DNA of 64,000 nucleotides from assembly GCF_031326205.1 (NCBI RefSeq), contig NZ_CP133721.1, positions 2,232,001-2,296,000 of the forward strand. Direction: 5' to 3'. Below, piece after piece: positions 1-64,000 of the stretch. The stretch is from Flavobacterium sp. 20NA77.7. GTDB lineage: Bacteria > Bacteroidota > Bacteroidia > Flavobacteriales > Flavobacteriaceae. The notes beneath the pieces are model-generated. The model was not told the DNA's origin. It did not search any database and saw nothing but the letters and a program-made list of their open reading frames with translations. Each line of letters starts with the position of its first letter. Positions within the stretch are counted from its first letter, which is position 1. The position numbers and the translations under genes were made by a program.

Positions 1-42
1 TAAAGTTATACATTACACTTGTTAGATGTACTCTCTCGAACC

Positions 43-72
43 AATAACCTCTATTTTTCTTTAGAGGTTATT
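43..72 (+). terminator. Rho-independent terminator of a gene upstream of the window
   Basis: An 11-bp perfect stem pairs 43-53 with 62-72 around an 8-nt loop and is followed by a T-rich stretch on the plus strand. No T-tract follows it on the minus strand, so it probably ends a plus-strand transcript that began before position 1. Confidence 0.55.
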
Positions 73-144
73 TTGTTTAAATAGATATACAATTACATCT
101 AACTCTTCATGTAGATTGTTAGACATTTCACTTATTAGGTGTAC

Positions 145-173
145 AAAAAAGCTGTCTTTCGACAGCTTTTTTT
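145..173. terminator. Bidirectional terminator
   Basis: GCTGTC at 151-156 pairs with GACAGC at 161-166. Six A precede the stem and seven T follow it, so it can work on both strands. On the minus strand it lies just past the 60-residue ORF at 222-404 and probably ends the adhesin-sprF-ompA transcript. Confidence 0.7.
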
Positions 174-221
174 ATTATGCCTAACTGTAATTTAGGACAT
201 ACATAATTATAACATGCTTAA

Positions 222-404
222 CTAATTATTTTTTAATTTCTCGATATCAATTGCAGGATATAAATTTTTTAGTATTGAATCCACATCAAAATGAGGTCGG
301 TTTTCTTTTAGCTTTAGTAAATTTTCATAAAACTTCTTAATCTCTTTATAATTATAAGAAGAATCATCTTTTTTCTTGGACTTAAAAAACGAAAACCATT
401 TCAT
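222..404 (-). CDS. Small hypothetical protein after the first OmpA gene
   Basis: This 60-residue ORF starts 9 bp after the stop of the OmpA gene, on the same strand, and a bidirectional terminator follows it. It therefore looks like the last cistron of the adhesin operon. The N-terminus is basic (MKWFSFFKSKKK) and the rest is charged, with no signal peptide, transmembrane segment or cysteine. I do not recognise a family. The second adhesin module at 40-49 kb has no equivalent. It may be a real small cytoplasmic protein or a chance ORF; position is the main argument for it. Confidence 0.45.
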   Translation of the reverse strand: MKWFSFFKSKKKDDSSYNYKEIKKFYENLLKLKENRPHFDVDSILKNLYPAIDIEKLKNN

Positions 405-413
405 ACGCTCTTT

Positions 414-2327
414 TTAATTTGCCATAATGATAAACTCACTACGTCTGTTCTTTTGATGGTCTGATTCTGCACACAACACGCCATCTGCACAAACATTTAA
501 CAATTCTGTTTCTCCGTATCCTTTTGCTGTTAATCGCTCTGGTGCAATTCCTTTTGAAATTAACCAATCTCTTGTAGATTGAGCGCGTTTGTCCGACAAA
601 ACTTGGTTGTATTGATGAGTTTGACGGCTGTCTGTATGAGAACAAATAGCAATTTTCATTGTTGGATACTCATGCAACACTTCGGCAATTTTTGCTAATT
701 CTACCGTAGCATCTTCTCTAATATTCGATTTATCTAAATCGAAATAGATGATATCAATATTTAGTGCGCTACGCAAATCGTCGCCTACTTTAAGTGTTTT
801 TACTTGTTTGGTTAACGTTAACGTTGTCTTTGTTTGATCTGAAACCGCAACAGCTTCATTTGTCGCATAGGAAACACTCTCTGCTCTTACATAATATTGT
901 TGGTCTTTAGGTACGTTCTCAAAAATATAATTACCCATAGCATCTGTTTGTACTTCTGCTACTTTATTATATTTATTATCAAATAAAATTACTTTTCCTT
1001 GAATCACTTCTCCTGTAGATGCATCTGTTAGTTGACCTTGTATTTTAGTTGTTGTCTCTAATGCTTTTTTCTCTGTAAACGAATAAATATCATCAAATCC
1101 TAAATTGTCTTGTTTTCTGTTTGATGTAAAATAACCCGATTTTAATGTCGCATCTACAACATATCCAAAATCATCGCTTCCACTATTCACTGGTGCGCCT
1201 ACATTTTGTGGTTCGGTATAACTATTTTGAGCTGTTATTTCAGATACAAACACATCTAATCCGCCTAAACCTACATGTCCGTCTGATGCAAAATACAATT
1301 TGCTGTCCGCAGCAATAAAGGGAAATGTTTCTCTTCCTTCTGTGTTTATTGTTTTGCCTAAATTCTCTGGGGTACCAAAAGTTCCATTATTTCGTATAGC
1401 TACTTTAAAAATATCTGATTGACCAACAGTCCCCGGCATATTAGAAGCAAAATACAACGTTTTTTCATCTGTACTTAATGCAGGGTGTGCACAACTGTAT
1501 TCGTTACTATTAAAGGGTAACTCTTCTACTTTTGACCATTTTTTGCCGTCAAAAGTGGCTTTATATAATTTTAATAAAACAATCTTGTTTTGGTCTGTTT
1601 TAGTTCTTCCTTTAAAATAATTATTTCTCGTAAAATACATGGTCTTTCCGTCTTTTGTGAAAACGGGGGTTGACTCATTATAGGCTGAATTAATTTTACT
1701 GTTTAATAACTCGGGGGTTGAACTAGTTGACTTTAGAACATATAAATTGGTAAACGATTGATTCGTCCAACTGTGTTTTCTCTTAAATACTTTTGCTGTT
1801 TCTCTGGTAGATGAAAAAATCAATTGGTCTCCATTAATAGCTGTACCATAATCTGAATATTCAGAATTAAAACCTGCATTTTTAATTTCTTGACGTCCAG
1901 AGTTTTTCTTAATTTGTGCTTGGTAATCTTTGTTTTGTACAAACAAGGCTGCACGCGTATCTTTTGCTCCTTTTTGAACTAAGATAGTCATGATTTCATC
2001 TGCCTTTGTATAATCTCCTACTGATTTTAAACTCTGTGCATAACGGATAAAATATTCGGGTTCCAAATCTTGAGTTAACAAAAACAATTCGCCATACCAT
2101 TTTGCTGCTTCTTCTAAATTCGCCTGAAAATAATAAGCATTTGCTAACTTTTGAAATACTTCAACCGATTTATATCCTTTCTCAGCAACACGCTTATATA
2201 CCTTTACCGCATCAACGTAAGCTAAGTTGTCATAATTTTTAGTAGCTATTGCTACTTTCTTCTCTTGTGCAAAACCTACTGTTGTAATCAAAATTAGGCT
2301 CGCTGCAATTGTTGTTATTTTTTTCAT
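414..2327 (-). CDS. OmpA-family protein with TPR and PD40 propeller (adhesin module 1)
   Basis: This 637-residue outer-membrane-associated protein has a signal peptide (MKKITTIAASLILITTVGFAQ). TPR-like helices follow at about 25-120, WD40/PD40-type beta-propeller repeats at about 150-400 (for example GKTMYFTRN, EKTLYFASN), a carboxypeptidase regulatory-like domain at about 415-495, and a C-terminal OmpA domain from about 515 (IYFDLDKSNI, SHTDSR). The OmpA domain is known to bind peptidoglycan. A Cys pair (VCADGVLC) sits near the C-terminus and may form a disulfide. The gene starts 17 bp after the PorP/SprF stop in the operon adhesin > sprF-like > ompA. I infer that it anchors the surface complex to the cell wall. 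Its counterpart is at 40121-41983. Confidence 0.93.
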   Translation of the reverse strand: MKKITTIAASLILITTVGFAQEKKVAIATKNYDNLAYVDAVKVYKRVAEKGYKSVEVFQKLANAYYFQANLEEAAKWYGELFLLTQDLEPEYFIRYAQSLKSVGDYTKADEIMTILVQKGAKDTRAALFVQNKDYQAQIKKNSGRQEIKNAGFNSEYSDYGTAINGDQLIFSSTRETAKVFKRKHSWTNQSFTNLYVLKSTSSTPELLNSKINSAYNESTPVFTKDGKTMYFTRNNYFKGRTKTDQNKIVLLKLYKATFDGKKWSKVEELPFNSNEYSCAHPALSTDEKTLYFASNMPGTVGQSDIFKVAIRNNGTFGTPENLGKTINTEGRETFPFIAADSKLYFASDGHVGLGGLDVFVSEITAQNSYTEPQNVGAPVNSGSDDFGYVVDATLKSGYFTSNRKQDNLGFDDIYSFTEKKALETTTKIQGQLTDASTGEVIQGKVILFDNKYNKVAEVQTDAMGNYIFENVPKDQQYYVRAESVSYATNEAVAVSDQTKTTLTLTKQVKTLKVGDDLRSALNIDIIYFDLDKSNIREDATVELAKIAEVLHEYPTMKIAICSHTDSRQTHQYNQVLSDKRAQSTRDWLISKGIAPERLTAKGYGETELLNVCADGVLCAESDHQKNRRSEFIIMAN

Positions 2328-2343
2328 ATGTCTATTATCTGTC

Positions 2344-3279
2344 TTAGAAGAATCGTGGGGAAACTACATTATTTATTTTATTAAACAATTCGAAACGTAA
2401 AAACAGTTCATGCGAACCTGAATTGTAATTGGCTAATTTAGTTACTTCGCCATCATATCCATAACCTATAAACCAAGAATCTGAAAGTTGGAAACCTAAC
2501 ATCGCACTCATAGCAGCATTCCATCTGTAAGCAGCTCCTAAAACAATTTTTTCATTAAACATAAAATTTGCCGATAAATCAACCTGTAACGGAGCTCCTT
2601 GTACAACTTTTGTTAATACTGCTGGTTTAAATTTAAGGTCTTCATTAATGTCAAATACTTTACCTGCTATTAAATGGAAATGCATGCGTTCTGAAGCAAT
2701 CGAATTGGAATTAAATGTACCTTGTCCCTTATCAAAATGTTTGGTTTCCAAAATATTTGGAACAGATAAACCAATATACGTGTTCTCTGAATATAAAAAT
2801 AACCCCGCTCCTACATTTGGAGAAAATTTATTGTCTATATTATATTGTGCCAATGCATCACCTGGATTATAAATATGTAACTTACTAAAATCAACATTTA
2901 ATAAATTAGCCGTACCTCTTATACCAAAAGCTAACTTGTAGCGCTCAGACGCATCAATGGTATACGATACATCAGCCGAAATAGTAGACTCATCTGAAGG
3001 ACCAATTCTATCATTTAACACAGACAATCCCATGCCTAAATTTGAATTCTTTATAGGGGTATGTAAAGCCAAAGTATTTGTAACTGGTGCACCATCTAAA
3101 CCAACCCATTGTGTACGATGCAATCCAAAAATACTCATAGTTCCTCTTGAACCTGCATAAGCTGGATTGATGTTTAACGTGTTGTACATGTAATTTGTGT
3201 ATTGTGCGTCTTGTTGTGCCTGTACACTAACAACACTTAATACCATCAATACTAAACTATAAAAATACGTTTTTCTCAT
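2344..3279 (-). CDS. PorP/SprF family type IX secretion membrane protein (module 1)
   Basis: This 311-residue outer-membrane barrel has a signal peptide ending at VQAQQ and the family's N-terminal signature (DAQYTNYMYN, then NPAYAGSRG). Alternating beta-strands with aromatic ends run to a C-terminal phenylalanine (SPRFF). In Flavobacterium, SprF is needed for secretion and surface attachment of SprB, and its relatives serve proteins with type B C-terminal domains. The gene lies 55 bp after the giant adhesin, which ends in such a domain, so it is probably that adhesin's dedicated partner. A hairpin occupies the gap. It is paralogous to 42008-42928. Confidence 0.93.
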   Translation of the reverse strand: MRKTYFYSLVLMVLSVVSVQAQQDAQYTNYMYNTLNINPAYAGSRGTMSIFGLHRTQWVGLDGAPVTNTLALHTPIKNSNLGMGLSVLNDRIGPSDESTISADVSYTIDASERYKLAFGIRGTANLLNVDFSKLHIYNPGDALAQYNIDNKFSPNVGAGLFLYSENTYIGLSVPNILETKHFDKGQGTFNSNSIASERMHFHLIAGKVFDINEDLKFKPAVLTKVVQGAPLQVDLSANFMFNEKIVLGAAYRWNAAMSAMLGFQLSDSWFIGYGYDGEVTKLANYNSGSHELFLRFELFNKINNVVSPRFF

Positions 3280-3297
3280 TTTTATTTGTGATTTAGA

Positions 3298-3330
3298 AAA
3301 TAGGAGAAGAAACTAGTTCTCCTCCTATTT
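3298..3330 (-). other. Stem-loop between adhesin 1 and its sprF-like gene
   Basis: Fourteen bases at 3298-3311 pair with 3317-3330 around a 5-nt loop. On the minus-strand RNA the stem is complete, with one G-U pair. Only a short T-run (TTTTCT) follows, so this may be a weak terminator or an RNA-stability element. The second module has a hairpin at the same place (42950-42978). Confidence 0.6.
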
Positions 3331-3334
3331 CTTA

Positions 3335-6300
3335 TTATTTGTTAATATATAAATAACCTACTCGATGTTTTTCAACGCCTTGTGCATTTTTGTATTTCAA
3401 TACATACCAATACGCTCCTACTGGTAACTCTGCTGATTGTTGTATCGTTACACGTCCTTCTGAAATTCCTCTGAAGTATTTACCGTTTTGACCATAACCA
3501 TCTACTCCATAAACTTGAACGCCCCAACGATTGAATATCTCTAATGAATTTTCTGGATATAACTCAATGTTTCTTATCACAAACACATCATTGTCTCCAT
3601 CTCCATTTGGTGTTACTAAGTTAAATATTTCTAATTCATCTGATGATATTACACCTCCAACATTAAAATCATTTACTTCTAAATAATCTGGAATACCATT
3701 TCCATTAGGATCAAATGGTTGATTCGGGATTGGACCAATCTCTTCTCCATTTTTTAAGCCGTCTCCATCACAATCTCCATCTAAAAATTCTTGACTCAAT
3801 GGCAAAGTTGAATGTACCATAATTGCATCGCAACCCTCTGTTGGGTCTGTTCCATCAATAACCTCTGTGCCATCTAATACCCCGTCACCATCTGAATCTG
3901 GATCTAATGGATTTGTTCCTAAGCTTAGTTCTTGTGCATTAGTTAACCCGTCGTTATCACAATCTAAACTGTTCCAAGCAGTTGTTGGTGTAACTGTTTG
4001 ATGTGCCAAGACAAATGAACATGGATTTAATGGATTGGTTCCATCTGTTACTTCTGTACCGTCTTTAACGCCATCTCCATCTGAATCTGGATTTAATGGA
4101 TCTGTTCCTAAGTTTAGTTCTTGTGCATTAGTTAAACCATCATTATCACAATCATTAATAGGAAAATCAATACATTGACCTATAACTACCGTTGCAATTG
4201 CAGTATCACAATTTACTGGACTAGCTCCATTCTCACAAATTTGATATGTAACCGTATATGTGCCTGATGGAAGTCCTGCTGCTGCTGTAATAGTTCCGTT
4301 TGGATTTAATGTTAAGCCTGTTGGAACCGTTACACCTGTTAAGGTTACTTGGCCTGGATTCGTACCAATTACTACTGGCGAACCATTTAAAGTGTCATTA
4401 AGAACAGCTGATGGTGTTGAACCGCCAATTACTCCATTAAGTGGAACGCTACTATCATTCAATGCATCAATAACATTCGATACAATAACTGTAACTGTTG
4501 CAGTATCACAATTTACTGGATTAGCTCCATTCTCACAAATTTGATATGTAACCGTATATGTGCCTGATGGAAGTCCTGCTGCTACTGTAATAGTTCCGTT
4601 TGGATTTAATGTTAAGCCTGTTGGAACCGTTACACCTGTTAAGGTTACTTGGCCTGGATTCGTACCAATTACTACTGGCAAACCATTTAAAGTGTCATTA
4701 AGAACAACTGATGGTGTTGAACCGCCCGATACTATAGCAATTGGGGTGTCGTTCAATGCATCAATAACATTCGATACAATAACTGTAACTGTTACAGTAT
4801 CACAATTTACTGGACTAGCTCCATTCTCACAAATTTGATATGTAACCGTATATATGCCTGATGGAAGTCCTGCTGCTACTGTAATAGTTCCGTTTGGATT
4901 TAATGTTAAGCCTGTTGGAACCGTTACACCTGTTAAGGTTACTTGGCCTGGATTCGTACCAATTACTACTGGCAAACCATTTAAAGTGTCATTAAGAACA
5001 ACTGATGGTGTTGAACCGCCCGATACTATAGCAATTGGGGTGTCGTTCAATGCATCAATAACATTCGATACAATAACTGTAACTGTTGCAGTATCACAAT
5101 TTACTGGACTAGCTCCATTCTCACAAATTTGATATGTAACCGTATATATGCCTGATGGAAGTCCTGCTGCTACTGTAATAGTTCCGTTTGGATTTAATGT
5201 TAAGCCTGTTGGAACCGTTACACCTGTTAAGGTTACTTGGCCTGGATTCGTACCAATTACTACTGGCAAACCATTTAAAGTGTCATTAAGAACAACTGAT
5301 GGTGTTGAACCGCCCGATACTATAGCAATTGGGGTGTCGTTCAATGCATCAATAACATTCGATACAATAACTGTAACTGTTGCAGTATCACAATTTACTG
5401 GACTAGCTCCATTCTCACAAATTTGATATGTAACCGTATATGTGCCTGATGGAAGTCCTGCTGCTACTGTAATAGTTCCGTTTGGATTTAATATTAAGCC
5501 TGTTGGAACCGTTACACCTGTTAAGGTTACTTGGCCTGGATTCGTACCAATTACTACTGGCAAACCATTTAAAGTGTCATTAAGAACAACTGATGGTATT
5601 GAACCGCCCGATACTATAGCAATTGGGATGTCGTTCAATGCATCAATAACATTCGATACAATAACTGTAACTGTTACAGTATCACAATTTACTGGACTAG
5701 CTCCATTCTCACAAATTTGATATGTAACCGTATATATGCCTGATGGAAGTCCTGCTGCTACTGTAATAGTTCCGTTTGGATTTAATGTTAAGCCTGTTGG
5801 AACCGTTACACCTGTTAAGGTTACTTGGCCTGGATTCGTACCAATTACTACTGGCGAACCATTTAAAGTGTCATTAAGAACAACTGATGGTGTTGAACCG
5901 CCCGATACTATAGCAATTGGGGTGTCGTTCAATGCATCAATAACATTCGATACAATAATTGTTCGTGTTGCAGTAGCATTTGAACAGCCTCCTGTGCCTA
6001 TAACCGTGTAAGTAATGATTGCTGTGCCTGAAGCTACTCCTGTAATCACTCCTGTTGAAGCATTTACTGTAGCAATCGTTGTATCACTTGATGTCCAAGT
6101 TCCGCCACTAACTGTAGCTGTATATATTGTTGTGCTTCCAACCGAAACTGACTGTACACCTGATAATGTACCTGCTGATGGCGCAGCTGTAACTGTAACA
6201 GTTCGTGTTGCTGTTGCATTTGCACAACCTCCCGTACCTGTAACTGTATATGTAATCGTTGCGGTTCCTGCTGCTACTCCTGTAACTAATCCGTTAGCAT

Positions 6301-9300
6301 CAACTGTAGCTATAGTATTATCTGAACTTGACCATGTGCCATTTTGAACAATAGTTCTTCCTGTGGTCCAATTTGATGTTGTGCCTGTTAATGCAAAATT
6401 ATTTAGTGTACCGTTAGAAGGACTTCCTCCGTTGTAATTTGCACCACTTTGATCCGTTACCGTTGTAATGGAAGTGTTGGTTTGATTAGCAACACCCTGG
6501 TCAAATTTATATAATAATCTTAATTCTGATTGAGGTAATGCCAAAGCATCCATATTCGCTTGTATTTGAGCTTGAGTTCTTGCTGTAGACCAAATGCGGA
6601 ATTCACTAATCTTGGCACTCATTGTTACATTACTTCCCCAGTTGTCTTTACCAATGTAACAATTGTTTCTTATTGCATTTGGCGTACTTACTGTCCAATC
6701 ATTTGCAGATACCACTAAGGTACCGTTTACATAAACACCAGCAAATGTACCGTTTCTAACAGCGGCTAAATGTACCCATTGATTCAATGGAAGCGGTGTT
6801 GGGCTATTGATAAAATGACCTTGACCACTTGCATTATATATATTGAATCCTGGTTTACCATTTGTGGCTTCACTCAAAACGAATAATACGTTATTATTTG
6901 TAATACCATTACCAAAGTCAAATAGGCGTTGATAAAAATTATGAGCAGTTACATATACCCAACTTTCGATTGTAAAGGTATCATCATCAAAATACACTCC
7001 AGATGGAGCTGTTATATAATCATTATTTCCATCAAAATCTAATGCTGAACCAGTTATTGAAACACCTGGAGAACTATTAGTTGCAGTAAATGTTGTTGTT
7101 GAGCCAACGCAAATCGCTTGTGTGCCTGATAATGTACCTGCCGATGGCGCAGCTGTAACTGTAACAGTTCGTGTTGCTGTTGCATTTGCACAACCTCCCG
7201 TACCTGTAACTGTATACGTAATCGTTGCGGTTCCTGCTGCTACTCCTGTAATCACTCCTGTTGAAGCATTTACTGTAGCAATCGTTGTATCACTTGATGT
7301 CCAAGTTCCTCCACTAACTGTAGAGGCAAAAGTGGTAGTGTTACCAACACAAACAGCTTGTGTCCCTGATAATGTACCTGCCGATGGCGCAGCTGTAACT
7401 GTAACAGTTCGTGTTGCTGTTGCATTTGCACAACCTCCCGTACCTGTAACTGTATATGTAATCGTTGCGGTTCCTGCTGCTACTCCTGTAACTAATCCGT
7501 TAGCATCAACTGTAGCTATAGTATTATCTGAACTTGACCACGTGCCATTTTGAACAATAGTTCTTCCTGTGGTCCAATTTGATGTTGTGCCTGTTAATGC
7601 AAAATTATTTAGTGTACCGTTAGAAGGACTTCCTCCGTTGTAATTTGCACCACTTTGATCATTTACAGTAATTATTCCTGTATTTGTTTGATTGGCTATT
7701 CCTTGGTCAAATCTATAAAGCAATCTTAAATCTGCCTGAGGGGATGCTAAAGTGTTCATTGCTGCTAGAATTTGAGCTTGTGTTTTAGCAGAAGACCAAA
7801 TACGTAATTCCGCCATTTTTACATTAGCGGTTTGAACTCCCCAATTATCCTTGCCAACAAAACAATTATTTCTTATAATATTTTCGGTATTTATAGCCCA
7901 AGAATTACTAGACACAGTTAACACTCCATTAACGTATATTCCTGCAAATGAACCATTTCTAACTGCAGCAATATGTACCCACTCATTTAATGGCATAGGT
8001 GTAGGACTGATAATAAAATCTTGCTGTCCTGCAGCATTTATATTAACGAATCCAGGTTTACCACTAGTAGCTTCGCTTAAAATCAATACAACATTACTGT
8101 TATCTGGACCATTCCCAAAGTCTATAAATCTCTGATAAAATGCATGAGATTTGATATATACCCAGCCTTCTATTGTATAGGTGTTATCATCAAAATAAAC
8201 AGCTGAAGGAGCGCTTACATAATCGTCACTTCCGTCAAGATCTAATGCTGAACCAGTTATTGAAACACCTGGAGAACTATTAGTTGCAGTAAATGTTGTT
8301 GTGCTTCCAACACATACCGCCTGAGTACCCGATAATGTTCCTGCTGATGGTGCAGCTGTTACTGTCACTGTACGTGTAGCTGTTGCATCTGCACAACCAC
8401 CTGTACCTGTTACTGTATACGTAATCGTAGCTGTACCAGACGCTACTCCCGTAATCACTCCTGTTGAAGTATTTACTGAAGCAACTGTGGTATCACTCGA
8501 TGTCCAAGAACCTCCTGAAGTTGTAGAAGAAAAAGTTGTTGTGCTTCCAACACATACCGCCTGAGTACCCGATAATGTTCCTGCTGATGGTGCAGCTGTT
8601 ACTGTCACTGTACGTGTAGCTGTTGCATCTGCACAACCACCTGTACCTGTTACTGTATACGTAATCGTAGCTGTACCAGACGCTACTCCCGTAATCACTC
8701 CTGTTGAAGTATTTACTGAAGCAACTGTGGTATCACTCGATGTCCAAGAACCTCCTGAAGTTGTAGAAGAAAAAGTTGTTGTGCTTCCAACACAAACTGC
8801 TTGTGTGCCTGATAATGTACCTGCTGATGGTGAAGCAGTAACTGTTACTGTACGTGTAGCTGTTGCATCTGCACAACCACCTGTACCTGTTACTGTATAC
8901 GTAATCGTAGCAGTTTGACACATTTCTACTTGAAAATTCATGTCTCCGGGATAACCCACATTTAACGTGTGAAATGATTGTCCACCAGCATATGAATCCG
9001 TTAAACCTGTATAACCAGTCGAATAGTTGATTATTTCAAAAACATACTGCTGTCCCGCTACTAAAGCTGGAGCTGTTGGAAATTCAAAAGTTGCTAAATC
9101 TTGCCAATTAGTGAAAGAAGGCATATTTGTGGCAACATTAGATGTTGCTATAATAGTACCTCCAAATGCCGAAGCAAGAGTATTGCCATTATATGCACGG
9201 AGTACAAGCTGCGGTGAACCGGTAGGCCATAATGTTAATTTTATTTTTGATAAATTACCCGATGAAAGTGCTGTAAAAGATTGACCTATTTGATCACCTC

Positions 9301-12300
9301 CTGAAGCATTAGCTATATTGGTAACCCCATTTAAATTTGATGCAGTTATTGTTCCACAGCTAGGTGCAACACCCGTAATCACTCCTGTTGAAGGGTTTAC
9401 TGTAGCAATAGATGTATTACTTGATACCCATGTTCCTCCTGAAACTGTTGATGAAAACGTAGTTGTACTTCCAACACATACCGCCTGAGTACCCGATAAT
9501 GTTCCTGCTGATGGTGCAGCTGTTACTGTTACTGTACGCGTAGCTGTTGCATCTGCACAACCACCTGTACCTGTTACTGTATAGGTAATCGTAGCAGTAC
9601 CAGCTGACACTCCTGTAATCACTCCTGTTGAAGTGTTTACTGTAGCAATAGTTGTATCACTCGATGTCCAAGTTCCGCCAATAACTGTAGAGGTAAAAGT
9701 AGTAGTGTTACCAACACAAATCGCTTGTGTGCCTGATAATGTACCTGCCGATGGCGCAGCTGTAACTGTAACCGTTCGTGTTGCTGTGGCATCTGAACAA
9801 CCTCCTGTTCCAGTTGCTGTATATGTAATTGTTGCTGTACCAGCTGCTATTCCTGTAACAAGTCCTGTTGAAGTATTTACAGTAGCAATCGTTGTATCAC
9901 TTGATGCCCAAGTTCCGCCTGTTGTTACAGAAGGGGTTTGTGAAGAAGCTCCTGCTAAAATTCCCATTTGCGGCCTTAGAGAATTATTATAATATGTTCC
10001 AGATGCGCCTAAACAGCCAACGGATAAATATCCTGTGTTCATTCGCCCAGCAGGAATATTAACATAACCTACTTCATCCGAAACATTTTGACCAGCACTA
10101 GTTCTACATATCTGAACTAATAAATTAGATGTGCCATCCCAAATAATTGGTGTATTAAATGTAAATTGCCTCCAAGCATTATTCAAGGTACCAGCATCCG
10201 TAATAGTCCCTCTTGATGTTGGAGCTGGTAAAAAATTTGAAGATGTAAAAGTATTAATAGATGTAAGATCAGCAAAACAATCAGCAGTAATTGTCGAAGT
10301 AGTGTAATCCGTTTTTACAAACCATGAAATTCCATTGATATTTTGACCGGCGCTTAGACCAGCTTGAGAAAGTTCAGCTGCGGTTAAAATAACTTGAACT
10401 TTAGCACTACTAAATGAAGTTGGAATAAGATTATATGCTTCTGACTGATTATAACCCGTGAATCCAAGACTTAAATTTGATGGAGCAGGCTGACCTGCAA
10501 TAAATTGAGTTGTACCACCTATACAAATAGCTTGATTACCAGTTAATACTCCAGCATATGGCGCAGCTGTAACTGTAACAGTTCGTGTTGCTGTAGCATC
10601 TGAACAACCTCCTGTGCCTGTTACTGTATAGGTAATCGTAGCAGTACCAGCTGACACTCCTGTAATCACTCCTGTTGAAGCATTTACTGTAGCAATTGTT
10701 GTATCATTTGATGTCCATGTACCTCCTGAAGCTGTAGATGTAAAAGTGGTAGTGTTACCAATACAAATCGCTTGTGTGCCTGATAATGTACCTGCTGTTG
10801 GTCCTGCAGTAACTGTAAAAGTTCTAGTTGCTGTACAAGCATTTGAATCTGTAACCGTACAAATATATGTACCTGGAGTTAGACCTGTAGCTGTTGAAGT
10901 TGTGCCTCCTGATGGTGACCATGAAAAAGTGTAAGGCCCTGTACCTCCTGAAGGTATAACACTTGCAGAACCTGATGAAGCACCATTACATAATGTAATT
11001 TGTTGCGTGCCCGTAAGGGTCAATGCTGTTGGTTGGGTAATAGTAAAATTTTGTGAAACAGTACATCCATTCGCATCAGTGACAATACATGTCCATATTC
11101 CTGCTGTTAAACCGGTAACAGAACGCGTTCCGTCTCCTGTTGGGTTACCTGGCGTCCAATTATAAGTATACCCCCATTCCCCTCCTGTTGGAATATTAAT
11201 CGATGCAGCACCTGTTGAGGCTCCATTACATGCAACATTAGTTTGAGACAATGGCGTTACAACAAGAGCTGTTGGCTGTGTAATAGTAAGACTTCGAGAT
11301 GTCGTACATCCATTTGCATCAGTAACAGTACAAGTATATGTTCCTGCTGTTAAACCTGAAGCTGTTGAAGCTGTACCTCCTGATGGTGACCACAAATAAG
11401 TATAGGGAGCTGTACCTCCTGATGGTGTGATACTTGCCGATCCATTTGAACCCCCGTTACACGGAACGTTTAATTGCGTGAAAGTAGTTGATAAAGTTGA
11501 AAGAGTACCTGCTATTGGTATATTCTGTGAAGTGGCTCCTGTTGAAGTTATTTGAATGTTTCCGCTCGGACTACCCGAAGCAGATGACGCTAATCTTACA
11601 TAGACAGTAGTTGCATTCAATGTTCCTGATGCCGTTATTGTTAGACTTGAGGAATAACCTGAGTTTGACGTCAAAGACACCTCAAAACCAGTTGGAGCCG
11701 TAACAACAACATTATTTGTTAAATTTGACCCAGAAACTGTAAAAGATTGTGCAGCAGAAACAGAACCGCTACATGAATTAAAATTTGTAAAATTACTAGA
11801 TGTGTTTACAGTTGGCACACTATCATTGTCTGTAATGGTAACTGCACATGTGGCATTTAATATTGAAGCATTAACTGGATCAGTAATAGTTACAGTAAAA
11901 TTTTCTGTTGCTTCTGCAGCGCTATCGTTAATAATTGTTATAGTTATTGTTTGTGTTGTTTGACCTGGAGAAAAAGTAATTGTCCCACTACCTAGTGTAT
12001 AATCTGATCCAGCTATTGCAGTGCCATCAGCAGTGGCATAATTAACTGAAACAGTATTAGAACTAGTTGCAGATAAAGTAACTGTAAGCGTTATTGTTGT
12101 TGTACCTTCATTTACAGTAGCTGTTTGTTGTATTGATACAGAGGGCAAAGATCCTAAATAATTATTTAGCGCATCCAACAAGCCATTAGTTGCCGCATTA
12201 CCAGAAACCGTTCCAGGTACAGGCGATATACTTAAAGACTGACCGTTAAAAGTTAATCCTATATACTTTGTATCATTTATTACATAAGTTGATGAGCCAT

Positions 12301-12673
12301 TAAAACCATTTGTAGCTAGGGTGAAATTACTCCCTGTTTGAGGTTGAAAAACCAATGTTGTAACGGTTCCGCTTGGAGCTCTCCATTTAACAAATCCATT
12401 TATGGTATGCTCAACACCATTAGCATCTGTAATAATAACCATACCGATAATATCATTACCTTGGGCTACAAATATACTTGATGTTGAATTTTGAGCAAAT
12501 TGAATATTTGTCCATCCTAAACCAGAGGCTCCACTTAAATAATAAGCATTAGTAGATTGATTGTTTGCGGTATTATTTCCTACAAAGCCATTTGTAAAGG
12601 GAACACTAATTAAATTTTGAGAAGATACATTTATCGAAAATGCAACAAAAAGATATAATATTATTTTTTTCAT
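3335..12673 (-). CDS. Giant mosaic adhesin, SprB-like, type B T9SS substrate
   Basis: This cell-surface protein has 3,112 residues counted from Met at 12673; an upstream Met at 12691 is possible. I prefer 12673 because it gives a clean signal peptide ([13 protein letters not shown]) and because a -7 promoter element overlaps the upstream Met. Domains in order: a Calx-beta domain at about 177-290, a beta-sandwich to 390, three SprB repeats at about 397-620 (PCNG..G, then [13 protein letters not shown]), ten BIG2-like Ig repeats at about 620-2240, six 98-residue repeats at about 2244-2830 with two Cys each, three calcium-binding TSP3-type segments at about 2837-3000 (DSDGDGV), and a gliding-type C-terminal domain ([11 protein letters not shown] to GYLYINK). 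Four Ig repeats carry inserted domains, two of them LamG-like. The protein is probably exported by T9SS with the PorP/SprF protein encoded next. It is a SprB paralogue, not clearly SprB itself. Confidence 0.93.
4190..5945 (-). repeat. Tandem array of six 294-300-bp coding repeats
   Basis: Six in-frame units encode 98-100 residues each (IDALND to [14 protein letters not shown]). Five have a 294-bp period and the last carries a 6-bp insertion. Central units differ at only a few bases, which indicates recent unequal recombination or gene conversion. Boundaries are approximate. Confidence 0.9.
6181..8303 (-). repeat. 1.2-kb segmental duplication carrying two LamG domains
   Basis: The blocks at about 6181-7100 and 7387-8303 are copies offset by 1,206 bp, shifting to 1,203 bp after a one-codon indel. 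Flanking Ig-coding sequence and LamG edges are nearly identical, while the LamG core has diverged in many codons. Confidence 0.85.
8295..8774 (-). repeat. Two identical 240-bp tandem units
   Basis: The sequence at 8295-8534 is repeated without change at 8535-8774, and identity continues about 20 bp further. Each unit encodes one 80-residue BIG2-like Ig domain (Ig repeats 5 and 6 of the adhesin). Confidence 0.92.
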
Positions 12674-12688
12674 ACACATAAATTTGCG

Positions 12689-12696
12689 CAAATATA
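12689..12696 (-). promoter_or_regulatory. Putative -7 element for adhesin 1
   Basis: On the minus strand this reads TATATTTG, a full match to the Bacteroidota -7 consensus TAnnTTTG, 16 bp before the preferred start at 12673. No good -33 TTG was found at the usual distance. Confidence 0.4.
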
Positions 12697-12820
12697 GAAA
12701 AATTATAGTTTGTTTAACATTTTATTACGCATTTTAGTGTGTATTTTTTTAAATATTCGTTGTGAAAAACGCATATCTAATGTGTATTTGTTTCAAAATT
12801 TATAACCCTTTCATAACAAA

Positions 12821-12848
12821 AAAAGCCCCGACAATGTCGGGGCTTTTT
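12821..12848. terminator. Strong bidirectional terminator after the dksA-like gene
   Basis: A 13-bp perfect stem pairs 12821-12833 with 12835-12847 (core GCCCCGACA), with A-runs before and T-runs after. It lies 17 bp past the dksA-like stop on the minus strand and separates it from the adhesin promoter. Confidence 0.85.
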
Positions 12849-12864
12849 AGCTTGTTACAATTTG

Positions 12865-13245
12865 TTATCTCTGCATGTTTTTTGCCTCAATACTCATGGT
12901 GGCATGAGGTACAAGTTTTAATCGTTCTTTATTTATTAGTTTACCTGTTACCTTACAAATTCCATAGGTTTTGTTTTCAATTCGAATTAATGCGTTTTTT
13001 AAATCGCGAATAAATTTTTCTTGACGAATAGCTAATTGAGAATTAGCTTCTTTACTCATCGTTTCACTTCCTTCTTCAAAAGCTTTGAATGTAGGGGAAG
13101 TATCATCCGTTCCGTTATTTAAATCATTTAAATACGCGCTTTTTATTAATTCTAAATCATTTTTAGCTTTATCTAATTTTGCTAAAATTAATTCTTTAAA
13201 TTCTACTAATTCAGCATCTGAATATCTTACATTTTCATCTACCAT
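12865..13245 (-). CDS. TraR/DksA family protein with degenerate zinc finger
   Basis: This 126-residue protein has an N-terminal coiled coil at about 8-95 and a C-terminal DksA-like globular region (YGICKVTGKLI, then RLKLVPHAT). DksA proteins bind in the secondary channel of RNA polymerase and modify initiation with ppGpp. Only one of the four zinc-binding Cys remains (C97). The others are replaced by T100 and by the HATM segment at 114-117, so the finger probably folds without zinc. The gene lies 28 bp after ileS on the same strand and is probably cotranscribed. The family call rests on the coiled coil plus the GICKVTG/RL...P pattern. Confidence 0.85.
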   Translation of the reverse strand: MVDENVRYSDAELVEFKELILAKLDKAKNDLELIKSAYLNDLNNGTDDTSPTFKAFEEGSETMSKEANSQLAIRQEKFIRDLKNALIRIENKTYGICKVTGKLINKERLKLVPHATMSIEAKNMQR

Positions 13246-13273
13246 AATTCACTCTATTTTGGTTAATACTAAT

Positions 13274-16200
13274 TTATTTTGTAATGGCTAATTTTGTTTG
13301 AATACCATCAAACTCAATTTCTATGCCGTTTTGCATTTCATCAACAAAAGAAATACTTTCTGTTAATGTCTCTGATGTAATGTAGTCTTCATTTGCCTGC
13401 ACTGCCTCATACACATTTTCTTCTTTTTGAATCTGAACTTTAATTTTATCGGTCACTTCAAATCCAGAATCTTTTCTGATGTTTTGAATACGATTGACTA
13501 ACTCTCTTGCTATTCCTTCTTTTCTCAAATCATCAGAAATAGTAATATCTAACGCTACTGTTATTCCATTTGCATTGGCTACTAACCAACCCGGAATGTC
13601 TTGTGAAGTTATCTCCACATCGTCGGATGCTAAAGTTAGGCTTTTTCCAGAAAGTACAATTTCTAACACTCCTTCTCTATCTAATTGATTAATTTGATCT
13701 TGATTAAAATTTTGTATCTCTTTGGAAATCAAACCCATATCTTTTCCAAAACGAGGACCTAAGGTCTTAAAGTTTGGTTTAATTTGTTTCACTAACACCC
13801 CTGACGCATCATCTAAAAGTTCGACTTCTTTGACATTTACTTCAGCTTTAATTAAGTCGGAAATAGCTTCAACTTCTGCTCTAAAAATCTCGTCAAGTAC
13901 TGGAATCATTATTCTTTGCAGAGGTTGACGTACTTTAATCATTTCCTTTTTGCGCAGCGATAATACCAATGATGAAATAGTTTGCGCCTTTAACATTTTG
14001 CTTTCCAGTGATTTATCAACAAAGTTTTCAACCGAAACGGGGAAATCAGCAACATGTACACTGCCGTGTTTTTCCTGTTGTGTTACCTCATTTAAGTCCT
14101 TATAAAGTTGCTCCATAAAAAACGGCGCAATAGGCGCGCTTAGCTTAGAAACAGTGAGTAAACACGTATAAAGCGTTTGATATGCGGCGATTTTATCTTG
14201 AGCGTATTCGCCTTTCCAGAATCTTCTTCTACACAAACGAACATACCAGTTACTTAAATTTTCCTGAACAAAATCTGAAATAGCACGGGCTGCTTTTGTC
14301 GGTTCATAATCTGCATAAGCGGCATCAACTACTTGAATTAACGTATGTAATTCAGATAAAATCCAACGGTCAATTTCTGGTCGGTCTTGTAGTGGCACTT
14401 CGGCTTCAGAATACGTAAACCCATCAATATTTGCATATAAAGCAAAGAACGAATAGGTATTATAAAGTGTTCCAAAGAATTTTCGGCGCACCTCAGCCAC
14501 ACCTTCAATGTCAAATTTCAAGTTGTCCCAAGGGTTGGCATTTGAAATCATATACCAACGTGTAGCATCAGGACCATATTCTGCCAAAGTAGTGAATGGA
14601 TCCACCGCATTACCTAAACGTTTTGACATTTTTTGTCCGTTTTTATCCAAAACCAATCCGTTTGAAACTACATTTTTGTATGCAATTTTATCAAAAACTA
14701 AGGTTCCAATGGCGTGTAACGTATAAAACCAGCCACGCGTTTGGTCTACACCTTCGGCAATAAAATCAGCCGGGAAGGCTTTATTTTCGTCAATTAAGTC
14801 TCTATTTTCAAATGGATAATGCCATTGAGCATAAGGCATTGCGCCCGAATCGAACCAAACATCAATTAAATCGGTCTCGCGTTTCATTGGTTTGCCTGAA
14901 GGAGAAACTAAAATAATTCCGTCAACCACATTTTTATGCAAATCGACTAAATCATAATTGGCTTCACTCATATCCCCCACTTTAAATCCTTTATACGGAT
15001 TTTCTGTTTGGAAACCTGCAGCAATAGCTTTTTCGATTTCATTGTATAATTCTTCCACAGAACCTACTAATAATTCTTCCGTTCCATCTTCACTTCTCCA
15101 AATTGGTAATGGAATTCCCCAATATCTTGAACGAGACAAGTTCCAATCGTTGGCGTTTTTTAACCAATTTCCAAAACGTCCTTCTCCAGTTGCTTTTGGT
15201 TTCCAGTTGATGGTTTCGTTTAAATCGAACATTCTATCTTTGATTTCGGTTACTTTAATAAACCAAGAATCTAACGGATAATATAAAATTGGCTTGTCGG
15301 TTCTCCAACAATGTGGGTAACTGTGAACGTATTTTTCTACCTTAAAGGCTTTGTTTTCTTCTTTTAATTGGATTGCAATTTCTACGTCGGCAGAGCGTTC
15401 TGGCGCTTCGCCTTCATTATAGTATTCATTTTTAACGTATTTCCCAGAATATTCGCCTAGATTTGAAATGAATTTTCCTTGCAAATCTACTAAAGGAACT
15501 GCATTTCCATTTTCATCTAATACCAACATCGGCGGTACTTCTGGAGTAGCTTCTTTGGCTACTTTCGCATCATCTGCACCGAAAGTAGGAGCGGTATGCA
15601 CAATTCCTGTTCCGTCTTCAGTAGTAACAAAATCTCCAGCAATTACTCGAAAGGCATTTTCAGGGTTTTGATACGGTAATGCTAATGGCATTAATTGTTC
15701 GTAACGAATTCCTACTAAATCTGAACCTTTACATTCGGCTAAAATTTTGAATGGAATATTTTTATCTCCAGCTTTGAAATTTTCGAAATCAGATGATTCT
15801 GTGCTTGTAAAAAATCCTTTTCCAAACTGTTTCCCAACTAAATTCTTAGCTAGAATAACATTTACAGGCTCAAAAGTATATTGATTGAACGTTTGAACTA
15901 AAACATAATCGATTTTTGGCCCAACAGTCAATGCTGTATTTGATGGCAATGTCCAAGGCGTAGTCGTCCAAGCTAAAATATGTATGTCTCCAAAACCTTG
16001 TAAAAAGTTTGGCAATGTGTCTTCTTTAGTTTTGAATTGTGCTACAACAGTGGTATCGGTAACATCTCTATATGAACCTGGCTGATTTACTTCGTGCGAA
16101 GATAAACCTGTTCCTGCTTTTGGCGAATATGGCTGAATGGTGTAGCCTTTGTATAGTAAATCTTTGTTGTAAATTTGTTTTAGCAACCACCAAACCGATT

Positions 16201-16675
16201 CCATATATTTGGATTTATACGTCACATACGGATCTTCCATATCTACCCAATAGCCCATTTTCTCGGTAAGATCATTCCAAACATCTGTATAGCGCATTAC
16301 TGTTCGTTTACACGCTTCGTTGTATTCGGTAACTGAAATGGTTTTTCCAATGTCTTCTTTGGTAATGCCTAATTCTTTTTCGGTGCCTAATTCTACAGGC
16401 AAACCGTGTGTGTCCCAACCTGCTTTACGCTTAACTTGGTAGCCTTTTTGAGTTTTATAACGACAAAATATATCTTTAATCGCACGCGCCATAACGTGGT
16501 GAATTCCAGGTAATCCATTTGCAGATGGTGGCCCTTCAAAAAACACGTAGGGTGTAGCTCCTTCACGAGAAGTTACTGATTGTTCAAAGATGTTATTTTT
16601 TTTCCAAAAATCAAGAACTTCAGATGCTACTGTTGGCAGGTCAAGTCCTTTGTATTCAGTAAATTTTGTGCTCAT
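13274..16675 (-). CDS. ileS: Isoleucyl-tRNA synthetase, long type with GIHH signature
   Basis: This cytoplasmic class I synthetase of 1,133 residues charges tRNA-Ile. The length and the eukaryote-like sequence fit the IleRS2 type. The N-terminal signature reads PSANGLPGIHH, so the usual HxGH is G57-I58-H59-H60, with first and third residues exchanged. The KMSKS loop is KMSKR near residue 683. The editing domain lies between the two and the anticodon-binding region follows. GxHH has been reported in some IleRS2 enzymes as a cause of extreme mupirocin resistance, so resistance is predicted here. It is encoded between recO and the dksA-like gene. No lspA follows, although ileS and lspA are adjacent in many bacteria. 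Confidence 0.98.
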   Translation of the reverse strand: MSTKFTEYKGLDLPTVASEVLDFWKKNNIFEQSVTSREGATPYVFFEGPPSANGLPGIHHVMARAIKDIFCRYKTQKGYQVKRKAGWDTHGLPVELGTEKELGITKEDIGKTISVTEYNEACKRTVMRYTDVWNDLTEKMGYWVDMEDPYVTYKSKYMESVWWLLKQIYNKDLLYKGYTIQPYSPKAGTGLSSHEVNQPGSYRDVTDTTVVAQFKTKEDTLPNFLQGFGDIHILAWTTTPWTLPSNTALTVGPKIDYVLVQTFNQYTFEPVNVILAKNLVGKQFGKGFFTSTESSDFENFKAGDKNIPFKILAECKGSDLVGIRYEQLMPLALPYQNPENAFRVIAGDFVTTEDGTGIVHTAPTFGADDAKVAKEATPEVPPMLVLDENGNAVPLVDLQGKFISNLGEYSGKYVKNEYYNEGEAPERSADVEIAIQLKEENKAFKVEKYVHSYPHCWRTDKPILYYPLDSWFIKVTEIKDRMFDLNETINWKPKATGEGRFGNWLKNANDWNLSRSRYWGIPLPIWRSEDGTEELLVGSVEELYNEIEKAIAAGFQTENPYKGFKVGDMSEANYDLVDLHKNVVDGIILVSPSGKPMKRETDLIDVWFDSGAMPYAQWHYPFENRDLIDENKAFPADFIAEGVDQTRGWFYTLHAIGTLVFDKIAYKNVVSNGLVLDKNGQKMSKRLGNAVDPFTTLAEYGPDATRWYMISNANPWDNLKFDIEGVAEVRRKFFGTLYNTYSFFALYANIDGFTYSEAEVPLQDRPEIDRWILSELHTLIQVVDAAYADYEPTKAARAISDFVQENLSNWYVRLCRRRFWKGEYAQDKIAAYQTLYTCLLTVSKLSAPIAPFFMEQLYKDLNEVTQQEKHGSVHVADFPVSVENFVDKSLESKMLKAQTISSLVLSLRKKEMIKVRQPLQRIMIPVLDEIFRAEVEAISDLIKAEVNVKEVELLDDASGVLVKQIKPNFKTLGPRFGKDMGLISKEIQNFNQDQINQLDREGVLEIVLSGKSLTLASDDVEITSQDIPGWLVANANGITVALDITISDDLRKEGIARELVNRIQNIRKDSGFEVTDKIKVQIQKEENVYEAVQANEDYITSETLTESISFVDEMQNGIEIEFDGIQTKLAITK

Positions 16676-16718
16676 TTTGTCGTGTACTTAAATCAATTTG
16701 CGAAAGTAATGATTTATA

Positions 16719-16746
16719 GGTAAAAGGCAAAAGGTAAAAGGTAAAA
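16719..16746. repeat. Four tandem heptamers, GGTAAAA type
   Basis: Four consecutive 7-mers (GGTAAAA, GGCAAAA, GGTAAAA, GGTAAAA) fill part of the recO-ileS gap. They resemble in structure the heptamer repeats in the SUF operon of this window. Confidence 0.85.
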
Positions 16747-16754
16747 GTTGTGTG

Positions 16755-17468
16755 TTAAGAAAAAACTTCTTTTAACACAGCAAGGGATTTAGGTTGTTTG
16801 AAACCGTCTAAGTGTAGCGTGTAATAATCGAGTAGCACTTTTAGTAATATTTGCCGTTCAATGCCTACAAAAACCTTTTGATTGCCATCAAATTTTAAGT
16901 GTATCAATTTTTTGAATAAAGTCGTTTCGTGTTGGTTTAAAGCAGTCATACTTTGAAAAGGCGTAAAAAACCCTTCTGATTTATCAAAAAAAGGAAAATC
17001 TATTTCGGTTGTATCGGGATAAAAACCCAAATGTTTTGTGAGCTCTAAAAGTACGATCAAATGAAAATTAGCTGCTTCTTCATGCGCATCTAACCACAAC
17101 ATGGCTGTTTCTAAAAAAGTAAATAATTTTTCGTTTTTTTCTTCCTCTAAAATACTGTAATGTAAAATTTCAGATAGAAATAAGACGACTGTGCTCTTAA
17201 CAATGTCGGTGTAAATAGATTGATAAACGTGTGCAAGCTTTACTTCTTTAAAATGCTCTAGTGTACCTTTGTTTTTGTGGGTAGCTTCTATTTCAAGACT
17301 ATTTAATGGCTGAAAGTAAGCAATGCGTTGGTTTGCTTTTTTTGACGAAAAAGCACTCTGGACAAAATAGGATTTAATACCATGATTTAAGGTGTAGCAC
17401 TTTACGATCAAGCTTTTTTCTTGATATTTTAATGCGCTTAAGACAATGGCTTTGGTTTTAATGAGCAT
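16755..17468 (-). CDS. recO: DNA repair protein RecO
   Basis: This 237-residue protein has the RecO N-terminal OB-fold beginning MLIKTKAIVLSALKYQEKS, followed by a helical region. RecO anneals single strands and loads RecA with RecR in gap repair. Its ATG overlaps the porZ stop codon (TAATG), so the two genes are cotranslated or at least cotranscribed. No zinc-binding Cys cluster is present, as in many RecO proteins. Length is normal for the family. The short gap to ileS holds a GGTAAAA heptamer repeat. Confidence 0.92.
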   Translation of the reverse strand: MLIKTKAIVLSALKYQEKSLIVKCYTLNHGIKSYFVQSAFSSKKANQRIAYFQPLNSLEIEATHKNKGTLEHFKEVKLAHVYQSIYTDIVKSTVVLFLSEILHYSILEEEKNEKLFTFLETAMLWLDAHEEAANFHLIVLLELTKHLGFYPDTTEIDFPFFDKSEGFFTPFQSMTALNQHETTLFKKLIHLKFDGNQKVFVGIERQILLKVLLDYYTLHLDGFKQPKSLAVLKEVFS

Positions 17469-19744
17469 TACCTAACAATCATTATTTTTTTTACCGTTGT
17501 TTCTGCTCCATCTGCAGCGCTAACAAACACCATATACACACCAGATGCTACTTTGTATTTTCCAAAAGCAGTGGTATCCCATTCTACTGTTCCGCCTTGA
17601 GAAGTGGTTTCAAAAACTAAATTGCCTTCTATATCTGTAATTTTTACATTCACTTTGTCCATTAATCCCGCTATCTTTACGGTTCCTGTGTAATCTGGTC
17701 GAATGGGGTTTGGATATACATAAACTGCTTCTAAATTATCACTACCTTTGGTTGATGAGCCTAAAAATGAAACGGTTCCTTTATCTGTAGCAAAAAAAAC
17801 TTCCCCCGAAACTTCATCAATTTCAATATCTAATACATTGTTACTCGGTAAAGGCGAATTTTCTTTGGTAAATCGATGCAAGGTTGTTTTGCCATTTGCA
17901 CTTACATGAAAAACCCCTGCATCAGCAAGTGCAATCCATTTGTTATTTGAACCGTCGACATAAATGTCTTGTATCATTTGTTGGTAAAACAATTCCTGCG
18001 CTAAATCGCCTTCCTGAATGACAATGTTTGTTGCTGTTAATTCATTTTCTGAAATAAAACGGTCCACACTAGAAATGATTCGCAATCCTTTATAAGTGCC
18101 AATCCACAACTGTCCTTTTTTGTCGACAGCCACACAACGCACATCTTTATCAGGCAAACCATTATCTAAGCCTACAACAATAAACTTATTGTTATATTTT
18201 TCGTTAAAACCAATAACGCCATTCAAAAAAGTAGCTATCCATTTTGTGCCATTTTTATCAATATCAATATTCCCGTAGCGTTCGTTTGTAACATCAGAAA
18301 TAACATTTGTTAAATCATATGACTGCCAATTGTTTCCTGGTTTTAGCACCTTTAAAGCTTTATTAACATAGGCGTTTGCTAACCAAATATTCCCGTCTTT
18401 ATCTTGTTTTAGTCCATTAGGGCGAACAGATTTATACGTTGGGTCGGGAAGATAGGTTAAACTCTCCAAACCTGATGTTCCAGTGTTTAAATGGTTCAAC
18501 AGCGTTACGTCGGTTTTGTTTACAACTTTTAATAAGCCACTATGGTTAGAGCAAATGTATTTTTCTGTTTTATTTTTAGTGTTTTCTAAAATAGTTCCTA
18601 AAGAAACGGCATTAAATAATGCGCCCTTTGGAATACTACTCCATCCTGATTGAGGAGCAAAAACACTTATGCCTTCTTGTTTATAATCGGGTGCATACGT
18701 GCGGTCATAACTGCCGTGTGTAAGCCATAATTCGTCGGTTGTTTTTTTTATTTTAAACGAATAATCTTGAATAGGACCGTTTGGAGATAGTAAAGTAAAT
18801 TGATTCGTAGCAGGAATGGAAGATTCAAACAGCCCGTTTTTACTTGTGCCAATGTATAGTTTATTATTTAGAATTGCTGCGCCAGTGAAATAATCTGAAA
18901 TACCTGTTATTTGATACGTTATTGATTGTAAAGCTAAGGACGTATTGAAAACATGAATTTGATAATTGGCATGCGCCACTAAATATGTTGCGCTTGTTTT
19001 TAATTTTATTCCAACGGAACCAAAAGAAGCAAATGACTGAGGAATAGCACCCACAAACTTATATAACATATTGTTTGAGTTCATCCCAATCAGTTGATTA
19101 TTAAACGTAACTAAGCTTAGCCAATAGCCGCCATCAAAAACACTCCATTGCGAATAATCATATAGAAAAGGATTGGATAAGGCTGCTTTTTTGATTCCTT
19201 GTGTTCTCGTAACCGCATAAATTTGATTATTAAAAACGGTGGTTTGTAACACATCTAGTAGTTCGCCCGATGAACCAATGTAATAGGTTTCGTCTATTTC
19301 CAGATTCGTTAAATCAAAAACAGTGATTCCGTATTGAGTGCTTACATATATTTTACCATTGAATTCATAAAAGTCATTTATTCTTTTAGAATTAGGTGGC
19401 ACAGGAACTTCTAAAATAATATCGGGCTTATTTACTATAGTACCATCTGGTTTAATAATAATGATTTGGCCATTTTCATTTCCTATAAAAGTGTGCTTTG
19501 TAGATGTATGAAAAAGCGTAGTAATCTCATTAGGTTTTAAATCATTAATAGACGTATACGTCGTGAGATTATTTGTGTTCAAATCTTTACTAAAAACAGC
19601 ATTTTTTGTAGACGCAAAAATAGTTTGATTACCCGCACAAACATCAGTAATTTCATTAAACGAAAAATAACCCTTCCACAAGTTCTGTTGTGCCTGAACC
19701 TGTGTAATAAAAAGGATAAGTATTCCGAGGAATTTTTGCATCAT
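17468..19744 (-). CDS. porZ: Type IX secretion component PorZ
   Basis: This 758-residue secreted protein has a signal peptide (ending QVQAQ), two consecutive beta-propeller regions spanning about 30-660 (DKDGNIWLAN, KKGQLWIGTYKGL, DKNGTKWIAT) and a C-terminal type A sorting-like domain (VYVYPNPIRPDYTG to VKKIMIVR). In Porphyromonas, PorZ is a surface component of the T9SS attachment complex that helps link A-LPS to cargo, and its C-terminal domain is retained. Linkage to recO supports the call. It is probably a functional partner of the T9SS substrates elsewhere in this window. Confidence 0.9.
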   Translation of the reverse strand: MMQKFLGILILFITQVQAQQNLWKGYFSFNEITDVCAGNQTIFASTKNAVFSKDLNTNNLTTYTSINDLKPNEITTLFHTSTKHTFIGNENGQIIIIKPDGTIVNKPDIILEVPVPPNSKRINDFYEFNGKIYVSTQYGITVFDLTNLEIDETYYIGSSGELLDVLQTTVFNNQIYAVTRTQGIKKAALSNPFLYDYSQWSVFDGGYWLSLVTFNNQLIGMNSNNMLYKFVGAIPQSFASFGSVGIKLKTSATYLVAHANYQIHVFNTSLALQSITYQITGISDYFTGAAILNNKLYIGTSKNGLFESSIPATNQFTLLSPNGPIQDYSFKIKKTTDELWLTHGSYDRTYAPDYKQEGISVFAPQSGWSSIPKGALFNAVSLGTILENTKNKTEKYICSNHSGLLKVVNKTDVTLLNHLNTGTSGLESLTYLPDPTYKSVRPNGLKQDKDGNIWLANAYVNKALKVLKPGNNWQSYDLTNVISDVTNERYGNIDIDKNGTKWIATFLNGVIGFNEKYNNKFIVVGLDNGLPDKDVRCVAVDKKGQLWIGTYKGLRIISSVDRFISENELTATNIVIQEGDLAQELFYQQMIQDIYVDGSNNKWIALADAGVFHVSANGKTTLHRFTKENSPLPSNNVLDIEIDEVSGEVFFATDKGTVSFLGSSTKGSDNLEAVYVYPNPIRPDYTGTVKIAGLMDKVNVKITDIEGNLVFETTSQGGTVEWDTTAFGKYKVASGVYMVFVSAADGAETTVKKIMIVR

Positions 19745-19824
19745 ACCTATACGTTGTAGCTTGAGAAATTCTTTTCAACAATACTACTCAAAAACGAGCA
19801 CATTCGCAAATTATTGCGATAGAA

Positions 19825-21588
19825 TTAATTTTTATGTCTTAATGCCGAAAGCACTTTTTGAGCGGTTTGAAAGTCTTCTTGAACAGCTACATTCAAAAAC
19901 GGCGCATATTTTACTTGTTCACACGTATGCAACAATCGAAGTGTATTTTCGATAATTTCTTCTGAATAATTAGCTTCTCGCAATCCTTTTTCAATACTTG
20001 TTTTATCCGTAAAACCGCCTTCAAAATTTATTTTTTGTGATAAAGTTGCAAGAAGTATGCGTTCCATTTTTTGATACATTTTTTCTTTATCAAAAGTGTC
20101 CTGCTCATCAAGTATTTCCATTTGATAACTTGGCGTTTCGACTTTTATTTCTTCTTTAATTACAAACTCGTTAGTTGAGTCATAAACTTGATTTTTTATG
20201 TTGTTTTTCTTTTTTAAATACCAAAAAATTACACTTGATGCGAGTAAAAAGAGTGCTACACCAACAAGGTATTTGATTCCGCTGCCAGGCGCACTTTGTG
20301 GTTCTGAAAAATCTTTAACAACGCTATTTTTTTTGTTGGCATTTGAATGATTAATAGGTGTGTTTTTGCCTTGCTGAATTATCATTTTTAACGGCTGGGC
20401 AGTAATGGTTTCGTATTTTTTTGTTTGACTATTAAAAAATGTGAAAGTTTGTTCTGGAAAACGCAACTCCCCTTTTTTAGTAGGTATAAGTGTATAACTA
20501 TCTGTTATTTTACCCGTCATTCCATATACATTATCTTTGATTTCTTCGGTGTGCTTTGGTTCAAAAACCTCAACGTTTTGGGGAAATATAGGTTTTGGAA
20601 GGTCAAATAATTTCAAGTTTCCTGAACCCGAAACGATAAATTTCATTTCAAAAGATTCGCCTGTTTTGCCTGCATTTTTATCTACTACTACTGTAAAATC
20701 AAAGTCTCCTACAGCGCCTGTGAAATTTTTTGGTTTTCCGTTTTCTGGAAGGGGTTTTACATTAATTTTTAACGCATTAGACACAACTATTTTTCGAGTA
20801 GTATCGAAAACTGGGTCGTCAAAAAAATCTAATTCTCCAGTTGGATACGCAATATTAAGATCTAATGTGATAGGATTAATTGTGAGCAAACCCGTTTTCT
20901 GAGGATAAAGTAAAGCCGTTCTGAACGCTTTGGTGTAATAGGTTCGACAGTTTACATAGACCTCTTGCCAATCGTCGTAATTGACATTATCTGTTTGACT
21001 CCAAAAGTTATTGTATTTTGGATAATTTATTTTATTTTCTTGTTCAATTCTAAATTTTGGGTGCAAATAAATCCGATACGTTACCTCAACGGGCTCATTG
21101 ATAAAAACTTCTTTTTTTGTTAGTTCTGCTTCAATAAAAATAGCTTGATTTTTTGAAGGTATTGTTTTGTTGGCATTTATTTGATAGGTGTTCCCTGAAG
21201 CATTTGCGGTTGATTCTTTTCGTTTTTGATTGTTTACTACAAGCTGAATGGGTTTTGAAAAATAGGCTTTGCCTTTATACACAATTGAAGCGGCCTGAAT
21301 TGTATATACACCTGCTTTAGTGGCCTGAAGGGCATACGAATATTGCTGTGAAGCAGAATAAGCACCATTTACAATGTTTTCTGAAGCACTAACAAACGGT
21401 CCAGCCACTTCAAAATTTCCAAAACGTGGCGGTTCAAAATTTTGACCATTGTTGTTAAATACAAAATCTAATTGAATGGTTTCGCCCACCATTATATTCG
21501 TTTTACTTACACGTGCCTCTAATTTCACTTGAGCAAAAGTGAAATACGTAACTAAAAAAAGAAATGCTGTTAAAATATTCTTTTTCAT
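19825..21588 (-). CDS. batD: BatD-type oxygen tolerance protein
   Basis: This protein has 587 residues from Met at 21588 (MKKNILTAFLFLVTYFTFAQ). An in-frame Met at 21630 would put 14 residues before the signal peptide and is less likely. The periplasmic region consists of tandem Ig-like oxygen-tolerance domains (VGETIQLDFVFNNNG; INEPVEVTYRIYLHP), followed by one transmembrane helix near 445-465 and a cytoplasmic tail. Bat proteins were named from aerotolerance in Bacteroides and are thought to act at the envelope with VWA proteins and MoxR. It is the last gene of the moxR-bat operon. Confidence 0.9.
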   Translation of the reverse strand: MKKNILTAFLFLVTYFTFAQVKLEARVSKTNIMVGETIQLDFVFNNNGQNFEPPRFGNFEVAGPFVSASENIVNGAYSASQQYSYALQATKAGVYTIQAASIVYKGKAYFSKPIQLVVNNQKRKESTANASGNTYQINANKTIPSKNQAIFIEAELTKKEVFINEPVEVTYRIYLHPKFRIEQENKINYPKYNNFWSQTDNVNYDDWQEVYVNCRTYYTKAFRTALLYPQKTGLLTINPITLDLNIAYPTGELDFFDDPVFDTTRKIVVSNALKINVKPLPENGKPKNFTGAVGDFDFTVVVDKNAGKTGESFEMKFIVSGSGNLKLFDLPKPIFPQNVEVFEPKHTEEIKDNVYGMTGKITDSYTLIPTKKGELRFPEQTFTFFNSQTKKYETITAQPLKMIIQQGKNTPINHSNANKKNSVVKDFSEPQSAPGSGIKYLVGVALFLLASSVIFWYLKKKNNIKNQVYDSTNEFVIKEEIKVETPSYQMEILDEQDTFDKEKMYQKMERILLATLSQKINFEGGFTDKTSIEKGLREANYSEEIIENTLRLLHTCEQVKYAPFLNVAVQEDFQTAQKVLSALRHKN

Positions 21589-21639
21589 TTGTAACGAATT
21601 ATTTTTAAAGGTCATTTGTTTTAATTTCATTGTATGTGT

Positions 21640-22287
21640 TTACCAATCCTTTTCTGTTTCAAGAGTTTGTGTTTTTCCGCGTTGTGCATTGGCTTTTTCT
21701 TGCACTCTTTTTTCTTCTTTACCTATGGCATTTAAAATATTTTCCATACGCTGTTTGTTGGTTCCTTTTGGCTTAGATTGAGATTGATTATTTTTGTTTT
21801 TTTGAGAATTTTTATTCTTGTCTTTATTGTTTTTTGGTTGTTTTTTATCCTTATTCTTCGGTTTATTTTTTGGAGGCGGATTTTGTTTCAATTTTCGTTG
21901 AGCAACTGCTAAATTATAGCGTGTTTCTTCGTCTTTTGGGTTGTTTTTTAAGGCGTTTTTATAACTTTCAACGGCTTTGTCATATTTTTTTTCTCGCATA
22001 TACACATTTCCTAAATTATGATAGACTTTGTGTTTTTCAGCTTTCGTTTTAGCAGTTGAAAGTGCTAGTTTATAATTTTGTTTTGCTTCGTTATATTGCT
22101 TTGATTTATAAATGGTGTTTCCTAAATTGTATGTTGCTTGATTTTGTTGTTTTTTGGAATTATTCTTTACTTCTCTTAATTGCACTTCCTTTTGTTTTAA
22201 CGCAAGGTTTTTTTGATTTACTTCTTGCTGTGAAAAAACAACCGAAATAAATAAAAGCAAGCTTATTTGTAGTAGTATTTTATTCAT
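21640..22287 (-). CDS. TPR protein of the Bat operon (BatC/BatE-like)
   Basis: Starting at Met 22287 (MNKILLQISLLLFISVVFSQ) the protein has 215 residues and a signal peptide. An upstream Met at 22347 lies inside batB and adds a poor leader. Two or three TPR units lie at about 45-125 (ATYNLGNTIYKSKQYNEA; KVYHNLGNVYMREKKYDKA; DEETRYNLAVAQRKL). A low-complexity tail rich in K, N and Q follows, then a short basic end. The start overlaps the end of batB by 8 bp. TPR proteins at this position are usually named BatC or BatE; they probably scaffold the Bat complex. Confidence 0.85.
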   Translation of the reverse strand: MNKILLQISLLLFISVVFSQQEVNQKNLALKQKEVQLREVKNNSKKQQNQATYNLGNTIYKSKQYNEAKQNYKLALSTAKTKAEKHKVYHNLGNVYMREKKYDKAVESYKNALKNNPKDEETRYNLAVAQRKLKQNPPPKNKPKNKDKKQPKNNKDKNKNSQKNKNNQSQSKPKGTNKQRMENILNAIGKEEKRVQEKANAQRGKTQTLETEKDW

Positions 22288-23314
22288 TTTTCTCTCTTTT
22301 AATTCTTTGTGCAAAAGAAAATAGGTTATTTTCAATAAAAAATACATCTAGTAAGAACAGCACTAAAGCCACACCTAAAAACCATTGAAATTGCGATTTT
22401 TGTTGGGCAATTTGTTGCGATTTAACCGTTGCTTTTTTCATAGATTGGATTTCTTTTTTAACAAGCGCGACAACCTCATCTGTTTGGTTGGCATAAATGT
22501 AACTCCCAGATGCATTTTTTGCTATATTCTCTAAAACAGTTTCTTGAAGTTTGGTAACAACTTCTCTTCCTTCTTTATCTTTTTTAACTTGAGGTTCGCC
22601 GTATTCATCAATAAAATAAATAGGGCCTCCTTGAGGTGTTCCTATTCCAATAGTAAGTACTTTAACTTCTTTATCTTTAGCATAAATAGCTGCTTTTTCA
22701 GCCGCTTCTTCGTGGTCTTCTCCGTCTGAAAGTAAAATGAGTACTTTTCCCGCATTAGGATTGTCAAAAAAGTCAACTCCTGTTTTTAGTGCTGTATTAA
22801 TAGCGGTTCCTTGAGAAGAAATTAAATCTGTATTTATCGTTTGTAGATACATTTTAGCCAATGCATAGTCTGTTGTCATTGGTAAAACAGGATAAGCATT
22901 ACCTGCATAAGCAACCATACCCATTCGCTCCGCATTTAACTGGTTCACTAATTGTGAAATAATTTGTTTGGCACGTTCTAAACGATTTGGAGAAACGTCT
23001 TTACAAAGCATGCTTTTTGAAACATCTAAGGCAAAAACAACCTCAACTCCTTGCGCAGTAACGCTATTTTTTTCAGTACCAAATTTAGGATTAACTAGTG
23101 CTAAAACGCTGAAAAAAAGAATCGTTAAAAAAAGAATAAATCTAAATTGTTCGTGATTTACGGTGCTAAATTTTACAATTTTTTGTAAAGCAATCGGATT
23201 TCCGAACTCCAACTGTTTTTTTCTTTGCCAGTTTAAATAATAATGCCTTACTACTACGAATAAAGGAATAAGTAGCAACAAAAGAAAATATAGGTGTTTT
23301 TCTATCGTAAACAT
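22280..23314 (-). CDS. batB: VWA-domain membrane protein BatB
   Basis: This 344-residue inner-membrane protein has N-terminal hydrophobic helices at about 8-22 and 57-74, a von Willebrand factor A domain at about 90-285 with an intact metal-ion site (DVSKS at 97-101, then LLSDGEDHEE), and a C-terminal transmembrane helix at about 310-328. Its ATG overlaps the batA stop (TAATG) and its end overlaps the TPR gene, which indicates tight translational coupling. BatA and BatB are paralogues and probably form a complex in the membrane. Confidence 0.9.
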   Translation of the reverse strand: MFTIEKHLYFLLLLLIPLFVVVRHYYLNWQRKKQLEFGNPIALQKIVKFSTVNHEQFRFILFLTILFFSVLALVNPKFGTEKNSVTAQGVEVVFALDVSKSMLCKDVSPNRLERAKQIISQLVNQLNAERMGMVAYAGNAYPVLPMTTDYALAKMYLQTINTDLISSQGTAINTALKTGVDFFDNPNAGKVLILLSDGEDHEEAAEKAAIYAKDKEVKVLTIGIGTPQGGPIYFIDEYGEPQVKKDKEGREVVTKLQETVLENIAKNASGSYIYANQTDEVVALVKKEIQSMKKATVKSQQIAQQKSQFQWFLGVALVLFLLDVFFIENNLFSFAQRIKREKNE

Positions 23315-24318
23315 TAAATAAAACTTTTATAAATTAATTTTTTTAGGGCAAATTCAACAGCTAAACAAGCTATTGCTAGTAGTAACCAAAAACGAAATTC
23401 TTCTTGAAATTTTAAGTGTTTTTGCTCTCTAATTATTGTTTTTTCTAATTGATCTATTTCATTATATATAGCCGCTAATTTTTCATTTGATGTCGCTCTA
23501 AAATATTTTCCTTTCGTCGTTGACGCAATTTGTTGCATCAATGCTTCATCAATTTCAACCTGCTGTTTTTGATACAATATATTTCCGTTAGCGTCTGTAG
23601 TATAAGGCACATTTGCTATTCCGTTTGTGCCCACACCTATTGTATATACCTTTATTCCATACGCTGTAGCAATTTCAGCAGCAGAAATTGGATCTAGACT
23701 GCCTTTATTATTTACCCCGTCTGTAAGCAATATAATAATTTTTGTTTTTGACTTACTTGTTTTTAGTCTGTTTATAGCTGTAGCTAAACCAATGCCTATT
23801 GCCGTACCATCTTCTAAAACATATCCATTGTATTGAACGTCTGCTAAAGAAGTGAGCACCATTTGATGATCTGAAGTAACTGGTGTTCTGGTATAACTTT
23901 CGCCTGCATATACCACTAAACCAATACGGTCATTTGTCCTGTTTTTTATAAAATCTGCTGCTACTTTTTTGACTGCTTCTAATCGGTTTGGTTTTAGATC
24001 CGTTGCCAACATTGAACCTGACACATCGGTGGCAATTACAATATCAATTCCGTTTTTATAACTTGTGAAGTTAGATTTTTCAGTACTAATGGGTCTTGCA
24101 AGAGCCAACACCATACCTACAAAAGCTACTACGCGTAACACCCATAAATAAGGTCTAGTACGTGTACGCCACGTTTTTGTTTGTTCATCAGTAGCTATCT
24201 GACTTACTTTTAAAGTAGGTTGAGCGTGTGGTGCTACTTTCACATACCAAAAAATAAAAAAAGGGACCAGAATGAGTAATCCTAGTAATTCTGGATGTAA
24301 AAACGAGTTACTCTTCAT
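23314..24318 (-). CDS. batA: VWA-domain membrane protein BatA
   Basis: This 334-residue paralogue of BatB has N-terminal transmembrane helices at about 10-26 and 58-75, and a VWA domain with the metal-ion site DVSGS at 98-102 and a LLTDGVNNKG segment. A final hydrophobic helix (FWLLLAIACLAVEFAL) is near the C-terminus. The start overlaps the preceding 534-residue gene by 11 bp, and the stop overlaps the batB start. Confidence 0.92.
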   Translation of the reverse strand: MKSNSFLHPELLGLLILVPFFIFWYVKVAPHAQPTLKVSQIATDEQTKTWRTRTRPYLWVLRVVAFVGMVLALARPISTEKSNFTSYKNGIDIVIATDVSGSMLATDLKPNRLEAVKKVAADFIKNRTNDRIGLVVYAGESYTRTPVTSDHQMVLTSLADVQYNGYVLEDGTAIGIGLATAINRLKTSKSKTKIIILLTDGVNNKGSLDPISAAEIATAYGIKVYTIGVGTNGIANVPYTTDANGNILYQKQQVEIDEALMQQIASTTKGKYFRATSNEKLAAIYNEIDQLEKTIIREQKHLKFQEEFRFWLLLAIACLAVEFALKKLIYKSFI

Positions 24319-25912
24319 CTTCGTCTAGAATGAGTTGGATACTGTTTTTTATTTTTTCAATAAAATTAGTTTTCTCTTTATCGGTTGTTCTACAAAAAAT
24401 CCGAACGGTTTTTAAACTGGTTTCATCATGTAAAACTAAAATTATACCTGTAATTTTTTCAATTTCTCCATTAGTTAAAAACTCAAAATTTGACACTAAT
24501 TCGTCCCCTTCAACACCATTTTGATTTTTAAATTTTTTGGCATCTACTTTTAATTTTTTTACACCTTGTTGAAGCAAAAGGGCTTGCTCATAATCAATAA
24601 TTCCTACTAACTCAAATTTAGTAGTATCTTTAAACGCTTTCGTTTCAACAGAAATAGCAATATTATCTTTTAAACTATTCCACTTAAAAGTAGCTGTTGA
24701 TTTTATACTAGGAGCAATGCTATCTGAGGCGTTTCGTTCTAAGGCTTTTGGCGTGGTGATTTGTATCGCAGGATAACCATATTCAGACGTTACCCAATCT
24801 TTGGCTAAATAATAATGTGAATCTTTGCCATTTTGGTATTGTAATAAGGCATCGTAAATGTTTTGATAGCCTAAATAGACTGTACCCGCAATTGCTGTTA
24901 ATAAAAAACTAAGCACTACCGCAAATTGACGGTAATTTTTATTTTTAAATTGTCTTTTTTGTTCCGCTTCTAATGCTCTAGCTACACGTATTTCTTCGTT
25001 AGATTGTGGCAATTTATCATGAAATTCTTGAATACAAGTAAAAATTGTTTTTTGATCTTGAAGGAGAATTGTCTCATTTAATTTAGACTTAGCAAATTTT
25101 ACTAAATCGGCATGTCGAAACACCTGTTCAAGGGATTGTAACGTAGTTTGGGAAATTTCTAATTTTTGTTCTTTTGTTTTTTGGTTAACCCGAATCAAAA
25201 ATTCATCTGTCGTACTCTCTAGAGCGGGAATTTCTATTGTTACTTCAAAATACGATTTTATTAATTCTGTCGCTTTAGAATAAAATAGTTTAGGTTGTGT
25301 TTTTAAAGACTCTAACGATGAAAATTGTGTGGAAAAAAGCGTAAACGGCGGTGTATATTTCTCTCTTTTTAAATCATATTTAGCATGTATTCGTTTCATT
25401 AACCAATAAACGATTACCGGAACAATACCAAGAAATAAAAAGACTAAAATCACTTGCCAAAAAACTAATGGTTGAGCCTCATTTAAAGTTGTATTAAAGT
25501 TAATTGATTCATCTTGTTTAATGTCATATAAGGGTTGTTTAAGCGTATCAACTTCAACATCTTTTACTTCTATTGTTTGCTTTTGGGTGTTGATTTTTTG
25601 CTTATTGTACGCTATTTCAACCGAAGGAATGGTATAAGTGCCCGAATTAAATTGCGTGATGGTATATTTTTTTACTAATTGGTCAATGTTTTTTTGTCGA
25701 ATCGTTTTAACAGGATGGTTTGTAACTACTTCCCATTTACCTATTGAATCTAGTTCAGGAAAAACAACTTGGTCTGTTTTTTTTGCATTAAGATGAAGTG
25801 TTAACGTAACTTGATCGCCAATTTTTATTGTTTTTTTATCAACAGAAGTCGTTACTGTTTGTGCAACAGAGGAGTAAAAACCAAACAATAACAGTACAAT
25901 ATACCTTTTCAT
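24308..25912 (-). CDS. BatD-like/DUF4381-like membrane protein of the Bat operon
   Basis: This 534-residue protein has a signal peptide (MKRYIVLLLFGFYSSVAQ), an Ig-like periplasmic domain at about 20-115 that resembles the start of BatD (KTIKIGDQVTLTLHL), and a transmembrane helix at about 150-170. The adjoining cytoplasmic helical segment resembles DUF4381 (FYSKATELIKSYFE). A second membrane helix lies near 330-350 and a soluble C-terminal region follows. It sits between DUF58 and batA, where DUF4381 genes occur in related operons. The assignment to BatD or DUF4381 is by resemblance and position only. Its ends overlap both neighbours. Confidence 0.75.
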   Translation of the reverse strand: MKRYIVLLLFGFYSSVAQTVTTSVDKKTIKIGDQVTLTLHLNAKKTDQVVFPELDSIGKWEVVTNHPVKTIRQKNIDQLVKKYTITQFNSGTYTIPSVEIAYNKQKINTQKQTIEVKDVEVDTLKQPLYDIKQDESINFNTTLNEAQPLVFWQVILVFLFLGIVPVIVYWLMKRIHAKYDLKREKYTPPFTLFSTQFSSLESLKTQPKLFYSKATELIKSYFEVTIEIPALESTTDEFLIRVNQKTKEQKLEISQTTLQSLEQVFRHADLVKFAKSKLNETILLQDQKTIFTCIQEFHDKLPQSNEEIRVARALEAEQKRQFKNKNYRQFAVVLSFLLTAIAGTVYLGYQNIYDALLQYQNGKDSHYYLAKDWVTSEYGYPAIQITTPKALERNASDSIAPSIKSTATFKWNSLKDNIAISVETKAFKDTTKFELVGIIDYEQALLLQQGVKKLKVDAKKFKNQNGVEGDELVSNFEFLTNGEIEKITGIILVLHDETSLKTVRIFCRTTDKEKTNFIEKIKNSIQLILDEDEE

Positions 25913-26778
25913 TAACTTCTCGATTTAAAATACGTTAATAATTTAGAAACATAGCTTTCTTCGGTATGTGTATTAACTAAACCTGCCCCACATTTAGAAA
26001 AAGCGGAAAAACAATAGGCTTCTTGTGTTTTAAATTCATTTTCATAAGCATGGCGAACTTCTGGAGACTGTGTGTCTAGCCAAATATGGGCATTTGTTTC
26101 AGCGTCTACAACAGAAATTAAACCTAAGTTAGGGAGATGTTGTTCTCTTTTATCATACACTCTAATTCCAGTTACATCATGTTTTTTAGCTGCGATTTGA
26201 AGTGATTTTTGGTAATTTGAATCCCTGAAATCAGAAATTAAAAATAGTATGGCTTTCTTTTTCATGACTTGAGACACAAATTCTAAAGCTAAATGAATAG
26301 CTGTTTTGTTACTTTTAGGTTGCCATTCTACTAATTCTCTAATAATTCGCAATACATGCGTTTTTCCTTTTTTTGGTGGAATAAATAATTCTACTTGATC
26401 GGAAAAAAGCACTAACCCAATTTTATCATTGTTTTGTGTAGCTGAAAAAGCTAATGTAGCTGCGATTTCAGCAATAATTTCATTTTTATTTTGTAACGAA
26501 GAACCAAATGATTGTGACGCACTACAGTCGACCATTAAAAGAAGTGTTAATTCTCTTTCTTCTTCAAATACTTTTATATATGTATCATTATTTCGTGCGG
26601 TAACATTCCAATCAATAGCACGAAAATCATCTCCATATTGGTAGGGTCTCACTTCTGAAAACGTTACTCCCCTGCCCTTAAAAGACGAATGATATTGACC
26701 CGAAAAAAGATGATTGCTCAATCTTCGGGTTTTAATTTCTATCTTCTTTACTTTTTTTAGCAGTTCTTTAGTTTCCAT
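25912..26778 (-). CDS. DUF58 domain protein of the MoxR/Bat operon
   Basis: This 288-residue cytoplasmic protein has the DUF58 signature YQYGDDFRAIDWNVTAR at about 46-62 and a VWA-like core (LLMVDCSASQSFGSS; IGLVLFSDQVELFIPP; FLISDFRDS). DUF58 proteins accompany MoxR ATPases and VWA proteins and probably act with them in chaperone-like assembly. The stop overlaps the next gene's start (TAATG) and the gene follows moxR by 18 bp. Confidence 0.92.
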   Translation of the reverse strand: METKELLKKVKKIEIKTRRLSNHLFSGQYHSSFKGRGVTFSEVRPYQYGDDFRAIDWNVTARNNDTYIKVFEEERELTLLLMVDCSASQSFGSSLQNKNEIIAEIAATLAFSATQNNDKIGLVLFSDQVELFIPPKKGKTHVLRIIRELVEWQPKSNKTAIHLALEFVSQVMKKKAILFLISDFRDSNYQKSLQIAAKKHDVTGIRVYDKREQHLPNLGLISVVDAETNAHIWLDTQSPEVRHAYENEFKTQEAYCFSAFSKCGAGLVNTHTEESYVSKLLTYFKSRS

Positions 26779-26796
26779 TTTAGTTTAATTCGCCGT

Positions 26797-27801
26797 TTAT
26801 GGGACTTGAACTTGATTTATTATTTTTGAAATGATAGCTTCAGTAGTAATGTTTTCAGCTTCGGCTTCATAAGTTATGCCTATTCTGTGGCGCAAGACAT
26901 CATGTACTACCGCGCGCACGTCTTCCGGAATAACATACCCTCTTCGTTTAATAAAAGCATAGCATTTTGCGGCTAAAGCTAAATTAATACTTCCTCTAGG
27001 AGAAGCTCCATATTGAATAAACGGTTTAAGATTTTCTAATCTGTATTTTTCTGGGAAACGTGTAGCAAAAACAAGATTTAGAATATAGTTCTCAATTTTT
27101 TCGTCCATATATACTTCTTTAACCAATGCCTGCGCACGAAGAATTTGATCTACACTTACTACCGGATTTATAGAGGGTAATCCGCCTTGTAAACTCATTC
27201 TAATAATAGCCTGTTCTTCTTCCATTTTTGGGTAATCCACAATTGTTTTTAACATGAAACGATCCATTTGTGCTTCAGGTAACGGATACGTTCCCTCTTG
27301 TTCCACAGGGTTTTGAGTGGCTAATACCAAAAAAGGCGCATCAAGCTTATAGGAAACATCTCCTATTGTGACTTGTTTTTCTTGCATGGCTTCTAACAAT
27401 GCCGATTGTACTTTAGCGGGAGCTCTATTGATTTCGTCTGCCAAAACAAAATTGGCAAATACAGGTCCTTTTTTAACTGTAAATGCATTTTCTTTTAAAT
27501 TATACACCATGGTTCCTACTACATCTGCTGGTAATAAATCAGGGGTAAACTGTATACGACTAAACGAACCTTGGACCGCTTTTGACAAAGTATTTATTGC
27601 CAATGTTTTGGCTAATCCAGGCATTCCTTCTAACAAAATATGACCTTGTCCTAAAAGCCCTATCAACAAGCGTTCTATCATGTGTTTTTGACCTACAATA
27701 GTTTTGTTCATTTCAAAAGTCAATACTTCAATAAATGCGCTTTCTTGCTGTATTTTTTCATTAAGTGACGCCACGTCAATTGTTCCTGTTTGCTGTTCCA
27801 T
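26797..27801 (-). CDS. MoxR family AAA ATPase
   Basis: This 334-residue cytoplasmic ATPase has Walker A GMPGLAKT at 59-66, Walker B with ADEINRAP from 121, sensor 1 (LATQNPVEQEGTYPLPEAQ) and a C-terminal lid. MoxR proteins act as chaperones or metal-insertion helpers for VWA partners. It is the first gene of the seven-gene bat operon (moxR, DUF58, BatD/DUF4381-like, batA, batB, TPR, batD), all on the minus strand with small gaps or overlaps. Confidence 0.95.
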   Translation of the reverse strand: MEQQTGTIDVASLNEKIQQESAFIEVLTFEMNKTIVGQKHMIERLLIGLLGQGHILLEGMPGLAKTLAINTLSKAVQGSFSRIQFTPDLLPADVVGTMVYNLKENAFTVKKGPVFANFVLADEINRAPAKVQSALLEAMQEKQVTIGDVSYKLDAPFLVLATQNPVEQEGTYPLPEAQMDRFMLKTIVDYPKMEEEQAIIRMSLQGGLPSINPVVSVDQILRAQALVKEVYMDEKIENYILNLVFATRFPEKYRLENLKPFIQYGASPRGSINLALAAKCYAFIKRRGYVIPEDVRAVVHDVLRHRIGITYEAEAENITTEAIISKIINQVQVP

Positions 27802-27958
27802 TTGTAGTATTATTTCAATTATGGATTTTAATTTTAATAATTGGGTGCAAATTGTAATTTTTAATTATTTTTTGATGTTAAGAGTCCGTTAAATTATATG
27901 TTTTGAAGATAAATTAGTTTGAAGAGCGACTTATGCGATTTAGTTTTGTTGTTTTTTA

Positions 27959-27966
27959 TATATTTG
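27959..27966 (+). promoter_or_regulatory. Putative -7 element for the aldo/keto reductase
   Basis: TATATTTG matches the TAnnTTTG consensus 16 bp before the ATG. No TTG was seen at -33 spacing. The 181-bp region between moxR and this gene is a divergent promoter region. Confidence 0.35.
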
Positions 27967-27982
27967 AATATAAATTGAAACT

Positions 27983-28852
27983 ATGTCAAACAAACTTTCT
28001 AGTCTTATTGCAGGCACCATGAACTGGGGTGTTTGGGGTAATAATTTAGCTAAAAGGGATATGCAAGAGCGCATTTTTGCTTATCTAAATCAAGGAATTA
28101 CCTCTTTTGATCATGCCGATATTTATGGCGGATATACGACCGAAGCCTCCTTTGGAGAAGCGTGGCAAGAAATGAATATTACTAGAGATAACGTGCAATT
28201 CATTTCAAAATGCGGCATAAAATATGTTGGAGGAACTAGAAAATATGCTTTAAAGCATTATGATTATAGTAAATCCTATATTATTTGGAGCGTAGAACAG
28301 TCGTTAAAAAATTTACAAACAGAGTATTTAGATGTGTTATTGCTCCACAGACCAAGCCCTCTAATGCAAGCCGATGAAATTGCAGAAGCGGTAACTAAAT
28401 TAAAAGAAACGGGAAAAATTAAAAATTTTGGCGTATCTAATTTTTCTGTTGAACAAACCGCTTTGCTTCAAAAAAACATTCCTATTTCTTATAATCAAAT
28501 TCAATTTTCGGCAACGCATTTTGAACCTATGCTAAATGGAAGTATAGATTTTATGCAATTACATAGTGTTGTGCCAATGGCTTGGAATCCGCTAGGTGCT
28601 GTTTTTAAAGAAACAACCGAGCAAACCCAGCGTTTACATCAACTCCTTTCAAAACTTGAAACAAAATATGAATGTGGTAAGGAAATTATTTTGTTAGCGT
28701 GGATTTTGAAACATCCTGCGGGGATATTGCCTGTAGTGGGCACAACAAATCTAGATAGAATCACGAGTTTAGCTCACGTAAAAACGATAGCTTTATCAAT
28801 AGAAGATTGGTTTGCAATATGGACAGAAAGTCAAGGAAAAAAAGTACCCTAA
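27983..28852 (+). CDS. Aldo/keto reductase, YdhF-like
   Basis: This 289-residue TIM-barrel NADPH oxidoreductase reduces carbonyl substrates; the actual substrate is unknown. The catalytic tetrad is visible: D43 and Y48 in FDHADIYGG, K76 in FISKCGIK, and H122 in LLLHRPSP. The C-terminal cofactor-binding segment reads ILPVVGTTNLDRI. Overall pattern and length fit the YdhF subgroup. It is a single gene ending 4 bp from the convergent SCO gene. Confidence 0.92.
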   Translation: MSNKLSSLIAGTMNWGVWGNNLAKRDMQERIFAYLNQGITSFDHADIYGGYTTEASFGEAWQEMNITRDNVQFISKCGIKYVGGTRKYALKHYDYSKSYIIWSVEQSLKNLQTEYLDVLLLHRPSPLMQADEIAEAVTKLKETGKIKNFGVSNFSVEQTALLQKNIPISYNQIQFSATHFEPMLNGSIDFMQLHSVVPMAWNPLGAVFKETTEQTQRLHQLLSKLETKYECGKEIILLAWILKHPAGILPVVGTTNLDRITSLAHVKTIALSIEDWFAIWTESQGKKVP

Positions 28853-28856
28853 ATTT

Positions 28857-29531
28857 TTATTCTTGAGTCGCTAAAAATTCAATATCCTCTAAAAGTTGAT
28901 TCATGTTTTTTTCGCCTTTTTTAGTCTCATTGAGTAAGGTTCCATTATAAAACCCTCTGATTCGACCCTTTTGATCTACTAAGACAAAGTTTTCTGTATG
29001 AACCATGTCGTATAATTCTTCTGGCTTTCCTGTTTTTACAACTAAATAAGACTGTCTCGCAATTTTATAAATTTCTTTTTGATTACCTGTTACTAAATTC
29101 CATTTAACATCTAGTACACCTTTTGCTTTTGCATATTCTTTCAAAACCTCAACCGTATCCTCATCAGGAAAAACAGTATGAGAAAGTAATTTAACTTTTG
29201 GATTGTCTTTAATTTTATCTTGTAACCAAACCATATTTGTGGTCATCTTTGGACAAATGGTTTGACAAGTTGTAAAAAAGAAATCGGCTACGTATATTTT
29301 TCCTTCATAATCTTTATTCGTAATTGTTTTGCCGTTTTGGTTCGTAAATGAAAAGGGAGCGATTTTATGATTATAACCTATATGTTGAACTGTAGAATCT
29401 ACTAATTCTGGATTTACATCACGTGGCGTATAAATAGGAAGGTTTCTTCTATTCATTAAAGAATAAATCGCTATAAAAATAGAGACTAATAAAATTGAAA
29501 AGCAAAAAATAAAAATAGTGCGTTTTTTCAT
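28857..29531 (-). CDS. SCO1/SenC family protein
   Basis: The protein has 224 residues from Met at 29531. An in-frame Met at 29561 lies upstream of the predicted -7 element at 29551-29558, so I reject it. An N-terminal membrane anchor (about 5-25) precedes a thioredoxin-like domain with the copper-binding C89-Q-T-I-C93 and a conserved His (H178 in DMVHTENF). SCO proteins deliver copper to cytochrome oxidase CuA sites or act as thiol reductases. No oxidase genes are nearby. It faces outward from the inner membrane. Confidence 0.93.
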   Translation of the reverse strand: MKKRTIFIFCFSILLVSIFIAIYSLMNRRNLPIYTPRDVNPELVDSTVQHIGYNHKIAPFSFTNQNGKTITNKDYEGKIYVADFFFTTCQTICPKMTTNMVWLQDKIKDNPKVKLLSHTVFPDEDTVEVLKEYAKAKGVLDVKWNLVTGNQKEIYKIARQSYLVVKTGKPEELYDMVHTENFVLVDQKGRIRGFYNGTLLNETKKGEKNMNQLLEDIEFLATQE

Positions 29532-29550
29532 TTTGGAAAAATATTTGTTG

Positions 29551-29558
29551 CAAAAATA
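29551..29558 (-). promoter_or_regulatory. Putative -7 element for the SCO gene
   Basis: On the minus strand this reads TATTTTTG, matching TAnnTTTG, 20 bp before the start at 29531. Confidence 0.35.
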
Positions 29559-29622
29559 CACATTTCTAAATGGTCTTTATTGTTTTTTACCCTTGTAAAA
29601 ACCTCCTTTCTGTTTTTTTTAG

Positions 29623-29630
29623 TATGTTTG
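29623..29630 (+). promoter_or_regulatory. Putative -7 element for the secreted propeller protein
   Basis: TATGTTTG matches TAnnTTTG. The distance to the ATG at 29641 is too short for a normal leader, which favours the start at 29653. Confidence 0.35.
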
Positions 29631-29652
29631 TGTAACCAAAATGTCTACTGCT

Positions 29653-32600
29653 ATGAAAAATATCTACTTAACTTTCTTTTGTTTATTTTCTGTTTTTATT
29701 TTTGGACAATTTAATAAAAACGCTCCTTGGAACGTATCAACAGCTGATGTTGTAAAAACAAATTTGTTTGAGCAAGAAGTTACTATTTTTAATAACTATT
29801 GGTTAAACAAAGATCGAACTAAAAAAGGAAGCGGCTTTAAACCCTTTAAAAGATGGGAATATCATTGGCAAAATCAGTTAAATGCGGATGGTACAATTAT
29901 GACGCCTCAACAGCTATGGGAAGCATGGAATACTAAAAAAAATAGATCCACAAATAGAAGTTCAACCATTCAATCTTTACCGCCAAGTAATTGGGAGCCT
30001 GTAGGTCCGTTTACACATACCAATACAGGTTCTTGGTCTTCTGGACAAGGAAGAGTAAATGTAGTAGCTGTAGACCCGTCTAATCCTACAACAATATATA
30101 TAGGTGCACCTGCCGGTGGGATTTGGAAATCAACAAACAGTGGCTCATCTTGGATACCTCTATCGGATGAGTTACCACAAATAGGTGTTTCAGGCATTGC
30201 TGTTGATCCTACAAACTCAAATATAATATATATTGCCACGGGGGACCGAGATGCGTCTGACACCTATTCTGTTGGTGTTTTAAAATCAACTAATGGCGGT
30301 ATTTCTTGGAATACAACAGGTTTAAGCTTTACGGGGACTTCAAATTTTGCTGGCGATCTTATTATTCATCCGACAAACAATCAAATTATTTTATGTGCAA
30401 CTAGCGCAGGAATTTATAGAACACTAGACGGCGGAACCACATGGACAGTGGAACAAACAGGTGATTTTTCTCAAGGTTCAATACGTTTTAAACCAACAGA
30501 CCACACAATTGTATATGCTACTTCAAACAATAAATTTTATAAATCCACAAACACGGGAGATACGTTTACAAATATTACCTCTGGTCTTTCTGCTTCAGGC
30601 TCAACAGGGCGAATGATATTAGATATAACACCAGCTAACGCAAATTATGTGTATATTTTAAGCATTAATACAAGTAATGCTTTAAATGGTATTTATCAAT
30701 CTACCAATAGCGGAACTTCATTTAATAAAACCTCTGGAACTACAGATATCTTAGAATCTACACAGGGTTGGTATGATTTAGCTTTAGCCGTTTCGCCTAC
30801 GAATGCAAATGTTTTATTTACAGGATGTTTAAATATTTGGAAATCCTCAAATGGTGGTAGTACTGCTACAAAAGTAAACAATTGGAGTGCGCCATCTTCG
30901 GCTACTTATACACATGCCGATATCCATTTTTTACAATTTTTAAATGGAAAATTATATTGTGGAAGTGACGGAGGGGTGTATGTTAGCGAAGATAATGGTT
31001 TGTCTTTTAACGATTTAACGGGCGGTCTGCAAATTAGTCAATTCTATAAAATTTCTGTATCTAAACAATCCTCTGGTAAAATGGTTGGCGGACTTCAAGA
31101 TAATGGTGGCTATGCATTTAGCAATGCTGGATGGAAAAATTTTTATGGCGCAGACGGTATGGATGCTGCTGTAAGTCAAAGTAATAGTAATCTTTATTAT
31201 GGATTTATTCAATTTGGAAATCCTATGTACATTTCAAACAACGGGGGCAACAGCATAACAGGTAGTGTGGGTTCGCCTGGAGGTGTAGATGGGAATTGGG
31301 TTACACCCATAAAAAGTGACGGACAAGGTGCTATTTATTCTGGTTTTAATGGGTTGTTTAAATTAGTCAATGGAGCTTGGTCACAACAAAACACAAATAG
31401 TGTTGGTTCGGGAAATATTGAATTAATTAGTATAGCGCCTTCCAATGATGCTGTTATTTTTGTGGCTAACGACAACGTACTATATAAAAGCACGAACGTG
31501 GGTGTTACCTTTACTGCTGTTTATACGGCTTCCTCTTCAATAACAGGAATTACAGTGCACTACTCTAACACAAATATCGTTTACATTACAACTAGCGGTG
31601 TCTCAGGAGAAGCCTTAAAATCTACCGACGGTGGTAATACATTCGTTTCAATTGCTCCCGGACTGCCTTCTATCTCTAAAAATTGCATTGTACATCAGGG
31701 AAGAAATAGCACAAATCCACTATATGTAGGAACAGCTTTAGGCGTTTACTACATAGACGACACAATGTCAACTTGGCAAGCCTTTGATACTAACTTACCC
31801 AATGTTTCTATAACCGATTTAGAAATTAACTTAGAAGACGCCAAAATTGTTGCAGCTACCTATGGACGGGGAATTTGGCAAACAAATATTCCTGTAGAAA
31901 TTCCTGCTTTAGATTTAAAATTTGTTTCGGTAACTAATCCAACTATAAATATAAACTGTACTGCCTCAGTTGCCCCGCAAATTGTAGTAAAAAATGGAGG
32001 CCAAAACACCATTTCATCTGTTGCTATTACTTATTTAGTAGATAACACGCCTAGCTCTTTTAATTGGTCGGGTACAATAGCTTCTGGCGCAAATCAACTT
32101 ATTGATATTCCTTCCTTTACAACAAATAGAGGGGCTCACACATTATCCTTTACAACGACTACAGCAGGCGATGCTTTTTCAGACAACAATACTGGAGGAA
32201 CAATTTTTTATGTAAATGATTCAGGAACTGTAGGTGTTACTAATAATTTTACAACTGTTTCGGACGAATTAATAGTAATTACAGAAGGAGGAAACGGATG
32301 GACAAGAGGAAACAGAGTTTCGGGCTTACTAACTACGAATGGAAATACGGCATACGTTACAAATATCTCAGGAAATTATGCGGATAATACCAAGTCTTAT
32401 TTAATTTCTCAGTGCTATAATTTATCTACTATATCTAACCCAACAATTAATTTTAAATTGGCTTTTGATTTAGAACAAGACTGGGATTTGGCATATGTTG
32501 AATATAGTACTGATTTTGGAGCAAATTGGGCAGTTTTAGGTACCATGGGAACAGGGTGGTATAATAGCGACAGAACTCCTCAAACCTCAGGAACAGATTG

Positions 32601-33039
32601 TTATAATTGTGTAGGCGCACAATGGACAGGGACAAATACTACCTTATCAGATTACTCGGCTTCTTTAGCGGCTTTAAATGCTGAAACAAACGTTATTTTT
32701 AGAATTGTTTTTCAATCAGATGAAGGCGTAAACCAACTAGGAATAAATATTGATGATTTTGTCGTATCAGGCTCACTTAATACAGAAGGTATGAATTTGA
32801 ACGCGATTCAAATTGCTCCAAACCCTACAAGTAGTTCATTTAAAATTTTCTTTCGGGATACTATACCTAGCACTATTGAAATTTTTGATGTAACAGGTAA
32901 AATTATTTATACAAAAAAGAATCATGTGTTTTCTAATGAAGTAGAAATTGACTTAAACGAAGTTTCTGTGGGTCTATACTTTATTAAAATAACATCCATA
33001 GATCAAAAAATTTACACAGAAAGAATAATCAAAAAGTAA
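29653..33039 (+). CDS. Secreted beta-propeller protein with type A T9SS sorting domain
   Basis: The protein has 1,128 residues from Met at 29653 (MKNIYLTFFCLFSVFIFG, signal peptide); Met at 29641 is in frame but leaves no room after the promoter. Sortilin/VPS10-like propeller blades with Asp-box motifs fill about 100-750 (STNSGSSWIPL, STNGGISWNT, LDGGTTWTV, STDGGNTFVS). A CARDB-like Ig domain follows at about 765-860, then a jelly-roll domain ending in GINIDDFVVSG. The C-terminal sorting domain reads IAPNPTSSSFKI to YTERIIKK. T9SS would export and cleave it. There is no enzyme motif; it may bind glycans or proteins. It is monocistronic with a strong terminator. Confidence 0.9.
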   Translation: MKNIYLTFFCLFSVFIFGQFNKNAPWNVSTADVVKTNLFEQEVTIFNNYWLNKDRTKKGSGFKPFKRWEYHWQNQLNADGTIMTPQQLWEAWNTKKNRSTNRSSTIQSLPPSNWEPVGPFTHTNTGSWSSGQGRVNVVAVDPSNPTTIYIGAPAGGIWKSTNSGSSWIPLSDELPQIGVSGIAVDPTNSNIIYIATGDRDASDTYSVGVLKSTNGGISWNTTGLSFTGTSNFAGDLIIHPTNNQIILCATSAGIYRTLDGGTTWTVEQTGDFSQGSIRFKPTDHTIVYATSNNKFYKSTNTGDTFTNITSGLSASGSTGRMILDITPANANYVYILSINTSNALNGIYQSTNSGTSFNKTSGTTDILESTQGWYDLALAVSPTNANVLFTGCLNIWKSSNGGSTATKVNNWSAPSSATYTHADIHFLQFLNGKLYCGSDGGVYVSEDNGLSFNDLTGGLQISQFYKISVSKQSSGKMVGGLQDNGGYAFSNAGWKNFYGADGMDAAVSQSNSNLYYGFIQFGNPMYISNNGGNSITGSVGSPGGVDGNWVTPIKSDGQGAIYSGFNGLFKLVNGAWSQQNTNSVGSGNIELISIAPSNDAVIFVANDNVLYKSTNVGVTFTAVYTASSSITGITVHYSNTNIVYITTSGVSGEALKSTDGGNTFVSIAPGLPSISKNCIVHQGRNSTNPLYVGTALGVYYIDDTMSTWQAFDTNLPNVSITDLEINLEDAKIVAATYGRGIWQTNIPVEIPALDLKFVSVTNPTININCTASVAPQIVVKNGGQNTISSVAITYLVDNTPSSFNWSGTIASGANQLIDIPSFTTNRGAHTLSFTTTTAGDAFSDNNTGGTIFYVNDSGTVGVTNNFTTVSDELIVITEGGNGWTRGNRVSGLLTTNGNTAYVTNISGNYADNTKSYLISQCYNLSTISNPTINFKLAFDLEQDWDLAYVEYSTDFGANWAVLGTMGTGWYNSDRTPQTSGTDCYNCVGAQWTGTNTTLSDYSASLAALNAETNVIFRIVFQSDEGVNQLGINIDDFVVSGSLNTEGMNLNAIQIAPNPTSSSFKIFFRDTIPSTIEIFDVTGKIIYTKKNHVFSNEVEIDLNEVSVGLYFIKITSIDQKIYTERIIKK

Positions 33040-33042
33040 ACA

Positions 33043-33073
33043 AAAAATCCCCGTAAATTTTACGGGGATTTTT
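33043..33073. terminator. Terminator after the secreted propeller gene
   Basis: A 15-bp perfect stem pairs 33043-33057 with 33059-33073 (core TCCCCGTAAA), A-rich before and T-rich after. It starts 3 bp after the stop codon. It may also end the minus-strand two-component operon, since no hairpin was seen in 33076-33261. Confidence 0.85.
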
Positions 33074-33261
33074 GTGCTTGTAATGGTTAACCCTTATTAC
33101 ATTAACTATAGAATTGGGTGCAAAAAGGTAAAATTATTTAACATTAAGTATAAATAAAATACTAACTTTTAACTTGCCAAATGTACTAATAAATATAACG
33201 CTTACAACTTTTTTTTATTACATAAAGATGTGTAATCGTTTCATTTTAAAAGCATTGCTAT

Positions 33262-33951
33262 TTATTTTTCTTCAACAACCCATTTAAATCCTACTCGGGG
33301 AATATTTTCAATAGCTAATGCAGGTTCTTCTTTTATTATTTTTCGTAAACGAGAAATGAACACGTCTAAACTTCTTCCTAAAAAATAATCGTCACTTCCC
33401 CATAGTTCCATCAATATTTTTTCTCTTTTCAATACCATATTTGGGTGATCTAAAAAGAGTTTTAACAGTTGTGCTTCTCGCTCTGTTAATGTAATTTTTA
33501 TATGTTGATTTTTAACTAAATAATTTTCAGGCTCAAATAGAAATGAACCAAAAGAATAATTTTTTATAGATATTTTGTCAGTTGTTTTTTGACTTCGTTG
33601 TAAAAAAACTTCAATTTTTAGAATTAATTCCTCTATAGAATACGGTTTAATCAAATAATCATCTGCACCTAATTTTAATCCTTTTATACGGTCTTCTTTT
33701 AATGTTTTTGCGGATAAAAAAATTATTGGAATTTCTTGATTCTTTTTCCTAATGTTTTCAGCTATTTGAAAACCATCCATGTCGGGTAGCATAATATCCA
33801 ATATGACTAAATCAAAAGCTTGAGTACAAAACGTTTCAAACCCTTTTTTACCATTGTTACAGTGCACTACCTCATAATGATGTTCTAAATTATCTGTCGT
33901 TAAAAACGCCAGCGTTTCGTCGTCTTCAACATATAAAATTTTTTTCCCCAT
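33262..33951 (-). CDS. OmpR-family response regulator, RprY-like
   Basis: This 229-residue DNA-binding regulator has a receiver domain at 1-120 with acidic residues E9-D10-D11, phosphoacceptor D52 (VILDIMLPDMDG) and K102 (YLIKPY). A winged-helix effector domain follows at about 130-229 (LTEREAQLLKLFLDHPN; VFISRLRKII). It is encoded 9 bp after its histidine kinase on the same strand. RprXY of Bacteroides and Porphyromonas is the closest named type I can suggest. The regulon is unknown. Confidence 0.93.
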   Translation of the reverse strand: MGKKILYVEDDETLAFLTTDNLEHHYEVVHCNNGKKGFETFCTQAFDLVILDIMLPDMDGFQIAENIRKKNQEIPIIFLSAKTLKEDRIKGLKLGADDYLIKPYSIEELILKIEVFLQRSQKTTDKISIKNYSFGSFLFEPENYLVKNQHIKITLTEREAQLLKLFLDHPNMVLKREKILMELWGSDDYFLGRSLDVFISRLRKIIKEEPALAIENIPRVGFKWVVEEK

Positions 33952-33960
33952 ATTATTATT

Positions 33961-35241
33961 TTATTTGTTGTTCATTAATTTATATTCATGAATGATTATT
34001 GTAACCGTAATTCCTTCTTTCTGATTATTGTGAATACTAATTTGCCAATGATGCATCTCACAAATTTTCTTTACATAAGCTAAGCCAATTCCGAAACCTT
34101 CTATTTCTTTACTGTCTTCACGAGCAACGCGATAAAATTTATCAAAAACAAAAGGCAATTCTCTTTCTGGAATACCCATCCCATTATCAATAATTTTTAA
34201 GGTTAATTTGCTGTTTTCTTCAGAGACCAAAAGTTGAATATTCGGTCTTTCTCCTGAATATTTAACCGCATTATCTACCAAATTATAAATTACGTTATAA
34301 AAATGAAAAGCATCGGCTTGAATTTGATATTCATTTTGTGAAACAATAGAAATCGTAAGCTCTTTTTCAAACTTTAACAATACATTTTCCTTCACAAGCT
34401 CTATTATAGGAAGTAATTTTAAAGGGGTTTTTTCAATGGTCATTTGCTTACTCTCTGTTTTAGCAACATACAAAATGCGTTCTATATGTTGATTTAACTT
34501 CTGCGATTGCTCAATAATAATTTGGTTATACCTTGCTAATTTCGAATTAGTCTTTATTTCGGGTTGGTCTTTACAATAGGTAGAAGCAATTAATATAGAA
34601 GACAAGGGTGTTTTAAACTCATGCGTCATATTGTTGATAAAATCTTTCTGTAAATCTGTATATTTTTTTTGCTTTAACATTAATAAAATGGAATATACAT
34701 AAATGATTAAAACAAATAATAAAACACCTGTAAACACCCAATATTGTTCCAAATTTTTAAAATGGCTTTGTTTCATTTCTGGAAAATGTATCGCAAAATA
34801 ATAGGTGTAATCCTGATGTTTTACAAAACAATTTTTACATTTTAAGGGTTCTTTTTCTCCTTTACTTGAAATATAACTGCCATAAACCATTTGGTTAGAC
34901 GAGCAATTGTAAACCGCATATTCAAAAGCTAAATCTAATTTTATTTTTTGAAACTCCTCTTTTAGATAATGCTCTAATATCGTATTTTCAAATTCATCAT
35001 TAACATTTACAATATAATACTCTTCTGATTGTTTAATTACTTGATTTGAAACCGTTAATCCTGAATGATTATCTCTATATACCTTGTCTAAAACATCTTG
35101 AAGAGCAAAAAAGATTTTATCTTCGGTTTCCTTTTTTTCAAGTTTATACGCGTTGTCAATTAACAAAAGTTGCATAATAATGACACCTACTATCGCTAAT
35201 AGACCAATGATAATGACGCTATTTAATCTTGAAAATTTCAT
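33961..35241 (-). CDS. Sensor histidine kinase, RprX-like
   Basis: This 426-residue inner-membrane kinase has transmembrane helices at about 8-28 and 168-189 flanking a periplasmic sensor of about 135 residues. The H-box is FINNMTHEFKTPL with H207. The ATPase domain follows, with an N-box near NLVDNAVKY, G1 DNGMGIPE and G2 GFGIGLAYV. The periplasmic part contains a C135-x-x-C138 pair and C113, which suggests thiol or metal sensing. It is the first gene of a two-gene operon with the response regulator, divergent from the DUF1573 gene. Confidence 0.93.
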   Translation of the reverse strand: MKFSRLNSVIIIGLLAIVGVIIMQLLLIDNAYKLEKKETEDKIFFALQDVLDKVYRDNHSGLTVSNQVIKQSEEYYIVNVNDEFENTILEHYLKEEFQKIKLDLAFEYAVYNCSSNQMVYGSYISSKGEKEPLKCKNCFVKHQDYTYYFAIHFPEMKQSHFKNLEQYWVFTGVLLFVLIIYVYSILLMLKQKKYTDLQKDFINNMTHEFKTPLSSILIASTYCKDQPEIKTNSKLARYNQIIIEQSQKLNQHIERILYVAKTESKQMTIEKTPLKLLPIIELVKENVLLKFEKELTISIVSQNEYQIQADAFHFYNVIYNLVDNAVKYSGERPNIQLLVSEENSKLTLKIIDNGMGIPERELPFVFDKFYRVAREDSKEIEGFGIGLAYVKKICEMHHWQISIHNNQKEGITVTIIIHEYKLMNNK

Positions 35242-35283
35242 GTTCTCTATATTTTTTTAACGATATTACTACAAAAAAGTAAG

Positions 35284-35316
35284 CAAAATTAGACATTAAC
35301 AACTCATTAACAGCAA
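35284..35316 (-). promoter_or_regulatory. Putative promoter of the two-component operon
   Basis: On the minus strand TAATTTTG (35291-35284) matches TAnnTTTG, and TTG at 35316-35314 lies 22 bp upstream, within the usual 17-23 bp spacing. Confidence 0.45.
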
Positions 35317-35354
35317 TAATATAAGTGATTAACAACAATTTGTAAAATAATAAA

Positions 35355-35362
35355 TATATTTG
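35355..35362 (+). promoter_or_regulatory. Putative -7 element of the DUF1573 gene
   Basis: TATATTTG matches TAnnTTTG 29 bp before the ATG. A TTTG at 35339-35342 is closer than the usual -33 spacing. Confidence 0.45.
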
Positions 35363-35391
35363 CTCCATACAAAATTAAAAATTATTCAACT

Positions 35392-35838
35392 ATGAAAACA
35401 GTAAAATTACTAGCATTTGCATTATTCGTTTCTACTGCGTCTTTTGCTCAAACACAACAAGATGCAAAAACGGCCGTGGCTACTCCACAAGTTCAATCCC
35501 AATTAAAATGGGAAACAGAAACACATGATTTTGGTACAATTGAAAAAGGTAAACCAGTTACTTATGAGTTTACGTTTACTAACACTACAAAAAAAGATGT
35601 TCTTTTGACTTCTGTAAGAGCTTCTTGTGGATGTACCGCTACAAATTATACAAAAACAGCTATTAAACCAGGTGAAAAAGGTATCGTTTCTGCAGAGTAC
35701 AACGCAGCTGCTCCTGGTGCTTTTCACAAAACAGTTACAGTTACTACTAGTGAAGAAAATGTAGCACCAAAAGTAATCACTATTAAAGGTACTGTAAAAG
35801 CAGACGAAGTTCCTGCTCCAGCGCCGCAAGCTAAATAA
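35392..35838 (+). CDS. DUF1573 domain protein, secreted
   Basis: This 148-residue protein has a signal peptide (MKTVKLLAFALFVSTASFAQ), a single Ig-like DUF1573 domain at about 40-135 (THDFGTIEKGKPVTYEFTFTN; RASCGCTATNYTK) and a short Pro/Ala tail. The CGC pair at about 83-85 is typical of the family. DUF1573 proteins are abundant periplasmic or surface proteins of Bacteroidota with no settled function. It is monocistronic, with its own promoter element and a strong terminator that runs up to the ogt start codon. Confidence 0.92.
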   Translation: MKTVKLLAFALFVSTASFAQTQQDAKTAVATPQVQSQLKWETETHDFGTIEKGKPVTYEFTFTNTTKKDVLLTSVRASCGCTATNYTKTAIKPGEKGIVSAEYNAAAPGAFHKTVTVTTSEENVAPKVITIKGTVKADEVPAPAPQAK

Positions 35839-35861
35839 TTCAGTTGTTTTTTACTATATTT

Positions 35862-35900
35862 ATCCCGATAAGTTTTATAACAACTTGTCGGGATTTTTTT
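35862..35900 (+). terminator. Terminator of the DUF1573 gene, abutting ogt
   Basis: A 13-bp stem with one G-U pair joins 35862-35874 to 35882-35894, followed by an unbroken T-run to 35900. The ogt ATG begins at 35901. A TATATTTA box (35855-35862), one base from the -7 consensus, overlaps the first stem base. Confidence 0.8.
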
Positions 35901-36374
35901 ATGGAAAAAGCATTACTACAAACTCCTCTTGGCAATCTTCTTATTGAAGGCGATGAAAACGGTTTAACATCGCTATCTATTATCTCAGATGAAATAAAAA
36001 TAACTCATACGAGTCAAAAAACATTGGAAGATGCTATAATACAACTTCAAGAATATTTTGAAGGAAAACGGAAACAATTTACAATTCGTCTCAATCCTCA
36101 AGGGACAAATTTCCAAAAAAAAGTATGGCAGAAACTTCTTGAAATTCCATTTGGAACCACAATAAGCTATCAGCAATTATCAAACCAATTAGGCGATTCA
36201 AAAGCGATAAGAGCAGTCGCAAATGCTAATAGTAAAAACCCCTTATGGATTATCATTCCTTGCCATCGAGTTATTGGTTCTGATGGGTCACTAACTGGTT
36301 ATGCGGGTGGGTTGTGGCGAAAAAAATGGTTGTTAGAACATGAAAATCCATCTTTGCAACAACGATTGTTTTAA
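35901..36374 (+). CDS. ogt: Methylated-DNA--protein-cysteine methyltransferase
   Basis: The protein has 157 residues from Met at 35901 (MEKALLQTPLGN). A longer frame from 35844 would translate through the terminator and gives no family-like sequence. The suicide active site is PCHRV at 120-124 with C121, and the DNA-binding helix region contains the conserved R104 (SKAIRAVANAN). The protein repairs O6-alkylguanine by transferring the alkyl group to itself. There is no Ada-type regulatory domain, so Ogt or Agt is the right class. Confidence 0.95.
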   Translation: MEKALLQTPLGNLLIEGDENGLTSLSIISDEIKITHTSQKTLEDAIIQLQEYFEGKRKQFTIRLNPQGTNFQKKVWQKLLEIPFGTTISYQQLSNQLGDSKAIRAVANANSKNPLWIIIPCHRVIGSDGSLTGYAGGLWRKKWLLEHENPSLQQRLF

Positions 36375-36411
36375 AAAGTTTCTTACATTCGTAAAACAAA
36401 ACAACTAAAGA

Positions 36412-37569
36412 ATGAAACGGCTCAAAAAATTCTTCAAATGGTTCGCTATTGCATTAAGTAGCATCGTTTTATTACTCTATATTTTTAATGTAGATTATCT
36501 TTTAAGAGCAGTGCAAACAATTTACTTAAAAGGTTATGTTACAGCATTTCTAGAAGATTACAAAGAGTTCCCTAATAGAACAATAAGAAAGGGAACGGCA
36601 CAGCCTTGGCCTATTGCTAAAGATTACAACTCTATTACTGAAACAACTACATTATACAAAACGCATCAAGAATTAAAAACAGTTGCTTTTGTGATTATTA
36701 AAAATGATAGTGTTTGGCATGAAAGTTATTTTGATGGTTTCGACAAAAATTCTAAAACCAACTCTTTTTCTATGGCTAAAAGCATGGTTTGCGCTGCGTT
36801 AGGGAAAGCGATTATGGAACATAAAATAAAAAATCTAAATCAAAAAGTGATTGATTTTTTTCCAAATTTAAAAGGAAAATACGCTAAAGAAGTAACTGTG
36901 GGTGATTTAGCCTCAATGTCTTCTGGATTAAATTGGGACGAAAAATATTATAGTCCGTTTTCAATTGTTACGAGAGCCTATTTTGATGATGATTTAAAAA
37001 AAATTATTTTAGGCCTTGAAATAAATGAAAAACCGGGGCAAAAATTTAAATACCTAAGTGGTGCTACCCAATTATTAGCCATGTGTATAGAAAAAGCAAC
37101 AGGCGTTTTTCTTTCAGATTATATTGCTAAAAATTTTTGGCAACCCATGGGTGCCGAACATGATGCTTTATGGCAACTAGACGACCCAGACGGCATTGAA
37201 AAGGCTTATTGTTGTGTGGCAAGTAACGCAAGAGATTTTGCTCGTTTTGGAAAATTGTTCAAACAAAATGGAAAATGGAACGGCAAACAACTACTAGACG
37301 AAGCTTTTATAAAAAAGTCTATTACTCCCCGATTTAAAGACGCGCCAGAATACGGCTATGGTTGGTGGTTACATGAAATTAATGGAAAAAAATTATACTA
37401 TATGCGTGGTCATTTAGGGCAATTTGTAATTGTTATTCCCGAAGACGATTTAATCATTGTAAGACTCGGGCATTTAAAAGGAAAGCAAACTAAAACAGAC
37501 CCACATAGTAACGACCTTTACACCTATGTAAACGAAACCTATGCCATGCTAGCAAAAAGAAAAAACTAA
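36412..37569 (+). CDS. Membrane-anchored serine hydrolase, beta-lactamase family
   Basis: This 385-residue protein has an N-terminal membrane anchor (about 9-25) and a class C beta-lactamase/esterase-like domain. The nucleophile motif is S120-M-A-K123 in FSMAKSM. The usual YxN is replaced by YLS in KFKYLSGATQL, and an HxG-like segment (RGHLGQ) lies near the C-terminus. The family includes esterases, D-aminopeptidases and amide hydrolases, so antibiotic resistance should not be assumed. It starts 38 bp after ogt and 14 bp before the exonuclease gene, so the three may be cotranscribed. Confidence 0.9.
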   Translation: MKRLKKFFKWFAIALSSIVLLLYIFNVDYLLRAVQTIYLKGYVTAFLEDYKEFPNRTIRKGTAQPWPIAKDYNSITETTTLYKTHQELKTVAFVIIKNDSVWHESYFDGFDKNSKTNSFSMAKSMVCAALGKAIMEHKIKNLNQKVIDFFPNLKGKYAKEVTVGDLASMSSGLNWDEKYYSPFSIVTRAYFDDDLKKIILGLEINEKPGQKFKYLSGATQLLAMCIEKATGVFLSDYIAKNFWQPMGAEHDALWQLDDPDGIEKAYCCVASNARDFARFGKLFKQNGKWNGKQLLDEAFIKKSITPRFKDAPEYGYGWWLHEINGKKLYYMRGHLGQFVIVIPEDDLIIVRLGHLKGKQTKTDPHSNDLYTYVNETYAMLAKRKN

Positions 37570-37582
37570 AACTCCCAAAACT

Positions 37583-38296
37583 ATGATCACCTCAATTAAC
37601 CTAGAAAACATTCTGTTTTTAGACATCGAAACAGTACCCGAAAATGCTTCATTCCAAAATCTTGATGAAGATTTTAAAACACTATTTAGTCAGAAAACAC
37701 AGTACCAGCGCAAAGACGAGATTGCTGCCGAAGAATTTTACGAACGTGCTGGAATTTGGGCCGAATTTGGGAAAATTATTTGTATATCTGTGGGTTATTT
37801 TACCCATAAAATGGGGGACCGACAATTTAGGGTAACTACTTTTCATGGAGAAGAAAAGAAACTTTTACAAGACTTTGCTAATCTGTTAAGCACACATTTT
37901 AACGGGCCTAACCACGTGCTATGTGGCCATAATGCTAAAGAGTTTGATTTTCCTTTTATTGCAAGAAGAATGATAATTAACCAAATAAAAATTCCTAATA
38001 AATTGAATTTAATGGGCAAAAAACCTTGGGAGGTGCCTCATTTAGACACCTTAGAAATGTGGAAATTTGGAGACTACAAACATTATACTTCTTTAAAATT
38101 ATTAACAAAAGTATTAGGCGTACCTTCTCCAAAAGATGATATTGATGGTAGCGAAGTTGCTAAAGTATATTATGAAGAGAATAATATTGACCGTATAATT
38201 ACCTATTGTGAAAAAGATGTTGTTGCGGTAGCACAAATTATTTTGAAACTTAGAATGGAACCGTTGCTAAACGAAGAGGATATTTTAAGCGTTTAA
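37583..38296 (+). CDS. Predicted 3'-5' exonuclease, PolB-like
   Basis: This 237-residue protein of the DEDDy exonuclease superfamily has ExoI D14-I-E16 (LFLDIET), ExoII in GHNAKEFDFPFIARR, and ExoIII in the YCEKDVVAVAQ helix. It matches the stand-alone PolB-exonuclease-like family and lacks a polymerase domain. A role in DNA or RNA trimming is likely, but the substrate is unknown. It follows the serine hydrolase by 13 bp. Confidence 0.92.
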   Translation: MITSINLENILFLDIETVPENASFQNLDEDFKTLFSQKTQYQRKDEIAAEEFYERAGIWAEFGKIICISVGYFTHKMGDRQFRVTTFHGEEKKLLQDFANLLSTHFNGPNHVLCGHNAKEFDFPFIARRMIINQIKIPNKLNLMGKKPWEVPHLDTLEMWKFGDYKHYTSLKLLTKVLGVPSPKDDIDGSEVAKVYYEENNIDRIITYCEKDVVAVAQIILKLRMEPLLNEEDILSV

Positions 38297-38360
38297 CGCC
38301 TTTAGGTTGGGTGTTTTTTACTTTCCTGTTGGGTATTTTCGGCATATAAATTTTTCTGCC

Positions 38361-38368
38361 TACTTTTG
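38361..38368 (+). promoter_or_regulatory. Putative -7 element of prfC
   Basis: TACTTTTG fully matches TAnnTTTG, 14 bp before the prfC ATG, implying a very short leader. Confidence 0.4.
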
Positions 38369-38382
38369 CAAAAATTTTTAAG

Positions 38383-39981
38383 ATGAGTTTCGAAAAAGAA
38401 ATTGCCCGTAGAAGAACGTTTGGAATCATTTCACATCCCGATGCTGGTAAAACAACCTTAACAGAAAAACTATTACTTTTTGGTGGCGCCATTCAAGAAG
38501 CAGGTGCTGTAAAAAGCAATAAAATAAAAAAAGGAGCCACTTCTGATTTCATGGAAATTGAGCGTCAAAGAGGTATCTCTGTGGCTACATCTGTATTGGC
38601 TTTCAATTATAAAGACAAAAAAATAAATATCCTAGATACCCCTGGGCACAAAGATTTTGCCGAAGACACATTTAGAACACTTACTGCTGTTGACAGTGTA
38701 ATTGTTGTAGTAGACGTGGCAAAAGGTGTGGAAGAACAAACCGAAAAATTAGTAGAAGTGTGTCGCATGCGTAACATTCCTATGATTGTGTTTATAAACA
38801 AATTGGATCGCGAAGGAAAAGATGCGTTTGACCTCATGGACGAAGTGGAAAAAAAACTTGGATTGCATGTTACACCTTTGAGTTTCCCTATTGGTATGGG
38901 GTATGATTTTCAAGGTATTTATAATATTTGGGAAAAGAATATCAACCTTTTCGAAGGTGATAGTCGTAAAAATATTGAAGAGACCATTGCTTTTTCAGAC
39001 ATCAATAACCCAGAATTAGAAAAAATTATTGGCGAAAATCCTGCTACTAAACTTAGAGAAGAATTAGAATTAATCGAAGAAGTGTATCCTGCTTTTGATC
39101 GTGAGGTCTATTTAAATGGGAAATTACAACCTGTATTTTTTGGATCGGCTTTGAATAATTTTGGTGTTCGCGAATTATTAGATTGTTTTGTAGATATAGC
39201 ACCAACTCCAAGGCCTAAAGAATCAGACACGCGATTAGTAGCCCCAGATGAAGCTAAATTTAGTGGATTTGTTTTTAAAATTCATGCAAACATGGACCCA
39301 AAACACCGTGATCGTTTAGCGTTCATAAAAATCGTTTCTGGGACGTTTGAACGTAACAAACCTTACTTGCACGTGCGTCATGGAAAAAACTTAAAATTTT
39401 CAAGCCCTAATGCGTTTTTTGCAGAGAAAAAAGAGATTGTGGATATTTCTTATCCGGGAGATATTGTTGGTCTACATGACACGGGTAATTTTAAAATTGG
39501 TGATACTTTAACAGAAGGTGAAATCATGAATTTTAAAGGTATTCCGAGTTTCTCACCCGAACATTTTAGATACATCAATAATGCAGACCCACTAAAAGCT
39601 AAACAACTGGAAAAAGGTGTAGACCAACTTATGGACGAAGGAGTTGCGCAGCTATTTACGTTAGAAATGAACAGCAGAAAAGTGATTGGAACTGTAGGGG
39701 CCTTACAATATGAAGTCATTCAATACCGTCTGGAACACGAATATGGCGCTAAATGCACCTATGAAAACTTCCCAGCTTATAAAGCGTGTTGGGTATTACC
39801 AGACAATCCAAAAAATGAAGAATTTGCCGAATTTAAACGTGTAAAACAAAAATTTTTAGGACACGACAAACACGGCCAATTAGTCTTTTTAGCTGATAGT
39901 GAGTTTTCTATACAAATGACACAACAAAAATACCCGAGTGTAAAATTATTTTTCACATCTGATTATCATAAAAAAGAATAA
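38383..39981 (+). CDS. prfC: Peptide chain release factor 3
   Basis: This 532-residue translational GTPase removes RF1 or RF2 from the ribosome after termination. Visible motifs are G1 (SHPDAGKTTLTEKLL at 18-32), switch I (RGISVATSV), G3 (DTPGHKDF) and G4 (NKLDRE). The RF3-type C-terminal domains follow (VGALQYEVIQYRLEHEYG). Length is typical. It is transcribed toward the second OmpA gene, with a bidirectional terminator between them. Confidence 0.97.
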   Translation: MSFEKEIARRRTFGIISHPDAGKTTLTEKLLLFGGAIQEAGAVKSNKIKKGATSDFMEIERQRGISVATSVLAFNYKDKKINILDTPGHKDFAEDTFRTLTAVDSVIVVVDVAKGVEEQTEKLVEVCRMRNIPMIVFINKLDREGKDAFDLMDEVEKKLGLHVTPLSFPIGMGYDFQGIYNIWEKNINLFEGDSRKNIEETIAFSDINNPELEKIIGENPATKLREELELIEEVYPAFDREVYLNGKLQPVFFGSALNNFGVRELLDCFVDIAPTPRPKESDTRLVAPDEAKFSGFVFKIHANMDPKHRDRLAFIKIVSGTFERNKPYLHVRHGKNLKFSSPNAFFAEKKEIVDISYPGDIVGLHDTGNFKIGDTLTEGEIMNFKGIPSFSPEHFRYINNADPLKAKQLEKGVDQLMDEGVAQLFTLEMNSRKVIGTVGALQYEVIQYRLEHEYGAKCTYENFPAYKACWVLPDNPKNEEFAEFKRVKQKFLGHDKHGQLVFLADSEFSIQMTQQKYPSVKLFFTSDYHKKE

Positions 39982-40036
39982 GAAGCACGCCTATATTTTT
40001 TCAAAAAGCATAGGGTCCCCCCGTGTTTCGTTATAT

Positions 40037-40070
40037 AAAAAAGGTTGTCTTAATTAAGACAACCTTTTTT
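40037..40070. terminator. Bidirectional terminator between prfC and ompA-like gene
   Basis: A perfect 16-bp palindrome pairs 40037-40052 with 40055-40070 (core GGTTGTCTTA), ending in A-runs on one side and T-runs on the other. It can end both converging transcripts. Confidence 0.88.
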
Positions 40071-40120
40071 GATGCCACTTCACCCGCGGCTATACTTGAC
40101 GTATTGTGTTTAGTCTACTG

Positions 40121-41983
40121 CTATTTCTTAACAATTAAAAACTCACTACGTCTGTTTTGTGCATGCTCTTCTTCGGTACATTCTGTGCAAGATACTTTTG
40201 GTTCTGTTTCTCCCATGCCTTTACCTGAAATTCTATCTTTAGCAATGCCTTTTGAGATAATATATTGAACCGTAGCCTTAGCTCTTCTGTCTGATAAACG
40301 TAAGTTGTAGTTGTCTCCTCCTCTAGCATCTGTGTGCGATTTTGCATAGATAACCATCGTAGGATGCTCATTCATCACTTTTACTAACTTGTCTAACTCC
40401 TCAGCACCTTGTGCCGTAATGTTTGACTTGTCATACTCAAAGTAAATTGGTTGCAAGATAACTTCTGTTTCGGTGATAATTGGTTTTATAGGCGTTAAAG
40501 GAATTTCAACAACTACTACACCACCTTCACTCTTTTCTACTGCTTTAGAATTACTCTCATAACCACTTCTACTTGCTTGTGCGCCATAGGTTTGTTCACA
40601 AGCCACACCAAAGCTAGTTTGACCTTCTTCATTGGTTGTTTGTGTGCCTATTGCTTTTGATTTAGCATCTACTAATGTAACTTGAGCATCTGCTAGTAAT
40701 TTGTTTGTTTCTGCATCTTTAACAACAATCTTTGCTTGTACCCCACAAATTGGGTCTGCTTGATAAATGTCGTCATTGCCTTCTCTATTACTTGAAAAAT
40801 AACCTACTTTTTTAGCTTTATTAAATGTAAAGGCAAAGTCGTCTTTTTCTGTGTTTACAGGTGCGCCTACATTGCTCGGTTTTTCGTTAGTTTTTGTATT
40901 ATATACATATACATCATACCCACCAAATCCTTCTGTGTGATTTGAAGCATAAAACAACATGTTGTCGTCTGTAATGTAGGGGAAACTTTCGTTATCAGAA
41001 GTATTAATAGCTTTTACATTTTCTGGAGTGCCATAGCTGTCACCATCAATACTTACTTTCCAAATGTCTTCTCCACCCATACCACCTGGCATATCCGAAG
41101 AAAAATACAAGGTTTTACCGTCTTTACTAATACTTGGATTCCTTGCAGAGTAGTCTTTGTTGTTAAAAGGCAATACTTGTGCATTTTGCCATTTGTCGCC
41201 TACTTTGGTGGCTTTGTATAAATAAATTTGGCTGTATTTTAAGTGCTTTGATTTGTCTTTTTGGTATTCGCTTTGGTTAAAACTCTCACTTCCATAATAA
41301 ATCGTTGAACCATCTGCAGATACTGCTGCCGGCCCATCGTGCCATCTCGTGTTTAGTTCTGCTACCTCTGTAGCTTGGCTTATGCTCCCATCTTGATTGC
41401 GTGTGGCTTTGTAAATATCTAGATACGGCTGATCGTTCATCCCGTTTGTTTTTCTAGATGTATTACGCGCACTTGCAAAATACAATTCGTTGTTAGCTGT
41501 CAATACTGCCCCAAAATCAGCTTTATCGCTACTTATATCTGAGCGCTTTACTTCATACTTCTTTACCTGTGCCTTTAATTGTGCTACAGCATTCGGATTG
41601 TTCTTAAATGCTTTTGCTCTGGCGTCATTTGGAAGCATTTTTGCAAATTGCTCCATTTGTTTATTGCTTTGGGTTAAGTTACCATTGGCTTTAAGCATTT
41701 GAGCATATCTATAATGTGTTTCGGCATCTTGTGGTGTTTCTATAGCTTTAGCATACCACATTTCTGCTTCTTTTGTGTTAAACACATTGTAATAACTGTC
41801 TGCTAACTGCTTGTAAACATAACCGTCTGCTTTGCCTTTCTCTACTAATTTTGAGTACGCTGAAGCAGCATCTACAAACTCTAATCTATCATAAAGTTTA
41901 TCGGCTTCTTTGGTGTCTTTATTCTGTGCTAGTGCTGCTGTACTTACTAATAGGGCACTGGCTAATATATATATATTTCTCAT
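40121..41983 (-). CDS. OmpA-family protein with TPR and PD40 propeller (adhesin module 2)
   Basis: This 620-residue paralogue of the protein at 414-2327 has the same order of parts: signal peptide (MRNIYILASALLVSTAALAQ), TPR helices at about 25-130, PD40-type propeller at about 150-400 (GSTIYYGSE, GKTLYFSSD), a carboxypeptidase regulatory-like domain at about 410-490, and the OmpA domain at about 505-620 (IYFEYDKSNI, KSHTDARG). A CTEC motif near the C-terminus corresponds to the Cys pair of its paralogue. It starts 24 bp after the PorP/SprF gene. Confidence 0.93.
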   Translation of the reverse strand: MRNIYILASALLVSTAALAQNKDTKEADKLYDRLEFVDAASAYSKLVEKGKADGYVYKQLADSYYNVFNTKEAEMWYAKAIETPQDAETHYRYAQMLKANGNLTQSNKQMEQFAKMLPNDARAKAFKNNPNAVAQLKAQVKKYEVKRSDISSDKADFGAVLTANNELYFASARNTSRKTNGMNDQPYLDIYKATRNQDGSISQATEVAELNTRWHDGPAAVSADGSTIYYGSESFNQSEYQKDKSKHLKYSQIYLYKATKVGDKWQNAQVLPFNNKDYSARNPSISKDGKTLYFSSDMPGGMGGEDIWKVSIDGDSYGTPENVKAINTSDNESFPYITDDNMLFYASNHTEGFGGYDVYVYNTKTNEKPSNVGAPVNTEKDDFAFTFNKAKKVGYFSSNREGNDDIYQADPICGVQAKIVVKDAETNKLLADAQVTLVDAKSKAIGTQTTNEEGQTSFGVACEQTYGAQASRSGYESNSKAVEKSEGGVVVVEIPLTPIKPIITETEVILQPIYFEYDKSNITAQGAEELDKLVKVMNEHPTMVIYAKSHTDARGGDNYNLRLSDRRAKATVQYIISKGIAKDRISGKGMGETEPKVSCTECTEEEHAQNRRSEFLIVKK

Positions 41984-42007
41984 GTGTAGTCTCTTTGATT
42001 AGATAGA

Positions 42008-42928
42008 TTAAAAATAACGCGGTGAACGAGATACTTTTTTATTAAAGTTAACATCAAACAATAAGATAATCTCATGCGAAGCAGGAGTAGTTACTTTCAA
42101 ATCTGAAGTAATATGATCATACGCATAACCTACTTTTAAATTCGGAGCTACTTGATAATTTACCATCGCACCAAAACTGTCTTGTAAACGATACGTAGCA
42201 CCCAACTCTAATTTGTTTTGAATTAAAAAATTCGTAGATAAATCTAAAGATGTTGGTGTATTAAACGCAGATTTTAACATAAAGAATGGCTTAAATTTTA
42301 AATTCTCATTAATATCAAACACATAACCTCCCGTTACAAAATAATGGTTTACTTCACTTCCAAAACTTCTACCTATTATATCTAAATGTTTTGACTTCAT
42401 CATATTAGGAACTGAAACAGCAAAATAATACTTATTGGTATAATAAAATAAACCTGCACCTAAATTAAAATAACTTTTGCTAGTGTTTTGAGAAAAAGCA
42501 ATATCATTAGCATCAGGTACAAAATTATATACCTCAGACAAAAGACCAACATTATGCAATGTTAATCCCGCCTTTAAACCAAAAGCTAATTTATGTTCGC
42601 CTCCTAATTGTAAGGTATACGAAAAATCACCATACATGTTGTTCTCTTCAACAGGGCCTAACTTATCATTAATTACAGATAAACCTAACCCTACATTCTT
42701 TCCTGCTGGCATGTGACCGAAAAAAGTAGCAGTAGAAGGGGCGCCCTCTATATCAACCCATTGTTTTCTATATAATAATCCCATCGATAAATTCTCCTTA
42801 CTACCTGCATAAGCTGGATTCATCACGCTCATATTGTACATGTACTGCGTATAATGCGGATCTTGTTGCGCCATTAAATCAGGAACAAAACCCAAAGTAA
42901 CCAACGCTAATAAATAAATTCTCTTCAT
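42008..42928 (-). CDS. PorP/SprF family type IX secretion membrane protein (module 2)
   Basis: This 306-residue outer-membrane protein has a signal peptide, the family signature (DPHYTQYMYN, NPAYAGSKE) and a C-terminal aromatic residue (SPRYF). It is clearly paralogous to 2344-3279 but diverged, as expected if each copy serves its own adhesin. It follows the second giant adhesin by 60 bp, with a 14-bp hairpin in the gap. It probably assists secretion or surface retention of that adhesin. Confidence 0.93.
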   Translation of the reverse strand: MKRIYLLALVTLGFVPDLMAQQDPHYTQYMYNMSVMNPAYAGSKENLSMGLLYRKQWVDIEGAPSTATFFGHMPAGKNVGLGLSVINDKLGPVEENNMYGDFSYTLQLGGEHKLAFGLKAGLTLHNVGLLSEVYNFVPDANDIAFSQNTSKSYFNLGAGLFYYTNKYYFAVSVPNMMKSKHLDIIGRSFGSEVNHYFVTGGYVFDINENLKFKPFFMLKSAFNTPTSLDLSTNFLIQNKLELGATYRLQDSFGAMVNYQVAPNLKVGYAYDHITSDLKVTTPASHEIILLFDVNFNKKVSRSPRYF

Positions 42929-42949
42929 AATGTTTGTCGTGTTTTAAAA

Positions 42950-42978
42950 CTACACTACTATTTAAAATAGTAGTGTAG
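42950..42978 (-). other. Stem-loop between adhesin 2 and its sprF-like gene
   Basis: A perfect 14-bp stem pairs 42950-42963 with 42965-42978 (core CTACACTACTATTT). On the minus strand it is followed by TTTT. It is a weak terminator or RNA-stability element, at the same position as the hairpin at 3298-3330. Confidence 0.65.
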
Positions 42979-42988
42979 AACTCTTTTT

Positions 42989-45900
42989 TTAATTCTCCTT
43001 ATTAATGTAAATCCAACCCGTCTTAAGCTCCCCACCTAACAACTTAATAGCATAATAATAAGTCCCATCAGGTAAAACAGAACCACTATCCGATTGACCA
43101 AACCAATCATTGTGGTAATTAACCTTACTGTAAACCTTACCTCCATACCTGTTGAATATTTCAACCTTCTCAGCCGTTAACTCTAAATAATCATTCAACC
43201 CATCTCCATTAGGACTTATACCTCGCTGGATTTGGCATTGATGCACACTAACTGTTAAACTAGTCGGTAAGTAACATCCCGTACCATTCGGTGTAAAGTT
43301 ATACACCGTAGTTCCTGCTGATGCAGTATCTACTGTTGAAGGAGACCAAACTCCTGTTACTCCATTAGTTGAAGTTGACGAAAGCACAATCGGCACTGCG
43401 CCTACGCAAAGATCAGCAATTGGAGTAAATACAGGCTGCACAAATGGATTTACTGTTATAGTCATCGTTGTACTAGTTGCACATTGACCTGCGGTTGGTG
43501 TAAAGGTGTAAGTTGTTGTTGCTGTATTATTTGGTGCTGGTGACCAAGTTCCCGTGATACTGTTTGTAGATGTTGTTGGTAACGCAGACAATACGTCTCC
43601 CGAACAAATTGCACTTACCGGAGTAAATGTAGGAGTGATATTTGGGTTAACCGTTATAGTCATAGTAGTTGTAATCGCACACTGGCCAGTATTAGGTGTA
43701 AATGTATATGTTGTTGTAGCGGTATTATTTAATGCTGGAGACCAAGAACCAACAATATTATTTGTTGAAGTTGTTGGTAAAGCCGTTAAAGTTGCTCCCG
43801 AACAAATCGCCGCTACTTGGTTAAATGTTGGTGTAATGATTGAACTGATAACAATCGGTGCAGTTGAAGAACCAGAATTTATACAGTTTGTTAAATCACC
43901 TGGGTAATTATAAGTGACTGTATATGAACCTACTGTGCTATTTACTAAATTGATTACCCCTGTAGTAGAATTAATATCTAATCCTGTTGGTGTAGCACTA
44001 AATGTTCCTCCTGAAGTAAATCCTGTAGCTAAAGCCGGTGAAGGATTAGTCGTATTAGAATTACACACTGGTGTAGTATAAGTAAATGATGTTACTGGGT
44101 TTGTGTAAGGAACCGCGTCGATGGTAAAATTAGACGGTGAAGAGTAACAATCATTTATTAAATCATGCACAATTAATGTGTGTGAGCCAGGTGTTAAACC
44201 GCTAAATGTTGTCCCTGATTGGAACGTACCGCTGTCTACTGCATATTGATAGTTTGATACATATAATGAATATTGTCCAATATTAGAATAATTTTCAGGG
44301 TCTAATGTACTCCATTGTGCTGGCGTCCAAGTAGTAGTTGGAAGAGGTGTTGAAGAAGCTAATCTTCTATACGTATAACCAGGTTGGTTGTTTGGTGTAA
44401 ACACGGTTCCGTTTGTTGGTCCCCACATGTCTACTTCAACATCAGTAACTGTAGTTAAACGAATATTATCATTTGTATCTACACCAGAATTTGGAATTAG
44501 TAAATTATGAGAAACTCCAGGAATACTTGGATCATTACTAATCTTAATAACAAATGTACTATTATTTGCAATCGTTCCCGATAACGTTTGTTGCCACGTA
44601 GCGGTTGCATTTCCATTATTGTACATTTTTAATTTATAGTTTGCTAAATTTTTTGCACTTCCTGTGCCGTTGTACAACTCTACATATGATAATGCTCCTG
44701 TATTAGCGTCAGTCACTTCTGAAATAAATAAATCCGAAGGAGTTACTGCTGACTGAGTAATCGGTGATGTTACTTGCATATTACCTGTTTGTGTTGAGCA
44801 GGTTGGTTGAGCAGTAACAGATGCGGTTGGCGTTGGAATAGATATGATATTTACCTTAAACGATACTTGATTAGAACAATCACCGTTTGTTGCATATACA
44901 TAAACTACTTGAGTTGTTGTAATTACATCTCCTGCATTTAATTGTGTTCCTGTTGCATTTGAACCTGTATAATAAACACCTGTTGTTAAAGCAGGTAATG
45001 TATAACTATTACATCCATTCACGTCTACTTTAATAGGTAATTGTGGAGCTGTTTTTATTTCAACTGAAGTGTTTGTTGTGTATGCCGCACATCCTCCTTG
45101 AGCAGGAACAGACATAGTAATTGTATAAGTTCCAGGTGTAGCTAAAGATGGTGTTATTGCTCCAGAAATAGGGTCTAACGCATACTGCAAACCAAGTGGT
45201 GTTGACGAATATGTGGTATTTGGACCTGCCGTTCCTGTAATAACAACAGGATATGCTACAGAATCAGAATTACAATAAGACGCACTTGAATAAGCAATTG
45301 AAGCATTAGGGTTTGGTGTTACAATTACTGTTCTAGTACAAATAATTGGATTATTCGTTGCTGGAGGAAGTAATGTTGGAATTAAAGTGCTTGTTACTGT
45401 ATACGTTCCAGGTGTACTGGTTGCAAAATTAATTTCCCCTGTAACAGAATTTATAGATAATCCAGCTGGCGATGCAGAATAAGTACCTGCTGTTGCTCCG
45501 GCAACCAAAACGGGCGTTTGATTAACGCTATTACTACAATAAGTAACGGCTGAATAATTAAATGTGTTATATGGATAACAAAAAGACTGTGCTGTATTAT
45601 TAGCATTTGGTGTAATAGTTACTGATCCTGCTTGATTAGCAAAGTTAGTAACCATTAATATATATACCTGACCCTGCGTAACTGTTATGGTAAAGTTTTC
45701 TGTGGCAGCAGCAGAATAACTACAGCTTAAAGGGCTTCCATTAGGAATCAACACACAACCTGCATCTCTGCTTGGGAAAGGGCCCCATAATGCATAATCC
45801 ACATCAATAGGTGTTCCACCAGTAGTAACCTGGTTAATTGTATAACTTAATGAACCGCTCTGAGCTGCTTCTAAAAAGAAAAAGCTAGCGTTTGGTGAAG

Positions 45901-48900
45901 AACCTAAACATCCATATGGACCTAAATTTATTACACCAGTAGCATTTGGATAAGTTCTAGGCTGATTACATAAAGAAACTGCCTCAGGACAAGGAACGGC
46001 TCCTATACATAACTTAAAAGAAATAGCTGTATTTGTTGAGGCAGTAGTATAAACTCTAACATAATACGTCTGCCCAATTACTAAGCTATTAGCTACGTAA
46101 CTTGTTGATCCACATTGTATTTGTGTAAGTGAATTACATGTTCCTGAATATAAGGCAAAATTAACCGTTGTGCTTGCTGGTAATATATTTGACAAACTAA
46201 ATGTGTGTGTTGGCTTTGTGGCAACAAAAGAATACCAAACATCATTTGCTGTAGCAGAACAAGTCAATGTTGGTGTTGCAGTTGGTGTTGCTCCAGTTAA
46301 TACCCCGTTATTTAATAAGGTACAATTTAAATCATCATTAAGAATAGCTACTGTTGCATTTGTACATAAATCATTAAGCGGTGTTGTAGTGAAATTTACA
46401 CCATCTGTCCAAAAACTTTTATCTGTTGAAGAACAAAGAGATCTAACATAAAAAGTATATGTTGAAGATGGGTTCAATCCGGTTACTAAAAATGGACTAG
46501 TAGCGCTAATTCCGGTGAAATTGAATGATGGTACATTCGATCCTACTGGAAATACTAAAATTTGCCATTGTGTTGCACTACCTGACTCTGTCCATGAAAC
46601 AGAAGCTGTTGTAGCCGTAATATTTGATACTGTTACTGCTGTAGGTTTAAAACAAGTGATTGGAGGTGTACAATAAATTGTTGCATCCCAACCAGTACTT
46701 GTTCCAGTTGTATTAGAAGTAAATGAGAAAGTTAAACATCCTGATGGTGACGTAGAAGTAAAACTTGGTGGTAAATTAGCTCCTGTATATGTTCCTACTA
46801 TTGGTGATGTAGGTAAATCTCCATTTCTAATAATTAAATTATCTCCTGCCGCAACGTTGAAAGAGTTAAACACCACAGTTACTACGTCTCCAATATTTCC
46901 AGGACATGCCGTTACAAAATAATTCTCACTATTTTGATAACCTCCTGTGGTACCTCCCGTATCGGTAAAATGATCTCCAGAACAGAAATTAGGAGTAGTA
47001 CAAATTGTTAATGGCAACGACCAATAACTTTTATCCGTGGTAGAACAAATAGCTCTCACATAAACATCATAACATGTTACAGAATTTAAACCTGTAATTA
47101 AATATGGACTTGGAGAATTAACTACCGTTCCGGTAGCTGTTGCTGTTGGAGTCGCTGAACCTTGTGGTAAAACTAATACTTCCCATTGGGTTTCTGTTCC
47201 TCCATTTACCCAACTTACCTGCGCTTGATTATAACTAACATTGGCAGAAGCTAAATTTTTTGGTTTAGGACAAGTAACTATTTTTAGTTCAATATTATCT
47301 ATGGCTCCTGGAGGTTGAGTTCCTAAAGTAGCATTGTTTCTCCACTCAAAAACTAATCTCATTGTATTTCCTGCAAAAGGAATTACATTTAAATCATTTA
47401 TAAGTACTGTATTCCAAGTAGAAAAAGATAATAAATCATTACCTGCTTTAATATTTGATGCACTTGCAGCTAAACCAGTTCCTGCAGTAGGAGTTGTTGT
47501 ACCAGGAATAGCCCAAACTCTAATTAAATCATTTGCTGCCTCTCCAAAAGCTCTCCAGTCAAATTTTAATTCTGCTTGAGTGGCTCCTGCAGGGATAACA
47601 AAATCTTTATAAGCATGAACAATAGAGGTGTTAGTTAATGCATAGGCATTATTTACACCATTGTCGTTAGTAATATACATAGCATGGGTTCCTCCGTTAT
47701 TCACGGCTGTTCCTATCGCCCACTTATTTACTTGGTTACCTGTACCACTACCGTTACTTAATGTCCAGCCAGTAATTGTTTCAAAACCATCTGTAAAAGG
47801 TAAACTTACTGCAACTTGTGGAAGGGTAAATGTAAATGGACCAGACCAAATACTAAAATTACCATCATTACAATTTGCTCTTACATAGTATTGATAAACA
47901 ACACCTGAAACCCCGTTATATACATATCCTGTATTGGTGTTTACGGTTGTGCCAGCGCCTGTTGGTAATCCATAAGGCGCAGGAGCCACAGAAACTTCCC
48001 ATGAAGTCGCTCCAGAAGGGTTTCCCCATGACAATGTTGCCGATGTTGAAGTTATTGCGGTTGCTGTTAAAGCACTTGGTTGTGTACAGAAAACTTGTTG
48101 AATATCTAAAGTATAACCAAATGTTTGAGTTGCAGCAGTAGAGGAAATAATAATATAATAGGTTGTACCTGCGGTTACAGGAAATGGATTAATTACTCTA
48201 ACATTAGTTGTTGCATTTGCGATACCTGTTAAACATGTTGCTCCAGCAGTTCCAGGACATGCATTATATATATGCAAACTTGAATTAGTCCCTGTTGGTG
48301 TTAAAGAAACAGATATGTTTCCAGACACGGTTGGAGTATACGTATAAAAGACGTCGTTTCCTGCCATATAATTCGTAGCAGAACCCGAACAAGCTAAAGG
48401 TTGAGCAATATCGTTCGTGTCTCCAAAATTTGATGTGTTACTCGTTGTGCTATATGGCAAAGTACCAACAACTATTGGTGCAGCACAAGCTTGACCAGGT
48501 ATTGTAGTCGTAAAATTAGTTGATGTTGCTGACCAGTCACTTGGGAATCCCGAAGGACAAATAGCCCTAACTTGGAACTTGTAAGCTGTTCCTTGCGTTA
48601 AACCTGTCACAACAAAAGGATTAGAGTTGGCTGTATAATTTGGAACCCCTGTAAAATTTGAAGCTAATGGAACTACTTCTATTTGCCATTGCGTTGCACC
48701 TGCCGGACCCGTCCAGCCAAGAGATGCAAATGTAGTGCCTACTGTAGCAATAGGCGCTGTAGGCGCTGTAGGCGCATTACACGATTGTACAACGTTTACA
48801 TTATCTATCAACCAACGATCTCCATTTTCATTTGTTCTAACAAATGCAATATAAATACTTTGCCCAGCAAATGCCGTTAAAGAAATTACTTTTTCTTCGT

Positions 48901-49330
48901 AAACATTATAAACTGCGTTAAGTGTATTTTCATCCCAAGTAGCAGTAGGAATTGTTGTAAACGCGGTCGTCCCTGTTTGAGTTGTAGTAGAAACTCTAAC
49001 AGAAAAAGTACTTCCGTCATTTCCCGCTAAACCTGTTCTTGTATAAAACCTTAACTGACCATTGGCAGGAACAGTTACTTGAGAAGTTACTAAATATTCT
49101 TCTGCTGTAGTTGCTGATGTACCAGTAACTTTATTTAAAAACGCAGATGTTCCAGTTGCGCCATATGTTAAAGCGGCGCTAGTTGTTGTTCCCCAACTTG
49201 CTGTTCCCACACCATTATCGAATGAGGTCCATCCTGTTGGAGGAAACGTACCTGATTCGAAATTTTGTGTTAGCTGTCCAAAACTAAAACAAGAAATAAC
49301 AAGAAACAAAATTGAAAGTAATTTTTTCAT
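42989..49330 (-). CDS. Giant mosaic surface protein with FN3, LTD and type B T9SS domains
   Basis: This 2,113-residue protein has a signal peptide (MKKLLSILFLVISCFSFG). Approximate domain order: cleaved-adhesin-like jelly roll 20-183, FN3 184-278, PPC-like 280-405, FN3 416-506, second jelly roll 509-683, FN3 684-781, CUB-like 783-889, FN3 891-984, PPC-like 988-1108, Ig-like segments, a lamin-tail-like domain 1531-1688 (DLFISEVTDANTGALSYVEL), and three Ig-like repeats 1828-1968 (AICSG..L.ALPTTSTN). The gliding-type C-terminal sorting domain begins near 2031 (ISPNGDGLNDYLEL). It is a predicted T9SS surface adhesin working with the PorP/SprF and OmpA proteins encoded after it. It has no SprB repeats. 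Confidence 0.92.
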   Translation of the reverse strand: MKKLLSILFLVISCFSFGQLTQNFESGTFPPTGWTSFDNGVGTASWGTTTSAALTYGATGTSAFLNKVTGTSATTAEEYLVTSQVTVPANGQLRFYTRTGLAGNDGSTFSVRVSTTTQTGTTAFTTIPTATWDENTLNAVYNVYEEKVISLTAFAGQSIYIAFVRTNENGDRWLIDNVNVVQSCNAPTAPTAPIATVGTTFASLGWTGPAGATQWQIEVVPLASNFTGVPNYTANSNPFVVTGLTQGTAYKFQVRAICPSGFPSDWSATSTNFTTTIPGQACAAPIVVGTLPYSTTSNTSNFGDTNDIAQPLACSGSATNYMAGNDVFYTYTPTVSGNISVSLTPTGTNSSLHIYNACPGTAGATCLTGIANATTNVRVINPFPVTAGTTYYIIISSTAATQTFGYTLDIQQVFCTQPSALTATAITSTSATLSWGNPSGATSWEVSVAPAPYGLPTGAGTTVNTNTGYVYNGVSGVVYQYYVRANCNDGNFSIWSGPFTFTLPQVAVSLPFTDGFETITGWTLSNGSGTGNQVNKWAIGTAVNNGGTHAMYITNDNGVNNAYALTNTSIVHAYKDFVIPAGATQAELKFDWRAFGEAANDLIRVWAIPGTTTPTAGTGLAASASNIKAGNDLLSFSTWNTVLINDLNVIPFAGNTMRLVFEWRNNATLGTQPPGAIDNIELKIVTCPKPKNLASANVSYNQAQVSWVNGGTETQWEVLVLPQGSATPTATATGTVVNSPSPYLITGLNSVTCYDVYVRAICSTTDKSYWSLPLTICTTPNFCSGDHFTDTGGTTGGYQNSENYFVTACPGNIGDVVTVVFNSFNVAAGDNLIIRNGDLPTSPIVGTYTGANLPPSFTSTSPSGCLTFSFTSNTTGTSTGWDATIYCTPPITCFKPTAVTVSNITATTASVSWTESGSATQWQILVFPVGSNVPSFNFTGISATSPFLVTGLNPSSTYTFYVRSLCSSTDKSFWTDGVNFTTTPLNDLCTNATVAILNDDLNCTLLNNGVLTGATPTATPTLTCSATANDVWYSFVATKPTHTFSLSNILPASTTVNFALYSGTCNSLTQIQCGSTSYVANSLVIGQTYYVRVYTTASTNTAISFKLCIGAVPCPEAVSLCNQPRTYPNATGVINLGPYGCLGSSPNASFFFLEAAQSGSLSYTINQVTTGGTPIDVDYALWGPFPSRDAGCVLIPNGSPLSCSYSAAATENFTITVTQGQVYILMVTNFANQAGSVTITPNANNTAQSFCYPYNTFNYSAVTYCSNSVNQTPVLVAGATAGTYSASPAGLSINSVTGEINFATSTPGTYTVTSTLIPTLLPPATNNPIICTRTVIVTPNPNASIAYSSASYCNSDSVAYPVVITGTAGPNTTYSSTPLGLQYALDPISGAITPSLATPGTYTITMSVPAQGGCAAYTTNTSVEIKTAPQLPIKVDVNGCNSYTLPALTTGVYYTGSNATGTQLNAGDVITTTQVVYVYATNGDCSNQVSFKVNIISIPTPTASVTAQPTCSTQTGNMQVTSPITQSAVTPSDLFISEVTDANTGALSYVELYNGTGSAKNLANYKLKMYNNGNATATWQQTLSGTIANNSTFVIKISNDPSIPGVSHNLLIPNSGVDTNDNIRLTTVTDVEVDMWGPTNGTVFTPNNQPGYTYRRLASSTPLPTTTWTPAQWSTLDPENYSNIGQYSLYVSNYQYAVDSGTFQSGTTFSGLTPGSHTLIVHDLINDCYSSPSNFTIDAVPYTNPVTSFTYTTPVCNSNTTNPSPALATGFTSGGTFSATPTGLDINSTTGVINLVNSTVGSYTVTYNYPGDLTNCINSGSSTAPIVISSIITPTFNQVAAICSGATLTALPTTSTNNIVGSWSPALNNTATTTYTFTPNTGQCAITTTMTITVNPNITPTFTPVSAICSGDVLSALPTTSTNSITGTWSPAPNNTATTTYTFTPTAGQCATSTTMTITVNPFVQPVFTPIADLCVGAVPIVLSSTSTNGVTGVWSPSTVDTASAGTTVYNFTPNGTGCYLPTSLTVSVHQCQIQRGISPNGDGLNDYLELTAEKVEIFNRYGGKVYSKVNYHNDWFGQSDSGSVLPDGTYYYAIKLLGGELKTGWIYINKEN

Positions 49331-49362
49331 TATAGTATTTGTTGGTTATATTTATATTCTAA

Positions 49363-49370
49363 CAAATATA
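49363..49370 (-). promoter_or_regulatory. Putative -7 element for adhesin 2
   Basis: On the minus strand this reads TATATTTG, identical to the element before adhesin 1, 32 bp upstream of the ATG. Confidence 0.4.
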
Positions 49371-49463
49371 TTAAGATTATTTGAAGAACAGAAAAAAAAA
49401 GACAAAATACTTTTTTTATCGACGAAAAGTAATTTGATTCCTGTTTAGTTTAGTTTAAATGAT

Positions 49464-49471
49464 TATTTTTG
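49464..49471 (+). promoter_or_regulatory. Putative -7 element of hflX
   Basis: TATTTTTG matches TAnnTTTG 15 bp before the ATG at 49487. It overlaps a possible TTG start at 49469, which argues against that start. Confidence 0.4.
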
Positions 49472-49486
49472 TTCCTATTTATTGAT

Positions 49487-50710
49487 ATGCTGGAAATCGA
49501 AAAACATAATTTTGAAAAAACCGTCATCGTTGGTATTGTTACACAAAACCAAAGTGAGGATAAACTTATTGAATATTTAGACGAATTAGAGTTTCTTACC
49601 TATACTGCTGGAGGTGAAGTTGTTAAGCGTTTTACGCAAAAAATGGACAAGCCCAACCCAAAAACATTTGTAGGAACAGGTAAGCTAGAGGATATTAAAT
49701 ATTACATCAAAGACAACGATATTAAAACCGTAATTTTTGACGACGAATTAAGTCCTTCTCAACAAAAAAACATCACTCGTGAACTAGACTGTAAAGTACT
49801 GGATCGAACCAATCTTATCTTAGATATTTTTGCGCAGCGTGCCGAAACTTCTTATGCACGAACACAAGTAGAACTAGCTCAATGCCAATATTTATTGCCT
49901 CGTTTGACCGGAATGTGGACGCACTTGGAGCGTCAAAAAGGAGGTATTGGAATGCGAGGTCCTGGTGAAACTGAAATTGAAACCGACCGTCGTATTGTGC
50001 GTGATAGAATTTCATTGCTGAAAGACAAAATCAAAGTAATCGACAAACAAATGGCAACGCAACGTAGCAATCGTGGAGCTATGGTGCGTGTGGCTTTAGT
50101 TGGCTACACCAATGTAGGCAAATCAACCTTAATGAATGCCGTGGGAAAAAGCGATGTATTTGTAGAAAATAAATTATTTGCCACGCTTGACACAACCGTT
50201 AGAAAAACCGTAATTAAGAATTTACCGTTTCTTTTAAGCGACACGGTGGGATTTATTAGAAAACTTCCAACACAATTAGTTGAGTCGTTTAAAAGCACCT
50301 TAGATGAAGTGAGAGAGGCCGATTTATTACTTCATGTAGTAGATATTTCACATCCCGATTTTGAAGATCATATTGCTTCGGTGAATCAAATTTTGCAAGA
50401 CATTAAAAGTGCCGATAAACCTACGATTATGGTGTTCAATAAAATTGATGCGTTTCAATCGGTTTATTTTGATGCAAACGATTTAAGTGTGGAGAAAACG
50501 ACCAAACATTATACCTTGGAAGAGTGGAAAAACACTTGGATGAGTAAATTAGGCGAAAGCAAAACCTTGTTTATTTCGGCTACTGAAAAAGCCAACTTTG
50601 AAGAATTTAGAGAAAAAGTGTATGAAGCAGTGCGTGAAATTCACATTACACGTTTTCCATACAATAAATTCTTATATCCCGATTATAAAGACGCCGTTGA
50701 GAATGAGTAA
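49487..50710 (+). CDS. hflX: GTPase HflX
   Basis: This 407-residue ribosome-associated GTPase rescues or splits stalled 70S ribosomes under stress. The N-terminal HflX domain includes FVGTGKLEDI and the linker RGPGETEIETDRR (at about 158-170). The G domain has G1 GYTNVGKST at 206-214, G3 DTVGFIRKLP and G4 NKID. I use the ATG at 49487 because the upstream TTG lies in the promoter element. It is divergent from adhesin 2. Confidence 0.96.
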   Translation: MLEIEKHNFEKTVIVGIVTQNQSEDKLIEYLDELEFLTYTAGGEVVKRFTQKMDKPNPKTFVGTGKLEDIKYYIKDNDIKTVIFDDELSPSQQKNITRELDCKVLDRTNLILDIFAQRAETSYARTQVELAQCQYLLPRLTGMWTHLERQKGGIGMRGPGETEIETDRRIVRDRISLLKDKIKVIDKQMATQRSNRGAMVRVALVGYTNVGKSTLMNAVGKSDVFVENKLFATLDTTVRKTVIKNLPFLLSDTVGFIRKLPTQLVESFKSTLDEVREADLLLHVVDISHPDFEDHIASVNQILQDIKSADKPTIMVFNKIDAFQSVYFDANDLSVEKTTKHYTLEEWKNTWMSKLGESKTLFISATEKANFEEFREKVYEAVREIHITRFPYNKFLYPDYKDAVENE

Positions 50711-50724
50711 AATAATCACTTGTT

Positions 50725-50753
50725 TTAAAAAAGATTTTTATATTTACAATTGG
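50725..50753 (+). repeat. Upstream motif, copy 1 of 2
   Basis: A 29-nt AT-rich segment that recurs at 51375-51403 with one mismatch, exactly 650 bp away. It includes TATATTTACAATTGG, whose first eight bases are one change from the -7 consensus. It starts 15 bp after the hflX stop. Confidence 0.8.
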
Positions 50754-50845
50754 TTATAATCATATTTATATAAAATGTGGGGTTGTACAAGCTAGCCGTC
50801 AATTTGAAAAAACAAGAAAAACACAACGTAAAAGAATAAAATAAA

Positions 50846-51367
50846 TTGAAAGAAGAACACTATTATTCAAATAAATTAACATCTTTCTTATTGCTTTTAA
50901 TATCTTCAATATTTGTTGTTGCGGGAATATTATTGGGTGAAAAAATGATAGATTTTAAAGAAAAACTATTTAAAAGTGTAATTTTAATTTTCGGCTTTTT
51001 GTTGTTTTTGTTTGGAATAATTTTATCTGTTTTATTGTTGAAAAGAAAAAAGCCTCTTTTAACAATTACAAATAGTGAGTTAATAATTCATAGTATTTTG
51101 GCCCCGTCTAATACCATTCCATTTAACAACATAAAATCATTTTTCATCATTAATACTCGATATCGAGGAATTAAAACAAATAAGCAAATATTTGTTGAAC
51201 TGAAAAATCCAACAGAAAAACACACAAAAACTTGGTTTTATAAATTTCTCTGTAAAATTAGTATTCCTATCGCTAATTCTCAATATTCTATACAAACCAA
51301 TTTTTTAAATATCAAACAGAAAGAATTACTTGAACAATTAAATAAAAAAATTAAAAATATTGAATAA
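50846..51367 (+). CDS. Small membrane protein, STM3941-like
   Basis: This 173-residue protein starts at TTG; the first internal ATG would remove the first membrane helix. Two transmembrane helices lie at about 11-29 and 43-64, followed by a beta-rich cytoplasmic domain with PH-like character (LLTITNSELIIHS; NTIPFNNIKSFFI). The layout resembles the STM3941 family, but I recognise it only by pattern. The gene is AT-rich and lies with its neighbour behind a shared upstream motif, which suggests accessory DNA. Confidence 0.75.
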   Translation: MKEEHYYSNKLTSFLLLLISSIFVVAGILLGEKMIDFKEKLFKSVILIFGFLLFLFGIILSVLLLKRKKPLLTITNSELIIHSILAPSNTIPFNNIKSFFIINTRYRGIKTNKQIFVELKNPTEKHTKTWFYKFLCKISIPIANSQYSIQTNFLNIKQKELLEQLNKKIKNIE

Positions 51368-51374
51368 TAGGGGG

Positions 51375-51403
51375 TTAAAAAATATTTTTATATTTACAAT
51401 TGG
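51375..51403 (+). repeat. Upstream motif, copy 2 of 2
   Basis: It matches 50725-50753 at 28 of 29 positions and begins 8 bp after the preceding stop. About 40 bp further on, both copies have a GYTAGC...CAA segment before the next start codon. Confidence 0.8.
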
Positions 51404-51478
51404 ATAGAAAGTTAGTACATGTTTAATTGAGCGGTTATTTATTAGTTAGCAGCCAACTTATAAAAACGAAATCTTAAG

Positions 51479-51991
51479 ATGGAATATAAAAAATATTGGT
51501 CAATTGAAGATTTAGGAACAAATTCATTGAAATCTTATGAAGTATGTCTTTACACTGCAATTATATTTGTTTTACTTTTTGTATTAATCAAAAAATTCAA
51601 AAAATCTAATCAAGATTATGAAAAAACAATTCTTCTTTGGGTTACAGGAATTATTGGGATTGGATCGATGTTTGGATTTATATATTTAAAAATTTTCACA
51701 ATTGACTCAACTCATGAACGAATGCAGAAAATTCTAAATTCAAAAAATGTAGCTATCGTTGAAGGAAATATCAGTAAATTTGAAAGTGTTAGGCCTTTAT
51801 CTAAAAAAGGAATTGTAACTCAAGAAAAATTTATTGTTGACTCAATTGAATTTTCGTATTCGGATGAATTACTTGGAAGATTTAATCGATTTAGTAAAAC
51901 AAATAATGGTGTTTTTCGAAATGGATTGCCCGTGAGGATAACTTATGGAAAAGAAAAACATGAAATATTAATGGTTGAAATTAATAAATAA
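51479..51991 (+). CDS. Small membrane protein of unknown function
   Basis: This 170-residue protein has two predicted transmembrane helices at about 23-40 and 52-71 and a soluble C-terminal domain of about 95 residues rich in beta-strands (AIVEGNISKFESVRP; GLPVRITYGKEKHEI). There are no cysteines in the soluble domain and no enzyme motif. I do not recognise the family. It is the second gene behind the repeated 29-nt motif and ends 37 bp from the convergent DUF2480 gene. Confidence 0.75.
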   Translation: MEYKKYWSIEDLGTNSLKSYEVCLYTAIIFVLLFVLIKKFKKSNQDYEKTILLWVTGIIGIGSMFGFIYLKIFTIDSTHERMQKILNSKNVAIVEGNISKFESVRPLSKKGIVTQEKFIVDSIEFSYSDELLGRFNRFSKTNNGVFRNGLPVRITYGKEKHEILMVEINK

Positions 51992-52028
51992 TTATTCCTC
52001 AAATCAATCTTAATAAAATAACCTCCTC

Positions 52029-52532
52029 CTATTTTCTTTTATACAAAGGCACTGCCGAACACGCCTCGCCAAACATGACGCTTTTAGCTACTTTTTGTAG
52101 TTTTTGTATGGCTACGGTATATACTTGGTTGGGTACGGCTTTTTTAGAACAGCCTTTTAAAATAACAGGTTTTTCAAAATAATCGGTGTAGTCGAGTTTA
52201 TTTAAAATGTCTTGATACCAGGCAATAACGGCCAACTCTTTTGTGCCGTGAATAACGTGTAAAGCAAACGGAATCAAATGAACCGCAACTAAAGCAAATG
52301 CCCAAGCGGGCAAAATGGCATCGGTAGCACAATACAAGGCTACATATTTGTCCTCGTAGTTAGACCAATCGGTGCCTTTTAATTGGGCTCTAAAATCAGC
52401 TTCTTTCAGTAAAAAACCCTCCACTAACCATTGCGAAATATCAACCTCAACCACATGACCATCTGGATAGTAATCTTCTAAATCGAATACCATCAAGGAA
52501 CTTTGCGCTACTTTGTTTACTATTTCGTCCAT
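52029..52532 (-). CDS. DUF2480 family protein
   Basis: This 167-residue protein has the DUF2480 pattern (DLEDYYPDGHVVEVDISQWL; EKPVILKGCSKK). DUF2480 genes sit at the end of suf operons in Flavobacteriia, as here. The function is unknown; the conserved GCSKK Cys is compatible with a thiol or Fe-S role, but that is speculation. It is the last gene of the SUF operon and is separated from the SufT-like gene by an ACTGC heptamer repeat. Confidence 0.88.
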   Translation of the reverse strand: MDEIVNKVAQSSLMVFDLEDYYPDGHVVEVDISQWLVEGFLLKEADFRAQLKGTDWSNYEDKYVALYCATDAILPAWAFALVAVHLIPFALHVIHGTKELAVIAWYQDILNKLDYTDYFEKPVILKGCSKKAVPNQVYTVAIQKLQKVAKSVMFGEACSAVPLYKRK

Positions 52533-52590
52533 TGTTTAGTCTCAGTTTTCAGTAAGAAGCTCAGAAACTGCTCACTGCGACTGCTTACTT
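52533..52590. repeat. ACTGC-type short tandem repeats between SufT-like gene and DUF2480
   Basis: The gap consists of recurring CAGT/ACTG words, including AAACTGC, TCACTGC and GACTGC in a row, and AGTAAG against CTTACT as a short inverted pair. It fills the space between the two cistrons. Confidence 0.65.
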
Positions 52591-52592
52591 TT

Positions 52593-52916
52593 TTAAAGCA
52601 TTCCCAATTCTAACTTCGCTTCTTCGCTCATTAAGTCTTTGCTCCATGGCGGATCAAATGTAATTTCTACTTCGCACGATTTTACGGTATCAATAGATTT
52701 TACTTTTTCTTCCACTTCTTGCGGCAACGTTTCAGCTACTGGGCAATTTGGCGATGTTAACGTCATTAAGATTTTTACATCGTTATCCTCATTAATCATT
52801 ACGTCATAGATTAATCCTAATTCGTAAATATCAACCGGAATTTCTGGGTCAAAAATTCCTTTTAATACTTTGACTACGTCTTCGCCTAAATTGATTGTAT
52901 CGTTAAATTCTTCCAT
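52593..52916 (-). CDS. SufT/MIP18-like DUF59 protein
   Basis: The protein has 107 residues from Met at 52916 (MEEFNDTINL). The longer frame from 52952 runs into the repeat element and is unlikely. Family motifs are FDPEIPVDIYELGLIYDV and LTSPNCPVAE, with the Cys in SPNCP expected to be functional. DUF59 proteins of this type (SufT, MIP18) act in Fe-S cluster maturation. It lies in the SUF operon after the GxxExxY cassette. Confidence 0.93.
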   Translation of the reverse strand: MEEFNDTINLGEDVVKVLKGIFDPEIPVDIYELGLIYDVMINEDNDVKILMTLTSPNCPVAETLPQEVEEKVKSIDTVKSCEVEITFDPPWSKDLMSEEAKLELGML

Positions 52917-52939
52917 TTTTATTTTTATTTTTATTATAA

Positions 52940-52969
52940 CCATATAAGACATATAAGGGAATATAAGTT
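52940..52969. repeat. Left arm of GxxExxY cassette (ATATAAG element)
   Basis: Three ATATAAG words (52942, 52951, 52961) with spacing 9 and 10. It is inverted relative to 53384-53413, matching at 26 of 30 positions, with an 18-of-19 core (52939-52957 against 53396-53414). The GxxExxY stop codon begins at its edge. Confidence 0.85.
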
Positions 52970-53381
52970 AATCCCAAATTTGATTATATAGATTATTAAT
53001 ATATGTTTTTTGGCCTTCTTTATAAATGTTTGTTACATTAAAATTAATTAGTAAACCCATTGGCACATTTAATAAATTCATATAAGATAAAATTTGTGCT
53101 TCAAATATAGGTTTCATTTCGGACACAGACTTTAGTTCAACAACTAACTTGTCTTCTATCAATAAGTCACATCTTAATTCCGCTTCAACTTCAATTCCTT
53201 TATATTCAATTGGTATTGATAATTCAGACTGAAATTTAATATTTCTAAGTTCAAGTTCGCGTAGTAAACATTTATGATAAACACTTTCGAGCAAACCAGG
53301 ACCAAGACTCTTGTGAACTTCAATAGCGGCTCCATTTACTTGATAAACCAAATCCTTTAAATCTTGTCTTGTATAATTCAT
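52968..53381 (-). CDS. GxxExxY protein, PDDEXK-nuclease-like
   Basis: This 137-residue protein has the GxxExxY motif at 29-35 (GPGLLESVY) and the nuclease-fold signature D72 and E82-L-K84 (CDLLIEDKLVVELKS). The family (TIGR04256) is widespread in Bacteroidota, has no established function and resembles PD-(D/E)XK nucleases. The gene interrupts the SUF operon between sufE and the SufT-like gene. Its ATG lies 2 nt inside one inverted element and its stop overlaps the other, so the coding region fills the cassette. It is not a known SUF component. Confidence 0.92.
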   Translation of the reverse strand: MNYTRQDLKDLVYQVNGAAIEVHKSLGPGLLESVYHKCLLRELELRNIKFQSELSIPIEYKGIEVEAELRCDLLIEDKLVVELKSVSEMKPIFEAQILSYMNLLNVPMGLLINFNVTNIYKEGQKTYINNLYNQIWD

Positions 53382-53383
53382 AA

Positions 53384-53413
53384 AACTTATACTTTCTTAT
53401 ATGCCTTATATGG
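53384..53413. repeat. Right arm of GxxExxY cassette (ATATAAG element, inverted)
   Basis: On the minus strand it has the same three-word structure as 52940-52969. It lies between the sufE stop at 53431 and the GxxExxY start at 53381. Confidence 0.85.
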
Positions 53414-53430
53414 TAATTAAAACTTTAAGT

Positions 53431-53850
53431 CTATTGCTTCGCTTGAAATGCCAAAGCATACATTTTTATTTGTTTAATCATTGAAACCAATCCGTTTGCT
53501 CTTGTGGGCGATAAATGTTCTTTTAAACCAATTTCATCAATAAAATCAGTATTAGCCTCCAAAATTGAACTTGGTGTTTGGTTTGAAAACGCCCGAATTA
53601 AAATGGCAATAATCCCTTTGGTTAAAATAGCATCACTATCGGCTGTGAAAACAATTTTTCCATCTTGTTCTTCGCCATGCACCCATACTTTTGATTGGCA
53701 ACCTTTAATAATATTTTCGTCAACTTTGTACTGTTCATCAATTATAGGAAGTGATTTTCCTAATTCAATGATGTATTCGTAGCGCTGCATCCAGTCGTCA
53801 AACATAGAAAACTCGTCAACAATTTCGTGTTGTATGTCTTGTATTGTCAT
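53431..53850 (-). CDS. sufE: Sulfur acceptor SufE
   Basis: This 139-residue protein has the SufE signature ENIIKGCQSKVW, with sulfur-accepting C51. It receives persulfide sulfur from the SufS cysteine desulfurase and passes it to the SufBCD scaffold. It is encoded 1 bp after the lipoprotein gene, in the SUF operon. The gene after it has been displaced by the GxxExxY cassette. Confidence 0.95.
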   Translation of the reverse strand: MTIQDIQHEIVDEFSMFDDWMQRYEYIIELGKSLPIIDEQYKVDENIIKGCQSKVWVHGEEQDGKIVFTADSDAILTKGIIAILIRAFSNQTPSSILEANTDFIDEIGLKEHLSPTRANGLVSMIKQIKMYALAFQAKQ

Positions 53851-53851
53851 G

Positions 53852-54292
53852 TTATTTTTCGGTCAATTTCAAAATTTTGTTTACCAATTTTTCTATCTCA
53901 ACAGGCGGATATCCATGATCAAAACCGTTCGCAGGATATTCTTTTCCTTCAAAAACAAAGGTAATGTTTGCATGTGCTGCGCCATCATAAAACCTTTTCT
54001 CTGTGGGCCATTTTAAGTCTTTCACTTTAGCCAAATCTACTGCTTTAGTTAGTGTAATAATTTCTTTCCAATCATCCTCAGAAAGAGTTGTTTTCTCTTG
54101 ATAATCTTTTGCGTCTCGTGAACGTGAAACAAATAACACTTGATGTTCAACTTTGATATTTAAAACAAAATTTCGCGCATTTGCCTCATAGTTAATAACC
54201 GGAATGTCTTTGTTTTGGTGATTATTCACATCGGTTTTAGTCGGTTTGCAACCCACAAAAAACAGAAGTATCAAGCTAAATAAAAATCTCAT
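53852..54292 (-). CDS. Lipoprotein of unknown function in the SUF operon
   Basis: This 146-residue protein has a lipoprotein signal (MRFLFSLILLFFVGC, lipobox Cys 15). The mature part is a compact alpha/beta domain (NITFVFEGKEYPANGFDHGYPP). I recognise no named family. It sits tightly between sufS and sufE, so it is cotranscribed with cytoplasmic Fe-S genes although it is exported. No metal-binding cluster of Cys is visible. Confidence 0.85.
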   Translation of the reverse strand: MRFLFSLILLFFVGCKPTKTDVNNHQNKDIPVINYEANARNFVLNIKVEHQVLFVSRSRDAKDYQEKTTLSEDDWKEIITLTKAVDLAKVKDLKWPTEKRFYDGAAHANITFVFEGKEYPANGFDHGYPPVEIEKLVNKILKLTEK

Positions 54293-54304
54293 ATGCTCTC
54301 TTTT

Positions 54305-55519
54305 TTAAGACAACATCATTTGCGCTTTTTTTACCGCTTCTACAAAGATATCAATTTCTTCCTTAGTATTGTAAAAAGCAAAACTTGCTCTAATAGTACC
54401 TGGAATATTGAAAAATTGCATAATAGGTTGGGCGCAATGATGGCCTGTTCTAACCGCTATCCCTAACTTATCTATAATTGTGCCAATGTCATACGGATGA
54501 ATTCCTTCGATGTTGAACGAAATGACCGAAGCTTTGTTTTCGCTCGTTCCAAAGATTTTTAACCCTTCGATTTCTTGTAATCTTTTGGTTCCGTAAAGTA
54601 ATAATTCTTGTTCGTAAGCTGCAATGTTATCAAAACCAATGGCATTCATGTAATCAATAGCGGTTCCTAAAACAATTCCGCCTTCGATGTTGGGGGTTCC
54701 GGCTTCAAATTTATGTGGTAAATCGGCATACGTAGTTTTTTCAAACGTTACCTCAGCAATCATTTCGCCTCCCCCTTGATAGGGTGGCAATTTTCGCAAC
54801 CATTCTTCTTTTCCGTATAAAATTCCAACGCCTGTTGGCCCGCACACTTTATGTCCCGAAAACACATAAAAATCACAATCCAACACTTGTACATCTGGAC
54901 GTAAATGTGGAGTGGCTTGTGCACCGTCGATTAAAACAGCCGCCCCTAATTCATGTGCTTTTTTAATGATATATTCAATAGGGTTCACCGTACCTAACGC
55001 ATTTGAAATGTGGTTCACCGCTACAATTTTCGTTTTATCGGAAAGTAAATTGTCGAATTCAGAAAGGATTAATTCTCCTTTTTCATTCATTGGGATCACC
55101 ACCAACTTTGCTCCTGTTTTTTCACATAAAAATTGCCAAGGCACAATATTGCTATGATGTTCTAAGGCAGAAACCATCACCTCATCACCTGATTTTATTA
55201 AACTTGCAAAACCATTCGCCACCAAGTTAATTCCGAAAGTCGTTCCCGAAGTAAAAATGATTTCGAAGTTATGTTTCGCATTCAAATGATCTTGAATCGT
55301 AGTTCTAGACGCTTCATAGGCATCTGTTGCCAATTGACTTAATGTGTGTACACCGCGGTGAATATTTGCGTTAATTTCGGTGTAATAGGTAGAAATAGCA
55401 TCGATAACCACTTGCGGTTTTTGCGAAGTAGCTCCGTTATCAAAATAAACCAATGGTTTCCCATTTACCTTTTGTGAAAGTATCGGAAAATCGGCTCTTA
55501 TTTTTTGGATGTCTAACAT
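54305..55519 (-). CDS. sufS: Cysteine desulfurase SufS
   Basis: This 404-residue PLP enzyme takes sulfur from cysteine as a persulfide for Fe-S assembly. Schiff-base lysine K224 is in SGHKVCGPTG and the catalytic C362 is in RTGHHCAQP, both typical of group II (SufS/CsdA) desulfurases. It is encoded between sufD and the lipoprotein gene, 18 bp after sufD. Confidence 0.97.
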   Translation of the reverse strand: MLDIQKIRADFPILSQKVNGKPLVYFDNGATSQKPQVVIDAISTYYTEINANIHRGVHTLSQLATDAYEASRTTIQDHLNAKHNFEIIFTSGTTFGINLVANGFASLIKSGDEVMVSALEHHSNIVPWQFLCEKTGAKLVVIPMNEKGELILSEFDNLLSDKTKIVAVNHISNALGTVNPIEYIIKKAHELGAAVLIDGAQATPHLRPDVQVLDCDFYVFSGHKVCGPTGVGILYGKEEWLRKLPPYQGGGEMIAEVTFEKTTYADLPHKFEAGTPNIEGGIVLGTAIDYMNAIGFDNIAAYEQELLLYGTKRLQEIEGLKIFGTSENKASVISFNIEGIHPYDIGTIIDKLGIAVRTGHHCAQPIMQFFNIPGTIRASFAFYNTKEEIDIFVEAVKKAQMMLS

Positions 55520-55537
55520 ATTTCTACGATTTATTTT

Positions 55538-56854
55538 TTACAAATCAAATCCCATATTTACCCCTAATTTATCAGCGATAATACGAGCAATTTTTGCTTT
55601 TAATTCTGGAATTTTTACACTGTTGGTTACTTCGCTGGTAAATGCATACATCAATAAAGCTTTGGCTTCTTTTTTAGGAATTCCACGTTGTTGCATGTAA
55701 AACATCGCACTTTCATCTAATTGTCCAATGGTACAACCGTGTGAACATTTTACATCATCGGCAAAAATTTCCAATTGTGGTTTTGCATTAATCGTTGCTT
55801 TATCACCAATTAAAATATTATTATTTTGTTGGAATGCATCGGTTTTTTGCGCTTCTTTTTCTACGAAGATTTTTCCGTTGAAAACGCCTGTTGAACTATC
55901 ATGCAAAATTGTTTTATAGTTTTGATGGCTTTCGCAATTTGGTGTAGCGTGTTGCACTAACGTATAATGATCTACGTGTTGTTTGTCGCCAATAATAGTA
56001 ATTCCTTTTAAAGTTGAATCGATTCGTTCCCCTTGATGATAGAAATTCAAGTTGTTTCTTGTGATGTTTCCGCCAAATGAAAACGTATGCACCGCCACTC
56101 TACTCTCTTGATTTTGAGCAATGTAGGTGTTGTCGATCAAATTAGCAGTTTGCACATCGTTTTGAATTTTGTAATAATCCACAATCGCACGTTTTTGAGC
56201 AAAAATTTCAGTAACCGAATTCGTTAAAACCGGATTTGAATTCAAACTTTGATGACGCTCTACAATTTGCACGTGCGCATTTTCGCCAACAATGACTAAA
56301 TTTCGAGGTTGCACCATTAAAGCCGCTTCGGTTCCTGTAGAAAAATAAATAATTTCAATCGGTTTTTCTACTACTTTACTTTTCGGAATGTTGATATAGG
56401 CGCCTTCCAATGAAAAAGCCGTATTTAAAGACGTTAAACTTTCTTCTTTACTCGCAATTTGATTGAAATAACTATCAATTACCATTTTATATTTAGGCTT
56501 TGTCAATGCCGAAGACATCAAACAAACATCTAAACCATCATGTGTAGTTGAAGACAAAAACGAACTGAAAATGCCGTCAATGAAAACCACTTTATAGGTG
56601 TCAATTTCGTGTAAGAAATACTTTTTTACATCTTTAAATTCGATAGCATTATCTTTCTTTGGAAACACCGAAAAATCATTTTTCAAAATCGCATTTAACG
56701 ACGTGTATTTCCAAGCTTCCTCTTTTTTTGTGGGGAAACCTTTGTTTTCGAAATTTTTTATGGCATTGCTTCTTACCTCATGAAGTTCAGAATGGGTATC
56801 AATCTTTTCTTCAAAAGCCATGAAGGAAGCTAATAATTTATCTTTTAATTCCAT
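55538..56854 (-). CDS. sufD: Fe-S scaffold protein SufD
   Basis: The protein has 438 residues from Met at 56854 (MELKDKLLASF). A longer frame begins at 56881 inside the inverted repeat and is rejected. The right-handed beta-helix SufB/SufD core ends with DVKCSHGCTIGQLDESAMFY and QQRGIPKKEAKALL. SufD pairs with SufB and SufC in the SufBC2D scaffold. One arm of the four-helix-bundle cassette lies 15 bp before its start codon. Confidence 0.95.
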   Translation of the reverse strand: MELKDKLLASFMAFEEKIDTHSELHEVRSNAIKNFENKGFPTKKEEAWKYTSLNAILKNDFSVFPKKDNAIEFKDVKKYFLHEIDTYKVVFIDGIFSSFLSSTTHDGLDVCLMSSALTKPKYKMVIDSYFNQIASKEESLTSLNTAFSLEGAYINIPKSKVVEKPIEIIYFSTGTEAALMVQPRNLVIVGENAHVQIVERHQSLNSNPVLTNSVTEIFAQKRAIVDYYKIQNDVQTANLIDNTYIAQNQESRVAVHTFSFGGNITRNNLNFYHQGERIDSTLKGITIIGDKQHVDHYTLVQHATPNCESHQNYKTILHDSSTGVFNGKIFVEKEAQKTDAFQQNNNILIGDKATINAKPQLEIFADDVKCSHGCTIGQLDESAMFYMQQRGIPKKEAKALLMYAFTSEVTNSVKIPELKAKIARIIADKLGVNMGFDL

Positions 56855-56865
56855 TTTTATTATCT

Positions 56866-56892
56866 TAAAGTCGAAAGTCAAAAGTCTTAAAG
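56866..56892. repeat. Inner arm of four-helix-bundle cassette (heptamer repeat)
   Basis: Three tandem heptamers (TAAAGTC, GAAAGTC, AAAAGTC) and a tail. Positions 56870-56892 are a perfect 23-nt inverted copy of 57316-57338. Confidence 0.92.
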
Positions 56893-56939
56893 ACTTGCGT
56901 TATCGACAAATTTTATTTTTAAAATCGTTATATAATAAT

Positions 56940-57308
56940 TTACGATTTTGGATTTAAATATTTTATAAAACCACTTAAAAGTCTGGATATTTCAGAAACA
57001 GATTCTAATAGTTCTTCAAATTCTTGTTTTGTTATATATTCTAAATCAAATGCTAAATATAATTGTGAACGAACTTCTCCGGCAGAAGCTTTTGAAACAT
57101 ATAAAAAGTAAATAAATTCTTTATCTGTATTTCTTTCAAATCCTTCTGCAATATTAGATGATATAGAAATTGAAGCTCGTCTAATTTGTCTTACAAAATA
57201 GTTATCTTTTTTAAAATTTAAATTTTCTGTAATTTGATAAATTCGTTTATTAAAAATTCTTGCCTTTTGCCATGAATTAATTTCTTCGAATGAATTAAAT
57301 TTTCCCAT
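56940..57308 (-). CDS. Four-helix-bundle protein, 23S rRNA intervening-sequence family
   Basis: This 122-residue helical protein has the family signature SISSNIAEGFER at about 47-58 and four amphipathic helices. The family (PF05635, TIGR02436) is named from proteins encoded in intervening sequences of 23S rRNA genes; the function is unknown. Here the gene lies between sufC and sufD inside the SUF operon, bounded by perfect 23-nt inverted repeats 7 bp before its ATG and 47 bp after its stop. It is a foreign insertion rather than a SUF component. Confidence 0.92.
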   Translation of the reverse strand: MGKFNSFEEINSWQKARIFNKRIYQITENLNFKKDNYFVRQIRRASISISSNIAEGFERNTDKEFIYFLYVSKASAGEVRSQLYLAFDLEYITKQEFEELLESVSEISRLLSGFIKYLNPKS

Positions 57309-57315
57309 CTTTAAA

Positions 57316-57338
57316 CTTTAAGACTTTTGACTTTCGAC
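57316..57338. repeat. Outer arm of four-helix-bundle cassette, overlapping the sufC end
   Basis: The perfect inverted partner of 56870-56892. It contains the last six sense codons and stop codon of sufC (VESQKS). Confidence 0.92.
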
Positions 57339-58082
57339 TATTTCACTTTTAATCCAATCGTAACCTTTTTCTTCAAGTTCTAATGCTAAATCTGCTCCGC
57401 CTGTTTTTACGATTTTTCCGTCCATTAATACGTGAACGAAATCAGGAACGATATAATCTAACAAACGTTGGTAGTGCGTAATGACTAACACCGCGTTGTT
57501 TTCGTTTTTCAATTTATTCACTCCGTTAGCAACAATTCGCAACGCATCGATATCTAAACCGGAATCGGTTTCGTCCAAAATTGCGATTTTTGGTTCCAAC
57601 ATTGCCATTTGGAAAATTTCATTACGTTTCTTTTCACCACCCGAAAAACCTTCGTTTAGCGAACGCGACAAAAATTTTCGATCCATTTCTAATAATTCTG
57701 ATTTTTCGCGAATTAATTTCAGCATTTCGTTGGCTGGCATTTCGTCTTGCTTGTTTGCTTTACGTTTTTCGTTGATTGCGGTTTTAATGAAATTCGTTAC
57801 CGAAACGCCTGGAATTTCTACAGGATATTGAAACGATAAGAAAACACCTTTGTGTGCTCTTTCTTCTGGCGCTAATTCTGAAATTTCTTCTCCGTCCAAA
57901 AAGATTTCGCCTTCAGAAACTTCGTAATTTTCATTTCCAGCAATGATTGAAGATAAAGTAGATTTTCCGGCACCATTTGGTCCCATAATCGCATGTACTT
58001 CTCCTGCTTTAATTTCAAGGTTGATTCCTTTTAATATTTCTTTGTCTTCAACAGACGCGTGTAAATTTTTAATGCTTAACAT
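57318..58082 (-). CDS. sufC: Fe-S assembly ATPase SufC
   Basis: This 254-residue ABC-type ATPase drives the SufBC2D scaffold. Walker A is GPNGAGKST at 34-42, the signature is [12 protein letters not shown] and Walker B is [11 protein letters not shown]. The extreme C-terminus (VESQKS) is encoded by the inverted-repeat arm of the adjoining cassette, so the tail was probably rewritten when the repeat arrived. It lies between sufB and the four-helix-bundle gene. Confidence 0.97.
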
Positions 58083-58099
58083 CTTTTTTTTATTTTAAA

Positions 58100-58130
58100 C
58101 CATTTAAGGCACATAAGTTCATATAAGTTC
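58100..58130. repeat. Single ATATAAG-type element between sufB and sufC
   Basis: It has the same three-word structure and 9/10 spacing as the GxxExxY cassette arms and matches 52940-52970 at about 24 of 31 positions. No inverted partner or gene accompanies it. Confidence 0.75.
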
Positions 58131-59578
58131 TATCCAACACTTCCTTCTAACGAAATTTCCAACAATTTCTGTGCTTCTACCGCAAATTCCATTGGTAATT
58201 TATTCAATACTTCTTTGCTGAATCCATTTACGATTAAGGCAATGGCTTTTTCGGTTGGAATTCCTCGTTGGTTACAATAAAACACTTGATCTTCTCCAAT
58301 TTTTGAAGTCGTTGCTTCGTGTTCAATTTTTGCCGAAGCATTTTTACTTTCGATATACGGAAATGTATGCGCGCCACAATTATTTCCCATTAAAAGCGAA
58401 TCACATTGAGAGAAGTTACGCGCGTTTTCGGCTCTTGCGCCAATTTGGACTAATCCTCTATAACTGTTTTGTGATTTTCCTGCTGAAATTCCTTTAGAGA
58501 TGATCGTCGATTTGGTGTTTTTACCCAAGTGAATCATCTTGGTTCCTGTATCGGCTTGCTGGAAATTATTGGTAACGGCAATCGAATAAAATTCGCCAAT
58601 TGAATTATCGCCTTTCAACACACAAGAAGGATATTTCCAAGTTACCGCCGAACCTGTTTCTACTTGTGTCCAAGAAATTTTAGCGTTTTTCTCGCACAAA
58701 CCTCTTTTGGTTACGAAATTATAAACGCCTCCTTTGCCTTCTTTGTTTCCAGGATACCAGTTTTGCACCGTTGAATATTTGATTTCGGCTCCGTCCAAAG
58801 CGATTAATTCTACAACGGCAGCGTGTAATTGATTTTCATCACGACTTGGAGCGGTACACCCTTCCAAATAAGAAACATAGCTATCTTCATCAGCCACCAA
58901 TAACGTTCTTTCAAACTGACCCGTTCCACCTTGATTAATTCTAAAATACGTTGATAATTCCATTGGACATTTTACCCCTTTTGGAATGTAACAGAAACTT
59001 CCATCTGAAAAAACAGCCGAATTTAAAGCCGCGTAAAAATTATCTTTCATCGGAACAACAGTCCCTAAATGTTTACGAACTAATTCTGGATGTTCTTTGA
59101 TAGCTTCCGAAATCGAACAGAAAATAATGCCTTTTTCGTTTAATGTTTTCTTGAAAGTAGTTGCCACAGAAACCGAATCTACGACGATATCAATCGCCAC
59201 ATTATTCATTTTCTTTTGCTCGTCTACCGAAATTCCTAACTTTTTATACATCGCTAAAAGTTCTGGATCAACATCTTCTAGTTTTTTATTCGGATCAGCT
59301 TTTTTTGGTGCTGAATAATAGGAAATGGCCTGAAAATCGGGTTTTTCATAATGTACGTTTGCCCATTCTGGTTCAATCATTTCTTGCCACGCTCTAAACG
59401 CTTCCAAACGCCATTCGGTCATCCATTCTGGCTCGTCTTTTTTCTTTGAAATAGCACGAACAATGTCTTCATTTAACCCAATAGGAAACGTTTCCGAGTC
59501 TAATTCGGTATAAAATCCGTATTCGTATTCTTTATTTTCTAATTCAACTTTTAAGTCGTCCTCAGTATATTTGCTCAT
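58130..59578 (-). CDS. sufB: Fe-S scaffold protein SufB
   Basis: This 482-residue core scaffold protein has the SufB end region [44 protein letters not shown], and the central motif [22 protein letters not shown]. It forms the cluster-building site with SufD and SufC. It follows sufA across a 129-bp gap filled by C/G-rich inverted repeats. A lone ATATAAG element overlaps its stop. Confidence 0.97.
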
Positions 59579-59604
59579 ATTAGCCCCCTAGCCCCCGAAG
59601 GGGA
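59579..59604. repeat. C/G-rich inverted element R1
   Basis: It contains AGCCCCCTAGCCCCCG followed by AAGGGG and begins directly next to the sufB ATG. It is the inverted partner of 59678-59709 and also folds on itself (CCCCCGAAGGGG). Confidence 0.75.
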
Positions 59605-59677
59605 ACTCCTATTAGGGGTAAATAGGATTTCAATTATTTTATATTTTTATATTACTTTGTATTAACAATAACTATTG

Positions 59678-59709
59678 GAGCCCCTCCTTTGGAGGGGTTG
59701 GGGAGGCTT
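59678..59709. repeat. C/G-rich inverted element R2
   Basis: It holds the palindrome CCCCTCCTTTGGAGGGG and then TTGGGGAGGCT, and reaches the sufA stop codon. On the opposite strand its AGCC-C-run pattern resembles R1. Confidence 0.75.
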
Positions 59710-60037
59710 ACAGCGAGAAACTCTCTCCACATCCACATGTTCTTTGTGCATTAGGATTGTTAAAAACAAATCCTTTTCCGTTTAAACCGCCCGAAAATTC
59801 TAAAATGGTTCCTGCTAAATAAAGGAAACTCTTTTTTTCAACGGCTATTTTTACATTGTTATCTTCAAAAACTTTATCATTTTCGGTTAACTCTTTGTCA
59901 AATTTTAATTCATAAGACAAACCCGAGCAACCTCCGCTTTTAACTCCTACTCTTACATAGTCTTTGGTTGCATCAAAACCATCTTCTTGCATCATGGCAA
60001 TGATTTTTTTACTTGCTGTATCAGAAACTTTAATCAT
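59708..60037 (-). CDS. sufA: HesB/IscA-family Fe-S assembly protein SufA
   Basis: This 109-residue A-type carrier has the three conserved Cys: C37 in KSGGCSGL, and C101 and C103 in RTCGCGES. It carries Fe-S clusters to apoproteins. It is the first gene of the SUF operon and has a recognisable promoter about 120-150 bp upstream. ErpA or IscA would be alternative names; position supports SufA. Confidence 0.95.
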   Translation of the reverse strand: MIKVSDTASKKIIAMMQEDGFDATKDYVRVGVKSGGCSGLSYELKFDKELTENDKVFEDNNVKIAVEKKSFLYLAGTILEFSGGLNGKGFVFNNPNAQRTCGCGESFSL

Positions 60038-60158
60038 AACGTCGTTAGTGTTTGTTTTTTATTAGTGCTATGTAATTCGCATTGAAAAAATTGTTTTAAA
60101 ATTCAATGTTTTCTCTTGCTCATTTCATGGCTTATTTTGATTTTGTCTAAATTAAAGA

Positions 60159-60188
60159 CAAAGATAAGTCATAATTTGCTTTTTACAA
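60159..60188 (-). promoter_or_regulatory. Putative SUF operon promoter
   Basis: On the minus strand TTG at 60188-60186 and TATCTTTG at 60166-60159 are separated by 19 bp, fitting the Bacteroidota -33/-7 pattern. The predicted 5' leader is about 115 nt. Confidence 0.6.
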
Positions 60189-60294
60189 GGTTTGCTAACA
60201 TTTTTATAACTTATTAACGCATAACTTTTATTTATAATTTACTTAAGAAAAAAGTATAATCAATTTTTGTAAATTGCAGAAATTTTAATTCATT

Positions 60295-61152
60295 ATGAAA
60301 TTACATGCTATTGAAGCTGGAAATTTTAAACTTGATGGAGGCGCTATGTTTGGTGTTGTGCCAAAAACCATTTGGAACAAAACAAATCCAGCCGATGAAA
60401 ATAACTTAATTGATATTGCTGCAAGGTGTTTATTAATAGAAGACGGAAATCGGTTGATTTTAATTGACACAGGAATGGGCAACAAACAATCGGATAAGTT
60501 TTTTGGCTATTATTCGCTTTGGGGCGATCATTCGTTAGATACATCCTTAAAAAATGCTGGTTTTCATCGCGATGATGTTACCGATGTTTTTATGACACAT
60601 TTGCACTTTGACCATTGTGGTGGAAGCGTGAATTGGAACGCAGCCAAAACAGGCTATGAAGTGGCATTTAAAAATGCTAAATTCTGGACGAATGACAATC
60701 ATTGGGATTGGGCAACGAAACCCAATTCAAGAGAAAAAGCATCTTTTTTACATGAAAACATTATGCCGATGCAAGAAAGTGGTCAACTGCATTTTATCAA
60801 ACGACCAGAGGGCGATTTTTTGCAAGAATCTGAATTAGGTTTTGGTATATTTTTTGCCGATGGGCATACCGAAAAACAAATGATTCCGCATATCAATTAT
60901 AATGGAAAGACTATTGTTTTTTGTGGTGATTTATTGGCAACCGCTGGCCATATCCCTGTTCCCTATGTAATGGGTTATGACACGCGTCCGCTTTTAACTA
61001 TGGATGAAAAAACTAAATTTATGAATGCGGCGGCGGAAAACAAATATTATTTGTTTTTAGAACATGATGCACATAATCAAATTATTACGGTAGAAAAAAC
61101 CGAAAAAGGCGTTCGTCTAAAAGATGTTTTTTCTTGTCAAGATATTTTTTAA
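60295..61152 (+). CDS. MBL-fold hydrolase, AidC-like (possible AHL lactonase)
   Basis: This 285-residue metallo-beta-lactamase-fold enzyme has the metal-binding HLHFDH motif at 102-107, a further His in FFADGHTEKQ, the bridging Asp in CGDLLATAGH and His in EHDAHNQI. The sequence resembles AidC, an N-acyl-homoserine lactone lactonase from Chryseobacterium, including the GGAMFGVVPK N-terminus. Quorum-signal degradation is therefore plausible but untested. There is no signal peptide. It is followed 27 bp later by the subtilase gene. Confidence 0.9.
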   Translation: MKLHAIEAGNFKLDGGAMFGVVPKTIWNKTNPADENNLIDIAARCLLIEDGNRLILIDTGMGNKQSDKFFGYYSLWGDHSLDTSLKNAGFHRDDVTDVFMTHLHFDHCGGSVNWNAAKTGYEVAFKNAKFWTNDNHWDWATKPNSREKASFLHENIMPMQESGQLHFIKRPEGDFLQESELGFGIFFADGHTEKQMIPHINYNGKTIVFCGDLLATAGHIPVPYVMGYDTRPLLTMDEKTKFMNAAAENKYYLFLEHDAHNQIITVEKTEKGVRLKDVFSCQDIF

Positions 61153-61179
61153 TCAAACTATTAATTTCAATCAATAAAA

Positions 61180-62775
61180 ATGAAAACTATTCGTATCCCT
61201 TTTTATGTAACAATTTCGTTAACATTAGTTTTTGCAGGTTGTGGTTCTTCAAAAATTATTCCAACGCCGGTTGAGAATATTGATAGAATGCCTCTAAAAA
61301 TTGCTCCAATAAAAGAAAAAGATTTACAACGCTGGTCACACTTAGACCTAACAAAAGACACGATTCCGGGCATGAGCGTGGACAAAGCGTATGCAGAATT
61401 ATTAAAAGGAAAAAAAGGCCAAAAAACTGTTGTTGGTGTAGTAGATTCTGGTATTGATATTAATCATGAGGATTTGAAAAATGCTATTTGGACAAATCTA
61501 AAAGAAATTACAGGAAACAACATTGATGATGATAACAACGGCTATGTTGACGACATTCACGGATGGAATTTTTTAGGTAATGCAGACTATGAACAATATG
61601 AATTTGTGAGAATTGTAAAAAAGGGAGTGGGCACACCTGATTATGAAAAAGCTAAAGCAGAATTAGACAAAAAAAGAAAAGAAGCTGAAGAAGAAAAACA
61701 GCAACTTGACTTTATTTTAGATGCTGAAAAAACCATAAAAAATCATCTTAAAAAAGAGGATTATACACTTGATGATATTAAAAAAATTGACGCTAAAGAT
61801 GTAAATCTTTCTAGAGCTAAGTCAGTTTTTCTACAAATTTTGTCAACAACTTCTGTAGCGGACTTTAAAAAAGAAATAGAAGAATTTAAAGACCACGTGT
61901 ATGAACAAGTAAATTACCACTATAATGTTTCGTTTGACGGCAGAAAAATAGTTGGTGATAATCCAAATGACCTAACCGATAAAAAATATGGAAACAACAA
62001 TGTTATTGGACCAAATCCAAAAGACGCCAAACACGGCACGCATGTAGCTGGAATTATTGCACAAACAAGAGGCAACAAAAAAGGGGGCGATGGTGTCATA
62101 AACAACGTTTCAATTATGGCCGTAAGAGCCGTTCCTAACGGAGACGAATACGATAAAGATATAGCTTTAGGAATTCGTTATGCTGTTGATAATGGTGCTA
62201 AAGTTATTAATGGTTCTTTTGGAAAATATTTTTCACAAAATAAAGAATGGGTTATAGATGCTATAAAATATGCAGCATCAAAAGATGTTTTAGTGGTTGT
62301 TGCTGCCGGAAACGAATCTTACGATTTAGATACTACTAATAAATATCCAAACGACACCTATGACAACTCTCCTGAATATACAGATAATGTATTAATAATT
62401 GGTGCAATTGGTCCAAATTATGGGTCAAAACTAGTCGCAGATTTTTCAAATTATGGTAAAAATAATGTAGATATTTTTGCGCCGGGAGATAAAATTTATG
62501 CTACTACTCCGCTAAACACCTATGAATACCTTCAAGGAACGTCAATGGCTTCACCAAATGTTGCTGGTGTAGCTGCATTAATTCGCTCTTATTATCCTAC
62601 GCTAAGTGCTAAAGAAGTAAAAGCTATTATAATGGAAAGCGGCACAACATTAAATAACACCATCACTGTAGGAGAAGACAAACACAAAGCAAATTTTAAA
62701 GAAATTTCAAAAAGCGGAAAAATTATTAACGCTTATAATGCATTATTATTAGCCGAAAAAAGAACAAAAAAATAA
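61180..62775 (+). CDS. Subtilisin-family (S8) serine protease, lipoprotein
   Basis: This 531-residue protease has a lipoprotein signal (lipobox Cys 21 in LVFAGCGSS) and the catalytic triad D89 (GVVDSGIDINHEDL), H285 (HGTHVAG) and S455 (GTSMASPNVAG). About 195 residues separate D and H, far more than in compact subtilisins, because of a charged, partly coiled insert at about 145-265. It is a membrane-anchored, periplasm- or surface-facing protease. It is probably cotranscribed with the M1 peptidase gene 3 bp after its stop. Confidence 0.95.
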   Translation: MKTIRIPFYVTISLTLVFAGCGSSKIIPTPVENIDRMPLKIAPIKEKDLQRWSHLDLTKDTIPGMSVDKAYAELLKGKKGQKTVVGVVDSGIDINHEDLKNAIWTNLKEITGNNIDDDNNGYVDDIHGWNFLGNADYEQYEFVRIVKKGVGTPDYEKAKAELDKKRKEAEEEKQQLDFILDAEKTIKNHLKKEDYTLDDIKKIDAKDVNLSRAKSVFLQILSTTSVADFKKEIEEFKDHVYEQVNYHYNVSFDGRKIVGDNPNDLTDKKYGNNNVIGPNPKDAKHGTHVAGIIAQTRGNKKGGDGVINNVSIMAVRAVPNGDEYDKDIALGIRYAVDNGAKVINGSFGKYFSQNKEWVIDAIKYAASKDVLVVVAAGNESYDLDTTNKYPNDTYDNSPEYTDNVLIIGAIGPNYGSKLVADFSNYGKNNVDIFAPGDKIYATTPLNTYEYLQGTSMASPNVAGVAALIRSYYPTLSAKEVKAIIMESGTTLNNTITVGEDKHKANFKEISKSGKIINAYNALLLAEKRTKK

Positions 62776-62778
62776 AAA

Positions 62779-64000
62779 ATGAAACACCTATTTAATTCTA
62801 TTCCCCTATTTTTTTTACTCGTTACGGCGGTAAGTAACGGACAAAATCATCCTAATCCGGGTTATTGGCAACAACACGTTGATTACAAAATGAATGTAAC
62901 TGTAGATGTAAAGAAGTACCAATATTCAGGTAATCAAGAATTGGTCTACACAAACAATTCGCCAGACACTTTAAAAAAAGTATATTTTCATTTATTCCCA
63001 AATGCATTTCAACCTGGAAGCGCAATGGATATAAGGCTTCAAACCATTTCTGATCCCGATAAAAGAATGGTAAGAAAGTTTATGAAAGAAAAAAAAGAAG
63101 TTAAAGAAAGCCGAATTAGCACCTTAAAACCTGACGAAATAGGATTTTTAAACGTTTTTAATTTAAAACAAAACGGAAAATTGGTTGTTTCAAAAGTTGA
63201 GGGGACAATATTAGAAGTTACACTTAACGAGGTTATTTTGCCAAAAAGTAAAACAGTATTTTCACTAGATTTTACAGGTCAAGTTCCTTTGCAAATTCGT
63301 CGTTCTGGGAGAAATTCTGAAGAAGGCATTGCGTTGTCAATGACGCAATGGTATCCTAAAATGGCCGAGTTTGATTTTGAAGGCTGGCAGGCCGATCCTT
63401 ATATTGCAAGAGAATTTCATGGTGTGTGGGGAAATTTTGATGTAAAAATAACAATTGATAAAGACTATACTATCGGCGGAACGGGCTATTTGCAAAATAA
63501 AAACGAAATTGGAAAAGGATATGAAGATGCTGGTGTTGAAGTTGTTTATCCTAAAAAAACGAAAACATTAACTTGGCATTTTTATGCACCAAACGTTCAT
63601 GATTTTGCATGGGGAGCTGACAAAGAATACGTTCATGATAAAATTATAGGAGAAAACAACGTAGAGCTACATTTTTTCTACAAAAACAAAACTGAAAACA
63701 TTGAAAATTGGAAAAAAATGCAACCAAAAACAGCGGAGTTGTTAGCTTTTTATAATAAGCATGTAGGCGCGTATCCTTACAAACAATATTCTGTAGTTCA
63801 AGGTGGAGATGGCGGTATGGAGTATGCTATGTGCACACTTATTACAGGTAATAGAAGTTATGGAAGTTTAGTTGGGGTAACCGCTCATGAATTTGCACAC
63901 AGTTGGTTTCAGCACATATTAGCTACAAACGAAGCTAAACATTGTTGGATGGATGAAGGGTTTACTTCTTATATTTCTAACTTAGCCATGAATGAAATTA
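62779..64000 (+). CDS. M1 family metallopeptidase, truncated by the window end
   Basis: The open frame runs from ATG at 62779 to the window edge with no stop; 407 codons are visible. It has a signal peptide (to VSNGQ), an M1 N-terminal beta domain, the substrate-binding GGMEYAM segment (GxMEN variant) and zinc site HEFAH at 370-374, with the third ligand E393 in MDEGF 19 residues later. It is probably an exported gluzincin aminopeptidase. Complete relatives have roughly 600 or more residues, so the C-terminal part lies outside. Confidence 0.94.
   Translation, partial: MKHLFNSIPLFFLLVTAVSNGQNHPNPGYWQQHVDYKMNVTVDVKKYQYSGNQELVYTNNSPDTLKKVYFHLFPNAFQPGSAMDIRLQTISDPDKRMVRKFMKEKKEVKESRISTLKPDEIGFLNVFNLKQNGKLVVSKVEGTILEVTLNEVILPKSKTVFSLDFTGQVPLQIRRSGRNSEEGIALSMTQWYPKMAEFDFEGWQADPYIAREFHGVWGNFDVKITIDKDYTIGGTGYLQNKNEIGKGYEDAGVEVVYPKKTKTLTWHFYAPNVHDFAWGADKEYVHDKIIGENNVELHFFYKNKTENIENWKKMQPKTAELLAFYNKHVGAYPYKQYSVVQGGDGGMEYAMCTLITGNRSYGSLVGVTAHEFAHSWFQHILATNEAKHCWMDEGFTSYISNLAMNEI

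Follow-up and report, generated by a model that had tools for sequence, protein, structure and literature searches.

A PF05635 gene between inverted short-repeat arrays at the sufC-sufD junction of a Flavobacterium genome: a candidate mobile cassette

The window analysed here, a 64-kb stretch of the Flavobacterium sp. 20NA77.7 genome (64,000 nt, contig NZ_CP133721.1, positions 2,232,001 to 2,296,000), holds a suf operon on its reverse strand. Read in the sense of transcription, sufB (58130..59578) is followed by sufC (57318..58082), sufD (55538..56854, its ATG placed at 56854 by homology) and sufS (54305..55519), with SufE-like and SufA-like genes also in the surroundings. Between sufC and sufD, named by TIGR01978 and TIGR01981 in agreement with the earlier placing of the element, lies a gene on the same strand for a 122-aa four-helix-bundle protein of the 23S rRNA intervening-sequence (IVS) family (PF05635/TIGR02436; 56940..57308). 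This gene is enclosed by two arms of 24 nt that are 100% complementary and have 423 nt between them, so the exact inverted repeat that the sequence-only reading had given as 23 nt is real and one base longer. In mRNA sense, the 5′ arm (57316..57339, reverse strand) overlaps the last 22 nt of sufC and provides its stop codon; the SufC C-terminus, which runs into this arm, is unlike that of its relatives. The 3′ arm (56869..56892, reverse strand) is the 5′ arm in exact reverse complement and stops 14 nt ahead of the sufD ATG. The whole window has no other exact inverted repeat that reaches 18 nt and spans less than 700 nt, the runner-up being a 17-nt palindrome without a loop.

The family assignment of the enclosed gene was borne out by full-length profile matches above the curated cut-offs (PF05635, E = 2.2e-35; TIGR02436, E = 5.5e-36). 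A coding artefact was considered and rejected, as the 122-aa open reading frame matches the family in full. At E ≤ 0.001, the Pfam matches of the protein were just PF05635 and, weakly, bAvd, with no nuclease or transposase domain, and the NCBIfam matches were four-helix-bundle, hypothetical-protein and Avd models. A solved relative is a pentamer, the PDB relative 2gsc is a Xanthomonas protein, and the fold resembles that of Avd from the diversity-generating (DGR) ribonucleoprotein. PF05635 was termed functionally uncharacterised in a 2024 paper (PMC11270868). Searches of phage records with the window's protein and of plasmid records with the DNA of 55400-58200 returned nothing, and Rfam gave no match at E ≤ 0.5 on 52500-59000.

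The arms are not arbitrary sequence: they consist of tandem copies of AGTC-N-(T)AA, a unit of 7/8 nt. Across 53 loci with AGTC-type arms, the spacing from one AGTC to the next was mostly 7 nt (106 cases) or 8 nt (69 cases). Tandem 7-nt units, the defining trait of heptanucleotide (STRR-type) repeats, were found both in these AGTC-type loci and in the cyanobacterial loci described below.

A search of the complete genome (2.33 Mb, one contig), as had been proposed from the sequence alone, revealed five more PF05635 genes and dispersed copies of the arms. All six genes sit between inverted arrays of short units, and the six units differ (AGTCGAA, GTTGTTG, AGTGATT, AGTCACAGTTTTC, AGTAGCAA type and GATGTTT type). 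Arm scores at the six copies were 13-29, versus 7-11 in flanks 450-560 nt further out. The five other copies occupy the junctions between the CCA/polyA polymerase gene and ctaA, between gmk and a nadD-like gene, between two metH-type parts, between ruvB and queG, and a site upstream of ssb. At the third of these (L003), the two metH-type parts on either side of the PF05635 gene are the homocysteine methyltransferase and the pterin/B12 part. For Flavobacterium columnare, a gmk-four helix bundle-nadD arrangement is listed within predicted phage regions (PMC5524665).

To place these copies among their relatives, we gathered 115 loci from the genus (the six own copies, 29 returned by the genus search and 80 more chosen from among its listed matches, which were ordered by score) and 80 further named loci fetched with the window's protein. 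Of these 195 loci, 193 were placed in the protein tree and 190 had sufficient flanking sequence for comparison; within the genus, PF05635 was present in 60 of 61 genomes. Matching inverted arms with a score of at least 14 were found in 146 of the 190 loci versus one of 185 control flanks, and at a score of at least 12 the counts were 169/190 versus 4/185. The genus and named subsets agreed (87/113 and 59/77 at a score of at least 14), and the repeat period of the arms was 7/8 nt. Weak arms were seen in 44 of the 190 loci (score below 14). Relatives carrying the gene without flanking repeats, which the sequence-only reading had named as the finding that would count against it, thus exist as a minority only, 21 of the 190 loci scoring below 12. 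Mispaired flanks were unsuitable as a control, with just 13 of 112 loci above their 99th percentile, because related loci have units in common; shifted sites, shuffles and distal flanks were used instead, and 84/112 and 80/112 loci lay above the 99th percentile of the shifted-site and shuffle controls, respectively. A chance origin of the arms was rejected on their scores against control flanks.

The layout recurs in Bacteroidota, in Cyanobacteriota and in single loci of other phyla. Plasmid records were searched with a Nostoc protein (31 records) and with the window's protein (10 records), and 23 plasmid loci (Cyanobacteriota, Riemerella, Azospirillum and Gemmatirosa) were fetched, some of them near-copies. 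Fourteen of the 23 had an arm score of at least 14, versus none of the 23 control flanks, and nine scored below 14; the Azospirillum locus reached 26, and the Gemmatirosa locus, at 7, did not fit. Cyanobacterial plasmid loci showed excess self-match at lag 7 (+0.169) and lag 14 (+0.149), and heptanucleotide-type arrays adjoin most of the cyanobacterial plasmid PF05635 genes examined. In Nostoc edaphicum, for instance, a PF05635 gene with (AGTAGGG)n...(CCCTACT)n around it separates two genes for ribonucleotide reductase. Other PF05635 genes (L302, L313 and L307) are part of CRISPR operons on cyanobacterial plasmids, twice between cas6 and cas4 (on a Pseudanabaena and an Anabaena plasmid) and once between cas10/cmr2 and cmr3; the arms of the Pseudanabaena locus (L302) form no simple inverted pair by score (7). 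AGTC- or GGTC-type arms accompany 50-53% identical proteins on Planctomycetota and Nitrospira contigs from metagenome-assembled genomes (MAGs; L148, L154 and L155), whose labels may be wrong.

We then compared arm units with protein relatedness, counting two loci as lying at different places when their outer flanks had no common tblastx match. A first measure (5-mer TF-IDF, 112 loci) gave a rho of -0.11, which is inside the permutation range (minimum -0.117). A second, based on 4-mer profiles of 190 loci, gave -0.226 versus -0.024 for distal flanks, and with it a locus's own right arm ranked first in just 17 of the 190 loci and within the top 5% in 71. As k-mers fail on degenerate units, an alignment score was adopted as the third measure. 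Over 15,465 different-place pairs, arm similarity fell with protein distance (rho -0.303, the minimum of 300 permutations being -0.070), and the control flanks 450-560 nt out gave +0.005. With rising protein distance, the fraction of pairs with an arm score of at least 18 was 0.776, 0.411, 0.166, 0.117, 0.020 and 0.001, versus at most 0.0056 in the control; 78% of the 58 pairs at a protein distance below 0.2 reached that score, and ~0.1% or fewer did so beyond 0.55. Within loci, the two arms were somewhat more like each other than like same-clade arms elsewhere (65 of 84 cases, medians 19 and 15.3). At the sufC-sufD junction alone, AGTC arms go with proteins that share 77-88% identity with the window's (three loci) and GTTTCA-type arms with proteins that share 42% (three loci). 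Vertical co-inheritance of gene and arms could be responsible for part of this covariation.

The sufC-sufD junction was compared in 25 genomes of the genus, the own genome included: seven carry the gene, four are clean, and 14 have 47-88 nt from stop to start. In three clean junctions (L051-L053, with SufD 98, 96 and 88% identical), the sufC stop and the sufD start are 1 nt apart, and in the fourth (L055) the distance, read by eye, is 3 nt. Empty sites, which the sequence-only reading had proposed to look for, thus exist: the element is absent from the two closest relatives examined. The junctions are not base-precise. By eye, empty and filled sites showed no clear target-site duplication at sufC-sufD. 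A 7-nt direct repeat, AAAGAGT, lies on either side of the element near ssb (L005) and is a possible target duplication. At the sites of L003 and L005, three relatives have no room for the gene, and the flanks of L003 lie closer together in relatives, without the gene. One of these three relatives (G009) has, at another place, a gene whose DNA is 73% identical to that of L005 and whose arms are of the same type, together with several gene-less arrays or hairpins of that type.

Gene-less arrays are a recurrent feature. A shuffle test of the 14 gene-less sufC-sufD junctions found an inverted repeat in 10 (p ≤ 0.035), a borderline case in one (p = 0.055) and none in three; their units vary by genome, and some are in common. 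Two examples in the own genome sit in frame within coding sequences, an AGTC hairpin in the editing domain of leuS (L011, G000:C1:164867) and an AGTC array in alaS (L007, G000:C1:532460), each missing from five relatives. A scan of 20 intergenic gaps in the window for gene-less hairpins found four short palindromes and no such array. Of the 61 genomes of the genus, 33 contain an exact AGTCNAAAGTCNAAAGTC. One genome (G016) has 321 exact AGTC-array matches and two PF05635 genes in its suf operon (L356 and others), a strong natural expansion.

The number of AGTC arrays follows the presence of the cognate gene, with a median of 7 in the 13 genomes that have a gene at least 60% identical to the window's (G060 with fragments only) versus 0 in the other 48 (p = 1.6e-4, and p = 0.003 when two are deducted to allow for the arms of the element itself), and the reversed-pattern control does not show this (p = 0.35). 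Exceptions exist on both sides: G024 has the gene and no exact array, and AGTC arrays are found in 21 of the 48 gene-free genomes (16 in G009). One could read the arrays as independent intergenic repeats, that is, simple-sequence or palindromic selfish DNA, with the gene as a passenger that is inherited jointly with them and recognises nothing. Such a reading would account for how common gene-less arrays and hairpins are, for the 21 genomes with AGTC arrays and no cognate gene, and for an unrelated family, GxxExxY (see below), that is also found inside inverted short-repeat arms. We consider it unlikely, as the array number tracks the gene, and as the close pairs printed for different places have the unit in common but differ in variable base and array length, which is not expected from plain copying.

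The orientation of the gene is strongly biased. It has the sense of both neighbours in 175 of 186 callable genes (seven more were unclear) and opposes both in two; when one gene was taken per location cluster (35 clusters), the counts were 29 of 34 in the same sense and one against. This bias fits read-through expression and insertion through RNA equally well. The PF05635 gene of Nostoc edaphicum is opposite to its neighbours. The arms themselves have a polarity: of 189 loci, 98 have two arms that are G-rich in the same sense (5′ arm G-type), four have two C-rich arms, and the others are mixed.

In or beside suf operons we found 72 of the 193 loci, with the suf matches in the gene's sense, at four junctions (sufC-sufD 41, sufA-sufB 18, sufB-sufC 7 and sufS-sufE 3; three more matched on one side only), a count that is no frequency because the locus set is biased to the window's clade. 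What the count does demonstrate is that genes related to each other can be found at four junctions of a single operon. In the largest location cluster, 67 of 70 loci are suf loci, and such long residence in the suf operon argues against frequent jumping. These numbers, along with the reach of the 5′ arm into sufC and the closeness of the 3′ arm to the sufD start, would suit a domesticated regulatory module, in which the protein adjusts suf expression by binding the arm hairpin of the transcript that encodes it. However, the suf count is inflated by the 80 loci fetched with the window's own protein, the five other copies in this genome lie elsewhere than suf, and the closest relatives do without the element and without a visible substitute, so that we regard a regulatory role of this kind as very unlikely.

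The sequence-only reading had also proposed that the arms act at the RNA level, pairing in the suf mRNA to be cut by RNase III, with loss of the insert or separation of the sufC message from that of sufD. In silico, a 24-bp stem is predicted in both the minimum-energy and the centroid structures (z = -4.1), with its base between the sufC end and the sufD start. The same-sense bias and the Avd-like fold are compatible with this proposal, as is the rRNA IVS of Coxiella, which has a protein of the same family and was excised by RNase III in vitro (PMC4990558). But G-U-compatible mismatches between arms, which stems maintained for pairing in the transcript should favour, are not in excess (80 vs 97 dereplicated, 123 vs 164 overall), and the arms agree in their short motifs and not at every base (identity 0.82 in the 146 loci scoring at least 14). 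What is conserved therefore looks like the unit, not the pairing. This favours a protein that recognises the unit, though a part for RNA is conceivable. Gene-less arrays, some of them on one strand only, and the in-frame arrays in leuS and alaS, which need no excision, also speak against processing of the message, and we judge it improbable here. The part of the earlier claim that fared well is the kind of element: a PF05635 gene between complementary arms, absent from the closest relatives, supports an IVS-like element in a protein-coding operon.

Many relatives in several bacterial groups have a similar layout, each with its own repeats, a sign that the gene and its repeats may travel together as a unit. 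We think it somewhat probable that the element is a mobile or selfish cassette whose PF05635 protein recognises its own repeat family, in the manner of REP/RAYT systems and without a known transposase. It would then represent a widespread type, in which inverted arrays of 7-9 nt tandem units enclose a PF05635 gene, and this copy either entered the sufC-sufD junction in sense orientation after the split from the nearest relatives or was lost from those relatives. Its gene would presumably be expressed by read-through from the suf operon, and what the protein recognises is most likely the repeat unit of the arms around its gene, in this case AGTC-N-(T)AA. It may then act in trans on gene-less arrays and mini-hairpins with that unit, which would spread as non-autonomous relatives, at times in frame into genes. 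We infer from these comparisons that the protein binds the arms and drives their spread, and likewise the way in which strands would be cut or copied.

Several known systems resemble the cassette in part. It shares with 23S rRNA IVSs that carry a PF05635/S23p ORF both the protein family and the placing of the ORF between complementary arms. It differs in its location, which is a protein-coding operon and not rRNA, in the covariation of arm unit and protein, and in the recurrence of the unit as gene-less arrays. In REP/RAYT systems, the repeat class matches the protein class. Like REPtrons, the cassette has a gene between inverted repeats that also occur alone; RAYT, however, is an HUH tyrosine transposase and REP sequences are GTAG-tagged palindromes, whereas the protein here matches PF05635 and weakly bAvd, and its arms are tandem units of 7-9 nt. 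Gene-less copies of the REPtron repeats are dispersed, some of them inside genes (PMC3733652). In the Coxiella rRNA IVS, tandem heptameric repeats (GACAGAT) lie ahead of the ORF and the stem measures 28 bp; the protein is probably not produced, and the origin of rRNA intervening sequences is termed unclear in the same paper (PMC4990558).

Tandem 7-nt units are also what the arms have in common with the heptameric/STRR repeats of Nostoc, Calothrix and Xanthomonas; unlike those repeats, for which the passages concerned in PMC4692102 name no protein partner, the arrays here enclose a gene that varies in type with the unit. Convergent heptameric inverted pairs are numerous in Xanthomonas, and the GGGGA(C/T)T repeats of Nostoc PCC 7120 are described as seldom forming inverted pairs and as not found on its plasmids (PMC4692102). 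This description of the Nostoc repeats, like the probable lack of the Coxiella protein, tells against the cassette reading. Nostoc intergenic repeats, some of them heptamer-like, are suspected to stem from transposition (PMC2408588), and the 7-nt motifs of the Nostoc trnL hairpin are given as of unknown origin (PMC4476775). The leuS hairpin recalls Rickettsia palindromic elements (RPE), short palindromes inserted in frame in genes (PMC10969869), but differs from RPE and other MITEs in that it belongs to short-unit arrays with a candidate partner gene in the same genome. Unlike a DGR with its Avd, the one reverse transcriptase-like match in the genome (L299, G000:C1:921418; PF00078, 33.5 bits, in a 666-aa frame) lies far from the PF05635 gene (C1:2288970).

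By its location the element is no IVS and by its protein no REPtron; we class it as a variant of the IVS/PF05635 kind that may be the visible part of a new class. More tentatively, and as a possibility that we hold short of probable, PF05635 proteins in general could be the dedicated partners of bacterial heptanucleotide-type arrays. An Avd-like pentamer would recognise the array and spread it with no classical transposase, perhaps by way of RNA or of a single-stranded stage and with the help of a polymerase or reverse transcriptase from another system. On that view, a single class of element would surface as rRNA IVSs, as the heptameric repeats of cyanobacteria and Xanthomonas, as the 7-nt trnL intron hairpins of Nostoc and as palindromes that lie in frame in genes. 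Among the matches listed for open-licence papers, no title or abstract linked PF05635 genes in general to flanking short-repeat arms. Joining PF05635 and heptameric repeats would give each a testable partner, with the match of protein and repeat readable from the arms; it would place rRNA intervening sequences in a wider element family, and it would offer a candidate agent for the in-frame entry of short palindromes into coding genes.

A second gene in the same operon, for a GxxExxY protein (TIGR04256; PF13366, PD-(D/E)XK; 52968..53381, reverse strand), has inverted short-repeat arms of its own and is a separate element of a parallel type. Its arms (~52940-52969 and 53384-53413) are inverted CATATAAG-type arrays. 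The 29 GxxExxY loci of the genus have strong inverted arms, with a median score of 24 versus 10 in distal flanks, many of them of other unit types; covariation of arm and protein among these 29 loci was not clean, as the closest pairs share distal flanks too. The spacer between sufC and sufB (58100-58129) holds a gene-less array of the same CATATAAG type as that beside the GxxExxY gene.
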